Assembly: GCA_027923505.1 (NCBI GenBank)
Contig: BROI01000018.1
Coordinates: 496,001-560,000, forward strand
Reading direction: 5' to 3'
Length of the DNA: 64,000 nt
Source: Mayamaea pseudoterrestris
Lineage: Eukaryota; Bacillariophyta; Bacillariophyceae; Sellaphorales; Sellaphoraceae
Numbering within the stretch: the first letter of the stretch is position 1; every line of letters begins with the position of its first letter. Positions 1 to 64,000 of this stretch are shown piece after piece. The translations under genes and the position numbers were made by a program. The notes beneath the pieces are model-generated. The model was not told the DNA's origin. It searched no databases and saw only the letters and a program-made list of their open reading frames with translations.

Positions 1-1
1 A

Positions 2-826
2 ATCTATGCGACTAGCCCTATAAGCGAAGGAGGACTTGGCCTAAGCCGCGTATGCGTCATCGATGCGGACGCCCATCACGGTAATGGAACTCAGGACATC
101 TTATGTTCTACATATGATCCCCGCTTCCTCTATATTTCCATGCACGCAGGAGGAGCAGAGGTAAACGGTGCACCCAGTCTGGACCAAGATGACCCCAACA
201 ATGAGCTGCATAATCTACCGAGCAATCCAAAGTCGGGCGGCATTTATCCTGGACGATGTGGTGACACGTCTCCGCACAAGGGTGTGTTAAATATTCCACT
301 TGGTGCGAGAGTGACTCCGCATGATGTCGGAACTGCATTGGTCCAGCACGTGACACCCGCTGTTGACAATTTTTCGCCCGACTTGATCATTCTTTCGGCT
401 GGCTTTGACGCGCATAAGAATGATCCCATGGGTCTTGGAGCGTTGTCCGCTAAAGATTTTGGACACATTACAGAGGTTGTGTGCGCGTTGGCGTTCAAGT
501 CATGCAGCGGTCGCGTTGTGAGCGTTTTAGAAGGCGGGTATGGCGTTCCATGCTGTCGGCCCCAGCGAGCTGAAGTCTACTGCTTGCCTGTTGTAGCACC
601 AACTGCTGATGCCGCATCTGCTAGTGGAACGGCTTTGGAACCGACTCAGCAGTCACGAGATAGACCACAGCCTGCTTCACTATTGGACCTTGGTGAGGAT
701 CTGCCAGACTCTATGGACGACCAAGTTCCATATGCCTTGCAACGGCGGTTGGAGAAATGCCATGCCGAGGGCTTTGTTGAATGTGTTAAGGAGCATGTCG
801 CTGCTCTAGCCAAGTGCGCCGAGTAG
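2..826 (+). CDS. Histone deacetylase, class II/HdaH type (5' truncated by window edge)
   Basis: The reading frame is open from the window edge and ends at TAG 824-826; 274 residues are visible and the start lies upstream. Seen: DADAHHGNGT shortly after the edge, which holds the zinc-ligand Asp and His of arginase-fold deacetylases; then SAGFDAHKNDPMG, with the third ligand Asp; then the GGY loop with the catalytic-pocket Tyr. These motifs are typical of class II histone deacetylases, which remove acetyl groups from lysine side chains of histones and other proteins. After GGY the usual helical end of the fold is replaced by a low-complexity stretch rich in Ala, Pro and Gln and a short helical tail. 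An intron in the first 40 bases cannot be excluded. Substrate and compartment are not readable. The gene is convergent with the SBDS-like gene, with a 160 bp gap. Confidence 0.88.
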   Translation: MYATSPISEGGLGLSRVCVIDADAHHGNGTQDILCSTYDPRFLYISMHAGGAEVNGAPSLDQDDPNNELHNLPSNPKSGGIYPGRCGDTSPHKGVLNIPLGARVTPHDVGTALVQHVTPAVDNFSPDLIILSAGFDAHKNDPMGLGALSAKDFGHITEVVCALAFKSCSGRVVSVLEGGYGVPCCRPQRAEVYCLPVVAPTADAASASGTALEPTQQSRDRPQPASLLDLGEDLPDSMDDQVPYALQRRLEKCHAEGFVECVKEHVAALAKCAE

Positions 827-987
827 ATTGGCTCTCGAGATCGACGTTAACTGTAAAATGTATGCGACGCGATATGCTATATACCCATATCTCCGTGACA
901 AGTATACAAAACAAAGACTAGTATAATCCTTTGCTCGCGAGGTTGATTCGTTTATAATGTGATATTTAGTCTGACGTTCTTTACAGT

Positions 988-1290
988 TTACATCATTTCT
1001 TGCCCATGCGGTTTACCATGCTCGAGCATGTACTGCACAATTTCATCATGGCTTCGCTCTGAGCCAAAGACGTGCTCCAATTCCCTCTTGGATGGCTGCA
1101 GCAAAGTTCCTGAAGTGCCAGTATCATAGCGAAAGACGGTAAAGTCATCTAATACTTGGGCGAGCGGAATGGAAGGATCCTTCTTCCACTTTTTGTAGGC
1201 CTCATTGTCGACGAGCACGACAAACGAATGCGGATGATCCGACGATGTACTCTTTTCATGAGGAGTGTAGACGAGCTTGGTGAGTGTCAT
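988..1290 (-). CDS. Small SBDS N-terminal-domain (RTC3-like) protein
   Basis: This encodes 100 residues from the ATG at 1290. The segment SFVVLVDNEAYKKWKKD, followed by LAQVLDDFTVF and LQPSKRELEHVFG, matches the pattern of the SBDS amino-terminal (FYSH) domain. That domain also occurs alone in small proteins such as yeast Rtc3, which is linked to RNA metabolism and stress. The length suits a stand-alone domain, so this is not a full SBDS ribosome-maturation factor. The frame stays open upstream to 1452, but the added residues do not resemble the family. The ATG at 1290 was therefore preferred. A TATA-like run lies at 1299-1308. The gene is divergent from the coiled-coil gene at 1630. Molecular role is inferred from the family only. 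Confidence 0.72.
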   Translation of the reverse strand: MTLTKLVYTPHEKSTSSDHPHSFVVLVDNEAYKKWKKDPSIPLAQVLDDFTVFRYDTGTSGTLLQPSKRELEHVFGSERSHDEIVQYMLEHGKPHGQEMM

Positions 1291-1629
1291 GGTTGATTTA
1301 TATATTGTAGCAGCAATTGTTTGAAGGTCTATAGTCAAATTGGATGCGCAAATGCAAATTGTGGGAAGAATCGCGAGCAATCGAAGAAACTCCAGCGACC
1401 GGCTTGCGCGCAGCTGTTTCGAACGCCTGAGCGCACCTCGGCGCGCATCCATGAAGATCCAAATCGTTTCTCATTGGCCAAAAGGCTTCCCTTGCGGAGA
1501 GCCTCTTGCTTGTTTGCCTTCCAATGATCGACGGACATTGCTGCGACCATCCACCTTTGCTGTCCATCCTTGTTGTCTGTATCTTTCCTATTCGCTTAGA
1601 TTTAAACTAGCGATTTAAATATATATATC
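1291..1629. promoter_or_regulatory. Divergent intergenic region with TATA-like runs
   Basis: This 339 bp stretch lies between two divergent genes and must hold both promoters. TATA-like runs are seen near 1299-1308 for the minus-strand gene. A longer run, TTTAAATATATATATC, lies at 1614-1629 directly against the first ATG of the plus-strand gene. If the second run is the working TATA box, transcription would begin inside the annotated frame and the Met at 1648 would be the real start. Several short frames on both strands here look like noise. Confidence 0.45.
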
Positions 1630-2871
1630 ATGAAAAGACCCATTAAAATGTTTTCAGGTCTGTGGTGCCTCCTCTTCTGCTTGTCATTCAGCAGCATTTC
1701 AGCCGACGAGGATGTTGCTAATGTTCGCAGCAGCCTTGATGAGGCGACGCAATTGGGATCTTGCGATGATGCCGTCACCTCAAAGTACGCGGAAATGATG
1801 CAAGACATGGAGATTCAGCATGCGCAGCAATTGGAGGAATCTCAAGCGACTTGCTCGTCAGACATGCAGCGCCACCTTTCCGCTTCGCAAGAGTCGGTTC
1901 AGGAATACAAGGAATTGGCCGAGCAAGCGCAAACGCAGCAGCAAGAGTTGCAGAATCAACTGGAAGCTGCGAATAGACAAGCGGAGGAGCAAAAGAATCA
2001 GTTGGAGCAAGAGATGCAAACTCTCAGCACGAGATATAACGAGTTGCAAGGCAGTCATGCAAACGTTGCTGCCGAGCTGGAAAGTGCACGCGCTTCGCTC
2101 ACCTTGTCACGTGACAAGCTAGCAGAGACTCAAACTGAACTAGACAATGTTCGTCAAGAATTTGAAGTGATTCGAAATCAATACTTTAACCGGCAGTTGT
2201 TTCACCGCTGGTGCCAGGAGCATAAAGATGCAGTGGAATCCTTTTATCGCAACAAGGTACTCCCATTCTTAAGATCGACCAAGGAAACCATTCTTCATGT
2301 ATATCAACAAATTACAACGAAGTATCATGAATTATGCGTCGCGTTGGAGCCAGTTTGGGACGCCATCGTAAAAGTTTCCAAGCAGGCGTATGCGCATTTA
2401 CATGCCGGCTGGCAAACCGTTTCAACCAAAACGGCTCCACACGTCGACCAAGCTCGGGCAATCTTTCACGAAAAGGCGGGGCCGCATTTAGCTGTTGCGT
2501 CAGAAAAGGTGGGTCACTACAAGTCGCAGGCTTCTCAGGCACTGCAGAATAGTCCAGTTTATCCGGTTTATCTCAAGGGCATGGACCTTTTGACGCTAGT
2601 GCAGAAGCACATTGTCGGAGGATTGAGCCACGCCGCGACGGGCGTGCTCACTCTGCTTGAGCAGCATGCCGAAAAAGTACCGGAAAAGCTAGTGGTCGGC
2701 GTCTCATACGTCAAGGAGCATTCCACAAATGTCGCCGTTTACTTGGAGGGTAGCATTGCGACCTTGCTTGTTATTTTGATATTGAATTCAGCTTTTGGGG
2801 GAGGCGGCCGAGCGCATCGACGGGTAATGGCGAATGGATATCCGACCAAGTCGAAAGTGAAGAAAGCATAG
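1630..2871 (+). CDS. ER-type single-pass membrane protein with long coiled coil and KxKxx tail
   Basis: This encodes 413 residues. Residues 1-25 form a signal peptide (LWCLLFCLSFSSISA core). Residues 55-185 are a Glu/Gln-rich heptad coiled coil (QAQTQQQELQNQLEAANRQ region). A basic, aromatic-rich middle follows, then a membrane segment near residues 373-393 (IATLLVILILNSAFGGGG). The short cytosolic tail ends KSKVKKA. Lys at -3 and -5 fits a KxKxx COPI retrieval signal, so residence in the ER or early Golgi is likely. No enzymatic motif is visible. It could be a tether or scaffold; this is inference. An alternative start is the Met at 1648, which keeps the signal peptide. I do not recognise a named family. 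Confidence 0.72.
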   Translation: MKRPIKMFSGLWCLLFCLSFSSISADEDVANVRSSLDEATQLGSCDDAVTSKYAEMMQDMEIQHAQQLEESQATCSSDMQRHLSASQESVQEYKELAEQAQTQQQELQNQLEAANRQAEEQKNQLEQEMQTLSTRYNELQGSHANVAAELESARASLTLSRDKLAETQTELDNVRQEFEVIRNQYFNRQLFHRWCQEHKDAVESFYRNKVLPFLRSTKETILHVYQQITTKYHELCVALEPVWDAIVKVSKQAYAHLHAGWQTVSTKTAPHVDQARAIFHEKAGPHLAVASEKVGHYKSQASQALQNSPVYPVYLKGMDLLTLVQKHIVGGLSHAATGVLTLLEQHAEKVPEKLVVGVSYVKEHSTNVAVYLEGSIATLLVILILNSAFGGGGRAHRRVMANGYPTKSKVKKA

Positions 2872-3108
2872 TTGTGAAGAAGCGGCGAAATGTAAGAGTT
2901 TCCTCATGGAATCTCGTTACCTTGGAACAACGACTTATGTTATCTATTTTACATGCGTACTTAGCAGATGACTTTATAAAAGTGCAGCAATTGTGCGTAT
3001 CTATGATGGCCGTATAGTGTTTACATGCGTTGTAAATACAAACTCATTGAGCAATGGAGGATAATAGAAGGGTATGTCGCAACCCCCGAAGTTACTACGA
3101 GTAGCTTT

Positions 3109-6100
3109 TCATCCAACCGCCGGCGCCACAGCAACATTCGCCGAAACTGCGTCTGCGGGTCGACTAGCCTTCAGCAGATATTTTATGTCGCCCCAGGCAA
3201 TCGGTTTGCCTATCACACTGTTAAAGCCACTCGGAGCTTGCACAAACGCATATTTGTCGAAAGGTGACGGAATGTCCACGTCGCTGACAAGCACAAGATT
3301 GCGCTGGCGACCCAAGCGATGTTCGTGTTCCCATTGGCGAAACTGTACAATACTTTGGGTACCACCTAGGCCCTCCAAGTCATCGTCAATGAGTACCAAA
3401 TCCCAAATCCGCATTTGCAAAAGACGAAACGCATCATCACCATCGTGCACTGTGACAACTTTCCAATGAACTTGCTCAAGCTCGCGAAAGGCTTCGACGG
3501 CAGTTGCAGTAGGTCGATCCATCGCAACCAAGCATACCCGTTGAGCGCCTTTGTGAGATAGGCTGCCAATGCGCTGGCGCTTCTTTCCAAACTCCGACTC
3601 GTCGTTTATAACGGACGAGGTCGACAGTTCGTCGTCTGTATCACGCTTGCGAGACGCCGTGTCGTCGCTATCGTCGGTAGGATTGCCGCTGGAACCACTG
3701 GAGCCTTCTACATGCATCTCAAGCTCAGAAGCAACATCCAAAACCTTGGCGTGAGATACGACTTCGGCGCTTTCACAAATCTCTGTCAAGTTTTTAATTG
3801 TGATGGGTTTTGCACGAAAATCGTCCATTCCAGCCTTAAAACTCTGCGAGGCTGCATCTGGGTTCGTGTGCGCAGATATACCGATTATAATCTGCTTCGG
3901 TGATGGTCGATTTGCTCGTTCCCACTCTCGATACTGTTTAACTGAGTCAAATCCATCCATAATTGGCATTAATAAGTCGCAAAGTACAAAGTCAAAAATA
4001 GTTTCTTTCATACGCGTAAGCCCTTCCCATCCATTCACCGCCTGGACTACATCGTATCCAACTTTCGATAAAGCAATTCCAATGCTCTTGCGAATTACAA
4101 GCGAATCGTCAATGACAAGGGCCTTTCGTGTTCTTGGTCCAGAAGGCAACGGCAACGCATCGTGAGAATTTAAAGCCAGGTCACCGCCGTGTTTGATAGT
4201 CTCGTAGGCATCGATGCTTGATAAGGGAGGTCCGAACATGTCCTGCCCGCCATTACTTGCTAAAGCAATACTTCCTTGCCCGATTTCACTCGTCGGACTC
4301 CAGCCGAGCATACTTGATGGTGTATGGCTCCTGACTATTGTATTTAATGGATTGGCGTCGTAGCCTCGCATAGGCGCGGAGCCATGAGAATAAGATGGGT
4401 AGTCGAATGTTTTCTTCGTCAGCGTACGACTCAGGGATGGATCCGAGCAAGTTGATAGCCAAGGGGACATACCGACGTTCTTGATTGGCAGTTGAATTCC
4501 ATTCGCTCCGAGGCTATCAGGAGCGAACAACGGCACGCTGAACCAAAATATAGAACCAGTCTCATGTCGGCTTTTAGGACCAGGCAGTCTCACAGATTTA
4601 TCAACGCGCGGCCGGAACCCGCATTCTCCGTCGAGTGATGAAATTAAGGATGCCACCGACGAAAGGCACATGCGAAGACTTCCATCCTCACGCTTGCTCG
4701 GTTTAAAAAGGTACTGGTACGTCTCGACAGGAACATCATCAGCCGTATCCTCGATTTCAAAAACAAGCGCCGCTCTTGTCCGACTTGGAGCTATTCGCAA
4801 TTGGACGCCGCCCTTCTGCGTGCGATATACTGCACTCGATAGTAAATTTAGCGCAGATCGAAACAATTTCAAGTCGTCGCAAAGGATTAACGGTGGAACA
4901 GCAGGATCTATGCGTATCACAACTGGCACTTGCTTGTGGATAGGGCCAGTCAGCATTCGCAAACTCTTGATCAGCTCATCAATCTTGGTGACGGCAAGAA
5001 TATCCGACGATTCGTCGTGCAGTAGATCGGGGTCGAGGCCAAGTTCACTGCCACCACCTCCTTGCAAGGCATCGCTTGCCGATTTGCAGATGCGAATCAT
5101 GAGCTCGGAACATGTAGAAGCTGTAGACAGGAGCTCGGCTTGCTGATATGACAGTTTTTCCTTCATTTCATTGTCGCCAGCTAGCAGTGAGAGCGACAAT
5201 TGTACACCACTGAGTGGAGTCATCAAATCATGAGCTGCAGTTTCGAGAGCAGCGCCGAATCGGTAGGTGTGAGTCAGACTGCAGCAACTTCATAGGTACT
5301 GTTTCGTAAAGGCTGTCTCTTACTCAGACGCACGTACCTGTATATGCAATAAACTGGGCTGGATTCCCTTCCCTCTGCTTCTCTTTCCTTCGACTGACTA
5401 AAACATCAACAACCATGCGAGCCATGTCCATGAGCGTCGCTTGGTCATCCTCTGTGAAGCAAGTCCGAGGCTCAAAGTCTACCAAGCACAAGGCGCCAAG
5501 CTTGTAACCTTCTGGTGCAAGCAAGGATGCGCCTGCGTAGAATCGTAAATGCGAATCGCCAGTAACGAGAGCATTGTCGTGGAATCGAAAGTCCTTGGTA
5601 GCATCCAATACAATCATCATTCCACTCTTAGACAACACAGCGTGTGAGCAAAACCCAGTGGCACGCGGTGACTCGACCACATCAAAGTTTTGAGTTGACA
5701 GGAACCATTGCCGGCCTGAAAATCATGATGAAGTGTGTGAGGTTGATAGAAGGGGAAATGAAATTGAAAATAACAAACGGGTAGACGCTCGCTCCTATTT
5801 GCGCATCTCAAGTCGTACTTTGGTTCTCGTAATGATCCATTACAGCCTCTGCTCATAAACAATGCAAAATGCCTTACCTAAATCAACTAAAGTGATGATT
5901 GCAACTGGCGTTTTAAAGACTCGCGTCGCCATGCTTGTAATGCGATCGAAGGCTTCCTCGCGATCCGATTCCAAAATTTCATAGCTCTTCAAAACCTGTA
6001 AACGTCGTATTTCTTGCTTCATGGACTGTGTCTCCGTCGTTTCTGGATCGTACACGGGAAGAACCCAATCAAGAGTAGTATCGAATGAGACTTCTTCTGC

Positions 6101-6250
6101 TTCTATTCTTTCTGGCGCTGCAGGCAGCTCATCCGTTGCCATGTCACTGCTGCCATGCTCGTTCAGTTCCATTGACATGAGAGCCTTGCGCAAATCGTCT
6201 TCATTGTCATAGTCAAGTACAGATCGGTTTGATCTTTCTTTTCGTGACAT
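3109..6250 (-). CDS. GAF / HisKA / degenerate HATPase / double receiver hybrid kinase (3 exons)
   Basis: Spliced from 6250-5878, 5715-5334 and 5278-3109; introns are 162 and 55 nt with GT-AG ends. The product is 974 residues. The first junction restores a GAF motif (VDLG then RQWF) and the second restores the HisKA H-box ETAAHDLMTPLSG, with phosphoacceptor His at about 268. The second donor is GTGCGT; the nearby GTACGT donor would bring a stop into frame. The ATPase region keeps the layout of the family but reads NLLSSA where NLLxNA is expected and DTADDVP where DTGxGI is expected, and it lacks the second glycine box. ATP binding is therefore doubtful. Receiver 1 has the acidic pair, phosphoacceptor Asp (CDLLMP), Ser and Lys (AKPI). 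Receiver 2 keeps the Asp in LIDDDLEG and a GKPI Lys but only one acid of the pair. Likely a cytosolic phosphorelay sensor or scaffold. Confidence 0.85.
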
Positions 6251-7152
6251 TATAAAAGGGCTTGAAAGAAGAATTGTGCTATGTGTAAAGCTGTCTTAGA
6301 ATCGGATGGCAATGGATTGTTGGGCTACTTTCTCTCCCTTCGTATCCGCACGGTGTGGTAATCACTAGCTCTTATCACTGGCTCTCAGGTCAGCTACAGT
6401 ATATACAATAGCAGCGATTTCCATTACCAATAGCTCAATCGATCATTCATCTGTCGGCACCACGAGATGGAGAAACATCGGTGGAAGGCCGTCCGAACTC
6501 GGCCGTCGAGGAAGGAGAGTTTACACTGTTTGCGCTACAGTGACGCATGAACCGCGTCGAGAATTCCAATGGCTATTGCCCTTCCCGTTCGTCACTCCGC
6601 GCTGACGCGAAGATGTTTCGGTGGCTGTAGGTTAAGTAGTACAAAAGAACGGACGGACTATTAATGTTCCCCCGGTCAACGCCAGAACTTCAATGTGCAC
6701 CAATATGTAACTCCGATTGGACCAATGGCTTAGCTATGTGTACGTAGCAGCAGTTTGTTTCGTCCCTACGACTCCTTAATGACTTCTGAACCAAGACGTA
6801 TTGCAGGAGTAATAATGAAACGCACCAGGGCTACAGCATGGCAAGATGAACAGGTTGCAACAAACGATGGGGCGATATGAGCCCCGGTACGACGCACGCT
6901 AGTCGGAACGGTACTTCGACACGACCATGGCTCGATCCATCACCATGGAATAATGATCGAAGCAGCGGCACCGTTTTCGTAAGCAAGGAAGAGAGCGGTA
7001 GAAATTGATTTACACTAGACAGTGTACAGATTTTCCATCACTGAACTCCGTTCAAATCAGCGAAGAAAACTTCCTGCGATCCGACAGACGGCTGCAATCA
7101 ACAATCCACACCCATCAAGCAATTAACTTGTATATGCTATTCTAGTAAAGTC
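6251..7152. other. Divergent intergenic region, no gene seen
   Basis: About 900 bp separate the hybrid kinase (minus) and the giant zf-C3H1 protein (plus). No convincing frame, RNA gene or repeat was seen. It presumably holds both promoters and long 5' leaders. It is one of the longer gaps in the window. Confidence 0.5.
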
Positions 7153-10100
7153 ATGCAAGGGGCAGCTGAAGCGACAGCAGGCGAGGAACGGAAACGGCGA
7201 GCTTTGAAAGAAAAGGAACTAAAGATTGCAAGGGCTGCTTCTCAATTACGGCGGCAACATTTACACGCAAGAATGCAAAACTACTACGTTTCGCAGCAAA
7301 ATATACAAGCGGATCATGTCATTATCAGCACCGAAGAAGACATTGATCATCTGGTTCAGTTCTTAGCCGCGCACAGGACATCCGAGCGTCAACAGCAACG
7401 GCAGGAGCGGGACGGAGTCGACTTGACAACAAGTCTTGCACTCGTTCCAATCCTTTATCCTTCGACGCTTGCAACAGCAGCACCATTACGCGCAACTGGA
7501 GCTGTACTTGCGCATGACGCAACGCAATACACGCGTCTTATGGAAGCAGCCGACTTTGTCATTGTGTTTGACGATGATGGTGAGAAGAAGCGAATGGCTG
7601 AAAAGCAAGCCTGGTTTGACGACTTGCTTGTGGCGGCTAAAGCCCGAGCCAATATTCGACAGCAGCAGCAGGAACAGCCAACCGATTCGACCAGCCATAC
7701 TGCTAAAGTTCCCTTACTCTGGGTATGTTTTGATCCAAACAATCAAGTTGGAACGAGAGTCATGGTGCGCAAGAGAAGGGAGCTGGCGGCCATAATCGTT
7801 TCGCATGTGCAAGCAGAGTGGAAGCAAGATTTGATTGAATGGGTGGCACGCATGCAGCAACAACGATTGGCGTTAAACGGAGCAACTGATGATGAAGAAC
7901 ATTTTTTGCCAGAAGGAGATGCGTCGATCGGGAAGAGGCAGCAGCTATATCATGCATCCACCGCAAGTGGTGCATCAACTGGTGGATCCGAAGAGCTTGC
8001 AGACTCGCGAGTAATCGATTTGACTTACGAGACTGACACTTCTGAGGATTCCAAGTCTGACAAAAAGCCGAATAAAAAACGGAAGCGAGTTCAAAGTAAT
8101 ATTGATGCAGTGGAAGACGATGAAGAGGTTGCGTCGACCAGCGCCATGCAGCTCCGTCGTCGAGAGCCAAAGCACGAGTATCAGCCCTTGTGGTTGACGA
8201 ACAGGTTGCAACTACAACAAGAGCAGTATCTCATTGTCAGCGCGCCGCCAGATCTGGGGCGTCTTCATAAATTTCTGAAGGCGCACGGTAATTGTTTGTC
8301 AAGAAAGGAGCTACGCGATGAAGCAGCTAGCAGCAAGGTTCTCTTTCCGATCGTTTACTCAAATTATGGGAGTCAATCAAATTCTGTTCATGTTCATGAT
8401 ATTGTCCGGTGCTCCTCACTGTTAGCGAAAGCAAAGCTTGTCATTTTGTTTGACGACCCTGGCCCACGTACAAGTAAGCGCCAAAACTTGTTTGACAAGC
8501 TGCTTTCCGGCATTTTAGACAAAGTCAGAGAGCGTCAAGAAGATCACCACCACCAAAATGGGTTCAATGTCCCATTCTTTTGGGTTTGTTTCGATCCGAA
8601 CAATCAGGCCGGACAGGCTGTGGTGCCAAAGAAAAATGTGTTGGCGGCAATAGTCATCACTGAAATTCATGATCCTTGGCAAAATAGAAAATTGCCAGAA
8701 TGGATCAAAGGAATGCAACGATGGCGACAGCAGACGCAGCGAACGATGTTAGGAATGAAGGGAAGGGAGCAAGGTCACGGTATTGTAGTCGCAGCGCATG
8801 GAACGGCTATATCGGCAGGCGGTGCTGCAACATCCGCGAAGGATGCACTTACGGAAGCTAAGTGTGAAGAAGAAAATCATGCTTTACTTACCAACAGTGA
8901 TCGCACTGCCTTTATTCGTACCATTAGTGGTAATACGCGTGAAGTAGTCGATCGAAATGGCGACTCTGCGACTGGGTTGGCTGGCGAAGATTCTCAGCTT
9001 ATCGAACAAGCGGAAGAAAAGCCGTATCCTTTCCTTTCTCCGCCGCGACATACGCACTTACTTGGATTCATAAGCGCCCACGAAAATGCTTCCAAGAAAC
9101 GGCGCAAGCAAGCCGCGAAGGAAGAATTCGCCTTTGAAAATGTACTCAAACCAATCCTTCTTCCGAACCTTATGGCAGATACTGACTCTATTGATTATTT
9201 GATAAGGGAGGCGAGGGCATTGATGGAAAATGCAGCGTACATCATCATTCTTCGTAACGTCGAGAAGCCGAGCCGCTCACGAGAAATCTTCCAGAAACAA
9301 TTAATCGAAGAAACCGCACAACTAAACGAGATATCACGAGGACGCGTTAAATATTGCTTCTTCGTCGATCGGACGAACTGTATAGGGCGTGCGGTGAAGC
9401 AAAAGCGCAAGGAGCTGGCAGCAGTGGTTGTCACCAAGATTCGCCCCGAGTGGCAAAACAACTTACCGACAGGGGATTGGATGATGGATGGAACCGCCGA
9501 CTCGCAGCAACATGAGAAACAAGCATTGCACATTGAGCAGCAACGGCAAACAGAAGCTTCATTTGGGGCTATCCATGATTCCATCTCCATTAGTGCATCA
9601 AATGCGGAAGGAGACGCTCCACTTTCTATTATCACACGAAAACGACTGGAAAGCAGTGAATCGCAGTTTCGAGATGCGCCACTCGAGTTGGTAGCTGAAG
9701 ACATGCAGCATAATTCTGCAGTTACTCGCAATCCGGCTCAAAATTACCCACTCCATTACAGTCAGATCACGTCGAATGAAGCATGTTCGCAGCTGCACAC
9801 GACGTCGACGCAAGGGATCAGGTCGACAGCGTCAGCCGAGTTGTCACGAGTATCGTTTAGTCAGAGTACAAACGACTCTTTATTGAGTATGCGAGATACG
9901 CAATGCAACGATACTCGATCAGCAAATGAAGACACCGCACCTTCGCGAATTGATGAGTCTATAGTCTCTTCAAATTTATCGGGAAGCACAATAAAAACCC
10001 AAATGTTGCTGGAAGAAGAATTAATGACTTACGAAGCGACGGTGGGGTTGTTAAAAGCACGCAAAGAACAAGTTGATACTGCGTTAGCGGATAAGCTGGG

Positions 10101-12927
10101 CGAGCGCTCCATTGTGCGAGAGGATGTAAACCGATTGGAAGCGCGAGTGAAGGACCTGCAAGCGCTGCGAACTATTCAACAAGACCTCTGTCGTCAACTT
10201 GCTTCAAACTTGGCGCGCATGGAGGCAACACTTACGAAACTTATGTCGGAAACCACTGTTGCGGAACTATCGGACGACGACTTGGCAATTTTTCATGCGG
10301 TAAATGAGAACGCACATGCCGATTTGGTAGCCTCAAATGTCGATGTTTTGACCGAAACGGAGGAAAATTCTATGCAAAACTCGCAAGACGCGCGGTCGAT
10401 GAGTGGTGCGGAGGACAATTCGCAAGTCGATGATGGTGCGTTTGCGTCCTTGTGCCAACATTTACGTCACCCCGTTCTGTCGACAAATGATTTGCAACGA
10501 TTGTGGCTGCTGGGAACACATGTAGACAAGCTCATCACGTTTTTGCCGTGCCTTCCTGCCGAGACCGTTCACACTATACTAAAATTCTCATCGACCGAGG
10601 GTCGGAGCAGCAATGTTGACCAGATGACTCGTGAGCGACGCCACGCACTTTGTTTCACTTGCTTGGATTTTCGTGCCATGGCTGACATCCGCAAAGCAAA
10701 AGTCTGCCTTTCGCACGAGTTGTCTCGTGATGAACGCTCCAAACAATTTGATCCGCAAGTTGCTATTTGCCCCTATGAACTTGGCGGCAAGTGTAGCGAC
10801 CGTTTTTGTCCATACCAGCATTTGCAGCAGCGCGAACAGGGATCTCTCCTACCCAGAGAGCTCCTGCCGCTGCCCGTAAGATTTAGTGAACCCAAACCCC
10901 CGGAGTTGAAAAGAGGCAAAGATATTGGTTCGAAAAGTATAATGTTGTCGCTAGAGGGAGCAAACAAACCGCTGACTTGCATTGACGTTTATTCTAAAGA
11001 GAATGTAAGAGCTCAGCCAGATGCCTTCAGCGAGGAAGACTTTGTGGTGCTTCCGACACCAGACTCATCAGACTACAGTTCGGATGAAGCGTCGCGCAGT
11101 GACCGCGAGGAGCGCCAGAGTTTGCGTTCCTTTGTTGGCACGAAACAACGAAGCTCCGCCGTCGTTAGTCTTTCTTTCACGTCGATTGTCGATACGCTTT
11201 CTTCGAGCCTAAATGACTCACAAGGTCAACGTCCAAGTGAAATATGTGGATTCTTTCTTGGTGTTATGAACTGTATTCGAGTTGCAGTACACGCTGGTCG
11301 ATTCGATGCTTGCGATGAACTGATGCGAGTGTGCAAGGAGAAGATTCAATTTCACTTTGAAATGGATGAGGGAGAAAATCTATTTCGCGATATCTTACTA
11401 CGATTGACGGAATTTGTTTCACATGCCGTCCACTGCTCTTTTGCTTTGACTTCAGTCGACAACACGGACATCTTCTCGATGTTGTTTGACGTGCAGCACA
11501 GTTCTACTATGGTAGTGATGTTCCTTCAACAGTTTCGGAAAAACTTGCTTACGCAATCAAGATACCCATGTGACTTGCGAGTCTGGCATGCAGGAGCCAA
11601 GAGCATATGTTCAAGTTTTCGAAACTGCATGCAGCAATTTCCATGCATGTTGCGCGAAGCGCAATGCGTCGATGGTGAGCTAGGCGTTGATATAAATGGT
11701 CCCATAGCACGTTTGCATGAAATCATGCTGGAAGTCTGCACCACAACTGCCCATGACTCATTGACGCGTTTAATGAAGAAAGCGTGGCATCAAGCGTCGC
11801 TGTTATTTCGATATCTTCGCAAGGTCGATAGCGAGAAATGCGGGATAGTCAGAACAGATGCTTTCTGTCGCATGGGGGGCATTGTATTGAAAGTGTTGCA
11901 CATCATCTCCAAACAAACCGCAGTATATTCTTCCTCGTTGTGCCAGGCGGAACACGAGATCTTCAAGGTTTTGAAATCGCTCCGAGACTGTGGCGAGTCT
12001 TTCTCCGAACTGCTCGTTGCTCCGCTTTTTGCTGCGACCATCTCGCTTTGCTGCTCAATGCGACAGTACGCCCAGGCGCACCAGCGTCTAGAAGCACTCG
12101 TAATGGATGCGAAAAGAAATGGCTTGATGCCTTTGTCGGAGCTACTTTGGTGTCAGCTTGTGCAATTAAGAGTCACATTCCCTCCATCATCGACGCAATC
12201 AAAAACGATCCTACGTTTGTTCGACGAATACAACATTTTACTCGTGAACAAAATTGAATGTCTTGGAATCTATCTACATCGCGTCGTCCTCGGTGGTGAC
12301 TGGAATTTGGTCCGACATCTTAACGAGCAACCTACGAATCCGAGCCGTTTTGAGGCCTGCCAGAAGCTTGTTCTTGCCGCATGCAGATACAATGAGGCTG
12401 ATTCATCTCTCGCGGTCGATTTGGACGGAGTTTCTATGCGTACAAGGTGTCCTGACAGCGGACTAGACGCGAGATTTCCCATGAGTCTTGTTCTCGCCGG
12501 GCCGCACATTACGAGTCTTTCACTTAATTTTTGCGAGATTATAGCGCTACCTGATGGTTTTGGAAGCGCTTTTCCCGAACTGCAGAGCTTATCGCTCAAC
12601 AATAATAATCTCATCGTTTTGCCGCCGAGTCTCCATAAAATGAAACGCCTAAAACAGCTTCGGGTGACGTCCAATCGGCTTGATTGTCTTCCGTCTAACT
12701 TTACCTTTCCAGAACTCGAAGAGCTTTTAGCTAGCCAAAACAAATTGACAAGCCTGCCGGAGAGTTTGTCTGCGTGCAAGCGTTTACAAGTACTGCATTT
12801 GGACGGTAACGGCTTGAACGAAAAGTTGTTGTTGAATTTACTTTCGGAACTCCCCGAGCTGCGACTAGTCTCACCCAGCATAGAATTCCAACAACGATTA
12901 GATGGTAACTGTAGCGCTGCTAAATGA
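7153..12927 (+). CDS. Giant protein: triplicated unknown domain, coiled coil, zf-C3H1 finger, LRR tail
   Basis: A single uninterrupted frame of 1924 residues. Three copies of a roughly 150-170-residue domain lie near residues 65-234, 369-524 and 635-780. Each has a start like FLxAH, an inner hydrophobic strand (VIVFDD, VILFDD, YIIILRN), then LLWVCFDPNNQ, FFWVCFDPNNQ or YCFFVDRTNC, then KxKELAA and a Trp-containing end. I do not recognise this domain. A coiled coil spans about 951-1036. At 1206-1223, CPYELGGKCSDRFCPYQH gives C-x7-C-x4-C-x3-H. This matches the putative zinc finger of ZFC3H1/Red1, nuclear proteins that deliver RNA to the exosome. Helical sequence fills about 1370-1740, and five or so leucine-rich repeats end the protein (about 1780-1906). 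A nuclear RNA-surveillance scaffold is inferred from the finger alone. Confidence 0.85.
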   Translation: MQGAAEATAGEERKRRALKEKELKIARAASQLRRQHLHARMQNYYVSQQNIQADHVIISTEEDIDHLVQFLAAHRTSERQQQRQERDGVDLTTSLALVPILYPSTLATAAPLRATGAVLAHDATQYTRLMEAADFVIVFDDDGEKKRMAEKQAWFDDLLVAAKARANIRQQQQEQPTDSTSHTAKVPLLWVCFDPNNQVGTRVMVRKRRELAAIIVSHVQAEWKQDLIEWVARMQQQRLALNGATDDEEHFLPEGDASIGKRQQLYHASTASGASTGGSEELADSRVIDLTYETDTSEDSKSDKKPNKKRKRVQSNIDAVEDDEEVASTSAMQLRRREPKHEYQPLWLTNRLQLQQEQYLIVSAPPDLGRLHKFLKAHGNCLSRKELRDEAASSKVLFPIVYSNYGSQSNSVHVHDIVRCSSLLAKAKLVILFDDPGPRTSKRQNLFDKLLSGILDKVRERQEDHHHQNGFNVPFFWVCFDPNNQAGQAVVPKKNVLAAIVITEIHDPWQNRKLPEWIKGMQRWRQQTQRTMLGMKGREQGHGIVVAAHGTAISAGGAATSAKDALTEAKCEEENHALLTNSDRTAFIRTISGNTREVVDRNGDSATGLAGEDSQLIEQAEEKPYPFLSPPRHTHLLGFISAHENASKKRRKQAAKEEFAFENVLKPILLPNLMADTDSIDYLIREARALMENAAYIIILRNVEKPSRSREIFQKQLIEETAQLNEISRGRVKYCFFVDRTNCIGRAVKQKRKELAAVVVTKIRPEWQNNLPTGDWMMDGTADSQQHEKQALHIEQQRQTEASFGAIHDSISISASNAEGDAPLSIITRKRLESSESQFRDAPLELVAEDMQHNSAVTRNPAQNYPLHYSQITSNEACSQLHTTSTQGIRSTASAELSRVSFSQSTNDSLLSMRDTQCNDTRSANEDTAPSRIDESIVSSNLSGSTIKTQMLLEEELMTYEATVGLLKARKEQVDTALADKLGERSIVREDVNRLEARVKDLQALRTIQQDLCRQLASNLARMEATLTKLMSETTVAELSDDDLAIFHAVNENAHADLVASNVDVLTETEENSMQNSQDARSMSGAEDNSQVDDGAFASLCQHLRHPVLSTNDLQRLWLLGTHVDKLITFLPCLPAETVHTILKFSSTEGRSSNVDQMTRERRHALCFTCLDFRAMADIRKAKVCLSHELSRDERSKQFDPQVAICPYELGGKCSDRFCPYQHLQQREQGSLLPRELLPLPVRFSEPKPPELKRGKDIGSKSIMLSLEGANKPLTCIDVYSKENVRAQPDAFSEEDFVVLPTPDSSDYSSDEASRSDREERQSLRSFVGTKQRSSAVVSLSFTSIVDTLSSSLNDSQGQRPSEICGFFLGVMNCIRVAVHAGRFDACDELMRVCKEKIQFHFEMDEGENLFRDILLRLTEFVSHAVHCSFALTSVDNTDIFSMLFDVQHSSTMVVMFLQQFRKNLLTQSRYPCDLRVWHAGAKSICSSFRNCMQQFPCMLREAQCVDGELGVDINGPIARLHEIMLEVCTTTAHDSLTRLMKKAWHQASLLFRYLRKVDSEKCGIVRTDAFCRMGGIVLKVLHIISKQTAVYSSSLCQAEHEIFKVLKSLRDCGESFSELLVAPLFAATISLCCSMRQYAQAHQRLEALVMDAKRNGLMPLSELLWCQLVQLRVTFPPSSTQSKTILRLFDEYNILLVNKIECLGIYLHRVVLGGDWNLVRHLNEQPTNPSRFEACQKLVLAACRYNEADSSLAVDLDGVSMRTRCPDSGLDARFPMSLVLAGPHITSLSLNFCEIIALPDGFGSAFPELQSLSLNNNNLIVLPPSLHKMKRLKQLRVTSNRLDCLPSNFTFPELEELLASQNKLTSLPESLSACKRLQVLHLDGNGLNEKLLLNLLSELPELRLVSPSIEFQQRLDGNCSAAK

Positions 12928-13028
12928 TTTTTGTTATCGATAGACAACTGACTAGTGTGGCAGTTATGCGCCATGTAACAACAACTCTTCAACCCATAGA
13001 CGTAATCTATTAACTGTAAACACGTGCG

Positions 13029-15680
13029 CTAATTTGAATTACTAATTCTTTCCACCTTCCGCTTACCATCCTTTGTATTCCCTTGGAAGAATCCGCGAAA
13101 TTTAAACTCGGGTGCTACATTTCGCGTCCACAGCTTGGGCATTTGCCGCTTCGCATGTCCTTGTAGTTTAAACAACGCTTCTTTGTAATCAATTCCTAAT
13201 GCATCCGTCCAAGCAAAAACAACGAGGCGGCTCACCTGACCTGCCTCTTGAGCATCGGTCATGATGGACTGCGCCATGCTTACTCGTTCGGTCGCAAACG
13301 ATGCTAGCGTCGCATGAGTTTGTGATATTGTTGTTCCAGCTTTTGCTGGGAATGCGGCAATCAGCACGCGAAGCATTGCTGCGTAAAAGTGATGGTCAGG
13401 CTTGAGGCTCAATCCTAGAGAATCAAGCTTTACCTCCTCATACGTCTTCAACGCCATAGAGTAAATGCGTTCATTAGCACTCGATTCGCTTTCATCAAGA
13501 TAATAGGCGTCGGCATCCCCATCAGCCATATCTTCGCTAACGCCAGCATGATCACTCCCTTTCCCTTTTATAGCTGCAGGAGCTGTCTCAAAACTTTTAA
13601 CGGCCGCAATCAGGACAGACGAAAAAGGCGATGATGCGTTTCGTTTCTTCAGCATTGTTCCAGTTTTCATTCCCTGAACCATTTCATTGAGCAAAGAACG
13701 GGCGTGCTGTATCTTGTCCATGCCTACAATTCCCTTGCAATGGGCAACAGCGAGTATCAGCAAACTATATGTTTGAAAATCAGGCCGCGCATCTGGCGGC
13801 AGCAAACCCGATGCGATCAAATCCCTCTGCAGCTTGACTACCTCGTACGCGCGTTGCGACGCATGTGCGTGTTTAGAAGATGACCAAGCCCGGAGGCAAG
13901 CATTCAACGAGCTAGTGTTGGGAAGAACGGCTGGATGATCCGGTGCCAGCATGGTTTGCAGAATTCGCTCGCACTCATCCACTGCTTCAGGAGCGCCCGA
14001 CGTGGACCAAGCATCCAAACAGATATTGTAGGCCATGCGAGCGTTGCGATGATCATTCAAATCGCTTAATAGTTGCTCTCTCATCTTGCCACCGTCGTCA
14101 TTTTCAGCTTGAATCTGTATGGCTTGCACATAGTCCATTCGCATGCTCAGAATTTCTTCACACTGCTGCGCCGCCTTTTTACGAGACGCTGCGTTCTGCT
14201 GACTCGACGATGCCAGTTTCGCAAAGGCTTGTAGCGTCATGTTGAATGCCATTGCATCAGCAACAACCGATCCATCAGTCGTGTCAATCATTTCCTTTAA
14301 CAAGTCCAAAATTTGCTGCGCAAATTGTTGCTGCTCCCTTTGAAACGCACTGCGACGAGGCTGATTGTTGGATGTGTAGGTAATGGCATTGACCATGGCT
14401 TGCATGGCCGTCGTATAGGCAACGGCGTCGGCCGTGACAATGCGACGTCGATTGCGATCGTGCGCATCCTCGTGATAGGGTCGTCCGTATTGCTCCTCGT
14501 AGACAGCCTTTTCCTCGACGTGAGCCTTTTGCATGTTTCGTAGTACTTCCATTGCCAGATAGGCTGGATGTTGTTCTCGTGGAGTCTTGTGGTAAGGATG
14601 TGATCGGGCCGCCTTAGCGCAGGCATTTAGTAGGTGCGAGTACGACTTTGTGTTTGGTCGGCAGTGCCAATTTCGATCCAAATGTAGTGACTGCATGCGC
14701 TGCACGACAGCTTGCGACTGAAGATGCGCCGTTCGAAGCACGGGAGCGGCGTTGGCAAGGCCGTATAGATAGGTATTGAAGATATCCACCGTTGGCAAAC
14801 TGCCCGGTCGGTCACCAGCACTGCCACCACCAACAATATCCATCGACGTTACTAAATGCTCCTCATCCCAGGCAGCTTCCTCCAATGCTCGCTCCAGTAT
14901 TTGCTCCATGCGCATGGGCGCCATTTTCTGCGCCGACATGTTTGCTTGAAGCGTTTCGTTGCTGACGGACAATTGTCGGGCCCAGGCAAAAACAATGAGA
15001 TCCCATAGTTTAATGGAAATGGCAGCGTCATGATAGAACGTTGACAATGACTGATCTGCTGCTTGCTCATTTATTTCTTGTCGTTGCTTCATTTGCTGGA
15101 CCCGCCGCTTCTTGTCCAAAATCAATCGTTCCAAAACGTCCTGCGCCCAAGTGAGTGATTGGATCGTCGTTATTAATGGTGCACTGGATGATGGTTCACT
15201 GCGAGTAATGCTACTAGTTGCACTTTGTCTCACATTTGCTTGATTCTTGCAAAGCTGCTTGATGAGATGAAAGACTTGGTTGGAGTGCGCGTCGGCTGGA
15301 TGTAGCGGCAACGGACATGCCAGCAACGTTCTGACGCGAACTTGCAAGGGTGCCGTCACGTCCAACCATGGCTTGGAAGCAAGGACTGCATGCGAAAGTA
15401 GACCTGATTTAGATAAATGGTCTTCATCCTCTTGGTAAATTTCTTGTTCGTAGTCAATTGATGATGGTGATGCTAACGCTCCTGCTGCTGTAAATTGTCG
15501 AGTAAAGCTTGCACACGGTAACAACCTTGTCGTCCTCGTCGAAATGCTCGCAGTGATGCAGCAGAACGATCGAAACTTCGACAGCCCGGAAACCTGTATT
15601 GTAGATTGCGACTGGTTGAATAATATTCCTGTCCTTTCTGTAGCCGCTCGACGACTCTGTCGAATCGCTGTTCGAATCAT
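13029..15680 (-). CDS. Pentatricopeptide-repeat protein, organelle targeted
   Basis: This encodes 883 residues. The first 70 are rich in Arg, Ser and Thr and nearly free of acids, as in a mitochondrial presequence; a plastid address is not excluded. The body contains repeated helical hairpins of PPR type. Examples are the segments around NTYLYGLANAAP, TKSYSHLLNACAKA, AVAYTTAMQAMVNA, AMAFNMTLQAFAKL and TSSLNACLRAWSSS. Each begins with a repeat-helix pattern followed by lengthy insertions rich in Gln and Ser. PPR proteins bind organellar RNA and act in processing, stability, editing or translation. No DYW, SMR or other added catalytic domain is visible at the C terminus. The gene ends 100 bp from the convergent giant gene and is divergent from the G6PD-like gene. 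Confidence 0.82.
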   Translation of the reverse strand: MIRTAIRQSRRAATERTGILFNQSQSTIQVSGLSKFRSFCCITASISTRTTRLLPCASFTRQFTAAGALASPSSIDYEQEIYQEDEDHLSKSGLLSHAVLASKPWLDVTAPLQVRVRTLLACPLPLHPADAHSNQVFHLIKQLCKNQANVRQSATSSITRSEPSSSAPLITTIQSLTWAQDVLERLILDKKRRVQQMKQRQEINEQAADQSLSTFYHDAAISIKLWDLIVFAWARQLSVSNETLQANMSAQKMAPMRMEQILERALEEAAWDEEHLVTSMDIVGGGSAGDRPGSLPTVDIFNTYLYGLANAAPVLRTAHLQSQAVVQRMQSLHLDRNWHCRPNTKSYSHLLNACAKAARSHPYHKTPREQHPAYLAMEVLRNMQKAHVEEKAVYEEQYGRPYHEDAHDRNRRRIVTADAVAYTTAMQAMVNAITYTSNNQPRRSAFQREQQQFAQQILDLLKEMIDTTDGSVVADAMAFNMTLQAFAKLASSSQQNAASRKKAAQQCEEILSMRMDYVQAIQIQAENDDGGKMREQLLSDLNDHRNARMAYNICLDAWSTSGAPEAVDECERILQTMLAPDHPAVLPNTSSLNACLRAWSSSKHAHASQRAYEVVKLQRDLIASGLLPPDARPDFQTYSLLILAVAHCKGIVGMDKIQHARSLLNEMVQGMKTGTMLKKRNASSPFSSVLIAAVKSFETAPAAIKGKGSDHAGVSEDMADGDADAYYLDESESSANERIYSMALKTYEEVKLDSLGLSLKPDHHFYAAMLRVLIAAFPAKAGTTISQTHATLASFATERVSMAQSIMTDAQEAGQVSRLVVFAWTDALGIDYKEALFKLQGHAKRQMPKLWTRNVAPEFKFRGFFQGNTKDGKRKVERISNSN

Positions 15681-15995
15681 GATACTCCGTTGTCACGCGC
15701 TTGCAGTTTGCAGTTGACAAATAATGGAGATGCGGCAGCCTTGATTTCTTGACTAGTTACAAAAAGGAACGACTGCGATAGCAGACCTTTATAGAAGCAG
15801 CACTTTATAATATTATGGTCGAAACGTCGAGTGACGATGGATCGATGATCGATCCCATGGTGACGGATGGATGCGTCACAACTAAAACGAGTCGCCAAAT
15901 GTCGCACTGGTTGCCACTATGTCGCATAGGTTTTCTTTCCGCGCCGCGCCACCAACTCGCCGTCACAATATTTTTTTTCTTGCATCCTTCCAATT
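15681..15995. other. Divergent promoter interval, 315 bp
   Basis: Between the PPR gene and the G6PD-like gene. Nothing beyond a T-rich run just before the plus-strand ATG was seen. A short direct sequence similarity between GACGATGG and GATCGATGATCG segments near 15833-15850 is too weak to call. Confidence 0.35.
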
Positions 15996-17324
15996 ATGAT
16001 GACAAGCGCTATGCTTCAATCTATTCAGGACGAAGATTGGGTACAAAAGCCTTTAACAATCATTGTTGTTCCTGGTTTGAGTCAGGCCTCAATGGAGAAG
16101 GTTTTTCCGTCTCTCTTCACGCTCTTTGAAACTCAACTGAAAACTGACTTTGAAGTATGGGCGCTCGATACCAAGGACATTTCAACCCAAGCCTTTCAGG
16201 AGGAGTATATTGCACCTCAACTGCCGCATCGAAACGATGAATTCCTGGACTGCTGTATCTACAAGCACATTTCCAAGCTTGATGATTGGCGAACGCTCAC
16301 GCAATTGTTTCAGCAAACGTCGCTGCCGCACCAAAATGTGGCCGTTTGGTTTGCCGACGTTGCGCAGAATCACACTCTGAACGAAACAGTCTTCATGGCG
16401 ACGAAACGAATCACTCCCTCCATTCTGCAAGGCTGGAATCGAGTCATATTTGAGCCTCCGCTATCTCACAAGGAAAAGATATCGTGGGACGAGACGAAAC
16501 ATTTGTATCGCCTGCATCCACTCTTGGCCAGCACGGCTTGTCAGCAAGTTTGGGCCTTTCGGCAGCGACCATGGACTCGGTCGTTGTGGAATGCACGAGC
16601 CGTGCAGTCGGTGCACGTGCAGGTGCGGACGCAGTCATCCGTCTATTCGATGCTGCCGCAACTGTACCATGTGGCGTGCGTCGTGGCCATGGAAATCAAG
16701 CAACCGCTCGAAGACTTATCGATTCATACGGCGCGAGCCATTGTCTTGGCAAAGATTAGTCCCTACTGTCGATCCATTGACCTCATGACGGGAAAGAGAG
16801 CGGGAGCAATAGATAACGAGAAGAAGGTGACAACGACTACGAAATCTGAGCCAACGTATGTTTGCGTGCGATGCTGGATTCAGTCGGACACGTGGACTGG
16901 CGTTCCATTCTTTCTCGAAATCATGCAACACGAGTTACCAAATGACACTGTCGAAATTCGACTCGCTCTTCAGGATGCGACGGACCAAGATGCTCTAGTC
17001 TTTGGAGAACATGGCGCTAGTTTTGTCATGGCGCCCATCTCGGGCGAGTCGCCACTGTCAGACTCGCGGCAGCTTGCGGAAATGCACATGACGGGCAATG
17101 ACTCTGACAAGATTCTTGACGGACGAAGTCGGCTGGCGTTGGATGCATTCCGCGGAAAGAAGCTTCTCTTTGTTCACGGCAAGGAACTCACCGCCCTTCA
17201 TTCGATTGTTGATCCGCTCATTCGGCAATGCAACAGCGTTGTTGCAGAATCATATGAGTCAGTGGAAGGTCCAGCGAGTCGATTGGAGTTTTTGAAGGAT
17301 ATTCGCCCGCCCAAGTCCGTGTAA
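15996..17324 (+). CDS. Glucose-6-phosphate dehydrogenase-like pseudoenzyme
   Basis: This encodes 442 residues, slightly shorter than the usual 480-515. The order of G6PD landmarks is kept. A first strand TIIVVPGLSQASMEKVFPSL (about 21-40) stands where the GASGDLAxxK dinucleotide loop belongs. GWNRVIFEPPLS (about 146-157) stands for GWxRVIVEKPFG. YRLHPLLAST (171-180) stands for YRIDHYLGKE. LYHVACVVAMEIKQP stands for LLQxLCLVAMEKP. TWTGVPFFLEIM (299-310) stands for the WxGVPFxLRxGK strand, and LALDAFRGKKLLFV stands for LLLDAxxGDxxLFV. The glycines of the nucleotide loop, the Lys of EKP, the Asp-His/Lys active-site group and the Arg/Lys of LRxGK are all absent. Fold similarity is strong but catalysis is not expected. 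A regulatory or structural role is inference. The frame is intact, which argues against a simple pseudogene. Confidence 0.75.
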   Translation: MMTSAMLQSIQDEDWVQKPLTIIVVPGLSQASMEKVFPSLFTLFETQLKTDFEVWALDTKDISTQAFQEEYIAPQLPHRNDEFLDCCIYKHISKLDDWRTLTQLFQQTSLPHQNVAVWFADVAQNHTLNETVFMATKRITPSILQGWNRVIFEPPLSHKEKISWDETKHLYRLHPLLASTACQQVWAFRQRPWTRSLWNARAVQSVHVQVRTQSSVYSMLPQLYHVACVVAMEIKQPLEDLSIHTARAIVLAKISPYCRSIDLMTGKRAGAIDNEKKVTTTTKSEPTYVCVRCWIQSDTWTGVPFFLEIMQHELPNDTVEIRLALQDATDQDALVFGEHGASFVMAPISGESPLSDSRQLAEMHMTGNDSDKILDGRSRLALDAFRGKKLLFVHGKELTALHSIVDPLIRQCNSVVAESYESVEGPASRLEFLKDIRPPKSV

Positions 17325-17611
17325 TTGTAGATCGCCTCGACCAGCAAGTTGCGCGCCGGACGGCGACGGCGACAGCGACACGACATGAGGACATGTTCAG
17401 AAAGCATATAAACGACGTAAAACACTAATAGAGCTATCTATAGATATTGACAAAGTGGGGCCGGCCTGATTTATACAACGAACGAGATGGATTGATAGCA
17501 ATGCAAAGCGTGACACTACCGGAGCGACATAGACGACGAACAAAAACTCATCCACCGCAATCTTCCATCACATTCACATTCCCACGACGGCTAACTGGCA
17601 AAGAAAGCATT

Positions 17612-18305
17612 ATGGACAAGATTGATCCAATAACGGCTCTACAGGATGATATAGGTGTGAACAAGAATTTGCTGTTGGCGCAGTTGATACTGCGTGCGAT
17701 GTGCGACAAAAGCCAAGCTTCAAGCTTCGCTCATGCATACACTCGCTCATCACTGTCACACTTTCTGTTTTATAGACGGCCTCTCACTAGCCATGTTTGA
17801 AGCCCTTCGAAGTCTTCGTGATGCTGTCGCTCCAGACTCTGGTAACCTTGGAGCAAACTCGAGCACCAATACCAATGCCCAGGAGCAGCAGCAGCCACCA
17901 GATATTGACGACCTTTGGCAAGCCTACAAGAGTGGCGACAAGCAAGTAGTTGAGCAAATCCATGCGGCAAATGGTGGAGTTATTCTACAAAAGCGAGAAG
18001 ACTTTATTCGAGTGCACGCGAAAATGGAAATGGACAAGGATACCGAGTTGGTGCAGCGACTCGCAAGCTCGGTGCTGAACAAGTCGGCCGAGATTGACGA
18101 AAAAGTTGATGCATTGCCAGGAATGCATCGCACCAAGGCGGAGCAAATGGGACGCATTGAGGAGCTACTTGAGCTAAACAAACAAGCCGTTGAAGAGTTG
18201 GAAACTACCTACACGGCGGCCAAGGAACGACGAGATGCATGCCGCGAATTCATTCGCATTAACGCATGTAAGGCTTTGGGAGTCGAGGAGGATCAAGATA
18301 CATGA
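17612..18305 (+). CDS. MED21: Mediator complex subunit 21 (two exons)
   Basis: Exon 1 is 17612-17654, the intron is 17655-17775 (121 nt, GTGTGA...TATAG) and exon 2 is 17776-18305; together they give 190 residues. Splicing joins MDKIDPITALQDDI to DGLSLAMFEALRSLRDAV. This recreates the conserved MED21/Srb7 N terminus, in which a short MDxITxLQ helix is followed by an amphipathic helix. The second half has LVQRLASSVLNKSAEIDEKVD, a short PG turn and a long coiled-coil helix (about 140-180), the family's usual plan. MED21 pairs with MED7 in the middle module of Mediator in the nucleus. An insertion of about 40 residues rich in Gln, Asn and Ser separates the halves. An unspliced reading from an upstream ATG would lose the N-terminal motif. 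Confidence 0.75.
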
Positions 18306-19215
18306 CGAGTAGATGATGATGCAGAGACAGTTTTGTTGGCCTGGATACGGAGACTAGTGTCATTTTGCATTCCGCGTGTAAGCTTCATGATTCCACGCTG
18401 CTGTGGCTTGTGGCTCTTTGCCTGTCGAATTCCCGATCACTAAATCTATCAATCACCTTACTAGTCTTTCACTATCTTCCTATCATCACATTTATCATGA
18501 TGTTACTCATCTTTCAATCGTCTCAGACATATCCTTCTATGGGTTTAAATTCTTCACTCGTGTCCAAGGTTTATCTCGCTAGTATAGGAGGTGAGACAAC
18601 TGCCAGTCATGTTATTTTGTAGCGCACCTGAAATATGGATGTTGGCACCCTTCTGGGTTGATTGGGCATGCACATGGCTAAAAATACGGGCATTTGAATG
18701 GCATGGCAGCTGCTGACAGAGACCTGTGACAAGTTATCACCAATCACATTGCAGTCCACAGAGACACCAGTGCTTGGGCTCCAAAATACAATGTAACTGG
18801 TGAGAAATTCTCACCAAACTCAGCCAGCAGATGCCGTAATTTTCAAATGTCCATACCTTGAGCCATGTTAATGCCCAAATCAAGTCAGAATAACTAACCT
18901 TGCCTTCAAAGACCACCCCCGATAGTCTTGTTCCATGAATTTGGTTCTGGCTATGCTTGATGCAGTTAGATTGGTGCATACCAGTCATTCCCAGCTCACG
19001 TGTAGCATCAGTTCTTTGGGAGGGGCAGACGTCCACACTTAACCGAGCCCTCTAGACAGAATCGCACCACGACTGATGGCGCGCCATTCCGCGCTCCGTT
19101 GTCACGCTCACATTGTTCATTCTTCTTCTCGTCCATCGAACGATGCAGGGTACCATTCTTCGTTGCATTGAGTGACGAAAAAGAAAGAGGAATTAGAAGA
19201 GGAAGAAGGGAAACA
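18306..19215. other. Intergenic stretch without recognised gene
   Basis: About 900 bp between two plus-strand genes. Frames of 85 residues (plus) and 99 residues (minus, 18737-19036) exist but lack recognisable domains or a coding-like composition. The minus-strand frame has a Trp-rich segment that might be the remnant of a coding element, but I cannot place it. A CTTCTTCT-rich leader lies just before the gene at 19216. Confidence 0.4.
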
Positions 19216-20553
19216 ATGGCTGACAAGTTTGTCGATGATAACATGAGCGACAAGGATCATTCTAGCACCTCATCCTCAAGCGACTACGACGACGGCGAAG
19301 GTTCCAGCTGCCACGATGATAACGTCCATTCAACGCAGCAATTGACGCATGATGATGATATTAATGATAGTGATGATGATGGATCAATGGAAGCTCGTTC
19401 GCTCTCGTCCTCAAACGACGAAGACGAAGGCGACGAGTCGATTCAGCATCATTCATCACGACGACGGCTCCGCCGAATGAATAGCATTGACAGCAACGAA
19501 GCAACCATGCTGCCAACTACCGCTTACCAAGAGTCATTTAGCTCAAAACGAGAAATTTACCTTGACGAAGATGGCAATGTGGTGTATGGCGACGACGCAT
19601 CGACGACTGATCGAGACGACGAAGAGGACGTATTGAAAGGGGCGACGGAAGGAAAACAATCAAAATCAAGTGGATTGGGTCTAGAAAACAAGCTGGCCGC
19701 GCTTATTTCCAAACAAGCAAATCATTCAGCAGATGGATCTAGCGTTGGTGGCTCCGACGAAGCCTTTCGATTTGAACAAGCGCAGGCGTCATTCACCCGA
19801 CGAGCCAGTAAGCGACGAAAGCCGCGAAAGCACCTTTGTTTGGGCGATCAACTTGCTAAACTACCAGGTGCACCAACCGGTCGCTACCTTGATCAGAGTG
19901 CAGACTATACCAGCATTATTGGAGACGATGCAGCAACATTTATCATTACCCGAAGTGACATGGAGCCACCACCGCCGTCGCGGCTTGCCAAGCGACAGTC
20001 GTCGAGCATTGTTAGTGACGCCTCAAGTAGCCATTCTCAAGATGATGCGTCCACACGGAGCGCGGCTGCAGTATCTGTCCCCAATGGAAAGCTCGTGAAT
20101 GACAAAGAGTCGGAAATACATCCACTACCAAACGAAACGGCCGAGCCAACCGCACGTGCAGCGCTCGAGCCAACTCCAGCAGCAGGAGCGTCACCACTCA
20201 TGAAGCACAACTCGTCTCAGTTCCAGGCTGTCGTACTCAGTTTTTTAGCCTGCGACGGCAAGGTCTCAGTTGAACATGCCGCTCGCGTGATTAGCGAGTC
20301 AATTAACTTGGTGCCCGAGAATGGAAGCATTTTTGTGTTTGACTATGACGGACACATTGTGCAGCAGCTTCCTTCCTTGCTAGTCCTGCAACTTGGACTT
20401 GGAACTGTTGATTCTGAAACGTCGCGGTTTCATTTGAATGAAATGAAAAAGATCATGTGGCGGCTGGGACATTCCACGACGGAAAGTCAAGGTCGAAGCA
20501 TTCGAGCGTGGGAGGGGAACGCAAAGACACGGTTGCAGCTGACGCTACAATAG
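19216..20553 (+). CDS. Acidic, Ser/Asp-rich disordered protein with conserved-looking C-terminal module
   Basis: This encodes 445 residues from the ATG at 19216. An open extension to 19099 is possible but unattractive. Residues 1-130 are dominated by Asp, Ser and Glu with His patches (DDDINDSDDDGS), predicted to be disordered. A short KRRKPRKH basic patch near 208-215 could be a nuclear signal. The last 110 residues differ: FQAVVLSFLACDGKVSVEHAA, then SIFVFDYDGHIVQQLPSLLVL and a helix ending in LQLTLQ. They look like a folded alpha/beta module. I do not recognise the family. The composition resembles chromatin- or RNA-associated acidic proteins, but this is only an analogy. Confidence 0.65.
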   Translation: MADKFVDDNMSDKDHSSTSSSSDYDDGEGSSCHDDNVHSTQQLTHDDDINDSDDDGSMEARSLSSSNDEDEGDESIQHHSSRRRLRRMNSIDSNEATMLPTTAYQESFSSKREIYLDEDGNVVYGDDASTTDRDDEEDVLKGATEGKQSKSSGLGLENKLAALISKQANHSADGSSVGGSDEAFRFEQAQASFTRRASKRRKPRKHLCLGDQLAKLPGAPTGRYLDQSADYTSIIGDDAATFIITRSDMEPPPPSRLAKRQSSSIVSDASSSHSQDDASTRSAAAVSVPNGKLVNDKESEIHPLPNETAEPTARAALEPTPAAGASPLMKHNSSQFQAVVLSFLACDGKVSVEHAARVISESINLVPENGSIFVFDYDGHIVQQLPSLLVLQLGLGTVDSETSRFHLNEMKKIMWRLGHSTTESQGRSIRAWEGNAKTRLQLTLQ

Positions 20554-20694
20554 AATGCAAGTCTGTGGTGCATGTTTGTTAATAACTGGTATTGTTCTAA
20601 AAATTCTCTTTATGTCAAGAGTTAGACACAACCGGAAGGTTTGAATGTACGCAGACAATACTTCAACGTGTATCGGTGAATGTATACCTGACTC

Positions 20695-21022
20695 GGCAGG
20701 CTGCAGCCATGCTTGGAATGCTACGTTGGTGAAACTTTAGCGGCAATCATCTCACCCATTCTCGTATGGTGTCAGGGTTTGATTTTGAGCCCCATTGTGC
20801 GCAGAAGGGGATTTCCCGAAGAGAATGAGAGCAGCCGTCTTGCAGTGCCCTTGCACTGGCACACAGTGGGCAGGCTGCAGCCATGCTTGGAATGCTACTT
20901 TAGTGGAATTTGAGTGGTAATCATCTCACCCATTCCTGTAGGGTGTCAGGGTTTGATTTTGAGCCTCATTGTGCGCAGGAGGGAATTTCTGGAAGAGAGT
21001 GAGAGCGGCCGTTTTCTTGCAA
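20695..21022 (+). repeat. Tandem duplication, unit about 174 bp
   Basis: Copy 1 spans 20695-20868 and copy 2 runs from 20869 to about 21022. Both begin GGCAGGCTGCAGCCATGCTTG and continue through ATCATCTCACCCATTC, GGTGTCAGGGTTTGATTTTG, CATTGTGCGCAG and GAGAGC.GCCGT. The copies differ at scattered bases and by small indels, so the duplication is not recent. No frame is shared. It lies in the gap between the convergent acidic-protein gene and the glycosyltransferase gene. Function unknown. Confidence 0.88.
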
Positions 21023-21132
21023 TTTTGAGCAATCTACGGGTAGCAAAGAGCAGAGACAGTCAAGCAAAGAGCAGATAAGCTTCATGACGCGTAAATGTAA
21101 GTAATTTTATAGCACAACCATACAACATTTAT

Positions 21133-22835
21133 TTAGTCTTCTTTTTGAGTGTTTTCTGCTTCAGAAAAGAAGTCAACCAGGCTCCTTGTCTTTTGTCGGT
21201 TAATTGTTTCCGGCAAGCACGAATTTTGCTTGTAAAACAAGGCGGCCTCATTGACTAGTCCATATAGGTAGCACAACATGTAAGCGTTGCGATGCGATTC
21301 AATCTTTGACTGCGGAGTCTTCTTTCCATTGGGTGGCCACTTGAAGTCGTAGAGCGTCGCCAGGTTGGCCGGAGGGTCCGCAAACAATGGAGTCTCGCAG
21401 TTGTATATATCGGAAGGCATGCGTCGCTTCGAGAAAAACCATTCTTTACCGACACTGTATCGCTGACATAGATGGACAACGGATGGAACGGCATGCTTGG
21501 AATGATCCGGGTCACGAGCAAACTCACAAACTTCGTTTGACGGAATGGCATCGATCAATGGCCAGCCCTCCTCAGCGACTCCGACATCACTAATCATGAG
21601 CGAGTTTACAATTTGATGCGGCAGCTCCAAGTGCGCAGCCGCAATGCATGCTCCATACATTTCGGCAAGCAGATGCGGAAACTGCTCGTAGACGCGTGGA
21701 ACAAACTCGGTCCACTTGACGCTCAACCGATGCATGTCGTAGACAGTCGCAATATATGGCGGCCCAATCGGATAGTACAAGCGAGCTTCCTCCGTCGTCA
21801 CCTTGACAGCAGGCGAGTCTTCTCCGGCAATTTGTGCCACATCTAATCGCAACCACTGCGCACCAAAGCCGTAGAGTTGTGCGGCTGGCTTGCCTGGACC
21901 GACCTTGGTTGTGACAATGTGATTCTGACGAGTTGCGCCAATGACTGTTTCGCGTGTGTCGGAAAAGTCGCGCGTGATTGGTCTCATCAAGCCCATGTCG
22001 GGGTCGATCAAAATGACAATGTCGTCCTTGATTGAATCTGAATATTGTTGGCGTACAAGGTCAAATTGCAGTTGCGGACTGTGCTCGAGCCAATACTTTG
22101 TTCCAAACGGCTTGTTGAAAAACTTGTAGTCGCCAATGGACTCTCCCTTGTCGTTCTTAACGTCACTAAAGTGCGGCGTCAGCTGTAAGTGAAAGCGCGT
22201 CGACATGTACTGTACCTCGCGATTGAACCAATCCGTCATGGCGGCTGCTTCCATTGGATCGCAGCCAGACGCAATCCTCGTCACGTGGCCCGGTTGATGC
22301 ACCTTCATGGCCGAGTAGTAGACCAAGTAGCTTTGCCAGTGCTGATAGGGACTGCAGTCTGTACTGAACACTAAATGGTAGCGAATGCCGTCAGCGTCAC
22401 GCTCCAATCGAGCGTCCTCTTCGGCTGACAGCATGGAATGCTTCTGTGATTCTGGTAATTGAAAGGCATGCTGCTGCCTCTGTACAATGGCCCCAAACGG
22501 ATCTCGTTCTCGACTTGAGTTGTAGTAGTTTTGTAAGACACCGATTGCTACAATGGAAACGACAAGGCAAGCCACGACGAGAGTTGGAACGACTGGTTGT
22601 ATTTTGGGATGATTGTTCGGTTTGATTCCTTTCTTTGTCAAGTCGCCATCGCTTTCGCTTTCGTTTCTACTTCTTCGACGCATACTCATGTATTGTTTGT
22701 TTCTTTTATCTATCGATAGCGCCGTCTCGGCGTCTTGGAATAAGCCGTCGCGAAAGTCGAATGCCTTTTCGAAAAAAATGTCTCGAACGTGTCTTACCGC
22801 GAATGGGTCATCTTGCCCGCGCGCTTTGCTACCAT
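21133..22835 (-). CDS. Type II membrane glycosyltransferase, HPAT/SerGT-like
   Basis: A likely model is exon 1 22835-22798, intron 22797-22667 (131 nt, GTAAGA...TAG) and exon 2 22666-21133, giving 523 residues. Without splicing the first in-frame ATG is 22689. Either way a short cytosolic N terminus precedes one membrane helix (VVPTLVVACLVVSIVAIGVL), as in Golgi type II enzymes. The luminal domain opens with YHLVFSTDCSPYQHWQSY and then QPGHVTRIASG. It later has VILIDPDMGLMRPI, which supplies a DxD-like metal site, and aromatic-rich acceptor segments. This order matches hydroxyproline O-arabinosyltransferases and peptidyl-serine galactosyltransferases, which modify extracellular hydroxyproline-rich proteins. 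Substrate specificity cannot be decided here. The tail ends with acidic residues. Confidence 0.72.
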
Positions 22836-23069
22836 GGCGACTGCGCGAATGCTCTAACGACAATGGTCATTGCAACATTAGCGAAAGCGTATATACTGCA
22901 GATTTTCTATGTATCAAATTATATCTATCTAACATGCGTTGCGTCTGCGTCAGTGCTCTAGCGACACGATTCCTCGCTTCAATCCAAGCATCACTCCCAA
23001 CAATCGCCCGCAGACTTTTCAGGCCACTACCACTGCTAGTTTCAACGTTTCGTTTTCCAACATTGCGCC

Positions 23070-23714
23070 CTACTCGTCGCCTCCAGCATCAAGGACGTCG
23101 GCGCCGGCGCCATCGGATTGCGGTCTTTCAACATCGCCGCCCCCGTCATCATCATCGTCTTGCTCATCATCGTCAACATCCGAAACAAACTCCAATCCAG
23201 CACTTGAATGGTCAACGAAAAACGTCACTCCCATATCTTCATGCTCAGCGGCTAAATTAAACAAGGTATAGAAGTTATTGAGCTGGTTGTAACGAAAAGC
23301 TAGTACACCATTGTCGGCTTGATTGGAGAGAGCAGCTGCAGATATATCCAAAGTTGGAACAGAGCCATCACGTGAAGCATGAATGATATGAACGGTAATT
23401 TCTCCTTCTCGAAACAAGACTGCTTTAATGGCTACGACTCGAGGGAGAGCGTTCCCTCCTCCGCGTCGCTGAGGACTCTGCGGCTGCTGATGATGGTTGC
23501 GATTGTCGGGAGGTTGCAGCGGAGCCTGAGCATGTAACCGGCGTACAGTTCCTTCAATATATCCAAAAAGTTGCTGGGCAAATAGTCCTTGTAAGTCATC
23601 CATGTTTGAATATGCAATGGGAATTGGAGAAAGAGTCTTGGCTGCTTGCAACTCTTGATCAATGTTCGCCATGGTCGATCGACTCCTCGCCGCACCAATG
23701 CTGGCGAGTCCCAT
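23070..23714 (-). CDS. Unknown small protein with acidic tail
   Basis: This encodes 214 residues from the ATG at 23714, or 200 from the ATG at 23672 (MANIDQEL), which I find equally likely. Residues about 15-70 look helical. After a Gln/His/Arg-rich linker a compact segment follows (VVAIKAVLFREGEITVHIIH, then LAFRYNQLNNFYTLFNLA and MGVTFFVDHSSAGLEFV) that looks like alternating strands and helices. The last 35 residues are Asp/Gly-rich. No family was recognised. It shares a roughly 150-bp divergent promoter with TVP23. Confidence 0.6.
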   Translation of the reverse strand: MGLASIGAARSRSTMANIDQELQAAKTLSPIPIAYSNMDDLQGLFAQQLFGYIEGTVRRLHAQAPLQPPDNRNHHQQPQSPQRRGGGNALPRVVAIKAVLFREGEITVHIIHASRDGSVPTLDISAAALSNQADNGVLAFRYNQLNNFYTLFNLAAEHEDMGVTFFVDHSSAGLEFVSDVDDDEQDDDDDGGGDVERPQSDGAGADVLDAGGDE

Positions 23715-23860
23715 TTATGCGGGAATGAAAAAGTGCAACTGCAACTTATGGCTTCGAGTTAACCGTGTCGGTATTCGCGAGTGACCATGAGGATCTTGCC
23801 GTTTCTTGTGCTAACATAGTCACCGTTTTGCAGATTCATCGCTAGCTTAATCAATCAAAC

Positions 23861-24607
23861 ATGGCATCCCATGATTTACACTTTTCAGTCAATAATGGTG
23901 ACGGCTCCAATCTGGAACGAGCGAGACCAGGCGAAATGGATCATCTGCCAGATCAAGCTAGCTCGGCGCAACCATCTTCGATTGAATACATCCAAGCCAA
24001 GCTTGCTCAATCATCGCATCCCTTTGTAATTATATTTCATTTGATTTTCAAGAGTTTGGCGCTGACTCTGTATATTTTTGGAGGTTTCTTCGTTGGCGGA
24101 GGTACCAAGGCGCAAAAGGGAGCGCACTTTGTGGCACTGTCGGTTGCCATTATATTGCTACTAGCGGCAGACTTTTGGGTAGTCAAGAATGTCACAGGTC
24201 GTTTATTAGTTGGACTACGATGGTGGAATCAAGTCAATGAGGAAAGTACGACTTGGATCTTTGAAGCGGCGGAAGACAAGGCGATTAACGCCTTTGATAG
24301 ACGCGTCTTTTGGACGGTTCTTTACGCGACTCCACTCATGTGGTCGGCGCTCTTCTTGCTAGGACTACTCAAATTCAATTTTTCATGGTTCATGGTTGTC
24401 ATGATGGCGCTGGCGCTCAACTCGGCTAATGTATATGGCTACTACAAGTGCTCGACGGATCAAAAGGCAAAGTTTCAGCAAATGATGCAGACTGGAGCTT
24501 CGGAGGGTGCCGCCTACATGGTGCGATCCAATGTACTTGGCTTTATCACTGGAGCGACGAGATACGCGGCGGGAGCGCCGGCGGCGAATAGCGCAACGTA
24601 TGTTTAG
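23861..24607 (+). CDS. TVP23: Golgi membrane protein of the TVP23/FAM18 family
   Basis: This encodes 248 residues. After a polar N terminus of about 50 residues there are four membrane segments: VIIFHLIFKSLALTLYIFGG, VALSVAIILLLAADFWVVKN, the pair around PLMWSALFLLGLLKF, and FSWFMVVMMALALNSANVYG. The family signature is clear: DFWVVKNVTGRLLVGLRWWN, then WIFE near 133 and NVYGYYKCS near the end. TVP23 proteins sit in late Golgi membranes and are linked to retrograde vesicle traffic. Length fits the family. The N-terminal extension rich in Ser and Gln is species-specific. The start ATG is the first in the frame. Confidence 0.93.
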   Translation: MASHDLHFSVNNGDGSNLERARPGEMDHLPDQASSAQPSSIEYIQAKLAQSSHPFVIIFHLIFKSLALTLYIFGGFFVGGGTKAQKGAHFVALSVAIILLLAADFWVVKNVTGRLLVGLRWWNQVNEESTTWIFEAAEDKAINAFDRRVFWTVLYATPLMWSALFLLGLLKFNFSWFMVVMMALALNSANVYGYYKCSTDQKAKFQQMMQTGASEGAAYMVRSNVLGFITGATRYAAGAPAANSATYV

Positions 24608-24818
24608 ATTGCAGTACAGTATATGCTTGCAGTTAAAAGCGGTGGCGTTGGTCTTTGATCGTTGCCGACACTTCTTTACGTTAGATAAGTTGAACAATGG
24701 TACATATATGCTACTATAATTGCAAGTTCTAAATGTCTGTCTAATGATAGACGTGGCTTAAAAGTCATTCACATACTTCGTCAGTGATGCCGTCCCAAAT
24801 CAGTCTAAACTCCTTGCT

Positions 24819-26639
24819 CTAAACATACGGCGCCCGCATCGCAGCTTCCGTCCACGCATCCATGACGGCTGGAAACATGTCGTCATTCAAATTCATCAAG
24901 GTTTCATTCTTTGGCAGTAGTGGCGACAAGTCTTTGTTGTTGAGTAGCTTATCAAGCATGTGCAGGGCCGCCATGGGACGAAACTGCGGCACCATGTGAC
25001 CACTTCCATGAACCGTAACAAAGGCCAGTCCATGCTCGTAGTTAATTACTTCGCCGCCAAACTGCGGTCCAACGTCCACCGCCAGCAAGCCTGGTCCAAA
25101 CAATGGAGCCTTTTCCACGAGCAGTTCAATGGACGATGCCGTGTGGTTATAGAACCACGGACGATAGCTTCCGCCATCCACTTCGTCAAAGCCAACTTGC
25201 TTGATGGCCAGTCGCGTGCCTTCGTACGAAACGCATGGATCCGTGTCGCCATTGTAGACCCAGATGGATTGCAAGCGAGGTGCAAGCTCGCGATAAAAGT
25301 CAATCATGCTCGGTGCGCCCTTTGGCACTTCGTCCCAGTTGCATGCGTCGTACTCCTTGGTGTAGTCAAAGCCGGCCTCTGGGTATGGCCAGTCTTGAAG
25401 GGGAGTGTCCGTCACATGGAGAGCGACCCGAACATCGTGACGCGTCATGTAGGCAGTCATGTCTTCATCCTGCTTTGAAGTCACTGGAGCAAAGAGAGAA
25501 TAGTCGTCAATGTACAAGTCTTTCCAAGATTGTGACAAGCCTTTGGACGAGCTCATGAGGAACTTGCGCAAAGCTATTCGGCACTCCGGCGTGTCGGTGA
25601 AGCGAGGACCGCCCTTGAACAAGTTGTTTTTGAGAACAGTTTGGAACTGGTGCGTCGTGAATGGAACGTGATGATGGTGTTTTGGTGACGTTGACTCTTG
25701 CTGCTGCAACAAAGCCGCGTCGAGTCGCAAATGATGCTTGTGATGGTGGTGATGATGCTCGGCCGTTGCTTCCAAGTTGCGACGGCGATCCGTTTCCAAT
25801 TTGATTTCGCCGTTCAATTTGTGAGCCGCCAAATGCTTACCGCCTACCGTCATTAGATTTGGTACTCGTGCCTGGCACTTGTTCCAAAGCTGATCGTAAA
25901 CGTCTTCATCAACTAGTCCATACTTGTGGCCGTACCAAAGAGTGTCCATGCTGTCCTGCTGGGCTGTATTGTCGGTACATGGATCTCCGACGGCCAAACC
26001 TTTGAGATTAATTTCTGGCGCGTGATCCAGCAGTTCCTTGGCGAGGGTAGGAATGTAAACGCCAGCATATGACTCGCCAGTGATGAAAAAGTCATTATCG
26101 GCCAGTTCGGGAAATTTGTTCGTAAAAAAGTCTTGGAGAGCAGCTCGCGACGCGCTCGCCGTGAACTTATCCGTGTTTTGACAGAGGCCGCCCTTGGCTT
26201 GCGTTTCGCAGTAGCTGAAGCCAACGCCGATGGGTGCTTCAATAATCAATAGATTGGCAATGTTTGTCCATGCGTACGGATTCTCATGCAAACCTCCCTC
26301 TGCGTTAATCAACAATGGTCCAACCTCCTGCACAAGCCCCAGAATGGCGCTTGATCCGGGACCTCCATTCAACCAAAGCACCACTGGCTTGTCCATTGCG
26401 TTTTCCGCCGACGAAAGTGCCATCCAGTAGTGGACGCGACAGTAGGCGCCATTGGTGGCAGTGTCACATCCAGGAGTCGCATCCAAGTAGCCACTAAACA
26501 TTGTCGTTGGAGGCGGACCATAGTCGGGCAATGATTCCACCAAGTCCTTGAGTGGAGCTGCATATATGGCTCGAGTGCAGAAGCAAATGTATAGGATCAT
26601 GGCGCTGGAGAGTAGGTAGGAGAACTTCATCTTCTGCAT
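24819..26639 (-). CDS. Serine carboxypeptidase (peptidase family S10), secreted or vacuolar
   Basis: This encodes 606 residues from the ATG at 26639; the ATG at 26630 is also suitable. Both give a signal peptide (SYLLSSAMILYICFCTRAIYA). The frame continues upstream to 26918 but would bury the signal. Seen: the oxyanion segment WLNGGPGSSA, the nucleophile in GESYAGVYIP, the catalytic Asp in YNGDTDPCVSYEGT and His in GSGHMVPQFRP. All catalytic residues are present. Such enzymes remove C-terminal amino acids at acid pH in vacuoles or outside the cell. An insertion in the middle holds HHHHHHKHHLRL and a second HHHH run, absent from typical members. The gene is divergent from the MIC19-like gene with about 300 bp between. 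Confidence 0.92.
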   Translation of the reverse strand: MQKMKFSYLLSSAMILYICFCTRAIYAAPLKDLVESLPDYGPPPTTMFSGYLDATPGCDTATNGAYCRVHYWMALSSAENAMDKPVVLWLNGGPGSSAILGLVQEVGPLLINAEGGLHENPYAWTNIANLLIIEAPIGVGFSYCETQAKGGLCQNTDKFTASASRAALQDFFTNKFPELADNDFFITGESYAGVYIPTLAKELLDHAPEINLKGLAVGDPCTDNTAQQDSMDTLWYGHKYGLVDEDVYDQLWNKCQARVPNLMTVGGKHLAAHKLNGEIKLETDRRRNLEATAEHHHHHHKHHLRLDAALLQQQESTSPKHHHHVPFTTHQFQTVLKNNLFKGGPRFTDTPECRIALRKFLMSSSKGLSQSWKDLYIDDYSLFAPVTSKQDEDMTAYMTRHDVRVALHVTDTPLQDWPYPEAGFDYTKEYDACNWDEVPKGAPSMIDFYRELAPRLQSIWVYNGDTDPCVSYEGTRLAIKQVGFDEVDGGSYRPWFYNHTASSIELLVEKAPLFGPGLLAVDVGPQFGGEVINYEHGLAFVTVHGSGHMVPQFRPMAALHMLDKLLNNKDLSPLLPKNETLMNLNDDMFPAVMDAWTEAAMRAPYV

Positions 26640-26938
26640 CGTCTGCTTCCTTGCTGCTGCCCGGCGAGAAGCGGTGACTATGACGAATTGCTGTGACTTT
26701 TTCTGTGAGCTGCGCAAAGCCAATGCTATAGGACTTTGCTTGCTGGAGGAGGATCGCTCGGCCGGCAAATGCGAATAGACAAGATCCCTGATGATGGCAG
26801 AAGCAATCGGCCATCGCGGTCGCGCCTTTTCGAACGACAAATGTAATGTCGCAGCGCCACTCGCTGTCCACCGCGCCGTCGCGGCGCAACTTTGATCCGT
26901 CCACAAACCTTGATCCATCCACTTCTCGCACTAGTATC

Positions 26939-27593
26939 ATGGGAAACCGAAACTCGACGGAGCTAGGGGAGACGCCTGTCTCCGGTGTTTCTTTAAGTCA
27001 AGACCTACAAGGTAAAAGAATGCTTGTCATGTTAGCGCATGAAGTTGACTCAGAGTATGCATCATTCTGCTCTTATTTCACACTTACATTTCTTTGGTTT
27101 CATCTGTACAGACGACATTGTCCGTGACTTTCAAAACAAGGCAGTCCAGGAGCAATGGAACATTTTTCGCGCTGGAGTATTGGGTCGACGACATGATCGC
27201 CATGAACAGTTGCTGCAGGCGGCCCAGCAGATTGAATCGCACCGATCAGCCAGTGCCTCTCAAGCGGCGGAACGTTTGCATCACTTGGACCATGCGATTG
27301 AACGTATGAATGCAGCATTTTCGGATCAATTGGTTGCCGCCAATCATGATGCCGACCATGCCATTAAGCAGTACAGTGATTCGCTGGTGACAGCCGCGTC
27401 GAATGCATCCGACGAGAATGATTCAACTAGCGCAGCAACCAATACTAGTCCCTGCCTTGGTCCGCGGGCGCACTGGATGGTGTGCGCGCAAAAATACGTC
27501 CATGATACGAGACCCTGTGACGAATACTTGGCAGTTTTGGACAAGTGTGTTCAGGATGCCATTTTGGGCAAGCAACGACAACAGATGCATTAA
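26939..27593 (+). CDS. MIC19/CHCHD3-like CHCH protein (two exons)
   Basis: Exon 1 is 26939-27011, the intron is 27012-27111 (100 nt, GTAAAA...ACAG) and exon 2 is 27112-27593; together they give 184 residues. The junction reads SLSQDLQDDIVRDF. The protein begins MGNRNS, a good N-myristoylation site. A long helix follows (about 25-125), and a CHCH domain ends the protein: CLGPRAHWMVC and CDEYLAVLDKC, two Cx9C motifs. This plan of myristoylated N terminus, helix and C-terminal CHCH is that of MIC19 and related MICOS subunits. They shape crista junctions from the mitochondrial intermembrane space. Orthology to MIC19 rather than another CHCH protein is inferred. It is convergent with the MED11-like gene. 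Confidence 0.72.
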
Positions 27594-27903
27594 TAGCGAT
27601 GCGTTTGGTGAACGCCTTGCATTGCACCAATGAGTCTTTAAAGTAAAGATAATGTTAAGACTACAAGTATTTTATTGTTATACCAGTAGATGCAGCGAGA
27701 GAATGGAGATGGCGGTTGATGTGCGGGTGCAGCAGTAAAAATACCATCAGACCCCTGCAATTGGCATGAAGAATTGCCTGTCGCAACGATAGACTGACTT
27801 GCTCGCATACTACGATAACGTAGCAATTTCACGAAGACTAATACATTATCGAATACTTTCGTGCATTGCTGAAGCAACCAGGCGACAAGCAGAACTAGCT
27901 TAT
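27594..27903. other. Convergent 3' region, 310 bp
   Basis: Lies between the stops of the MIC19-like and MED11-like genes. AT-rich 3' sequence with several TATTTTATTG-like tracts that could serve transcript ending; no gene seen. Confidence 0.35.
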
Positions 27904-28560
27904 CTAATTCGTGGAATCGTTGTCACGCTTCCGCTTCGACCCAACCTCCAGCGACGATGCATCACTACAGCCACCAACAGCAGCAACATTCTGTAAAATG
28001 CTTTCGTGTTTGTCTTGGTCGCCTTCATTTTTTAGTTGATGGTTCCAAGCTTGAATTACGTTGCGCTTCTGCCGCGCCATGCCAAGCTCCACCTTGGCGA
28101 GATATGTTTGATTGGGCTCCGTCGGCGCTTGGTACGCCTTTACCAAAAACGCATGTGGAGCAAGACGCGAATGAATACTTTGGAGTGACTCCAAAAACTC
28201 GTCCGTTGGAGGTAGAGCTTGCTGATTGTCGTCGAGTGTATCGGCTTGCGTTAACGATTCCGCAGTCTCGCGCGCCAATTGTAACAGTTTGAGAGTCGCT
28301 GCCTCGGCTAGCTGCAAATCATTCCATACTTTGCTAAACTTTTCGTTTTGAAGCGTGGCTGTTGAAACTTGTTCCGCTTGCTTTGGTTCCTGGGATGGCG
28401 ACAAGGACGTTAACGATGGCGCAGCATTTTCCTCAGAATTTCTCGACTGCATGGCGGCAAACTTGTCGCGTTTTGGAGCTGTCACTGGATTTTGTTGTTG
28501 CTGCTTCTCTTGCAGCGCACCAAACTTGTCTCCTCTTTGGGCAGGAGCTGGATCGGTCAT
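27904..28560 (-). CDS. MED11-like Mediator subunit candidate
   Basis: This encodes 218 residues. The N-terminal 60 are Gln/Pro/Ser-rich, with two DKF.A.Q motifs (DKFGALQ, DKFAAMQ) that may be a small repeat. Residues about 80-175 are helical: AEAATLKLLQLARETAESL, then FLESLQSIHSRLAPHAFLVK, a loop, and YLAKVELGMARQKRNVI. The order of helices, the conserved-looking I-x-x-x-L spacing, and the Tyr followed by an Ala/Arg/Lys helix resemble MED11, a short head-module subunit that pairs with MED22. The C terminus ends in a KRKR nuclear-type signal. Similarity is by pattern only, and a generic helical nuclear protein is the alternative. Confidence 0.5.
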   Translation of the reverse strand: MTDPAPAQRGDKFGALQEKQQQQNPVTAPKRDKFAAMQSRNSEENAAPSLTSLSPSQEPKQAEQVSTATLQNEKFSKVWNDLQLAEAATLKLLQLARETAESLTQADTLDDNQQALPPTDEFLESLQSIHSRLAPHAFLVKAYQAPTEPNQTYLAKVELGMARQKRNVIQAWNHQLKNEGDQDKHESILQNVAAVGGCSDASSLEVGSKRKRDNDSTN

Positions 28561-29279
28561 GATTTTGAGCTTTATAGGTATATGGATTGATGCTGCCGTC
28601 TGTCGTAGCGTCGGGCCCGCAATAATTCATCCTGGGTGCAATCGCAGCGGTAATTTTGTCGATCGCGACGACGTTGATATTTTAAATTTTCACAAGGCAA
28701 TAGTACGAAACGAGTGCCAGTGTCAATTACGTCTTTAGGCAATAGTATGAAACAAGTGCCAGTGTCAATTACGTCATTAGGCACTAGTACGAAACAAGTG
28801 CAAGTGTCAATTACGTCATCAGGCAATAATATGAAACGAGTGCCAGTGTCAATTCCGTCATGAGGCAATAGTATGAAACTAGTGCAGTGTCAATTATGCC
28901 GAAAGGCTTTATTATGAAACGAGTGCCAGTGTCAATTACGTCTTAAGGCAATAGTATGAAACAAGTGCCAGTGTCAATTGCGTCATGAGGCACTAGTATG
29001 AAACGAGTGCCAGTGTCAGTTACGTCATGAGGCAATAGTACGAAACGAGCGCCAGTGTTAATTCCCTCAGAAGGAGTGTGTGAAAACGCAAGCGCCATAA
29101 GCGAGTCGTCGTCGCAGATGGACAATGCAACAGTGATTTATAATCAAAATAAATCATTCATGTAAATTATAGCTTCGTCTCAAGTAAGGAGCGCGTATCT
29201 TGGTTATACACTAGTACAGCCTTGCTGCATTAGCAGCATCATATCGCTGTCGTTGGGAAGGATTTCAAAGAACAATTGC
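28561..29279. promoter_or_regulatory. Divergent promoter interval containing minisatellite array
   Basis: About 720 bp between the MED11-like gene (minus) and the DUF218 gene (plus). More than half is taken by nine 42-bp repeats, described separately. The remaining 200 bp on the plus-strand side is AT-rich. Confidence 0.5.
28696..29072 (+). repeat. 42-bp minisatellite array A (9 units)
   Basis: Unit starts are seen at 28696, 28738, 28780, 28822, 28864, 28905, 28947, 28989 and 29031; eight units are 42 bp and one is 41. The consensus has two halves, GGCAATAGTATGAAACGAG and TGCCAGTGTCAATTACGTCAT plus 1-2 variable bases. The most constant block is GTGCCAGTGTCAATTACGTCA; its reverse strand carries TGACGTAATTGACACTGGCAC. 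The last unit is decayed. Because 42 is a multiple of three, the array is open in several frames, but these frames look incidental. Confidence 0.95.
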
Positions 29280-30332
29280 ATGGACCAACTTCAACAGACT
29301 GCTGTTATCGAAGCCATCAGCATGCGGATCCGACGCACCCATCGTCTCCAGACGTCGCATCAACGCATCTCATTCGTTTTCAAATGTGGACTGTTCACAA
29401 TCATTCTTGTCTTTTTTGTTATCAATCGTTACTGCTCCAATTTGCAACGGATTCAGATCGGCGGCGATTCATCGTCGACGAGTCATCTGCGAGGAACGAC
29501 CACCAAGCCACTATTTAATCAAGAAAATATTGCTCAAGAAGCACGAAACCTCATTGTGGTAGCAGGCCATTCGGTAACTACGAATTCTGGTCATTTGCAA
29601 GATGCCAATCGCGATGAACGTGACTGGTACTTGCTTCCCTATCAGCAACATCGGGGACTTCCTGCTGCCATGGTGGCTCACATTCTAGCTGGTCTACAAG
29701 CAGCGGCGCAAGACCCGCAAAGCTTGCTTGTGTTTAGTGGAGGACAGACTAGAGCAATGATGGGACCGGAAAGTGAAGGAGCAAGCTACTATCGAGTAGT
29801 AGAAGCCATGAATCTATGGCCTGCTTTCACCGACGAGGACAAATCCAGTACCAGCAATCATGGAGCCGACAGTGTGAGAGCTAGAACTACCACCGAGGAG
29901 TTTGCAACGGATAGTTTTACCAATTTACTCTACTCGATTTGTCGTTTCAAGGAAGTGACTGGCCAGTATCCACAGAAAATCACCGTCGTTTCGTTTACAT
30001 TCAAGCAAACGCGGTTTCAAACCTTGCATGCACCAGCTTTACTCTGGCCAGAAACTCAATTCGAGTACATTGGAGTCGATCCACCAAGTACGACGGGATT
30101 TGACTTGGAGGAGGCGACTCAGGGCGAATTGGAGCAAGCAGCGAAACCATTTGAAACGGATCCGTACGGATGTCATTCGCCAGTTTTGCAGCAGAAACGA
30201 ATAGAGCGAAACCCATTTACGAGGACGCCGCCCTATGAGCTTTCGTGTCCTGAAATGAAGGACCTGTTGCATTACTGCGGGTTAAACATTATATCGAAAG
30301 AGTTGGTGCCGTGGAAAGACGGTACTGCGTAA
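29280..30332 (+). CDS. DUF218-family membrane-anchored protein
   Basis: This encodes 350 residues from the ATG at 29280. The frame continues upstream only from a TTG. One membrane anchor lies near residues 30-52 (FKCGLFTIILVFFVINRYC). The following domain shows NLIVVAGHSV, then LLVFSGGQTR, SEGASYYRVVEAM, a TTEEFATDSFTNLL segment and ITVVSFTFKQTRFQTLHAPAL, ending with YIGVDPP. This order matches the eukaryotic branch of DUF218 (YdcF-like, Rossmann-like) proteins. Their biochemical function is not established. The anchor and luminal orientation suggest the secretory pathway. The last 70 residues, rich in Pro and Glu, follow the family's C-terminal pattern (CHSPVLQQKRIERNPFTRTP). Confidence 0.8.
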   Translation: MDQLQQTAVIEAISMRIRRTHRLQTSHQRISFVFKCGLFTIILVFFVINRYCSNLQRIQIGGDSSSTSHLRGTTTKPLFNQENIAQEARNLIVVAGHSVTTNSGHLQDANRDERDWYLLPYQQHRGLPAAMVAHILAGLQAAAQDPQSLLVFSGGQTRAMMGPESEGASYYRVVEAMNLWPAFTDEDKSSTSNHGADSVRARTTTEEFATDSFTNLLYSICRFKEVTGQYPQKITVVSFTFKQTRFQTLHAPALLWPETQFEYIGVDPPSTTGFDLEEATQGELEQAAKPFETDPYGCHSPVLQQKRIERNPFTRTPPYELSCPEMKDLLHYCGLNIISKELVPWKDGTA

Positions 30333-30893
30333 TGTCGCAACTTGCTTGTTGGAAGAATCTTGCGAGTGCCAAACCTGCTCGCGTTGCTGACAAAATCAAA
30401 CAGAACAATATGGTGTGTCGCCTATGGACTGTCGCTGCCTTCCGGAAAAGCACGACGACACCCAAGGCAGGTCGGGGTTCGATGAAGTTAAGTTGCTTAT
30501 CTTATCGGTTCGCAATTCTGTTCGAAATGGTGTGCGAGTGAGCGTTAGCTGGTCGGTTCGGTGTAAACCTGCAACATGGATCTCTCTCGGAACAGTGCCA
30601 AAGAGTGGTGCTCTGGCAATGCATTTCATTGTCGTTCCATGGGATTGTTCAAGGTCCGTTCGTACCGATGTGTCGAGACACGTTCCACAAATGATAATAG
30701 CATTATTCTTTCTAGTTGCGCACTTGAATTGTGGATTGGGATTGAGTAACGTTCTTGCTTGCTGTTTACGGTATATCGAAACTAGATCCGGTGAGCGCAG
30801 CATTACCTTTCATGTGCCAAGAGGCGACAAATCGCAGTGACTTTTCGACGGTGTCTTTAGAAATGACAACTATCATACTTAAAATTGATGTAA
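30333..30893. other. Intergenic stretch, no gene seen
   Basis: About 560 bp between convergent genes. Overlapping frames of up to 141 residues on both strands have no recognisable domain and no good composition. Nothing further can be supported. Confidence 0.4.
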
Positions 30894-31406
30894 TTAGAGA
30901 GCAACGTTTTGGCTCGAGCGCTTCTTAGTGGAAGCATTCTTCAAAGTCGTATTCGATTCAGAAGGAATCGGCGTAAAGGCCATGGCTAACAGCATGGATT
31001 CCTCTTGCTCCAGCTCCTCCCGATCGGCCCAGCAGTCAATTTGATTGTCGTCTTCGTCGGTGGATATTGAAACACCTTGTTCCTTATAGATTGTTAGTGT
31101 TGCTCGGTCCCACCGAACTTGTATAATGTCGTCCCGAAATGGCATTTCGTCTTGCGTATCCAATAGACTTAATCTCGACTCAAGGTGTTCTAGACTCGAA
31201 TTAATAACATTCCTTTGATTCTCTGACAATACTATATTATCCTGCTCGTGAACCTGCAAAAGAATCCGACAAACACATTGCAATTGGTGATAAAGGGCGA
31301 GCTTCTCTATCTGATCGGGCGTGGAATTTGGTGAAAATTCTGATAGCTCATTGACGAGGCAATCGTACAATTTAATGGCATCTGACATCAACATCGGGAA
31401 ATGCAT
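30894..31406 (-). CDS. Unknown helical small protein
   Basis: This encodes 170 residues if started at the ATG 31406 (MHFPMLM); the ATG at 31523 would add 39 residues including a hydrophobic stretch. The first 80 residues form amphipathic helices (LYDCLVNELSEFSP, IEKLALYHQLQCVCRILLQV, LSENQRNVINSSLEHLESRL). A segment with VRWDRATLTIYKE and an acidic, then Lys-rich tail follow. I know of no family. The frame is intact and the amphipathic pattern looks real, but an unrelated chance frame cannot be ruled out. It is divergent from the orphan membrane-protein gene at 31717. Confidence 0.45.
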   Translation of the reverse strand: MHFPMLMSDAIKLYDCLVNELSEFSPNSTPDQIEKLALYHQLQCVCRILLQVHEQDNIVLSENQRNVINSSLEHLESRLSLLDTQDEMPFRDDIIQVRWDRATLTIYKEQGVSISTDEDDNQIDCWADREELEQEESMLLAMAFTPIPSESNTTLKNASTKKRSSQNVAL

Positions 31407-31716
31407 TGTATTAACATGTATAAGTGTTGCGATTGTAAACAGAATGCATTGCAAAGTGCAATAGTAAATGATGATTGGCGCAGTAGGCGCAACATCATCA
31501 ATTTCGTCAATGTGTTGTCGCATCGGTTTCTTGCAGTACCGATGCGACCGATAAAAAGTGATCCGCTTTCCTTCGGACTTGCGCCAAGGCGCCAATGATC
31601 ACGAGGGAGGCGCCAGTCAAAGTCAACAACTCGATACTTCATCTGCTGCCACATCCACCTCTTCGCACGGTATTAGCTTTGTCATTCAAGCTCCTCGTGC
31701 CATCTCGACAAGCGTC

Positions 31717-34362
31717 ATGACTCGACGCGCTCCAAATCAGCTCCACGACCGCCCAGATGGCAACCGCAATGCTGCAGCCGCAGCCGCCGCAGCAGCAGCA
31801 CGAAACCAACCTCGTGCAGACCAATGGAGTCATCGCCCGGTACAAAACATGCGCGATCTGGCGAAAGATAATGATGGCGACATTAAGTGGATCGAGCGAG
31901 TTTTCTGCTATGGAATTCCTTGCATTGGTGTCATTGGTTGCGGCATTCTTTTCGCATACATGTACTACCTTTTCCTACTATATGTGAACAATTTGCTTCC
32001 CGAGAATTGGAAGAATTCATGGCCCGCTCTTCTTGCTGCGATACCTCCATCATTTACTTCGATAGTCGTCGCGTGTGATATGGTTCGGATAAGCTTTCCG
32101 GCTTTTGCCGCGGCTGTATATGTTGCGTTCGGCAACATGCAGCGAGCGATCGTTCACGACATGACAGCAATTTGCGAGTTCATCGTCGGCACTTTCATCA
32201 TCATGGCAACTGGAGTCGAAGACATCATCATTTTACTTTGCATTTCCATCATTAGTATCTGCAGGTGCGCTTTCGGCGTATACATTCTACCGTTTTTATT
32301 TTGGGCAAGGAGCTGCAATCACGTGACGATGAATCGAGCGAATCGCTTGACCTTTACGACGGCAGCGGTACGGTCAGATCTTTGGATGACAACTCAAAGA
32401 AGCTTGCTAGTTGGCTCTCATTGCGTCTCTTTCGGTGAGCGCTGGAACGGCATGGCGGAATGGCTGCTAGACGAGTACGACTTAAAGGTCGGTCTACTGA
32501 TGCTGGAAGTTCGATCCTGGAAAGGCGTTGCCACTCCAGATCATCCGCTCGCAGTACACACTATTCACGAGTCGCAATACGGCATGGAATCGGTGGACCT
32601 CGGCGCAAGCCTCACTGCCGTGGCCAAGTTGACCTGCCTAACTTCTAGTGCCATGGCCGCTTCGACCGGAAATGCGAGGGCTCCGATTACCGCGGGCGAT
32701 GCGCTGCCTGTAGCCTCCGAGAATTTATTATTGAGCGTAATAAACATGTCACTGGACCAAGGCTCAATCGACTCATTCGCAAAAGAAACTGTCCAGGGTC
32801 AACAGATGCCTGTGGAATTTGATGTCAACTCGCCCCCTTTCTTCGACGACCTAGCGGCAGGCGATCACAAGTCAACTGGAGCCATCGCCATCACTTCTTC
32901 ACCGGAAGTCATGGATTGGAGTGCAAGTCAAGCTCTGCGTCCAAAGGTCCATACGGCACTTTCATTGACGTCTGGCCGGAACGCTCACAGCTGGCCAAGC
33001 GTGCAGGGTGACATGGCCAACATCAAGCTCCCAACGAAGAATACAATTTCGGCGGCGCACGATCGTCCGCATAAACTAGCTACGACAATTGCAGACGGGT
33101 TGCGGGGTCCTATCACTGAAGTGCCAGTGCCGTTGACAAGCGCTGGTCCAACTCTTGAGGTGATGGCCAGCGGATTAACTGGATTTGCCAATGCAACTCG
33201 GGTCAATGCTAAGACCAATGGCCACATACCTCCGTCGCCCGATAAAGAGAACCAGACGAAGGCCTTTCCAGGGCACAATGCTCGTTTTGATAAGTTTGCA
33301 CCTCCGTTCGGAGAGAAGGAGTTGGTCGATTCTGCTATCCTCGTACATGACAACACTTTGGCGGCGAAAGGTTGCGAGGATGACACGTTGACTGAAAACG
33401 GCTTTCTAAGCCGTAAAGCTGATCAGAAAGGATTTTGCGGTTCTGACTTCCACGGCGTTGAGTCACCGCAACACGAGTATCTCCCGTTTGCGATAGGTGA
33501 GGGCAATGACGATAACGGGTTTTCGATGTGCAATGATGACGAAGATTCAAACCTCCAAACCGATGACGCGATGGATCAATCCCCAACTGCTCATTCCAAT
33601 GTCGACGATTTTGAAGCTCATAACGACGGGCTAATTAGTAGCGTACCTGCTCATGATGCGGTGTCGCGTCGCTTTTTGAACGGCGTTGGTTTCAACTCAG
33701 ATCGACGATCTATTACTGACTTGAATAAACACTCCAACGATTGCTCATTTCCGAACGAAGGCAATGACAATCCACCAACAGCTTTGGACGATGGTGGTTC
33801 AAAACTGGATACCTCACCTGATTTTAGTGATGCACTATTGCACAAGACGATTCTATACATCGAGAAAGGTGCGTGCCTACCTCGATACTTGACTTGGGGC
33901 ACCGAGTGTCGTTTCCGGAACCAAGGACTGACAGACATCGTCAAGGACATCTTGAAAGGCGGAGGCAAAGTCTTTTACGACGAGCGCTTTATGCCGCATA
34001 ATTTGACAAATTTAAACGACGTTGGATGGGAAAAGACGGGCCGAGCAGGACTTTGCAAAGTTTTTAAGTGCAAACAGAAGAGTAAATCTAGCAAGAAAGG
34101 TACAGGTCGCCATCCGCCCTTTCCCAAAGTGGCTCTTAAAAACTGCGAAACGTTGTACGATAGGCTGATCGTAATTAATTGGTGGCTCAATCTTCCCAGA
34201 GCGGAGCGCCAGACGACATTGGAAAAGCTTGGCGGGAACAGGCATGTGCGCATGAACTTATCTTGTGCTGTTGAAACTTTCGCCGGCGCGATGCCTTCGG
34301 CTTTAAATTCACAGATAGTGGCAGCCGAGCGTTGTCGACTGGAGACACAAAGCGCGTCGTAG
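31717..34362 (+). CDS. Orphan multi-pass membrane protein with long soluble tail
   Basis: This encodes 881 residues from the ATG at 31717. The frame extends upstream only from a GTG. A ten-Ala run lies near residue 20. Four or so membrane segments fall between residues 60 and 205 (IPCIGVIGCGILFAYMYYLF, SFTSIVVACDMV, ICEFIVGTFIIMATG and IIILLCISIISICR). A tail of more than 650 residues follows, with low-complexity Asp/Asn/Ser-rich portions. The last 180 residues are more structured: ILYIEKGACLPRYLTWGTECR, DERFMPHNLTNL, a Cys/Lys-rich patch, then KVALKNCETLYDRLIVINWW. No family recognised. The 2.6 kb intact frame supports a real gene; function is unknown. Confidence 0.6.
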   Translation: MTRRAPNQLHDRPDGNRNAAAAAAAAAARNQPRADQWSHRPVQNMRDLAKDNDGDIKWIERVFCYGIPCIGVIGCGILFAYMYYLFLLYVNNLLPENWKNSWPALLAAIPPSFTSIVVACDMVRISFPAFAAAVYVAFGNMQRAIVHDMTAICEFIVGTFIIMATGVEDIIILLCISIISICRCAFGVYILPFLFWARSCNHVTMNRANRLTFTTAAVRSDLWMTTQRSLLVGSHCVSFGERWNGMAEWLLDEYDLKVGLLMLEVRSWKGVATPDHPLAVHTIHESQYGMESVDLGASLTAVAKLTCLTSSAMAASTGNARAPITAGDALPVASENLLLSVINMSLDQGSIDSFAKETVQGQQMPVEFDVNSPPFFDDLAAGDHKSTGAIAITSSPEVMDWSASQALRPKVHTALSLTSGRNAHSWPSVQGDMANIKLPTKNTISAAHDRPHKLATTIADGLRGPITEVPVPLTSAGPTLEVMASGLTGFANATRVNAKTNGHIPPSPDKENQTKAFPGHNARFDKFAPPFGEKELVDSAILVHDNTLAAKGCEDDTLTENGFLSRKADQKGFCGSDFHGVESPQHEYLPFAIGEGNDDNGFSMCNDDEDSNLQTDDAMDQSPTAHSNVDDFEAHNDGLISSVPAHDAVSRRFLNGVGFNSDRRSITDLNKHSNDCSFPNEGNDNPPTALDDGGSKLDTSPDFSDALLHKTILYIEKGACLPRYLTWGTECRFRNQGLTDIVKDILKGGGKVFYDERFMPHNLTNLNDVGWEKTGRAGLCKVFKCKQKSKSSKKGTGRHPPFPKVALKNCETLYDRLIVINWWLNLPRAERQTTLEKLGGNRHVRMNLSCAVETFAGAMPSALNSQIVAAERCRLETQSAS

Positions 34363-35363
34363 CTGACCGAATCAAAATAGTGTTCAGTTACTGTACACGG
34401 ATCAACATCCAACGCAGATTGTAGACGGGCCATCACGGAGCAGCGGAAAATACTGGTAGAGGAGTTCGGAGCGGTTGAACAGCAGTTGAAACATTTCCAC
34501 GCAAGTCTTGGAGATCCACCAATATGAAGCCCAGAGTTTAACTATTTGTCAACTATTAGCATGAGAATTACTCTGCAACAAATTCTGCGATGCGCAAAGC
34601 TTGTATACGCGTTGTATACGCGTCTCGTCAATATGTGGCGTCGGAAGGCGTCTCAGTGTATTCCATGCAGTAGGTGACAAAGTATGGCACCCTTCGGCAG
34701 AGCTGGTCGCCAACACAACAAATGCTTAATAAAAAAAGACGCAAAGCTCACATCGTCGCAATTGAGATGCTCTTGGCAGAATGGCCTGGCATTATTCGTC
34801 CTCGAAAAACCTATTCTCTCATGTCAATTGTTGAGTGTGGCGAATGATAAGAGGAGTGTCCCTGTTGGCTCCTTCGGGGCGTGACGCGTGAAAAAAAACA
34901 ACTATATATCGTGATACGGGCGGCAGTAGTGCTTCATTCGGACGTTAATTGTCGCCTTTCATTGCCTTGTGATGAGGCGCTAATGCGCGGCAAGTTCGAC
35001 TGATTGTCGAGTGCCGATCTGGGTCCAAAAACAATCGCACCAGAATTTTATTTCGCTAGGCACTCGCCACCTGATGGCTTGTCACATCCGGCAGCACCAT
35101 CGATCATCGAACATCGAACTGAATAAGGATGACTCGACCGAATTCCATCAAATTATCCGACGACTCTACGAGCTGAAATGCCGCATTTACGGTTTATATC
35201 TACCGGTAGCTATTTTCTGAAAACGTTGTAGTGGTTCAAGTTTGGCACGCTATGGTGGAGGAGCAGCAGCTGCGGGACCACCACGAATGTTGGTCAACCT
35301 GGAACAACGTCAGAGCATTATTTTTGGTATCAAACCAATCAAGCCGGTGAATCTGCGTCAAAA

Positions 35364-35610
35364 GGCAATAGTACGAAACGAGTGCCAGTGTCAATTACAA
35401 CACCAGGCAATAGTATGAAACAAGTGCCAGTGTCAATTACGTCACAAGGCTGTAGTATGAAACAAATGCCAGTGTCAATTACGTCATCAGGCAATTATAC
35501 GAAACAAGTGCCAGTGTCAATTACGTCATTCGGCAATAGTGTGAAACGAGTGCCAGTGTCAATTACGTCATAAAGGCAGTAGAGTATGGAACGAGTCGAA
35601 AACCAAGAGC
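35364..35610 (+). repeat. 42-bp minisatellite array B (5 units plus partial)
   Basis: Unit starts are at 35364, 35406, 35448, 35490 and 35532, with a degenerate sixth from 35575. Same unit and orientation as array A (GAAACGAGTGCCAGTGTCAA, then TTACGTCA). It is the only array far from an annotated start codon. Confidence 0.94.
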
Positions 35611-38103
35611 AAACACGCGATGCACATCACACAACATTCTACACCTACCAGCATTACCACAGAAGCCTCTTTCTTTGCTCATTGACGTATTTTTAACTAA
35701 TCAAAGTATAGCGGAGCCAGCAATTTAATCTCTTTGAGCGCCAGGATTAACATGTCCCGCTGCAGTCACTTTGCGAGGCTCTTTGTTGCCAGATACCAAA
35801 AAAATCTCCGACATCGATGCAGAAACTGGCCTAAAGCCCTGTTCGATGAATTCTATACGTAGGCCGGCCCTATTCATAATGCTATGCTGTTTATGATGGA
35901 TCCGTGGAGCTTCATTTAGCAGCCGATTTTGCTCCCACAATGGGGCTAAAAGCTTGAATCGTCGATGCCGATGTCGACACTCAGGACCAAACACCCAAAG
36001 GTTCAAGCACCGAAATAATGATCGTAATTGAAACAGGCCGAATACGATTAAACGTTGAAATTCGCGCAGTGCGTCATGGTGACTGGCAAGACGTTCCGTA
36101 GAAATTTGGAAGTCTGACGCCAGCGCCTGCCGCCACTGTCAAGCAACGTGCAACTGCATTCTTGCAGCTCTTTGAATCATCCTTTCTATCGGACCACCGC
36201 CGTCTGCCTATATTGGTGTTTTGCTGATTGGTATGAAGGCGCGATTTATTGGTATTGCTCCTTGTCGAGTCTCAGTGCTATAAAGCTCGATGAGCAAAGG
36301 CCGTGCAAGAATCCCCAGGAACTTGATTGAACGCCAAAGACCCACGAATTGTTCATCTTCGTTTGGGTAATCTATTCCATCCAGGTTGTCTGTACTGGAT
36401 CTCTTTACGCCGATTGATGCCATTTTCACAGAATGCTGCAGCCCGCGGCGTTCTTTCTGGATGTGTTGGTTAATCAAGGGGCCATAAAAGGATGTAATTG
36501 GAGACTACAGACGATACAACGAACGATTGGCTCATCGATATAGTTGACCGATAATTATATACATCCAATTTGCAATAATACTTAACAAGCACCACCATTG
36601 AGGCAAGCACCGCGGCGATTGACGAGAAAGAAGCATCTCCGTTCTGGGGGACTGACAGCTCGTAAAAGGGTATCTCTATCATACTTAGAAGTCCACCCTT
36701 GCTGGCGATTGCGCGCCAATGACTGCATACGGCGGACTTTTTTGCAGCTATGTGGCGCAATATCCTTGGTGTATTGAGCAACGGTATGCGCAATCTGTAC
36801 ATCCAATGACTGCATGGATGACATACGCAGTCTCCAGCTGCATACGTCTATCGGGAACCAGCCAGTACATAATGTCACATGGCGCAGCGCAGCGGCCGAT
36901 CGTTCATCGTTGGGATTGCCAAAACGAATCAACACCATACCCCTACAGATCCTCCGCGAGCCTGCTATATGTGTTTACATAGTGGAATTATATTTGACAA
37001 TAATCGATCCTATGTACATAGTATGTTATCATATCTGGCGCATTAAATCATCGTAGGCGCCTCTCCGACGGAACTAGCCAATAGCTGAACACGCGTACAG
37101 CTTGACTAATGCACCAAGACCTACCGATAGGAGCGGACAACGTCACTTGCAACAAGGTCTATATTAAGTAATCGCAGAACTATAATATTATCATCTAACA
37201 TCCTGTCAAGCTCTTTCATGCTGACACTGACGCTGACCTATGCGGCGGATGCAGCAGACTGTTGTAAGACCAAGTCAGGAAGCCGTACAAGTCTTAACGG
37301 GAAATCAAGAGGGGCGTTTGATCTCGAACTCAGCGTCTGCAATAGACCGGTCCACGCTGCATCCTGCGCGCCTGCTGGCAAGCTAACGGCGTCGCAAATT
37401 TTGGCTGCAACTTTTCTGCTCCATACCTGACGAGCAAACTAGTAGGTGACACCAATAGAAGCAGCAACATTGGTACTTGTAGAGCTTCATAAATATTAAG
37501 ATCTCTTCTTGGTGCTTGTGTTGCTGCGTCGTAGTCACCTACTAAACGAGGTAGCCGAAACCCGATGACCATGGCGTTGCAATCTGCGCGAGCGAATGCA
37601 TCTGAATGACAGTGCCTCGCTTGATAAGACTTGTTTCTTGCTTCTCTCTATAATTGTATGGAAAAGTTGTTTTCGCTATGATGAGCAGGCGAGTGCACAA
37701 TAAAACAGTCAAAACGCTGAAATACGATATCACTCTGACCAGGAGAAGTGCACAACCATTTCGACTTCAGAAACATGGCATTATTGCCCTATTGCCGTCG
37801 GTTTTTGCTGTTGAAATATTTACGTCAATCAATATGGGGAATTGGTTTGGCTGAAATAAGCAAAGAGCTTGTTGTCAAGAGCGGTGCGAGGTGGTCGCGT
37901 GTCGTCTAGTCGTGTGTTGCGTGTTGCCATCCTGCAAGTCTCTAAAGCGCTAATGATGTTCGTTATATCGATGCTTTGACAACTACTTATATCGGTAAAA
38001 GGGTGACAATAGTAGAAGTTACATGACCGCCCATGATGAAAGGATGGATGTAGTCCGCTTGCGAGCGATATCGGTTGCGTCGTTTTTGCTGACCGGCTTA
38101 TTA

Positions 38104-38350
38104 CAGTCAGTTTTTACTGCACTTGTTTCACTACTGCCTTTATGACGTAATTGACGTTGGCACTCGTTTCATAGTAGTGCCTTCATGACGATATTGACAC
38201 TGGCACTCGTTTCATACTATTGCCTAATGACGTAATTGACACTGGCACTTGTTTCGTATAATTGCCTGATGACGTAATTGACACTGGCACTTGTTTCATA
38301 CTACAGCCTCATGACGTAATTGACACTGGCACTCGTTTCGTACTACAGCC
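38104..38350 (-). repeat. 42-bp minisatellite array C, inverted (6 units)
   Basis: The same unit reads on the minus strand. On the plus strand each unit appears as TGACGTAATTGACACTGGCA, then CTCGTTTCATACTATTGCC. Units end at 38138, 38181, 38224, 38266, 38308 and 38350 (spacing 42-43). The outermost unit is the CAGTTTTTACTG variant also seen in array D. The array ends 166 bp before the YIPF start codon. Confidence 0.94.
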
Positions 38351-38515
38351 TTGATAAAGGCACGACTACTTCGGGGAAGGAGACGACGGACGAACGTCGC
38401 CGCGATGGCGCGGCAGTTGCGCGGACCGAATATTCATCACACAAGGTTGCACCAAAATTACTCTTCGTCAAGGCATTGTAAGCGATTATTTTGTAGCAGT
38501 TAGCAAGCAGCAACG

Positions 38516-39538
38516 ATGATGCAGAGTGGAGCAGACGATGACGACGTCTTTGGGGCGAATCCCTTCCGATCATCATCGTCATCGACCTTCTCTGAAATTC
38601 GTCAACCCAGCAGCACCAGCAGCAACGAGGGAGACTTGCTCACTGGCCCAATGGTCTTTCAGCAGCAACCGCAAGTTATTCATCAGCAGCAGTCCTTTCT
38701 TCCGTCACCGCCGCTGCAGCCCATTTATGCGCCTCAAGATCTTTCTGGTCCCATGGAGCGTCGCCAGGAATCTGCTCCGCCACCCGAAGTCTTTTCCACT
38801 CCGTTTGCTTCTGTGAATCGCTGCTTGAGCTGCTTTCGTTTGGATGGTTACCGTCCATATTTTAATTTGGATACAGTTCATGTTTATGCGAGAATCAAGG
38901 CGGCGCTGACGCAGTTTCACTTGCCGGATCACTTCCGAACGGTCGTTGTTGGCACTGGACCATCAGGTCAGAATGCACAAGACGTTGATTCAGACTCCAA
39001 GGGACCAGACTTGTATGGACCGCTCTGGATCACATTGACACTTGTCTTTGTCGTGGCCATGACGAGCAACTATGTGGCAGCCCGACGCAGTCATCACTCG
39101 AGTAGCAGCATGACGGACGCAACGGCTGCCTTTGAGTATGATATTGTGCATTTGCTGCGGGCGACTAGCATCATTACTACCTTTTCTTGGTTGGTTCCAA
39201 CTTTATTGTGCGTGGCATGCGCCTGCCTTGGACTGTCGGGTGAAAATGTACCATCCTGGGGCATGTGGATGTGCGTTTATGGATACAGCTTGGTACCGTT
39301 CATTCCGGCCTGCTTGCTGCTGTCGATATGGCCGCTTGGAATTCTGGTATGGATCTATTTGGGCATGGCGACGGCAGCTAGTGGGCTCTTGGTGGTGCGT
39401 AACCTTTGTGGACCCATTTTGCTACTGCAGTCGTCGGATGCTGGAACAGCCGCCAAGGCGACGCCTATTTTATTCAGTATGCTCGGGTCACACTGCATTT
39501 TTCTGCTCGTGCTTAAAGTTGTCTTTTACTCAAGCTAA
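38516..39538 (+). CDS. Yip1-domain Golgi protein, YIPF1/2 type
   Basis: This encodes 340 residues. A polar, Ser/Gln/Pro-rich N terminus of about 100 residues is followed by the Yip1 domain: YFNLDTVHVYARIKAAL, then DLYGPLWITLTLVFVVAMTSN. Further helices follow (IITTFSWLVPTLLCVACACL, YSLVPFIPACLLLSIWPLG, ILVWIYLGMATAASGLLVV, ILFSMLGSHCIFLLVLKVVF). Five membrane segments with the DLYGPxWI signature are diagnostic. These proteins bind Rab GTPases and act at the Golgi and in ER-Golgi traffic. An AATAAA-like signal occurs near 39570. The promoter side holds minisatellite array C. Confidence 0.9.
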   Translation: MMQSGADDDDVFGANPFRSSSSSTFSEIRQPSSTSSNEGDLLTGPMVFQQQPQVIHQQQSFLPSPPLQPIYAPQDLSGPMERRQESAPPPEVFSTPFASVNRCLSCFRLDGYRPYFNLDTVHVYARIKAALTQFHLPDHFRTVVVGTGPSGQNAQDVDSDSKGPDLYGPLWITLTLVFVVAMTSNYVAARRSHHSSSSMTDATAAFEYDIVHLLRATSIITTFSWLVPTLLCVACACLGLSGENVPSWGMWMCVYGYSLVPFIPACLLLSIWPLGILVWIYLGMATAASGLLVVRNLCGPILLLQSSDAGTAAKATPILFSMLGSHCIFLLVLKVVFYSS

Positions 39539-39681
39539 AAATGGAAATAAGGTAGTGTTGACAGTACTGTAAATAAATTGGATGCTTAAAACACAGGGCT
39601 TTTGAAACTATGAACAATAGGTCAATTACAACTACAAGCTTGTAGTAGAAACGTCAAGCAAACTGCCAGAAAGATGTAAAG

Positions 39682-42507
39682 CTACCTTCTGGGGCTACGA
39701 GTTCCTCCGCGAGAGCGTTCATGGCCTTTGCGGTGCCGACTGCTATCCCGATCCCGATGGCGGTCACGATCGCCACGTCGTCTGTCAATGTCATCGCGGT
39801 TTCTTCGCTCCTCATCGTGCGAGGATTTGCCGTAGTAAACAGAATTGTCCAAGCTTTGCGACGTTCGAGGCCTTCCATCACTCCTGTCCCGTTCACCTCG
39901 TTCGGACGATCGGCGATCGTCTCGATCATGGAATCCGCGGTCGCGACTTCGCTCGCGGCGACTACCTTCTTCATCTCGCTCGCGACTTGAATGGCGCCGG
40001 CTTGAATCGTCTCGTCGGCGATCGCGATCTCTGCTGCTCCTTCTATCATCGCGCTTGCGATCATCGTTGTGACGTCCATGCCGCTCAGGTTCCTCACGAT
40101 GCAAATCATTCAAATACCGGCCGCGTGAATCGTACGCTTCATCTCGAGCTGGCCTCGCCGGAGAATATGATCGACGACGCTGCTCACGAATATTAACCAA
40201 ACTTGGATCCACTCCTGGTCGAACAAACGTAGTCGCTCGAGTTTTGTCATTTCGATGACCTAGCGGTGGCGGCAAGTCATGTAAATGGCGTGAACTTGTA
40301 CCAAAACACACATCTTCCGCTTGAGGAATTGTGTGTTCGTCTCGACGACGTTGATCTGGGACATGGTGCAATGGGATGGTTGGCTCAATGCGAGTAGGCT
40401 GTCTCACGCGATCGTAGTGCATTAGTTGTCGGTCATCGTGCTTCATTCGATTGTCCGCATGTTCTCGTCCACCTGGTCGTCGTTCATCCAATGGGAAATT
40501 ATCAGATATGCTAATGTTCTGATTAGTGCGTGGAGCATCACCCTTCCACTGTGTATCCTGAAGCCTAAACTCCTCCCTTGGCTTGGCCCGCATGCTGCTG
40601 CTCCGCGCAGGTCTAGCGTCGTATTCACTCGCAGTCGCATCTCTCCAAGGATCATTGCGAGCATTAGCTTCCTTTTCTCTAGCTCTTCGCCGTCGGCGTT
40701 CTTCGCTCGTTTCGCCCTTCCTGCGTTCGCCACTACTCGTCCGTTTCCGCTTGCTCTCGCGGTCGTCGTCGCGGCGCGAACCGGAACCATGTCGTTTGCT
40801 GCCTCTTCCTTCATCTGTATCTCGGCTGGAAGTCGCTGGACTGTGATTCTTGTGTTCTCGCTCCCGCTCAGCTTGCGTGAGCCCATTCTTATCAAAGGCA
40901 TCATAGCCATCTTCCGCTACCATTTTCATCAATGCCTTGTATCTGTCATCTGAGGCCGCCTTGGCTTCTTCCTCAGAGAGCCCCTTCAACAAGGCTTCCT
41001 CCTTGGTTTTTTCGGCTTGAGCCTTGGCTTGCTTTCGCTTCTTTTTGGTTTGGAACTCGTGGAAGTGCCCGCCAGGTACGTGGATGCGACCCCAATCGGC
41101 TGGATTGGGCGGAACGGCTGGCTCCGTCCAAAAGTAGCGGTGAGTCAAAGCATTGGCCGCCGTCAATCGCTTGCGAGGATCCCAGTCGAGTAGTTTCTCA
41201 AGTAGATTGAGTGCAACTGGTGTCAGCCTGTGCTCGTACTTTTCGCGAAGTCGACTTGGTTTGGGACGACTCATGTCAATCGTTGGAAGGCTGCTTTCAC
41301 TGGGCATTGATGAAGATCCACTCCGCATCGATACCTTTTTCATGCTCTGCAAATATTCCCAGGTATCTTCCGACGGCGTTCCGAGTATATCGACCAAGAG
41401 CGACAGTTGCTCCATTTCCGTCTTGCCGCAAAAGATTGGCTTGCCGAGAGACAATTCCGCCATGATGCACCCAGCCGAAAAAACGTCAACCGGCGGACCA
41501 TACTGAACCGCTCCCAGTAATATTTCGGGTGGCCGATACCACAGTGTAATCACCTTGTTCGTCATGTCGAATGAGCTACTCGTCATGGCGACCGCCGTGC
41601 GATAATCTTGATGAAGTTGGTCCAGCAGTGGAGGTTCCACGCTGCGGGCCAAGCCAAAGTCGGCCAATTTGAGGCGAAGATTGTCATCCAGTAGTATGTT
41701 ACTTGACTTAATGTCACGATGAATATAGGATTGGTCGTGCAGATAGCGAATAGCTTGGAGAAGCTGGTAGAATATAATCTTGATTTGCAACGGCGTAAAC
41801 AGGTATTGAATATCGATGAGACCAGTCAAGTCATGCGGAACATACTCCAAGACTAGAAACAAGTTCCCCTTGTATGATTCGCGAGCGTCAATGGTGCTAT
41901 CGCGAAATGGCTTGTTACTGTTTTCGTTTGCGGATTGTTCGCCGGCAGTTGCAGCAAGTAGAGACGGTCCCGAAGGTTGATTACTTGCAGCAGTAGCTGC
42001 AGACGTACTGGCAGAATTATCTGGCGGATCCAAATGCTCTACTCCCTTACTCGTTACGACTTCATGAAGCCGCATAATGTTAATATGACGGAGTCGCTTT
42101 AGTATTTTAACTTCTCGTATCAATTGTTGCGGCATGCCCGAAGTGTGACTGCCGTGGTGAGGGCGAACCTTCTTCAACGCAACGACTTGATTCGTATCCA
42201 GACAAGTCGCACGATAGACTTGCCCATAGGTTCCTTGACCTATCTGCTCGTGTCGCTGGTAGTGAGCGAGCGTTCGCGTCATGCTCAAGCTGCTTTTAAG
42301 TGGTGGAGGCTGCAGCTGATGTATTTGTTGCTCGTCCTGCAGCTGATAGGAGACGTCACCAGTGGCGCCCGGTATTGTCTGCGACGCATCCGGCGTCAAG
42401 GTTGCGGAAGGAGCAACTCGCGTGGAGTGTTTATTGTAAGGATACATGGGAACCGCAATTTGTATATGCATAAAAGTCGCAAGCACCTTCGACCGTCGTT
42501 TTGTCAT
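39682..42507 (-). CDS. Cyclin-dependent kinase, CDK12/13-CDKC type, with RS-like tail
   Basis: This encodes 941 residues. The kinase domain begins near residue 82 (IGQGTYGQVYRA; VALKKVRP with the Lys near 112). The cyclin-contact helix reads GMPQQLIREVKILKRLRH, close to the PITALRE-type helix. HRDIKSSNILL, the LADFGLARS loop and TLWYRPPEILLGA complete the core, with all catalytic residues present. An insert of about 60 residues rich in Ser, Ala and Asn lies between strands 4 and 5. After the kinase a Lys-rich linker leads into a tail of more than 350 residues full of Arg-Ser, Arg-Asp and Arg-Glu dipeptides. The tail resembles those of CDK12/13, which phosphorylate the RNA polymerase II CTD during elongation. 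Nuclear location is expected. The start Met could also be residue 13, 21 or 76. Confidence 0.88.
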   Translation of the reverse strand: MTKRRSKVLATFMHIQIAVPMYPYNKHSTRVAPSATLTPDASQTIPGATGDVSYQLQDEQQIHQLQPPPLKSSLSMTRTLAHYQRHEQIGQGTYGQVYRATCLDTNQVVALKKVRPHHGSHTSGMPQQLIREVKILKRLRHINIMRLHEVVTSKGVEHLDPPDNSASTSAATAASNQPSGPSLLAATAGEQSANENSNKPFRDSTIDARESYKGNLFLVLEYVPHDLTGLIDIQYLFTPLQIKIIFYQLLQAIRYLHDQSYIHRDIKSSNILLDDNLRLKLADFGLARSVEPPLLDQLHQDYRTAVAMTSSSFDMTNKVITLWYRPPEILLGAVQYGPPVDVFSAGCIMAELSLGKPIFCGKTEMEQLSLLVDILGTPSEDTWEYLQSMKKVSMRSGSSSMPSESSLPTIDMSRPKPSRLREKYEHRLTPVALNLLEKLLDWDPRKRLTAANALTHRYFWTEPAVPPNPADWGRIHVPGGHFHEFQTKKKRKQAKAQAEKTKEEALLKGLSEEEAKAASDDRYKALMKMVAEDGYDAFDKNGLTQAEREREHKNHSPATSSRDTDEGRGSKRHGSGSRRDDDRESKRKRTSSGERRKGETSEERRRRRAREKEANARNDPWRDATASEYDARPARSSSMRAKPREEFRLQDTQWKGDAPRTNQNISISDNFPLDERRPGGREHADNRMKHDDRQLMHYDRVRQPTRIEPTIPLHHVPDQRRRDEHTIPQAEDVCFGTSSRHLHDLPPPLGHRNDKTRATTFVRPGVDPSLVNIREQRRRSYSPARPARDEAYDSRGRYLNDLHREEPERHGRHNDDRKRDDRRSSRDRDRRRDDSSRRHSSRERDEEGSRRERSRDRGFHDRDDRRSSERGERDRSDGRPRTSQSLDNSVYYGKSSHDEERRNRDDIDRRRGDRDRHRDRDSSRHRKGHERSRGGTRSPRR

Positions 42508-42701
42508 GGTGAGTGGTCCAGGCGCGAAGGATCGAGGTTGTTAAAGTCGCACCGATTGGATGAGTCACGCTACGATGCTCTTCACGGATTTTGCACCTCT
42601 TTTTACCGTGTAGCGAGTCCTACGGTATTTGGCTGCAAGTTAGTCCAGCCTATTTACATTCTAATCTGCTAAAGTGTCTATCCAAGTGTTGTGTATGTTC
42701 A

Positions 42702-45097
42702 CTACTTGCCTGCTGCGGAGCGAATCTGCTTGGCCTTTGTCCGAGCGGCGCGTTCGCGAGCGCCACTTTCCATTAGTTCCTTGCGCAGGCGAACTGTTTT
42801 GGGAGTCACTTCTATCATTTCATCTGAGCCCTACAACAAGAAATAAAAACGAAAATTGTTAGCAAACGACCAAAACATCCCCTTGTCGATTCGATATATA
42901 TGTACGTACCATGTAGCCAATGAGCTCCTCCACCGACAATCGCTTTGGAGGCGGGAGACTAGACTTTTCATCTTTGCTTTGTGTTCTGAAAGAAAGGATC
43001 GACGAAAGAAATGCGTATGAGCGTAATGTTAGCACTTACACATAAGCAATATATCCAGTAGAACTGGCACTGCACTCACCTCATGTTTGTAAGCTCCTTG
43101 GCCTTGACGGGGTTGACTTCCAAGTCGCCAATCTTGGAGTTTTCGCCAATCACCATGCCCGGATAAACCATTTGCTGTGGCTCAATAAACAGCGTCCCTC
43201 GTTGCGCCAAATTATCCAAAGCAAAGGATGTCGCTTTACCAGATGCGTTGCTCACAAGCTTGCCCTTTTCCAATGCCGTCCCGAGGTTGCCTGCATACTC
43301 CCGATCCTCCAGAAACAAGTGATTCACCACGGCGCTTCCCTTTGTGGCCGTGGCAATCTCGCCATTAAATCCAAGCAAGCCTCGCGTTGGAACCTCCAAA
43401 ACCAAGCGCGCCTTGCCGTCTGCCATGACTTCGCTCGACATTAATATACCCTTGCGATCCCCCGTCAGTGCACTCACCACCGTCGACGAATAGTTAACGT
43501 CAACGTCAATCGTCACCTCCTCGTATGGCTCGAGCGTTTTCTTGGTATCGGGACAAGTCTTTGTCAAAATACGAGGCGGCGAAATAATCATTTCGAAACC
43601 TTCGCGTCGCATGGTTTCAATCAAGATTCCCAATTGAAGTTCACCTCGAGCAAAGACTGTTGTCTTTTCAACGTCCGTTTCGGAAGGCTTGACCAGCAGT
43701 GTCACGTTATTGTCCGTCTCCTGCAGCAGTCGCTGCCGAATCTGGGAACTGGCAATCTTGGTACCTTCCTGTCCAGCCAATGGTCCAGTATTGGAACCAA
43801 AGTCCATGGCCAAGGTTGGCGGCGCCAGTGGCGGCGTTTGAATGGGTGCTGGCACTGGATTGGACGTGCTGGTCAGTGTATCGCCGACGGCCATGGCATC
43901 GGGAATGCCCGATAGTTGGACAATGTCACCCGCGTAGGCTGTCGCTTCGTCAAAGGGAGTGCGGCGAATACCTTTCGAAACGAAAATGCCGGAAACAGTG
44001 GCAGTGGAAGGTCCACTGATGGATCCGCCGTCGCGCCTCAGCAGTGTGACTGGATCGTTAATGGTGACACATCCCGAAGCAATCCGGCCAAGGCAGGTGC
44101 GGCCAAGGTATGGATCGTAGCCGACTGTCACTGCCGCCAAGCTAAAGGGATCCGACGCAAAGGCTTCTCCTTCCAGTGCCGTCTCTTCCATTGAATCAGT
44201 TGCATCATCACTGTAAATTGTCACGATTGGTTCCGGAATCTCGTCGACAATGGCCTGCAGCAAATTCATCATGCCATGTTGCGCTTTTCCATCACTGGCA
44301 CTGGTCGCATCATACACATACCCTTCCTCGGCTAGTTCCAGTGCCTCGAGCGGGTCCGTCGTGACCCATCCGTTGCGAGCCGACGCGTAGGCTGTCACAT
44401 AGTCCAATTGCTGCGAGGTAGCCCCCAGCGCATGAAAGAGTGTTTGGAGTGCCTGCTCGGTATCGCCCGAATCAAGCGCCGCCAGTGCCTCTGGCTTGTC
44501 GCATTTGTTCAACACGACCAGTGGCTTGAGTCCCAGCGCCAATGCTCGATTGAGTACGTATTTGGTTTGACTCTTGGGACCTTCGACAATGTCCACCACG
44601 AGTAAGACGCCGTCGACCAAGGACAATATCCTGTCCACTTCTCCGCAAAAGTCTGCATGTCCAGGAGTATCTACAACGTTAATAATTGTTGTTGCACTTG
44701 CAGTATCTTGCTGCTTGTAATCAAGACGCGTGACTTTGGATGTAATGGTGATTCCTCGCTCCTTTTCCAAGTCGCCCGAATCCAGCAAGCGATTGGTACT
44801 GCTACTGTTGGCGTCGTTGCTATTGCTAGAGGCGGAATGTAGCAATCGATCCACGAGAGACGTCTTTCCGTGATCAACGTGCGCAATGACGGCAACGTCG
44901 CGAATGCCAAGCCGGCGTTTCGTGCTTGGTGTGATCAAGCAGTCGTCGTCGGAAGAAGCAAGTGGCGACGCGGAGTGGAAGCGAAAGGATCGACTGGCAT
45001 GTCTCGAAAGGAAGATTTGTCCAAAAGTCCTTTTACTATAGCTTGATATTGCCAGGCAAGGTCTCATCATGCTGCTGACTTTCAGAAACGCAGTCAT
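42702..45097 (-). CDS. typA: BipA/TypA-type translational GTPase, organelle targeted (3 exons)
   Basis: Exons are 45097-43080, 42985-42910 and 42830-42702; introns of 94 and 79 nt are GT-AG. The product is 740 residues. Splicing restores the family C terminus: NMR, then the segment ending [10 protein letters not shown], then [18 protein letters not shown], the well-known TypA ending. The GTPase domain has [15 protein letters not shown], the switch I segment [13 protein letters not shown] and NKCD. Domain III and the TypA-specific domain follow. The first 55 residues, starting [13 protein letters not shown], are basic and Ser-rich, typical of a mitochondrial presequence, though a plastid address is possible. 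TypA binds the bacterial-type ribosome and helps under stress. The start at 45097 leaves 213 bp to the divergent THOC2 start. Confidence 0.93.
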
Positions 45098-45310
45098 GGT
45101 GATTGGTGCAAATTGTGCGACGAAGGAATTTGTGAGACGAATCTTGCCAAAATGCGAAAGAATGAACGGCTCTCGGAGGTACGTCGGACCGGTACTCGTA
45201 TGGCGCGGCGCGGCAAGGCGCGGTTGCGTGCTCCACCATGGCACATCACTCCAACAACTCGTTACTCCGCATACCCTTCCACAAATAGCGACACACCATC
45301 AACTTGCACC

Positions 45311-48300
45311 ATGCCTGCTACGTCTGTTGCCGCCGTTGATTCAGTAAAAGAAGCTGTTTTTCAAGCGGCAGCCGACGCTGGTAACCTGCACGAGTGGATC
45401 TTGACATCAATCTCCACTCTACTGCTCAAGGACAAAGGCAAGGTTAGCAATAACATAGTATCATCCTTGACGCAAGAAGAGCGAGACTTTTTGGATAAGA
45501 TTGTTTCTTTGGTCTTCAGTCGAGTCGATGGCGACAATGACAGCAGTTTGGCTTCGTCGTCGTCATCCTTGCATACGTTGATCAATGTTCTTTGGCTACT
45601 TGCTTGCAACGTCAATGCGGGCGACTCTTCAAAGCCATCAGAAGATGCTTTGACTACGACTAGAAATGAGCAACTGGCTACTTACATGCTGCAATCCATA
45701 AAGTCCGAGTGCATTGCAAAAACTGACGAAAACTTGACTCAAAGCGTTCACGACTTGCTGGTGGCGCACATGCCAGCCGCGCTGCTGCAATCGTCGGGCT
45801 GGATTTTCCAGTCAAGCTTACTCGACAAGAAACTCAAGCTATACAATACGCAATCAAACTACAAGCAAGTCAAGTACAACATACTGGCCGAGCAGTCGGA
45901 AGGATACTCCAAGTACTTGGCATTGTTAAACCATGAATGTATATTTCATACATCAACGACAAGTACAGACGCAACTTTACTCAAGGAGCGCGTCTTGACA
46001 GCGATTGGAACCTTTCAGCTTGATCCAGTTCGGTGCCTTGACTTGCTCACTGATGTTTTGCTGTGGCGGCAGCAGCAAATAGATACTGAAACGAGGCAAC
46101 ATGGAGTCAAGATGACTTTAACAAATCTCATCGTCATGATGCAGGCATGTTTTCAACCACTACTTTGTCACTTGCCCGACTTGCTAGTCTTTAAACTTTC
46201 TGCAGCAAGCGACGAAAAGCGGCAATCTAGTTTGTTCATCGTCATGGCAATGCTAGTGGAGCAGAAACTCTTGAACGCCAAGCAAATGGTGCGCGTTCTC
46301 TTGGCATCATCGAAACTTGCCAGTGTTTCAGAAATTTACGAAACAATCTACAAACACATTGAGCAAGGTTTACAAACCATGGGTCGCATCAAGCTGCAGA
46401 ATAGTAGCAATACAGAAGCTGACGCGGAAAAACAGGAACAGGACATGAGGCACAAGCAGTTGCTGAATGAGCTTGCGTCAAGTCACGCGGTCCGATTTCT
46501 ACTGGAATTACTGCGGAGTGATAACAAACACGGTTTGGCGCTGCTATCAACTGGAAACGTTTTTGACGACGACAACGAATGGAGCCAATTGTGTTTTCTG
46601 CTGCCCGAGACGATTGGAGTGGCCATTTGCGACATTATACAGCAAGAAATACAACAATTCCTGCCGCCGACTAGATGTGGCTTTGACCAGTCGGCGTTAG
46701 CTAAAGATATGACTGTTGATGGTGACACTGATGTGGAGATGCATTTGGAGAATGATGCTTCGTCGCTGTCATTGGAAGAAATTACAGCCAAAATTTCTGC
46801 TCCTCTTGATTGTATTTACGGATCGGGGTGCATTGTGCTCCGGCCAGTCTTGTACACGCAACTCTGCCGCGTGATTGCTCATAGACTTGCTACAATGTCC
46901 GACATATCAGATTCGGTTGTGCATTTGATCAAGTCGTTCCTTTTGCCAAGTCTCAGTCTCTTCTCGATGAACCCAACGTTGGCACATGAAGTATGGGAGA
47001 TGCTTAGACATCTTCCATATCAGACGAGATACGCCCTTTACGATTCATGGCGAGGCAAGGGGTTGGAGCGCGCCGGTCTTGGGGATTTAAACAAACCGCT
47101 GTGGCTGATCGAGAGCGAATTTAAGGCTGGCAAGGACATTCGCTACGCCCTCAAGCGCTTGTCTAAAGATACAATTCGCGACATGAGTAGGCACATTGCC
47201 AAGGTCTGTCATTCGCACCCACTGGTTGTGTTTACAAGCATTCTTGGCCAAATTGAGTCATACGACAACCTCGTTCAGGTCATGGTAGATGCTTTGCGCT
47301 ACGTGACACCACTTGGTTTAGATGTATTGTCGTGCTGCATACTCGATCGGCTAAGCAAAAATAATGCTGATGACCGGGCGAATCGTAATCGGCTCAAGGA
47401 CGACGGAGTAAACGTTTCGCAGTGGCTGCAGTCGCTGGAAGCGTTTGTTGGATATTTCTACAAACAATTTCCTTTCGTTGACTTCCAAGGTATACTTGGG
47501 TATCTGGTGACGAGGCTCAAGGACGGGCATGTCATGGAGCTTGGCTTATTGCGCGCTTTGCTAAAAACGTCGGCTGGTTGGTCGTTTGCGGACTATGCGC
47601 CTGCGTCGAGTCTATCGCATACGCAGTTAATGGGCCGGTCGGGAAGCCATTTGCTGAAAAGAGAGACAATGAGTTTTGGTATTGTCGACCATATCAATCA
47701 AAAGTCATCGCGAGAGGTTCGACGTGTTCTACAGACTGACAATGTTGGAGTCTGCCTCTTGATTTTGCTCGCGCAGGTCCGACACCACATAGTTTTTGGC
47801 AAGGTCAAGTCGGATGGTCACGAGAAACCTATAAAATTGGTTGCTTATTTACTCGACACGTGTCAAGTTACAATTGCAATGCTCTTGGACTTCCTTTCAT
47901 TTCCTGAAGGTGACGGCGCACTCACTCGGTCGCCGATTGAAGTGTATACGAAAGCTCTACCCTCACTCAAGGACCTCTTCAGCGTCCATGAGCTAGATGC
48001 GGCGACATGTTGGATGCTTTATCGTCCGGTACAGCACGCCAAAGTAACTGACAGTATGACGAAAGGATCGTTAACATCACCTGATGGTACTGATTTGATG
48101 CTTCAAACCAATGCATGGGACCACATTACTCCTGATCTTTTTGAAGCGTTTTATGCACATGCATCCTACGACATCCAGTGCCCTGAAGATATTTACAAGT
48201 CAGAGATTCATCGTTTGGAGAAGGAGAGTGAAAGACAAGCGCAGCAGAAGCCAGATCCGGCGAATGCGGTACCGGACGACCGGGCGAAGGAGGCAGCAAT

Positions 48301-49633
48301 GCGACTCAGCAAGGACTTAGCTATACATCAAGAGCATGTTGTTCATGTCCGTCGAGTGCTAGAGTCCAATCGGGGATCTTTATTAAAAATGGAAGACGTC
48401 TCCATTGACGCAATGACAACGTTTTTATGCTCTTGTATCTTTCCGCGGTGCATGCAAGGGCCAGACGACGCTATTTATTGCGCTCAGTTTGTAGCGTTGC
48501 TACACGTGCATGATACTCCAGGGTTTGGCACCCTGTGCTTGTACGATTCCATTATCACACACATGTCCCGAGCGCTCTTCGGTCTGACTGAAGGAGAAGC
48601 TGCCAATCTATCAATTCTCCTGCTGGAAGTGTGGAAGAATGTTAGTCGATGGCGTTATGACGAAGAAGCATTCAACAACGAAATGGCTGGCAGGAATGGT
48701 TCGTTCATGCCTGGAGGGGATGGCGTCGTTGAGGTCACGTTTGGCAAGTACGAGGAACTTTATAACAAATGGCATGCATCGGTTGGAGCCGTTCTCGTCG
48801 GTGCATTAAAGTCATCAGAGTACATTCATATTCGAAACTGCCTGATAGTGTTGACGCGGCTTGTGAGCGTGTTTCCCACGCGACCTGGTTTAGGCAACAA
48901 ACTAATCAGGACGCTCGAGCCACTGGCCAGCGAGGAAACAAACTCGTTTGCAGACATTCGAGCAGCTGCCGCCGCGTACAGTCAGCAACTAGTCCGGGCC
49001 CGAGATGATGGAGTTTGGCGAGAAGAATCTACTGCTTCAGTGGAGGCAAGACAACGAAAACAGGAAGCAGCTGTTGCGGCTCGACAGAAACAAGCGCAGC
49101 TGCAAATGGAAGAAATTAAACTTGAATCTGAAAAGATTGGCAAGGAACTTGGACCCGATCGACGGAGGGACGATCGTCGGCGTGTGATTGGAAAACCTGG
49201 CGAGCCTGTAGATCATGAACGACGGCCCGCTCCTACTTCAGGCATGGAGTTGACGAATCGAATGATCGAGACACGAGTGCAAGGACCTTCTCCTCGACCC
49301 GATGATGGACGTAGCGGTCGATTGAATGAACCACGTCGGCAGGGACCTTCTTCTCGACCTGATGATGGGCGGAGCGGCCCTACAGTTCAAGACTTTGCCA
49401 CCATGGCGGCTGACGCGTCTCGTAATCTGGGCAATCGATTTCAACGTCCTGATGAAGGTCATCGGCGAGCAGATGGAGGAGGAACAAAACGAAGTCGGCC
49501 TCCATCGCCTGAGGAAGGTGAAAGTGCCGAACGAGTCGCCAGCAAGCGCAGCCGATTGGCACCTGCTGCTGAGGTAGAGCGATCCAACATTGGGAACGGT
49601 AGACGCAGGGGCAGACCAGGCAGACGGAAATAA
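45311..49633 (+). CDS. THOC2: THO complex subunit 2
   Basis: This encodes 1440 residues from the ATG at 45311, with no intron. Characteristic THOC2 segments are present in order: FQLDPVRCLDLLTDVLLW; later WEMLRHLPYQTRYALYDSW; then LKRLSKDTIRDMSRHIAKVC, HPLVVFTSILGQIESYDNLV and the long alpha-helical C-terminal core through EDVSIDAMTTFLCSCIFPRC. The THO core joins transcription elongation and mRNA export. THOC2 is its largest scaffold. The last 170 residues are a basic, disordered, Arg/Pro-rich tail. It contains two near copies of QGPSPRPDDGRSG and QGPSSRPDDGRSG, and ends in an RRGRPGRRK patch. Tails like this bind RNA in other THOC2 proteins. The gene is convergent with the ARMT1-type gene. 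Confidence 0.94.
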   Translation: MPATSVAAVDSVKEAVFQAAADAGNLHEWILTSISTLLLKDKGKVSNNIVSSLTQEERDFLDKIVSLVFSRVDGDNDSSLASSSSSLHTLINVLWLLACNVNAGDSSKPSEDALTTTRNEQLATYMLQSIKSECIAKTDENLTQSVHDLLVAHMPAALLQSSGWIFQSSLLDKKLKLYNTQSNYKQVKYNILAEQSEGYSKYLALLNHECIFHTSTTSTDATLLKERVLTAIGTFQLDPVRCLDLLTDVLLWRQQQIDTETRQHGVKMTLTNLIVMMQACFQPLLCHLPDLLVFKLSAASDEKRQSSLFIVMAMLVEQKLLNAKQMVRVLLASSKLASVSEIYETIYKHIEQGLQTMGRIKLQNSSNTEADAEKQEQDMRHKQLLNELASSHAVRFLLELLRSDNKHGLALLSTGNVFDDDNEWSQLCFLLPETIGVAICDIIQQEIQQFLPPTRCGFDQSALAKDMTVDGDTDVEMHLENDASSLSLEEITAKISAPLDCIYGSGCIVLRPVLYTQLCRVIAHRLATMSDISDSVVHLIKSFLLPSLSLFSMNPTLAHEVWEMLRHLPYQTRYALYDSWRGKGLERAGLGDLNKPLWLIESEFKAGKDIRYALKRLSKDTIRDMSRHIAKVCHSHPLVVFTSILGQIESYDNLVQVMVDALRYVTPLGLDVLSCCILDRLSKNNADDRANRNRLKDDGVNVSQWLQSLEAFVGYFYKQFPFVDFQGILGYLVTRLKDGHVMELGLLRALLKTSAGWSFADYAPASSLSHTQLMGRSGSHLLKRETMSFGIVDHINQKSSREVRRVLQTDNVGVCLLILLAQVRHHIVFGKVKSDGHEKPIKLVAYLLDTCQVTIAMLLDFLSFPEGDGALTRSPIEVYTKALPSLKDLFSVHELDAATCWMLYRPVQHAKVTDSMTKGSLTSPDGTDLMLQTNAWDHITPDLFEAFYAHASYDIQCPEDIYKSEIHRLEKESERQAQQKPDPANAVPDDRAKEAAMRLSKDLAIHQEHVVHVRRVLESNRGSLLKMEDVSIDAMTTFLCSCIFPRCMQGPDDAIYCAQFVALLHVHDTPGFGTLCLYDSIITHMSRALFGLTEGEAANLSILLLEVWKNVSRWRYDEEAFNNEMAGRNGSFMPGGDGVVEVTFGKYEELYNKWHASVGAVLVGALKSSEYIHIRNCLIVLTRLVSVFPTRPGLGNKLIRTLEPLASEETNSFADIRAAAAAYSQQLVRARDDGVWREESTASVEARQRKQEAAVAARQKQAQLQMEEIKLESEKIGKELGPDRRRDDRRRVIGKPGEPVDHERRPAPTSGMELTNRMIETRVQGPSPRPDDGRSGRLNEPRRQGPSSRPDDGRSGPTVQDFATMAADASRNLGNRFQRPDEGHRRADGGGTKRSRPPSPEEGESAERVASKRSRLAPAAEVERSNIGNGRRRGRPGRRK

Positions 49634-49683
49634 GTATATGGCGAGGTTGCTGCCCTCTTTTTAATAATCAACGTCTTTTTATT

Positions 49684-51216
49684 TTAATTTTTAGCGGTTC
49701 CACTTCCAAACTGCAAAACTCCAAACCGCCCATTCACCATCCAATTATCATCCATATCTTTGGCACGTTGAATCTCAGTCGCTGCCATGCCACAGCCAAT
49801 CTCCGCTTTGAGTGTTCTTAACGCACAAATTGGACAAGCAAAGTATGCTCCAACCACGTCCTCAAAATCTGCCGTCATGTCCCACTTGCAGTCGCCCAAT
49901 AGTCGTCGATAGTTGGCGTCACCCTTGACAAAAGCCAAGTCACACTGACTTGCCATGTTTGATCGAAGCGGCTCTGTCATGTCCCACATGGCGAAGGGTT
50001 GGCACCAAAAAGGATTTTCATTGCATTGCCATTTCCCGTTTTCCAAAAGTTCTTTCCAAACTTTGCCAGCTGCATGCGAGCCGGGATACTTTTTTGCATC
50101 CAGTTTGGCGTAATAGTCGACAGTTTCAAGCAGATCCTTTTCCAGTGCATCTGATACAAACGTGGGGTGCGACTTTAGCTGAAAGGTCACCACCTTGGCA
50201 ATGCCCGACTCCACCAAGTACTGCGCTAAGGCCAGATCCGTCACCAATTCAAAGCCAGCATTGTCGACGATAATGTCAACAATGCCGCCACCCTTGGCAT
50301 GCAGCTGAGAGCAAAGTGCAACTAGTTGTTTCGAGTCATCGGCCAACAGGTTCTCATTCTTGGCCAGCATGTCGCTCACATTGGTCGTGGACAATGAATC
50401 ATCATCATCGTCGTCGCTATGAATGGCCGCCGGCCATAGACTCAAGTCCATGCGGTTGCCCCAGAGCGCCCAATCGGCCGCCACCAATATTCCTGCCTCG
50501 ACATTGGCATTGGACACCAACTGTGGCAACCGTTGCAACATTGGTTCCGCCTGCGCGACGGACGATGCGAGTCCATCTCGTTTGGCCTTGATGAATGGAT
50601 CATACTTGTAGCCGACGCTCGATTCGTCAAAATATCCAAGCACCTGCATGAGACGTCTGTAAACATAGAATTCAGCCACCATCCATGGAGCTGTCAACCA
50701 AGTGGCTTGGTGCTCGACGAGTGGTTTCAGTATCTGTTCGTTCCATTCGAGAAACTCCTTGGGCTGCGTGTCGGACATGTCTGTCAAGTACGACAAAGGA
50801 AAATTTGCAGCGTTGCGTAGTTCATTTCGCAGTTCATTATATCGAGCCAGTATTTCTGCAAATTCAGGGGATTCGAATGTTTCTTGATTGTCCTTGTAGG
50901 TTCGCTCAAGGATTTCTTCGTCAATGCGTCGACTCATGGTATCGTAGGCCCACGTTCCAGGAACGTCGGAACAAATTGGATCAGGAATAGGAAGTCGAGG
51001 AATAAACTTGTGACTTGAACTAGCGGGTGATGCCATGCTGCAACGAATGATATGAGGCAGGATATGAGGTAATGAATGATGATGATGATGGTGCCGGTGC
51101 AAAGCTGAAGCAAAAATTGCTGGAGAGACCCAAGAAGTTGCTGATTTTAGAACGACAAACGAGATCAGTAGTCGACTGGGTAGGGAATTGATTGTCATGC
51201 TATATAAAGTATACAT
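49684..51216 (-). CDS. ARMT1/DUF89-type damage-control phosphatase with secretory-type presequence
   Basis: This encodes 510 residues from the ATG at 51216, or 504 from the ATG at 51198; a TATA-like run lies between them. The family core is clear: WLTAPWMVAEFYVYRRLMQ, then ALWGNRMDLSLWP, IDIIVDNAGFELVTDL with the metal-binding Asp/Asn, KSHPTFVSDA and GDANYRRLLGD. DUF89 subfamily III members are metal-dependent phosphatases acting on damaged sugar phosphates. Human ARMT1 was also described as a carboxyl methyltransferase. Ahead of the domain lies a hydrophobic segment (RLLISFVVLKSATSWVSPAI) followed by FASALHR and a His-rich stretch. This resembles the bipartite plastid presequence of algae with red-type plastids but is not decisive. 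A start at MASPASSS would give the cytosolic form. Confidence 0.88.
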   Translation of the reverse strand: MYTLYSMTINSLPSRLLISFVVLKSATSWVSPAIFASALHRHHHHHHSLPHILPHIIRCSMASPASSSHKFIPRLPIPDPICSDVPGTWAYDTMSRRIDEEILERTYKDNQETFESPEFAEILARYNELRNELRNAANFPLSYLTDMSDTQPKEFLEWNEQILKPLVEHQATWLTAPWMVAEFYVYRRLMQVLGYFDESSVGYKYDPFIKAKRDGLASSVAQAEPMLQRLPQLVSNANVEAGILVAADWALWGNRMDLSLWPAAIHSDDDDDDSLSTTNVSDMLAKNENLLADDSKQLVALCSQLHAKGGGIVDIIVDNAGFELVTDLALAQYLVESGIAKVVTFQLKSHPTFVSDALEKDLLETVDYYAKLDAKKYPGSHAAGKVWKELLENGKWQCNENPFWCQPFAMWDMTEPLRSNMASQCDLAFVKGDANYRRLLGDCKWDMTADFEDVVGAYFACPICALRTLKAEIGCGMAATEIQRAKDMDDNWMVNGRFGVLQFGSGTAKN

Positions 51217-52006
51217 GGATCAACGCCAATGGAGCTTTGAAACGAGGCCGAGTGCACCCCGCAACTTTGTTCGGACGAGTCGGCATGCTAGTGAAAACTA
51301 CGTCAACAGGCAATAGTATAAAACGAGTGCCAGTGTCAATTACGTCACAAGACAATAGTACGAAACGAGTGCCAGTGAAAACTGCGTCATACGGCAATAG
51401 TATGAAACGAGTGCCAGTGAAAACTGCGTCATGAGGCCATTGTAAGAAACGAGTGCCAGTGAAAACTGCGTCATCCAGAAACGTTGTGAAACAAGTGCCA
51501 GTGTCAATTACGTCATAAGGCAATAACGTGAAACGAGTGCCAGTGTCAATTACGTCATCAAGGCATTAGTACGAAACAAGTGCCTGTGTCAATTACGTCA
51601 TTAGGCAATTGTATGAAACGACTGCCAGTGTCAATTACGTCATCGAGGCACTATTATGAAACGGGTGCCAGTGAAAACTGTGTCAGCATGGCATAAGTAG
51701 CATTGAACGAGTGCCAACGACCATGGCGCAGCGGTGCAAACAAAACGGAGTCTTTAGCATTGCTTTAAGACACTTTTGTCGTCAGATTATTTACTCTCGA
51801 GATTGAGTCGACTGAGTGGCCGCCCTTTTATCTTTGCGTCCGCCTCATACTAGCAAAAGCGACGAGCAATTAACAGTAAAGCCGGATCGCTCGACGAGAG
51901 GAACAATCACTAGCTCGTGGTCTGGTGGGCCCAAGTCAAGGCAGCGTCCAAAAGTAACAAGCAATACAATACGATTACGCGAAAAGGCTACAGCAAGTCA
52001 TTTACT
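51217..52006. promoter_or_regulatory. Divergent promoter interval containing minisatellite array
   Basis: About 790 bp between the ARMT1-type gene and the multi-module membrane-protein gene. The central 400 bp is repeat array D. The remaining 290 bp before the plus-strand gene holds no other feature I can name. Confidence 0.5.
51309..51719 (+). repeat. 42-bp minisatellite array D (9 units plus partials)
   Basis: Unit starts are at 51309, 51351, 51393, 51435, 51477, 51519, 51562, 51604 and 51647, with a decayed copy from 51690 and a partial at 51288. Two unit subtypes alternate irregularly: one ends GTGTCAATTACGTCA, the other GTGAAAACTGCGTCA. Subtype mixing suggests unequal exchange between units. 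Same orientation as arrays A and B. Confidence 0.95.
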
Positions 52007-54991
52007 ATGCAGCAATCAATTGTCCAGGAGGCAGATGGACTGTTGAGGGAGGTGACGAGTAACGACTCTTCTGCTTCCCTGTCGTCCATCATTCTTATGC
52101 CACTTGCCCAGGGAACAACTTCCAGTATATCGTCGCAGCAGCAACAAAATCGAAACAAGATTTCAAAAAAGCGACGAAGAATTATTATTCCAGCCTTTTC
52201 CATCAGTGAAACGAGTGCATCCTCCCATCATGGAGACGTACCCAGCGAAAAGGATGCACATTTTCACTCCAATACAGCAGGAGCTGCAGAATGGCAACAT
52301 GACGACAATGAAAGACCCGACTTGTCCGGTTTTTCGCAACTTCTTTCTGCTCTACTTTTGACGACTGGATTGGCGCTACTATCAGCCCTTGACGCCAAGG
52401 AGCAGTGTCTACAGCACGAAACGAACGCCTTGCTGGATTTGGTGGACGACGACAACTTTCAACAAGCTTACGAGCAAGCATCAAGTGGTAGTACCAACTG
52501 CATTGCTATGTTTCGAAACATTGCTTCCACGGGAAGCATTACCTTTGGTGTTGGCGTGTTTGCATTATCCTTGCTGCGTTGCTGCAATCGTAAACGATAT
52601 ACGAGCAGTCTGCAAAGTATCTTGCGATTGACAATGACGCTTCTCTTGCTTGCGAGTGGAATACTTGCTGCGCAAACCTACAATATTATGGCAGTCATGC
52701 TCATGCCGAGACGGGACGATGTATATGCTACTACAGTGGATGCTGCTGCTGATGATGATGCGATGCAAAACGGTGCGGTCGATGACGAATTTAGCGGTGC
52801 AAGCGACTACATTGTCAACAATAATCCATACCAGTCGCTTGCAGCAGTTGATCGCTATGGGCATGTTGGAGTCAATGCCAACCTTTACTACCTTTCATGG
52901 CTTACGCAGGGACTAGCGCTTGCTTTGGTTTATCAACTCTTCACCGCTGCGGTTCGGTTAATCCGAGCGACGAGAGTCCAAGAGAATCATGCGGCGAATG
53001 GTGCAGCACCACTCATTCATAACGAGACGGCTCGGCAGTCTACGTCACAGCAAGATCTTCTTCCGACTGCCTCATGGACCGATCACTATTATACCTACTC
53101 GCCTCAGAATGCTATGCGACAGCGTCGACGGGCACACTGGTTTCAAAATTTGTACAAGCTGCGCGCTCGCGCTGGCTTTTGGGTTGCTGCGCTCTTCTCA
53201 TGCCTAGTGTTGGTAGCTGCCTCGCTGGCCACTTGGAACCAAGTCATCTGGCCGTACACAAAGGAGAGTCCATCGTCCTGGCAATCCACTAAATATCTGC
53301 ACGTGTGCCAACACTTTGCCGACAATGTTAGCGCCATGCAGAATGACGATGTAGACAGCGCTACCAACAAAAGCTACATGGCTAGCAGCACGGTTCCACT
53401 TTGTCGACGCACCGTGGGGGCGTGGTTGAGTGGAGTCATTGCGACGGCTCTTTGCGCGACTGCTATTGCCATGCACTTGGCGGCCCGGCAGTCGGCGTTG
53501 ACACGGCACCTTTCTATTCTTCACCTCGGTTTCTCACCAACATGGGCAAGCCACGCAAGTAACACCGACGGATTGGTACGTGATCCAACTAGTTCACCGA
53601 GTGGCATACATCATCATGGCGGATCGTCGTGGGAACAGATAATGATTCAGAACAAGATTCCACTACAGACGGAACTGGTTCTGAGCTTTTTGCTGAGCTG
53701 CGTTTTGGGGTTCAACGCCGTCTTTGCGACGGGGGTGCAAGGGCCCGCAGCAACTGTTGGCAATCTCTACTATGCTAGCTGGATCTCGTTTCTGCTCTGT
53801 CTACGCATTTGTTTGGGATGTCTGGAAGAGTACCACGATATCCACGACGATGAGAAGGTGGATGAACTCGTTGACGCCAAAATTAATGCTCATGGCTCCC
53901 GTAGTAACGAACGCGGAGAGGACGTGACTAATGAACTGACTGCCATTGAACAACAGAGGCAGCCATCAGCAGGATATCAGCCGCCGCACATGACAGCTAC
54001 TTCTGCCGACGAATTACAAGTCACCGCGAGTTGCGCCACGGCACAGACCGATCAATCCGTGACGGATCCACACGAGAAAGATCGGTCCAAACGTCTTCGG
54101 GGCTATTTTTTCCTCTGGGTCTTTTCAGCCGTTTGCGCTTGCTCAGCTTACGATGCGGCCGTCAATCATCAAGAGAAAATAACAACCATTCAACACTACA
54201 TGATAATATCCCCTCTCGTTGTTACGGCTGTTTCAGCATGCCTCTTTGGCCTCTGTCTATCGAAGCGATGCTATCAAGTTTTGTCAAGCTTTTGGATTGG
54301 CGGAATTCTGTCAATCATTTGTTTCGCATTCTGGTTCGTTGATCTCGTGTTGACTATGCACTCTGACGATTCGTGGGCTGTTAATGGCATTGGCGAGATT
54401 GAGGACGCCAATTTATACTACTACTCCTGGGCCTCGATAATCACGGCTGGTATTCAAATGATGTACTACATAAAAGCTTACTTTGGAATCCGCTATCAAG
54501 ACAATATGATTCTTGTTTGGATGTCCATTTGCAAGGTTTGCTTTGTTATTTTGGGAGCCTCCATTCATATTTGGCTCACCATCTCTGCGAATTGTGAGTT
54601 TGACGAGATTGCGCTCGGAGCTGTAACCTACTGCTCGCGAACTGTCTTGTCCATGATCGTTGCCTTGACGGGCATGCTGGTTGGCGGACTCGTCGTTTTC
54701 GGCCGCTTGTGCGTCTATATCTGTTGCCGCTACCGATGTTCTCGCATTCAAGCTCACGTTGAGATGCTCATCTCCATGTTCCTGGTTCTACTCTTTGGTG
54801 CAGCTGTTGCTTTGATAACCGGCATTGGCGGTCCTGGACAAACGGTTGGGGATTTGTATTATTCTACCTGGATCGCGTTTTGGGTGTCACTTGGCATTTT
54901 TGTAACCTGCTATAATCAACTTCAAGAAGAGGAGCACGGCGAGGAGGAGAAGGAGCAACGTCACTACGAAGTGTTTACGTCAGACAAATAA
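52007..54991 (+). CDS. Large multi-pass membrane protein of four repeated four-helix modules
   Basis: This encodes 994 residues from the ATG at 52007. An N-terminal polar region of about 100 residues precedes four modules, each of about four membrane helices. The last helix of each module carries a recurring motif: NLYYLSWLTQG, TVGNLYYASWISF, DANLYYYSWASI and TVGDLYYSTWIAF. The consensus is (N/D)LYYxxW. The modules therefore arose by internal duplication. Loops between modules 1 and 2 and between modules 2 and 3 are polar and variable. I do not know the family name. A transporter, channel or membrane-shaping role is possible but nothing catalytic is visible. Topology suggests about 16 helices. 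Promoter side: array D. Confidence 0.75.
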   Translation: MQQSIVQEADGLLREVTSNDSSASLSSIILMPLAQGTTSSISSQQQQNRNKISKKRRRIIIPAFSISETSASSHHGDVPSEKDAHFHSNTAGAAEWQHDDNERPDLSGFSQLLSALLLTTGLALLSALDAKEQCLQHETNALLDLVDDDNFQQAYEQASSGSTNCIAMFRNIASTGSITFGVGVFALSLLRCCNRKRYTSSLQSILRLTMTLLLLASGILAAQTYNIMAVMLMPRRDDVYATTVDAAADDDAMQNGAVDDEFSGASDYIVNNNPYQSLAAVDRYGHVGVNANLYYLSWLTQGLALALVYQLFTAAVRLIRATRVQENHAANGAAPLIHNETARQSTSQQDLLPTASWTDHYYTYSPQNAMRQRRRAHWFQNLYKLRARAGFWVAALFSCLVLVAASLATWNQVIWPYTKESPSSWQSTKYLHVCQHFADNVSAMQNDDVDSATNKSYMASSTVPLCRRTVGAWLSGVIATALCATAIAMHLAARQSALTRHLSILHLGFSPTWASHASNTDGLVRDPTSSPSGIHHHGGSSWEQIMIQNKIPLQTELVLSFLLSCVLGFNAVFATGVQGPAATVGNLYYASWISFLLCLRICLGCLEEYHDIHDDEKVDELVDAKINAHGSRSNERGEDVTNELTAIEQQRQPSAGYQPPHMTATSADELQVTASCATAQTDQSVTDPHEKDRSKRLRGYFFLWVFSAVCACSAYDAAVNHQEKITTIQHYMIISPLVVTAVSACLFGLCLSKRCYQVLSSFWIGGILSIICFAFWFVDLVLTMHSDDSWAVNGIGEIEDANLYYYSWASIITAGIQMMYYIKAYFGIRYQDNMILVWMSICKVCFVILGASIHIWLTISANCEFDEIALGAVTYCSRTVLSMIVALTGMLVGGLVVFGRLCVYICCRYRCSRIQAHVEMLISMFLVLLFGAAVALITGIGGPGQTVGDLYYSTWIAFWVSLGIFVTCYNQLQEEEHGEEEKEQRHYEVFTSDK

Positions 54992-55145
54992 GTAGGCTCT
55001 GCGTGTGCAGTTGAGGCATAATGATTGAGTAGGCACATCGATAGCTGCGATACATGCCAGCCTATGGCAAGAACTTGCCTCATTTGATCACAACAAGTCT
55101 TTTAAGGCTAAATATAAGGTTTACTAGTGAGTAGATTAACATTGT

Positions 55146-58100
55146 TTAGTCGTCTACTTTAGCTGCCTTCTTTTTCTTGCTTGCTGGAGTCGCTGGCTTT
55201 TTCAACGTTGCCTTTCCATTGCTTCCAGCCTTGCATTTCCCTTGACTGGAGCGTTCCGCTTCGATTGATTTTGCGATGCCATACGTGTCCTCGCCCCCAC
55301 TATGTGCCTTGTTGCTATTGTCACCATTAATGTCCACTAGCTTTCCCCATCGACGAAGTTTCCCTTCCTTGACTCTGAGCTCGACCGGGCCATGAGCAAA
55401 AATACATTTCCTCTTTATGCGCATGGGACATGCTGTTCCATAGCTGACTGACCAATGGTTACAAAGTCGAGTTCGAAAGCGTGGATCCTCCGAACATCGA
55501 ATTAAGTCCTTATTGTCTCGGCGACGAATTGAAGAATCCACCACACGACGCTCCCATTCCTCGTCAGAGCGGCTCCAGCCGCGGCAATGAAAATTCTTGG
55601 CAGCGCTGCTAGCTTCCCATATGATTATCTCGCCAGCGTCGGGTAATGTGTCATTCTGCTGTATGCCAGGAAGCGGTGTAGGCGTTGACCGCTTTTGTAT
55701 CATCGGTGCTAGCAGCCTTGCAGGATCATCTACTGCCAACTCATCCATCAGCAAAAGATCCAATGTATTACATTCTGTTCTATCCAATTCGTCTGCCACC
55801 TTCAAATTAGACGACGAGGGAACCTCTTCAGGGAGTGACAGCATTTCGTCATGATGAACATCCTTATCAATTTGCTCCGTGATGGTCGTTATTTGCTTCT
55901 CGATACGCATATCCAATACACCTGCTTGAAGTGGTACTATAGTGTACCTTTCGCACAACTGGTCGTCTTTAGGTAGATAGCTCCGACAAACGTTGTAGCA
56001 ATGGATGAGCAAACCAGGAAACCGCAGTTCAAAGTATTTCAAAAGGCCAGTAGCAGAATTATTCATCGTCGATTTAAGTTCGCTTGGTAGTTCATCAAAG
56101 TGATGGCTTTTATTTCTAACGAGACGTAGCAAGTCCCTGACCGACGACGGATCATATGTGCGAAATCGCACCACGTTATTGACGAGCATCGCGTCAAGCT
56201 CCGTGTCCCATGAAAGACCAACCACCTCCGATGCCTTCCTCTCGACTAAGAGCGTCAAGGCGGATATCCTATCGTCAACCGCGATAGCGTCGCTTTCAAT
56301 CCGATCTGAAAAATCACACAAGAAACTCAGTCGTCGCTCATCGTACCAAAAGAAAGGGTGGTCGCAGACTTGCGTTGCAGTGGGACGACATCGTGGATTT
56401 CTTTGTATCATGCTTTGTACCAAATCATACGCATCAGCCGATATTCCTTTTAAGGCGGCGATGTCAGGACGATTGTACATTATGTTTGCTTCCCTTTCCC
56501 ACCATTCACCAAATGCATGCGCAGTCGGCACGATTGTAGAGTAGAAAATGCATCCCAAAGAGAATATATCGACCGATCTGCTTGTCCTCGCACAGCCTGC
56601 TGCTTCGACAGGTGAAACAGAGTCTCCAGTTTGCGAGTCCGTCGGCATTGCACTGCTCTCTTCCGATCGCGCGCTGGCATCTGACGGTGATCGCATACTC
56701 ATAACCTCAGGAGCTTGCCAACCGACACTACCAGGACCAATCCCACCAATCGAAGATTGTGCACCATTAGATTGGCCGCGAATTGAATCAACCAATATAC
56801 TTGCACCAAAGCTGCTCTGTCCCATCAATTGCTTGCCTAGCCCCATGTCGGAAATCTTGGCCACATACTCGTGGTGCTGAAAGACTTGCAAAACATCGCC
56901 GCTATGACTTTTAGGGCCCTTTGCGGCAGCCAGTAAAATGTTGGCTGGTTTCAAGTCTCGGTGAACAATCCGGAGGCTATGCAAATGCTTCACGCCGTTT
57001 GCAATTTGCGACAAGATAAACTTGGTAGACTCGAGAGTAGGGGTCGCACGTATATTATCCTTGTCGATGTTAATGTGATGCGCTCCCAACACTAAAATAA
57101 GGTCATGCAATGAAAGATCGCACAGTTCAAGAGCGAGATAAACAAAATCGCCCCGTACTTCCTTCAAGAAATATCGTACAACATTAGCATGCCCATCAGA
57201 TTCAATAAGCAGCGATATTTCACGATCCGCGCTTGCATGATAAGCCCGAAGCATCCGCTTGACAGCCACAAGGCGCCCTTCCAGCGAGCCTTTGTAGACA
57301 ACAGTTCCGTGTCCACCGTACCCTAGTATAGAATCGTCAAAGACCTTTATCAGCCCAACATGTGTCGCTTGGTCCACTGACAGACCTTGGCGTTCCATCT
57401 CTTTGGCCGCTCGTTGCCGCTTCCGTCGGCCCAATTCAAAAGACACGACAAAAATCATAGCAATAAATGGAGGCAGCCATGAGCCCAACAATCGAAGCAT
57501 TCGACGGTACCGTCGTCGCTCATGACTGCGCCGCTCATCGTAGTGCGGAAGCGTAAAGTAATGCTCCGGAAAATCCACGTAACCGCGATAAACATCAACG
57601 ACCCCATTGTCGCCATTCATATCCACAAGAAATGAGTGGTCCGCATTATCGTAGATATCAGAAACATCTGACTTTCCGACGCATGCTGGAAAGTTAACGC
57701 CTCCTGGGCGACAACGTTTCCGTCGAGGTAAATGATGCTCATATGAATAATGCGGCGCTCGCTGGATGCGATTCGGATGACTTCCAACACCGGATATAAT
57801 GTTAAAATTTCTTTTGGCAGCGGTAATTGGGTTTTGCGAATGATAACTGCCGCTTCCATGCGGCTGACCTCCAAGACTCATTGCATATAGCTGGCCATTT
57901 GGCATGGCACCGACAATTGACTGCTCATCCCCATCTGTTTCAGCGTAGACTGTGCCATCTATCAAGCCTTGCATTTGCCGCTCCATCTCACGCTTCAAAT
58001 AATCGGCCGAACCATCTGGTAGTATAGCATCTGGCACCATTTTGACTTGCAAGGATGCTCCAGTCTCTGCGTCAATCGCAAAGGTGACTGCGGCCGCGAA

Positions 58101-59231
58101 TAACTTACGCGCGGCAACCCATTTTATCGACCCGAACGACACGTTCGCTAACGCAACGTTTCCACTTGGTGTTGTAAGTATGATGGCCGATTCGTGAATT
58201 GCTGATTGTTGTTGTGGCGTATAATGTGTTGAAACGTCTTGGCTAATGACTGTGTCAGCATCGGCTGCCGTACCAGTCGATGCTTTGCTTTCTCCACCAC
58301 GTCCAAGCATCATATCATTCATACCCATTATTCGAGCCGTCGAAACCTGCGCATCCAATGTCCCAGACCGTGGTTTGTACAAAGTTACTGTCTCATCCAC
58401 TCGGCCAAGCCAGACAAATTGACTGGCTTTTTCTTGTGCTGCAGATTCGTCACCAATCGCCTCTCCCGGAACATCCATCGGAACAGAATCAGGACCAAAT
58501 CCTTTGGTGTGCTCAAAAGCGACTGGCAAATCTTCGTATACTGGAATGTCAGTTACTCGATAGGCCTCACCAGGGCGCGCTTGCCGCAAGTCGTCGTTTC
58601 CGTCACCATCAGCTGCCACTGGTTCCACTTGTACTATGTTGCCATTTGACGCATCCAACAAAAAGGCATTCGCCTTGCTACTCGCCGTATAAAGGCGCCC
58701 TCGAGCATCGACAAAGGGCGCTCGAGAACACAAGTCGCTCATGGTGGTGGTCACTGTAACGTCCTGGGCCGTTAGCGATACGCGACGTCCATCCGTCCAT
58801 GGAACGGCCAGAGTATAATCAAGAGCTGCGTTTGCTTCGTGTTGTAATGCAGAGGATCGAGTGGTTGTTGTTGTGGAGAGTAGTGGAGAAAGAATAGAGG
58901 ATGCATGTTGCTGATCCCTTGGCTTCGTATCGTGCGCACCATTTTGCGGCGTGAAAAAGTCAAACGAAGCTTCTTGCTTCCAAAGCAAATCACCCGTATT
59001 TATGTCAAGACCCGTCAAGCTTCCATCAATGCCAGCGACTATTAAGACGCTTGATCGTTGGGGTGGCGATGCATTTGGCTTAGTAGATTGATCCAAAGCT
59101 GATTCCATAATCGCGGCTGACAGCGAAAATGAAAGCTGGAAAAGCAGCAAGCAAAGCAGTATATGTGATAGAAATTTTCGCTTTATTTTCCAATTACAGA
59201 GGATTTGAAAAGCTTTGGAGTAGAGCTTCAT
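55146..59231 (-). CDS. IRE1: IRE1 kinase/endoribonuclease with C-terminal CCCH zinc finger
   Basis: This encodes 1361 residues in one exon. Signal peptide about 1-40; luminal domain with PQQ-like strand (DGSLTGLDINTGDLLW) to about 575; membrane helix about 582-602. The kinase runs from about 627: GYGGHGTVVYKG, Lys 658 in VAVKRML, HRDLKPANILL (Asp 759) and ISDMGLGKQL (Asp 795). A Ser-rich insert follows. The KEN RNase domain (about 964-1085) has YDPSSVRDLL and VRNKSHHF, keeping the Tyr, Arg-Asn and His of the active site. IRE1 senses unfolded protein in the ER and cuts RNA, chiefly a bZIP mRNA. After a Glu-rich spacer, about 1250-1280 reads RLCNHWSVSYGTACPMRIKR followed by KCIFAHG. This gives C-x10-C-x7-C-x3-H, then ELRVKEGKLRRWG. 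Known IRE1 proteins normally end at KEN. A basic Lys-rich end follows. Confidence 0.93.
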   Translation of the reverse strand: MKLYSKAFQILCNWKIKRKFLSHILLCLLLFQLSFSLSAAIMESALDQSTKPNASPPQRSSVLIVAGIDGSLTGLDINTGDLLWKQEASFDFFTPQNGAHDTKPRDQQHASSILSPLLSTTTTTRSSALQHEANAALDYTLAVPWTDGRRVSLTAQDVTVTTTMSDLCSRAPFVDARGRLYTASSKANAFLLDASNGNIVQVEPVAADGDGNDDLRQARPGEAYRVTDIPVYEDLPVAFEHTKGFGPDSVPMDVPGEAIGDESAAQEKASQFVWLGRVDETVTLYKPRSGTLDAQVSTARIMGMNDMMLGRGGESKASTGTAADADTVISQDVSTHYTPQQQSAIHESAIILTTPSGNVALANVSFGSIKWVAARKLFAAAVTFAIDAETGASLQVKMVPDAILPDGSADYLKREMERQMQGLIDGTVYAETDGDEQSIVGAMPNGQLYAMSLGGQPHGSGSYHSQNPITAAKRNFNIISGVGSHPNRIQRAPHYSYEHHLPRRKRCRPGGVNFPACVGKSDVSDIYDNADHSFLVDMNGDNGVVDVYRGYVDFPEHYFTLPHYDERRSHERRRYRRMLRLLGSWLPPFIAMIFVVSFELGRRKRQRAAKEMERQGLSVDQATHVGLIKVFDDSILGYGGHGTVVYKGSLEGRLVAVKRMLRAYHASADREISLLIESDGHANVVRYFLKEVRGDFVYLALELCDLSLHDLILVLGAHHINIDKDNIRATPTLESTKFILSQIANGVKHLHSLRIVHRDLKPANILLAAAKGPKSHSGDVLQVFQHHEYVAKISDMGLGKQLMGQSSFGASILVDSIRGQSNGAQSSIGGIGPGSVGWQAPEVMSMRSPSDASARSEESSAMPTDSQTGDSVSPVEAAGCARTSRSVDIFSLGCIFYSTIVPTAHAFGEWWEREANIMYNRPDIAALKGISADAYDLVQSMIQRNPRCRPTATQVCDHPFFWYDERRLSFLCDFSDRIESDAIAVDDRISALTLLVERKASEVVGLSWDTELDAMLVNNVVRFRTYDPSSVRDLLRLVRNKSHHFDELPSELKSTMNNSATGLLKYFELRFPGLLIHCYNVCRSYLPKDDQLCERYTIVPLQAGVLDMRIEKQITTITEQIDKDVHHDEMLSLPEEVPSSSNLKVADELDRTECNTLDLLLMDELAVDDPARLLAPMIQKRSTPTPLPGIQQNDTLPDAGEIIIWEASSAAKNFHCRGWSRSDEEWERRVVDSSIRRRDNKDLIRCSEDPRFRTRLCNHWSVSYGTACPMRIKRKCIFAHGPVELRVKEGKLRRWGKLVDINGDNSNKAHSGGEDTYGIAKSIEAERSSQGKCKAGSNGKATLKKPATPASKKKKAAKVDD

Positions 59232-59769
59232 CTTGTCTTAAAAGCAGCCAGGGGGGCGAGCCGTCACGCCTGCTGATTGGTAGCCGCAAGCCGTTGGTTG
59301 CTTTTTTGCTTTTCGGCGGCAGCAGCTGCTCGCGTATTCAATTGCAGACTCTGTAGATCTTGTTTTGTTAAAATGGCTTTGCTAAATTGCAGATGCAAAA
59401 CGCCACATGCTGCGTTTCTTGGTGTGAAAGTTTGATGGTGCGAGGAGGATGCTTGCTGGCGCTGCGAAGTTCGGTGTCGCAGCGTTTCTTACGCACCGTG
59501 AATGAGTACGTCAGCAACGAACCATGACATCACGGAATTCACGATGATAGCAATGCCGGCAGCTATGTAAAGGCGGGCTACAAGAAGCGGTCTCAAAGCC
59601 GCAAGAAACGGGAGCAATACTGCAAATATGCAACTAGCTTTGTTCACAAGTACAAGAGTATTGAAGGTATATAACGTATGAGTAGTAAATTTGCAAAGCT
59701 GTCTGTTGATCATCCGAACAAAGGAATGATGCAGCGACGATACTGTATCCAACCATTCGGGAGACTGAT
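59232..59769. other. Intergenic stretch, possible decayed or extra membrane frame
   Basis: About 540 bp between the PqiA-type gene stop and the IRE1 start, both genes on the minus strand. A minus-strand frame at 59489-59752 ends with a hydrophobic helix (ARLYIAAGIAIIVNSVMSWF). It might be a further exon of the PqiA-type gene, but I could not find convincing splice sites, so it is left unassigned. Confidence 0.4.
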
Positions 59770-61173
59770 TTAAATACGAGAGCCACTAAACACAACGGGA
59801 TGCACCAACCGAAATAGCCAGACTGCCGCAAATATATACGTGACAGAAGCCGCCAAAAGCACTCCAAGGGTTGACATAAGCGTTGCGTTGACAACGTAGC
59901 ATGAGACGCATCCCGACTTGATCAAGCCATTGCCAAACTTTGGCACTTGGGAAATTGCAAAGATGGTACTGACGGCAAATACTTCAGCGCTACTCCATGC
60001 AAAGGAAACTTCGGTCCAGAACAAGAGTCGTTCCAGCTGTCGCCGCGTGAGTGGCGCATGTAAAAGGACGCAGCAAAGTATCATGCAAACGAGTGGAAAG
60101 ACCACGCCAAGGAAAAACCAAACAATGGCAAGCCAAGTCATGCGACCAAAAGTTCCATCTTCTGAGCTTGTTGGTAGTTCGGCTCCGAGTTTGACAATCG
60201 AATAGTATTCTGCCTCGCGTTCAACGGAACCCTGCAGACTGCTGACTTGGTAGACGTAAAGAGTTATACCAGCTATAAACATTGCGATTGATGCCAGCAG
60301 TAAAAAAGAGATGGTGACCACTGAGCAGTTTTTGAGCTTTCCAAGTCGCTTTACTCCAAGTTTTGCTCTTGTACTCGCCGCAACTGCAGCATTGTCATTC
60401 ATCGCCTCCTCCTCCGGACCACAGTCAACTATGGGTCGATAGATAATTGATCGATGCCTATACAAGACTCGCTGCGTCCACACCAAGCTCAACATTGTCG
60501 CACAAACAAAGCCAAAAATTCCATATCGCGGCAACACATAAACCTCAACGCTTGGTCCGCCCAAGTCAATGGACGACCGGAAGACGACAGCAATCTCCAA
60601 AAAGACGACAATATCGACAAAGCTCCACTTGCCTAAAGCGTCTAGCCAAACTAGGAGCCGTTCGCGTCGCAGTGGTTTCTTATGAAAGGGCATGATCCAC
60701 GCGTACAATGTCAGTAGCATTTTAATGTAGGGCCATGATATGCTTGTCAACACGACCAACACCACTAGTGCATAACTTCCCGTATCCCAAAGACTTTTGA
60801 CGGACGTAAAGACAGAGGCAGTCAAGATGACTTGTGTTTGAACATTGAACAATACATCGTCAACTGGAACCAGTTGGCGAATGACCGAAACGCCACTGCC
60901 AATGTCGGAGACGAGCAGTAAAATCATGGTTAACGTCAAAGCAGCTGGCAAGCCAAAGCGCTCAAATGCCGATATGTTTGAATTTCGAAAATGGCTTGGA
61001 CATGCTGATTGATTTTGTTGTTGAGAATGAAATGAGAGCTCGCTTGTTGCAGCCTCGATTGCATCTGCGTCTTTATCTTTGGCGAAAGACGTCTCATATT
61101 CCTGCTCCTTGCCCATGCTGCTACTTTGTTCGACGTCATGGATCCCATTATTCTGTAGAAATGACCAAGACAT
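59770..61173 (-). CDS. Eukaryotic PqiA-type tandem membrane protein
   Basis: This encodes 467 residues. A polar N terminus of about 70 residues is followed by two PqiA modules, each with about four membrane helices. Module 1 has SISWPYIKMLLTLYAWIMP, then RRERLLVWLDALGKWSFVDI, the PqiA signature (LxxLGKWSxxDV). Module 2 has the parallel FPLVCMILCCVLLHAPLTRR, then RLLFWTEVSFAWSSAEVFAV, a diverged copy. PqiA belongs to bacterial systems that move lipid between membranes. Eukaryotic copies exist in several protist lines and their role is not known. The paired modules match the bacterial length. No partner MCE-domain protein is in the window. Confidence 0.75.
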   Translation of the reverse strand: MSWSFLQNNGIHDVEQSSSMGKEQEYETSFAKDKDADAIEAATSELSFHSQQQNQSACPSHFRNSNISAFERFGLPAALTLTMILLLVSDIGSGVSVIRQLVPVDDVLFNVQTQVILTASVFTSVKSLWDTGSYALVVLVVLTSISWPYIKMLLTLYAWIMPFHKKPLRRERLLVWLDALGKWSFVDIVVFLEIAVVFRSSIDLGGPSVEVYVLPRYGIFGFVCATMLSLVWTQRVLYRHRSIIYRPIVDCGPEEEAMNDNAAVAASTRAKLGVKRLGKLKNCSVVTISFLLLASIAMFIAGITLYVYQVSSLQGSVEREAEYYSIVKLGAELPTSSEDGTFGRMTWLAIVWFFLGVVFPLVCMILCCVLLHAPLTRRQLERLLFWTEVSFAWSSAEVFAVSTIFAISQVPKFGNGLIKSGCVSCYVVNATLMSTLGVLLAASVTYIFAAVWLFRLVHPVVFSGSRI

Positions 61174-61783
61174 GAATGAGCTTCCATTTTATAAAGAAAT
61201 CGTTCTGTGATAGTACATGCACTATTGATTAAGCAACTAGTTTAGGTATGGTAGTCGAACCTCCGTCGGAACTCGGAACGCAAGTTTTGATGCACTCCTA
61301 CCTCACTTGATTCTGCTTTCGTATCTTCTAGATCGGAACTCATGGGAACGAGCTGTATTGTGACAATAGTAATTTATCCTTTGCATCAACGAGTAATGAA
61401 GCTGCAACTAAGGTGCGAAAAACTGATTGCAGTGAATCATCCCCATGGCGGCGAACCGTCAAGATCGTGTGTGTCGCACCAGTTCTCGTTGCGACGTGAA
61501 CGGTCGACCCATGGGTACATGGCTGGGCCGCTAGCTAAGAACTTCTGAACTGCGGCTGTATACGAGTGCGATGCAGCACGGAAATCACGTAAACACGCAA
61601 ATTATATGCTTGAATATCCGACTGCTGGTGGCCACCGTGTACCGGTGAAATTTAGCGTCTTAGCAATGCTACACCTCATAGACATTCTAACATTTGCTCG
61701 GCCACGGAGAAAGCCCGCCTGGTTTCAACAACTAACAAAATGGTTCAAGAATAATGCAGTCCATGGTATGCTATAGGCCTTTG
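61174..61783. other. Intergenic stretch, nothing recognised
   Basis: About 610 bp. A GTTCGACT segment near 61255 (minus) resembles a tRNA B box, but no arms pair around it. No other signal. Confidence 0.4.
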
Positions 61784-62959
61784 CTACACCACATTCTCGT
61801 ATTCCGATGATTCCCGGACATTGGATCGAAAGGTGGCATATTCAGTGGGCGAAGCGTCTTGCTCTCGCTGCTCCGCTCCGAAATCAACACCTTCCAGAAG
61901 TGGAGTGCGAATGTTGTTTTCCGATCCTCCATTAAGTCGTCTCCTTTTAAAATTGCTTGATTTTGATCGAAAGTGTGCCATGTGCGCATCCCACTTGTAA
62001 ATAATTCCCGTGCCGGCCACCCAGTCATGAAGCATGCGGCCGTCTCGTCGAATAATTCCAATCAAGCCTAGCAGCGGCATTACAACTGAAGTCAAGGGCA
62101 GGAGCAGTGTCCGTAAAAGTGCGCGTCCGAAAGGAACATTAACATTGTCATCATCTTCCTCGGTGCGAGCAGCAACTCTCGATGACGACCGTCGGTCAAC
62201 CACGATTTTAAGACCGACGATGTTCATTCCCAAAGTTTTGCTCACAAGTACAGTGCACAAGAAAAAGTAGAGAAACCAATATAGTCCATACAATCCTCCA
62301 GCCCAAACGCCGCCGTTATCAACCGAAGGCTGTCGTTCACCCGTTAAAATCGACCAACACTGATCAGCGAGCACAGCCAAACACGCAAAGCTAAAGGTTA
62401 CAAACATGACATCAATCAGCATCGCTATCGCTTTGGATAAAATGCCGCAGTAGCGTTCTTGTACGGCCATTGCCTTGCGCACGCGTCCCGACGGGACTTC
62501 CGATTCATTTTCGCCATTGCCATTGCCCAATGCAGCAGCAGTCCGGTCATACACCGGCGGTAAATAGTTCCAACGCCGACGACAAGTACACCATCCGACA
62601 CCTTTCATGATCCACAAGTCTAAAACAATCACTTGCGAACGCAGCGCATCCAAGACTTCAGTCGCCATGCCAGTCGTTGAATGCGCAACAATCGAGCCCA
62701 TGTCTGTTTGCATCAACATTCTATTCACATCTACCTTTGCCACTATCGTATTTACATCGATTTTATCATTCAAAAGGTGGTTCCAGTCAATGCGCTCGAG
62801 CAAGCGATTGATGTCAATGCGATCCACCAAGGCATTCACGTCGATGCGCTCCAAAACGTCCTCGACATTGACGCGACGAACAACGCCATCCACGTCGACG
62901 CACTCCACAATGGGACTGACAATGGCATTGCTAATGGCTTGAGTTATAATGCTTGCCAT
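61784..62959 (-). CDS. RDD-family membrane protein with N-terminal nonapeptide repeats
   Basis: This encodes 391 residues. Residues about 20-90 are about eight nonapeptides of the form (I/V)D(V/I)NxLLxR: for example VNVEDVLER, IDVNALVDR, IDINRLLER and IDVNTIVAK. The next part reads STTGMATEVLDALRSQVIVL and a basic patch. The RDD domain follows: AMLIDVMFVTFSFACLAVLA, WFLYFFLCTVLVSKTLGMN, IVGLKIVVD, and PFGRALLRTLLLPLTSVVMP ending in DGRMLHDWVAGTGIIY. The plan of nonapeptides, GMATEVLDALRSQ-like segment and RDD closely resembles RDD proteins of Actinobacteria from memory. RDD proteins are membrane proteins with suspected transport roles. A four-helix topology is seen here. Transfer from bacteria is inference. 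Confidence 0.82.
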   Translation of the reverse strand: MASIITQAISNAIVSPIVECVDVDGVVRRVNVEDVLERIDVNALVDRIDINRLLERIDWNHLLNDKIDVNTIVAKVDVNRMLMQTDMGSIVAHSTTGMATEVLDALRSQVIVLDLWIMKGVGWCTCRRRWNYLPPVYDRTAAALGNGNGENESEVPSGRVRKAMAVQERYCGILSKAIAMLIDVMFVTFSFACLAVLADQCWSILTGERQPSVDNGGVWAGGLYGLYWFLYFFLCTVLVSKTLGMNIVGLKIVVDRRSSSRVAARTEEDDDNVNVPFGRALLRTLLLPLTSVVMPLLGLIGIIRRDGRMLHDWVAGTGIIYKWDAHMAHFRSKSSNFKRRRLNGGSENNIRTPLLEGVDFGAEQREQDASPTEYATFRSNVRESSEYENVV

Positions 62960-63628
62960 GGCGACATCAGTAAAAGGCGCTGCGCGTTACATAATGCGAT
63001 CGACCTTGCTAAAATAATGCGTTCCATGGAGGTCGGCGCGAACCCGTTCATTACCGGTGCGAGCTTTGTTGCGTTGACCTACCGAAGGTTTTGCGCCACT
63101 GCTGGTTTGGCAAGTCCAAGTCCTAGTAAATGAGTTTCCAGTAGAGAAAAAAGTTACTCTCAGTTCCCTAGTACATCCTGGATCGTTGCAATGCACAACG
63201 TCTATTCTTGGAGCACTAACTGCGTAGCCAAAGGGTGTTACACTAATTCGAGCAAGTCCAAGTTATGGGTCGACTGCGGCTGGAGGCTATATCAATGATC
63301 TCTCGTGCATCTTGTTTATTTCCGGACACCTACCATGTGCCAGCTGTCAGCACACCAGTTGTTAGCCAAAGGGAGGGCCCTATAAACCAGTCAATGCGGA
63401 TGACACAAGTCCAGTTTCAGACTATGGCCAGAGAGTTTATAGAGGACTTTCACCTTATCTGGGATGCCAGAGTTGATGTTCGTGCACTGACTGGTAGCCA
63501 ATGGGTTATCCAATAGACATGGGCAATGGGTTGGCATGAAAGTTGGAGTGCGCTGCTATGCAACGGAAGATTGGTCTCGCTACGACATCGAATGATTCGC
63601 CATCAAACATCCAGCACACTTTTACACC
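62960..63628. other. Divergent intergenic stretch
   Basis: About 670 bp between the RDD gene and the truncated plus-strand gene. The short frames here lack domains. Presumed promoter sequence for both sides; nothing else seen. Confidence 0.4.
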
Positions 63629-64000
63629 ATGGCGGCGTCGGCTCGGCGAAAGCGACCTTCCAAAGCGGCCCAACATGTTTCTTCCACAAAGGCACAATGT
63701 CAAGCTTTATCATTGCTTATCATGGCATTCTTTTACATATTCCTTCAGCTGCAAGCACAGTACTTGTTGGATGGCTACGTCGTCGGAGCAGGTGGACTTG
63801 CACCTCAAGGCAATGGACAAGAAAGCAGCTACATGAATCTTTTTCGAATCCCTCATATGAGCAAGCTAATGAGCAGCATGAAGATCAACCTTCCTGCAAA
63901 GCCATATCGATTCATGGGCGACTTGGCATTGGAAAGTGAGCAAAAGATGCGCGAGCAAGAAGCGGCCAAACTCAACCAATTGGCGAATCCTCGTCGCTTT
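63629..64000 (+). CDS. N-terminal part of a signal-anchored membrane protein (3' truncated by window edge)
   Basis: An ATG at 63629 opens a frame that runs to the window edge without a stop; 124 residues are visible. A basic N terminus (MAASARRKRPSKAAQ) precedes one hydrophobic segment (LSLLIMAFFYIFLQLQAQYL), the pattern of a type II signal anchor. A polar region with NLFRIPHMSKLMSSMKINLP follows, ending in a Glu/Gln-rich helix (ESEQKMREQEAAKLNQLANP). No family can be named from this part. A Golgi or ER enzyme with an N-terminal anchor is one possibility. Confidence 0.6.
   Translation, partial: MAASARRKRPSKAAQHVSSTKAQCQALSLLIMAFFYIFLQLQAQYLLDGYVVGAGGLAPQGNGQESSYMNLFRIPHMSKLMSSMKINLPAKPYRFMGDLALESEQKMREQEAAKLNQLANPRRF

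Follow-up and report, generated by a model that had tools for sequence, protein, structure and literature searches.

IRE1 of Mayamaea pseudoterrestris in a Single Reading Frame with a CCCH Finger

We analyzed a window of 64,000 nucleotides from the diatom Mayamaea pseudoterrestris (contig BROI01000018.1, positions 496,001 to 560,000; coordinates below are those of the window, and all features lie on the minus strand). A single unbroken open reading frame of 1361 codons (55146..59231), taken from the open reading frame listing with its translation, encodes IRE1. The initial annotation had described an uninterrupted frame running through the kinase and the KEN domain into a zinc finger, and this description holds: the CCCH finger and ELRVKEGKLRRWG are in frame with both domains of the 1361-amino-acid protein.

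The translation starts with an N-terminal leader that contains a hydrophobic stretch and is likely a signal peptide (residues 1-40; 59112..59231). It is followed by a region that we presume, by its position, to be the lumenal domain (residues ~41-575; 57507..59111) and by a presumed transmembrane span (residues ~581-600; 57432..57491), likewise read off the translation, after which comes the basic sequence GRRKRQR. The lumenal region has a weak match to PQQ_2 (E 0.013) that lies under the Pfam cut-off, and homologues keep on average a fraction of 0.28 of the query residues between positions 40 and 560. In its membrane topology, the Mayamaea protein would be an ER sensor with a cytosolic kinase and KEN domain.

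The Kinase and KEN RNase Domains

The kinase domain (residues ~626-966; 56334..57356) is recognized by Pfam (PF00069, E 2.3e-32, best stretch residues 634-819), by alignment with IRE1 chains and by the PDB matches of a predicted model, the top ones of which are IRE1 crystals. Directly behind it lies the KEN RNase domain (residues 967-1098; 55938..56333), which matches Ribonuc_2-5A (PF06479) at residues 967-1095 with an E value of 1.6e-33. This direct succession, seen both with Pfam and in the alignment with Ire1 chains, is that of IRE1. A genome search detected one KEN match, and this IRE1 is the sole one detected in the Mayamaea genome.

All active-site residues previously proposed (Tyr, Arg-Asn and His) were recovered: Y1026, R1039, N1040 and H1044 align with those positions of Ire1 chains that we take to be the catalytic Tyr, Arg, Asn and His, and they are the same in every one of the 121 sequences aligned, namely the query and the 120 homologues listed by our first search (the best 120 of 168). 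The position of H1044 is occupied by His in one Ire1 chain and by Asn in 3sdj, whose title designates it an RNase-inactive point mutant. One homologue (P0095) carries the source name 'Inactive ... IRE1-like', yet possesses all four KEN residues.

The IRE1 proteins of yeast, animals and plants normally end close to the KEN domain. The diatom protein shares with IRE1/Ire1p the order of kinase and KEN and the catalytic Tyr, Arg, Asn and His, but differs from it by an additional linker and a CCCH module of about 135 residues behind the KEN domain.

A Conserved Module behind the KEN Domain

The linker (residues 1099-1199; 55635..55937) is variable in the alignment of homologues and has low model confidence; the distance from residue 1098 to W1205 ranges from 40 to 234 residues, with a median of 105 (121 sequences). 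It leads into a conserved C-terminal module (residues 1200-1334; 55230..55634), a unit far larger than the finger that is common to the diatom homologues retrieved and is marked by the motifs CRGW.RS..EW, FRTRLCNHW, the finger itself, ELRVKEGK..RWG and GGEDTYG. The finger (residues 1257-1280; 55392..55463) has the typical CCCH make-up of three Cys residues and one His at short fixed spacings (C1257-x10-C1268-x7-C1276-x3-H1280); this C-x10-C-x7-C-x3-H spacing is exact in all 235 homologues retrieved, and its four ligands show no variation across 121 sequences (the query and the best 120 of 168 homologues). The finger is predicted to bind zinc. Mean pairwise identity among the 121 sequences falls from 0.82 in the finger region to 0.69 in the module as a whole and 0.54 in the KEN domain. 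The mean net charge is about +8 over residues 1249-1300 and +11 over residues 1211-1334, and the module is followed by a K/R-rich C-terminus (residues 1335-1361; 55149..55229), assigned by the composition of the homologue tails, in which K and R make up on average 31% (117 of the 121 tails, those with at least 15 residues).

The module has one match in the Mayamaea genome, its own; no second copy was detected at E values up to 10. We had considered whether a paralogue of the finger at another genomic site was its donor and rejected this on that result. Pattern matches to the module in viral contigs (28) and in prokaryotic contigs (24) yielded none that tblastn confirmed.

Distribution of the Module among Homologues

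The 235 homologues were retrieved by three protein searches, which contributed the best 120 of 168, 7, and the best 120 of 164 proteins, respectively. Two of these searches drew on the tail and favored tail-bearing proteins; hence, the presence of the tail among homologues may be overstated. The initial annotation had suggested looking for the same tail in related IRE1 proteins, and the module was matched in every one of the 235 homologues, retrieved mostly through the tail-using searches. The search that was blind to the tail and used only the KEN domain gave seven proteins including the query itself, six of which the first search had already given; all seven carry the tail.

KEN and the module were matched in one polypeptide in 229 of the 235 homologues, and in 229 of 229 the module stands behind KEN. 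Ten homologues that carry both come from transcriptome (MMETSP) records, and in none of the 235 does the module stand beside another recognized domain; we therefore favor the view that KEN and module are encoded by one gene. All six entries in which KEN was missed look like truncated gene calls. Three of them (P0143, P0155, P0182) start within the last residues of KEN, and in another scan P0155 did exceed the KEN threshold; the other three (P0139, P0152, P0159) start in unconserved sequence ahead of the module and probably represent truncated calls.

Among the 235 homologues retrieved (with the first search represented by its best 120 of 168 and the third by its best 120 of 164), those with an organism name are diatoms, with one exception. 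This protein (P0093) is labeled Alexandrium tamarense, which we take to be a dinoflagellate; we suspect contamination because, in a tree built from 118 sequences, it groups with a protein of Skeletonema. P0051, P0055 and P0057 were too short to be included in this tree. If the change in IRE1 is lineage-specific, as had been proposed, the lineage extends beyond one species: the named homologues retrieved are diatoms, this odd label aside.

Relationship of the Finger to RNA-Binding CCCH Proteins

In a sequence search of the PDB, the solved structures closest to the finger belong to CCCH proteins, among them tristetraprolin, TIS11d and Unkempt (E 0.003-0.15), and several of these fingers bind RNA; the matches are weak, the best having an E value of 0.0029. 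Among 19 family members searched against Pfam at E values up to 10, the most frequent match was zf-CCCH_UNK (PF25427; 14 of 19), with a best value of 0.00063 in one member. The Pfam matches are mostly insignificant, and the unrelated families TSP_1 (0.019) and Glyco_hydro_7 (0.02) outscore zf-CCCH (0.14). The Mayamaea module itself matched only PF25427 (E 0.22; 11.9 bits versus a cut-off of 31.1), and neither zf-CCCH (PF00642) nor a relative of it exceeded its cut-off there. A search of the genome with PF00642 returned 23 places, 18 of them over the cut-off, and the IRE1 finger was absent among these. The similarity to RNA-binding fingers appears weak, though consistent.

The finger shares with tristetraprolin/ZFP36/TIS11d the lead-in (FRTRLC here, YKTELC there) and the C-x-FAHG..ELR exit, and the PDB chain of Unkempt (PF25427) also has FAHGP..LR. 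Unlike Unkempt, the diatom protein has a single finger; tristetraprolin and its relatives have two. The diatom finger is also distinct in being fused to an endonuclease. Membership of the tristetraprolin (ZFP36) family rests on tandem C-x8-C-x5-C-x3-H fingers with YKTEL lead-ins, and the diatom finger, with its C-x10-C-x7-C-x3-H spacing, is only similar to these. One report describes the YKTEL lead-in of the ZFP36 family together with binding to UAUUUAU (PMC12710939). Since the diatom lead-in has Arg in place of the Glu of tristetraprolin-type fingers and the spacings are longer (10/7 versus 8/5), the RNA specificity of the finger could differ or be lost.

Structure predictions gave a mean pLDDT of 53.4 for the module, which is low confidence, and a fold search with this model (Foldseek, E up to 10) returned only four matches, all unrelated and with E values of 7.8 or higher, and none at 0.001. 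The kinase-KEN-tail model reached a mean pLDDT of 66.0, with the linker and the tail at low confidence and without reliable placement.

A Possible Docking Site for mRNA

The locus is best explained as an IRE1 that carries, beyond a long variable linker, a fused basic module whose single CCCH finger resembles those of tristetraprolin and Unkempt. On balance, we lean toward the module being a tethered docking site, at which mRNA would be selected or retained for the RNase; its RNA binding, docking role and substrates are inferred. In this scheme, the finger would bind single-stranded mRNA; unfolded protein would cause IRE1 to oligomerize and thereby bring several fingers together, and the clustered fingers would, through avidity, keep chosen mRNAs next to the RNase for cutting. 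In favor of docking we counted the finger region being more conserved than KEN, the basic character of the module and its CCCH likeness; against it we counted that both flanks of the finger are conserved beyond the need of a single RNA-reading finger, that the Pfam and PDB similarity is weak and that the tail models are of low confidence.

A precedent exists in yeast Ire1, which is reported to require an mRNA docking site outside the kinase and RNase; most of the role of this site can be taken over by an inserted U1A RNA-binding module (PMC4279078). The diatom module would share this docking step with the yeast [+]-box; the latter is a basic motif located between the membrane span and the kinase (PMC4279078), whereas the diatom has a finger module behind KEN. 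The synthetic Ire1-U1A resembles the diatom protein in that an added RNA-binding module provides docking, but it is man-made and sits in a kinase loop (PMC4279078), while the diatom module is natural and C-terminal.

The conservation that reaches well past the finger on both sides would also suit a contact site for proteins, in which the finger is structural and the flanks (CRGW.RS..EW, RWG.LVD, GGEDTYG) bind a partner, for instance the translocon, the ribosome or the RNA ligase. One possible partner exists, since the genome encodes a ligase of the RtcB type; set against the resemblance to RNA-binding fingers and the basic module, we regard such a role as rather doubtful. Still less probable is autoregulation, with the module folding back on KEN or the kinase and the finger gating the RNase according to its redox or zinc state. 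The long linker could let the module reach either domain and cysteines might sense redox, but C1216 and C1246 vary, being kept in only 110 and 97 of 121 sequences, respectively, and the predicted model, weak evidence in itself, does not place the tail reliably. That the finger belongs to a neighboring gene in frame with IRE1 by chance is highly improbable, for although the linker is variable and KEN was missed in 6 of 235 entries, the 229 joined proteins, ten of them from transcriptome records, and the entries that begin in the end of KEN or are probably truncated speak against it.

Significance and Candidate Substrates

Which RNAs IRE1 chooses, the few messages that are spliced or the many that are decayed, is a live question in the field. 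Because a type of finger that commonly binds RNA is present on the IRE1 of all relatives retrieved, our data suggest that diatoms may choose the RNAs cut by IRE1 in their own way. The docking module would be a natural, conserved example, from a major algal group, of IRE1 fused to a discrete domain of the RNA-binding type; its four finger ligands would offer a concrete handle on IRE1 substrate choice, and it bears on diatom stress signaling. Among the matches listed for the IRE1 and tristetraprolin literature, we found no report of a zinc finger on IRE1 or of the mechanism or a substrate of a diatom IRE1. In one paper, IRE1 appears only in a general scheme and one reference (PMC9902392); a study of tunicamycin in Phaeodactylum mentions neither IRE1 nor zinc finger (PMC9585838), and the passages of a further paper do not contain the words diatom, stramenopile, heterokont, protist or zinc finger (PMC4891664).

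More tentatively, diatom IRE1 could contain a tristetraprolin-like mRNA reader that becomes multi-fingered only upon oligomerization under ER stress and picks mRNAs by a short motif for cleavage, a sequence-addressed mRNA decay rather than, or besides, splicing of the HAC1/XBP1 type. We scanned 23 bZIP loci of about 3.1 kb on one strand, some of which overlap or adjoin and are therefore not independent, for strict seven-base CNGNNGN loops on stems of at least five. HAC1/XBP1-like twin hairpins were absent at these loci, a result that excludes little and lends no support to such a target either; they contained seven hairpins and no pairs, and 20 zf-CCCH loci taken as background (61,392 bases) contained no pairs and two hairpins.

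Domain Architecture of the IRE1 Protein

The minus-strand frame at 55146–59231 of the window runs through 1361 codons without interruption. Its translation begins with a leader containing a hydrophobic stretch. Next come a lumenal region and a membrane span (residues about 581–600), each presumed from the sequence, and then a kinase domain (PF00069; E 2.3e-32) followed by a KEN RNase domain (residues 967–1095; PF06479; E 1.6e-33). C-terminal to KEN, a linker leads to the finger C1257-x10-C1268-x7-C1276-x3-H1280. The initial annotation had placed an IRE1 kinase and KEN domain in one open frame, and behind KEN a C-x10-C-x7-C-x3-H finger followed by ELRVKEGKLRRWG; the Pfam matches and the translation of the window bear out both statements. 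Sequence comparison with solved structures puts Ire1 chains closest, with 3fbv (which we take to be the yeast protein) ranking first (E 5e-76) and other IRE1 entries next; an AlphaFold model of residues 600–1361 retrieved IRE1 crystals only among the 50 PDB matches listed.

In the alignment to the Ire1 chains, Y1026, R1039, N1040 and H1044 of the KEN domain line up with the positions that we presume to be catalytic, and 3sdj, an entry titled as an RNase-inactive point mutant, carries Asn where His aligns with H1044. The active-site Tyr, Arg-Asn and His reported initially are thus present, and these four residues, together with the four finger ligands, are invariant in all 121 sequences of an alignment comprising the window's protein and the best 120 of 168 homologues (see below). 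The Asp of the kinase HRD motif is found in 117 of the 121, the remaining four being short proteins at the alignment edge.

Directly after the membrane span lies a basic stretch, GRRKRQR (window 57411–57431, minus strand), which may serve as a topology signal or correspond to the [+]-box, the basic mRNA-docking motif of yeast Ire1. The pattern F..GRR occurs somewhere in the protein in 106 of 110 homologues of at least 1200 residues.

The Finger Module Is Shared by Related IRE1 Proteins

Three protein searches, combined into 235 cluster representatives, were used to trace the C-terminal module (residues 1200–1334). The first, with residues 990–1361 as the query, yielded 168 proteins within an E limit of 0.001, the best 120 of which were used; since this query contained the tail, it is biased toward homologues with well-conserved tails. 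The second used the KEN domain alone of Corethron hystrix, and is hence blind to the tail; it returned seven proteins (the query itself, five known from the first search and one new), and the tail was present in all seven, a fairer test of presence from a very small sample. The third, queried with a Cylindrotheca module over a range of shorter lengths and with an E limit of 10, gave 164 proteins, and 114 of the best 120 of these were new.

Among the matches listed, the exact C-x10-C-x7-C-x3-H spacing was found inside a module match in 235 of 235 homologues, so that the tail described initially recurs in related IRE1 proteins. KEN was matched as well in 229 of the 235, and in each of the 229 the module is C-terminal to it. 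Three of the other six (P0143, P0155, P0182) start at the very end of KEN, and P0155 passed the KEN threshold in a smaller sequence set; the other three (P0139, P0152, P0159) start in unconserved sequence N-terminal to the module. Precomputed Pfam domains of the homologues listed from the first and third searches were kinase, KEN, beta-propeller-type families or none, and no other kind of domain was found next to the module among these matches.

Residues 1200–1334 are strongly conserved in the 121-sequence alignment. Mean pairwise identity, as obtained with the tail-inclusive query, is 0.82 in the finger region (residues 1249–1300) and 0.69 over the module, compared with 0.67 for kinase residues 626–812 and 0.54 for KEN. 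The lowest conservation among the segments measured is seen in the linker before residue 1200 and in the last 16 residues; the distance between residue 1098 and W1205 ranges from 40 to 234 residues.

The Finger Resembles RNA-Binding Fingers

Searching the PDB with the single module sequence (E up to 10) gave four matches only: tristetraprolin (0.005), the C3H1 protein 9y10 (0.02), TIS11d (1.6) and Unkempt (3.1). A profile built from 19 modules recovered 9y10 (0.0029), tristetraprolin (0.0033) and the cytoplasmic zinc-finger protein 6nzl (0.0041), then TIS11d (0.073) and Unkempt (0.15), followed by two chance-like matches (0.64, 0.65). With E values up to 10 allowed, 14 of the 19 modules matched the Pfam Unkempt-like CCCH family (best 0.00063), the window's own module reaching only 0.22; zf-CCCH was matched by six of 19 (best 0.14), with two unrelated families scoring better.

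What the finger has in common with these matches is the lead-in before the first Cys and a C-x-FAHG..ELR arrangement around the last Cys and the His. It differs from the tristetraprolin family in its wider spacings, in an Arg at the lead-in Glu position and in being a single finger, and membership of that family was rejected on these grounds. Judged by sequence, it therefore resembles RNA-binding fingers yet stands outside the tristetraprolin family.

A Candidate RNA Docking Site

Yeast Ire1 is reported to require mRNA docking on a basic motif outside kinase and RNase, for which an inserted U1A RNA-binding module can largely substitute (PMC4279078). The diatom module, which is basic, carries a finger and is attached through a long linker, could be a natural counterpart in mRNA docking, and oligomerization would multiply weak single-finger contacts. 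We infer that the finger binds zinc, and we consider an RNA docking site the probable function. That the module instead contacts a protein or the ribosome seems to us rather unlikely, and a role in autoregulation improbable. The module model has a mean pLDDT of 53.4, peaking over the finger (block means 67–80), and a structure search with it found no fold match. In the model of residues 600–1361, confidence is good over most of kinase and KEN and poor in linker and tail; the predicted models do not confirm the finger fold, nor is the tail docked onto the enzyme in them. Among the open-access papers listed, none was presented as an account of an IRE1 zinc finger or of a diatom IRE1 mechanism.

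Spread, Age and Integrity of the Fusion

Organism names accompany a minority of the homologue records and, among the matches listed, denote diatoms in all but one: Amphora, Epithemia, Attheya, Cylindrotheca, Chaetoceros (including C. debilis), Nitzschia, Seminavis, Skeletonema, Thalassiosira, Bacillariaceae sp., Stauroneis constricta, Thalassionema frauenfeldii, Corethron hystrix and one Psemu1 label, presumably Pseudo-nitzschia multiseries. The exception, P0093, is labelled Alexandrium tamarense and clusters with Skeletonema IRE1 in a midpoint-rooted kinase-KEN tree of 118 sequences; it probably reflects diatom contamination, a transfer being the less likely alternative. In this tree the sister of the window's protein is P0001, 60% identical to it across the region searched, and the two fall among pennate relatives; on this basis we regard the window as diatom DNA. 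Corethron, which bears the tail, is generally regarded as an early-diverging diatom, a placement that rests outside this tree, so the fusion is probably older than living diatoms.

KEN and module lie in a single sequence in all ten homologues with MMETSP (transcriptome) identifiers among the best 120 of 168. Six genomic gene calls (P0224, P0226, P0230, P0233, P0234, P0235) follow the module as far as LVDK and then turn to unrelated sequence, a pattern suggestive of an unspliced intron whose position is common to these homologues; the window's gene lacks this break.

Genomic Setting

The genome (30.6 Mb, 41 contigs) contains one KEN match and one module match, with no second module copy at E up to 10. 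It lists 23 zf-CCCH places, the IRE1 finger not being among them; for repeats and large families, such counts are minimum values. An RtcB-type RNA ligase is encoded in two adjacent pieces.

A 1024-amino-acid frame with many hydrophobic stretches (window 51917–54991, plus strand) runs convergently toward the IRE1 gene; a Pfam search of it with an E limit of 1 gave no match. The next gene upstream of IRE1 (window 59770–61173, minus strand) is a membrane-protein-like frame matching PqiA (paraquat-inducible protein A; PF04403; E 1.4e-14), a family known chiefly from bacteria and here encoded in a diatom genome.
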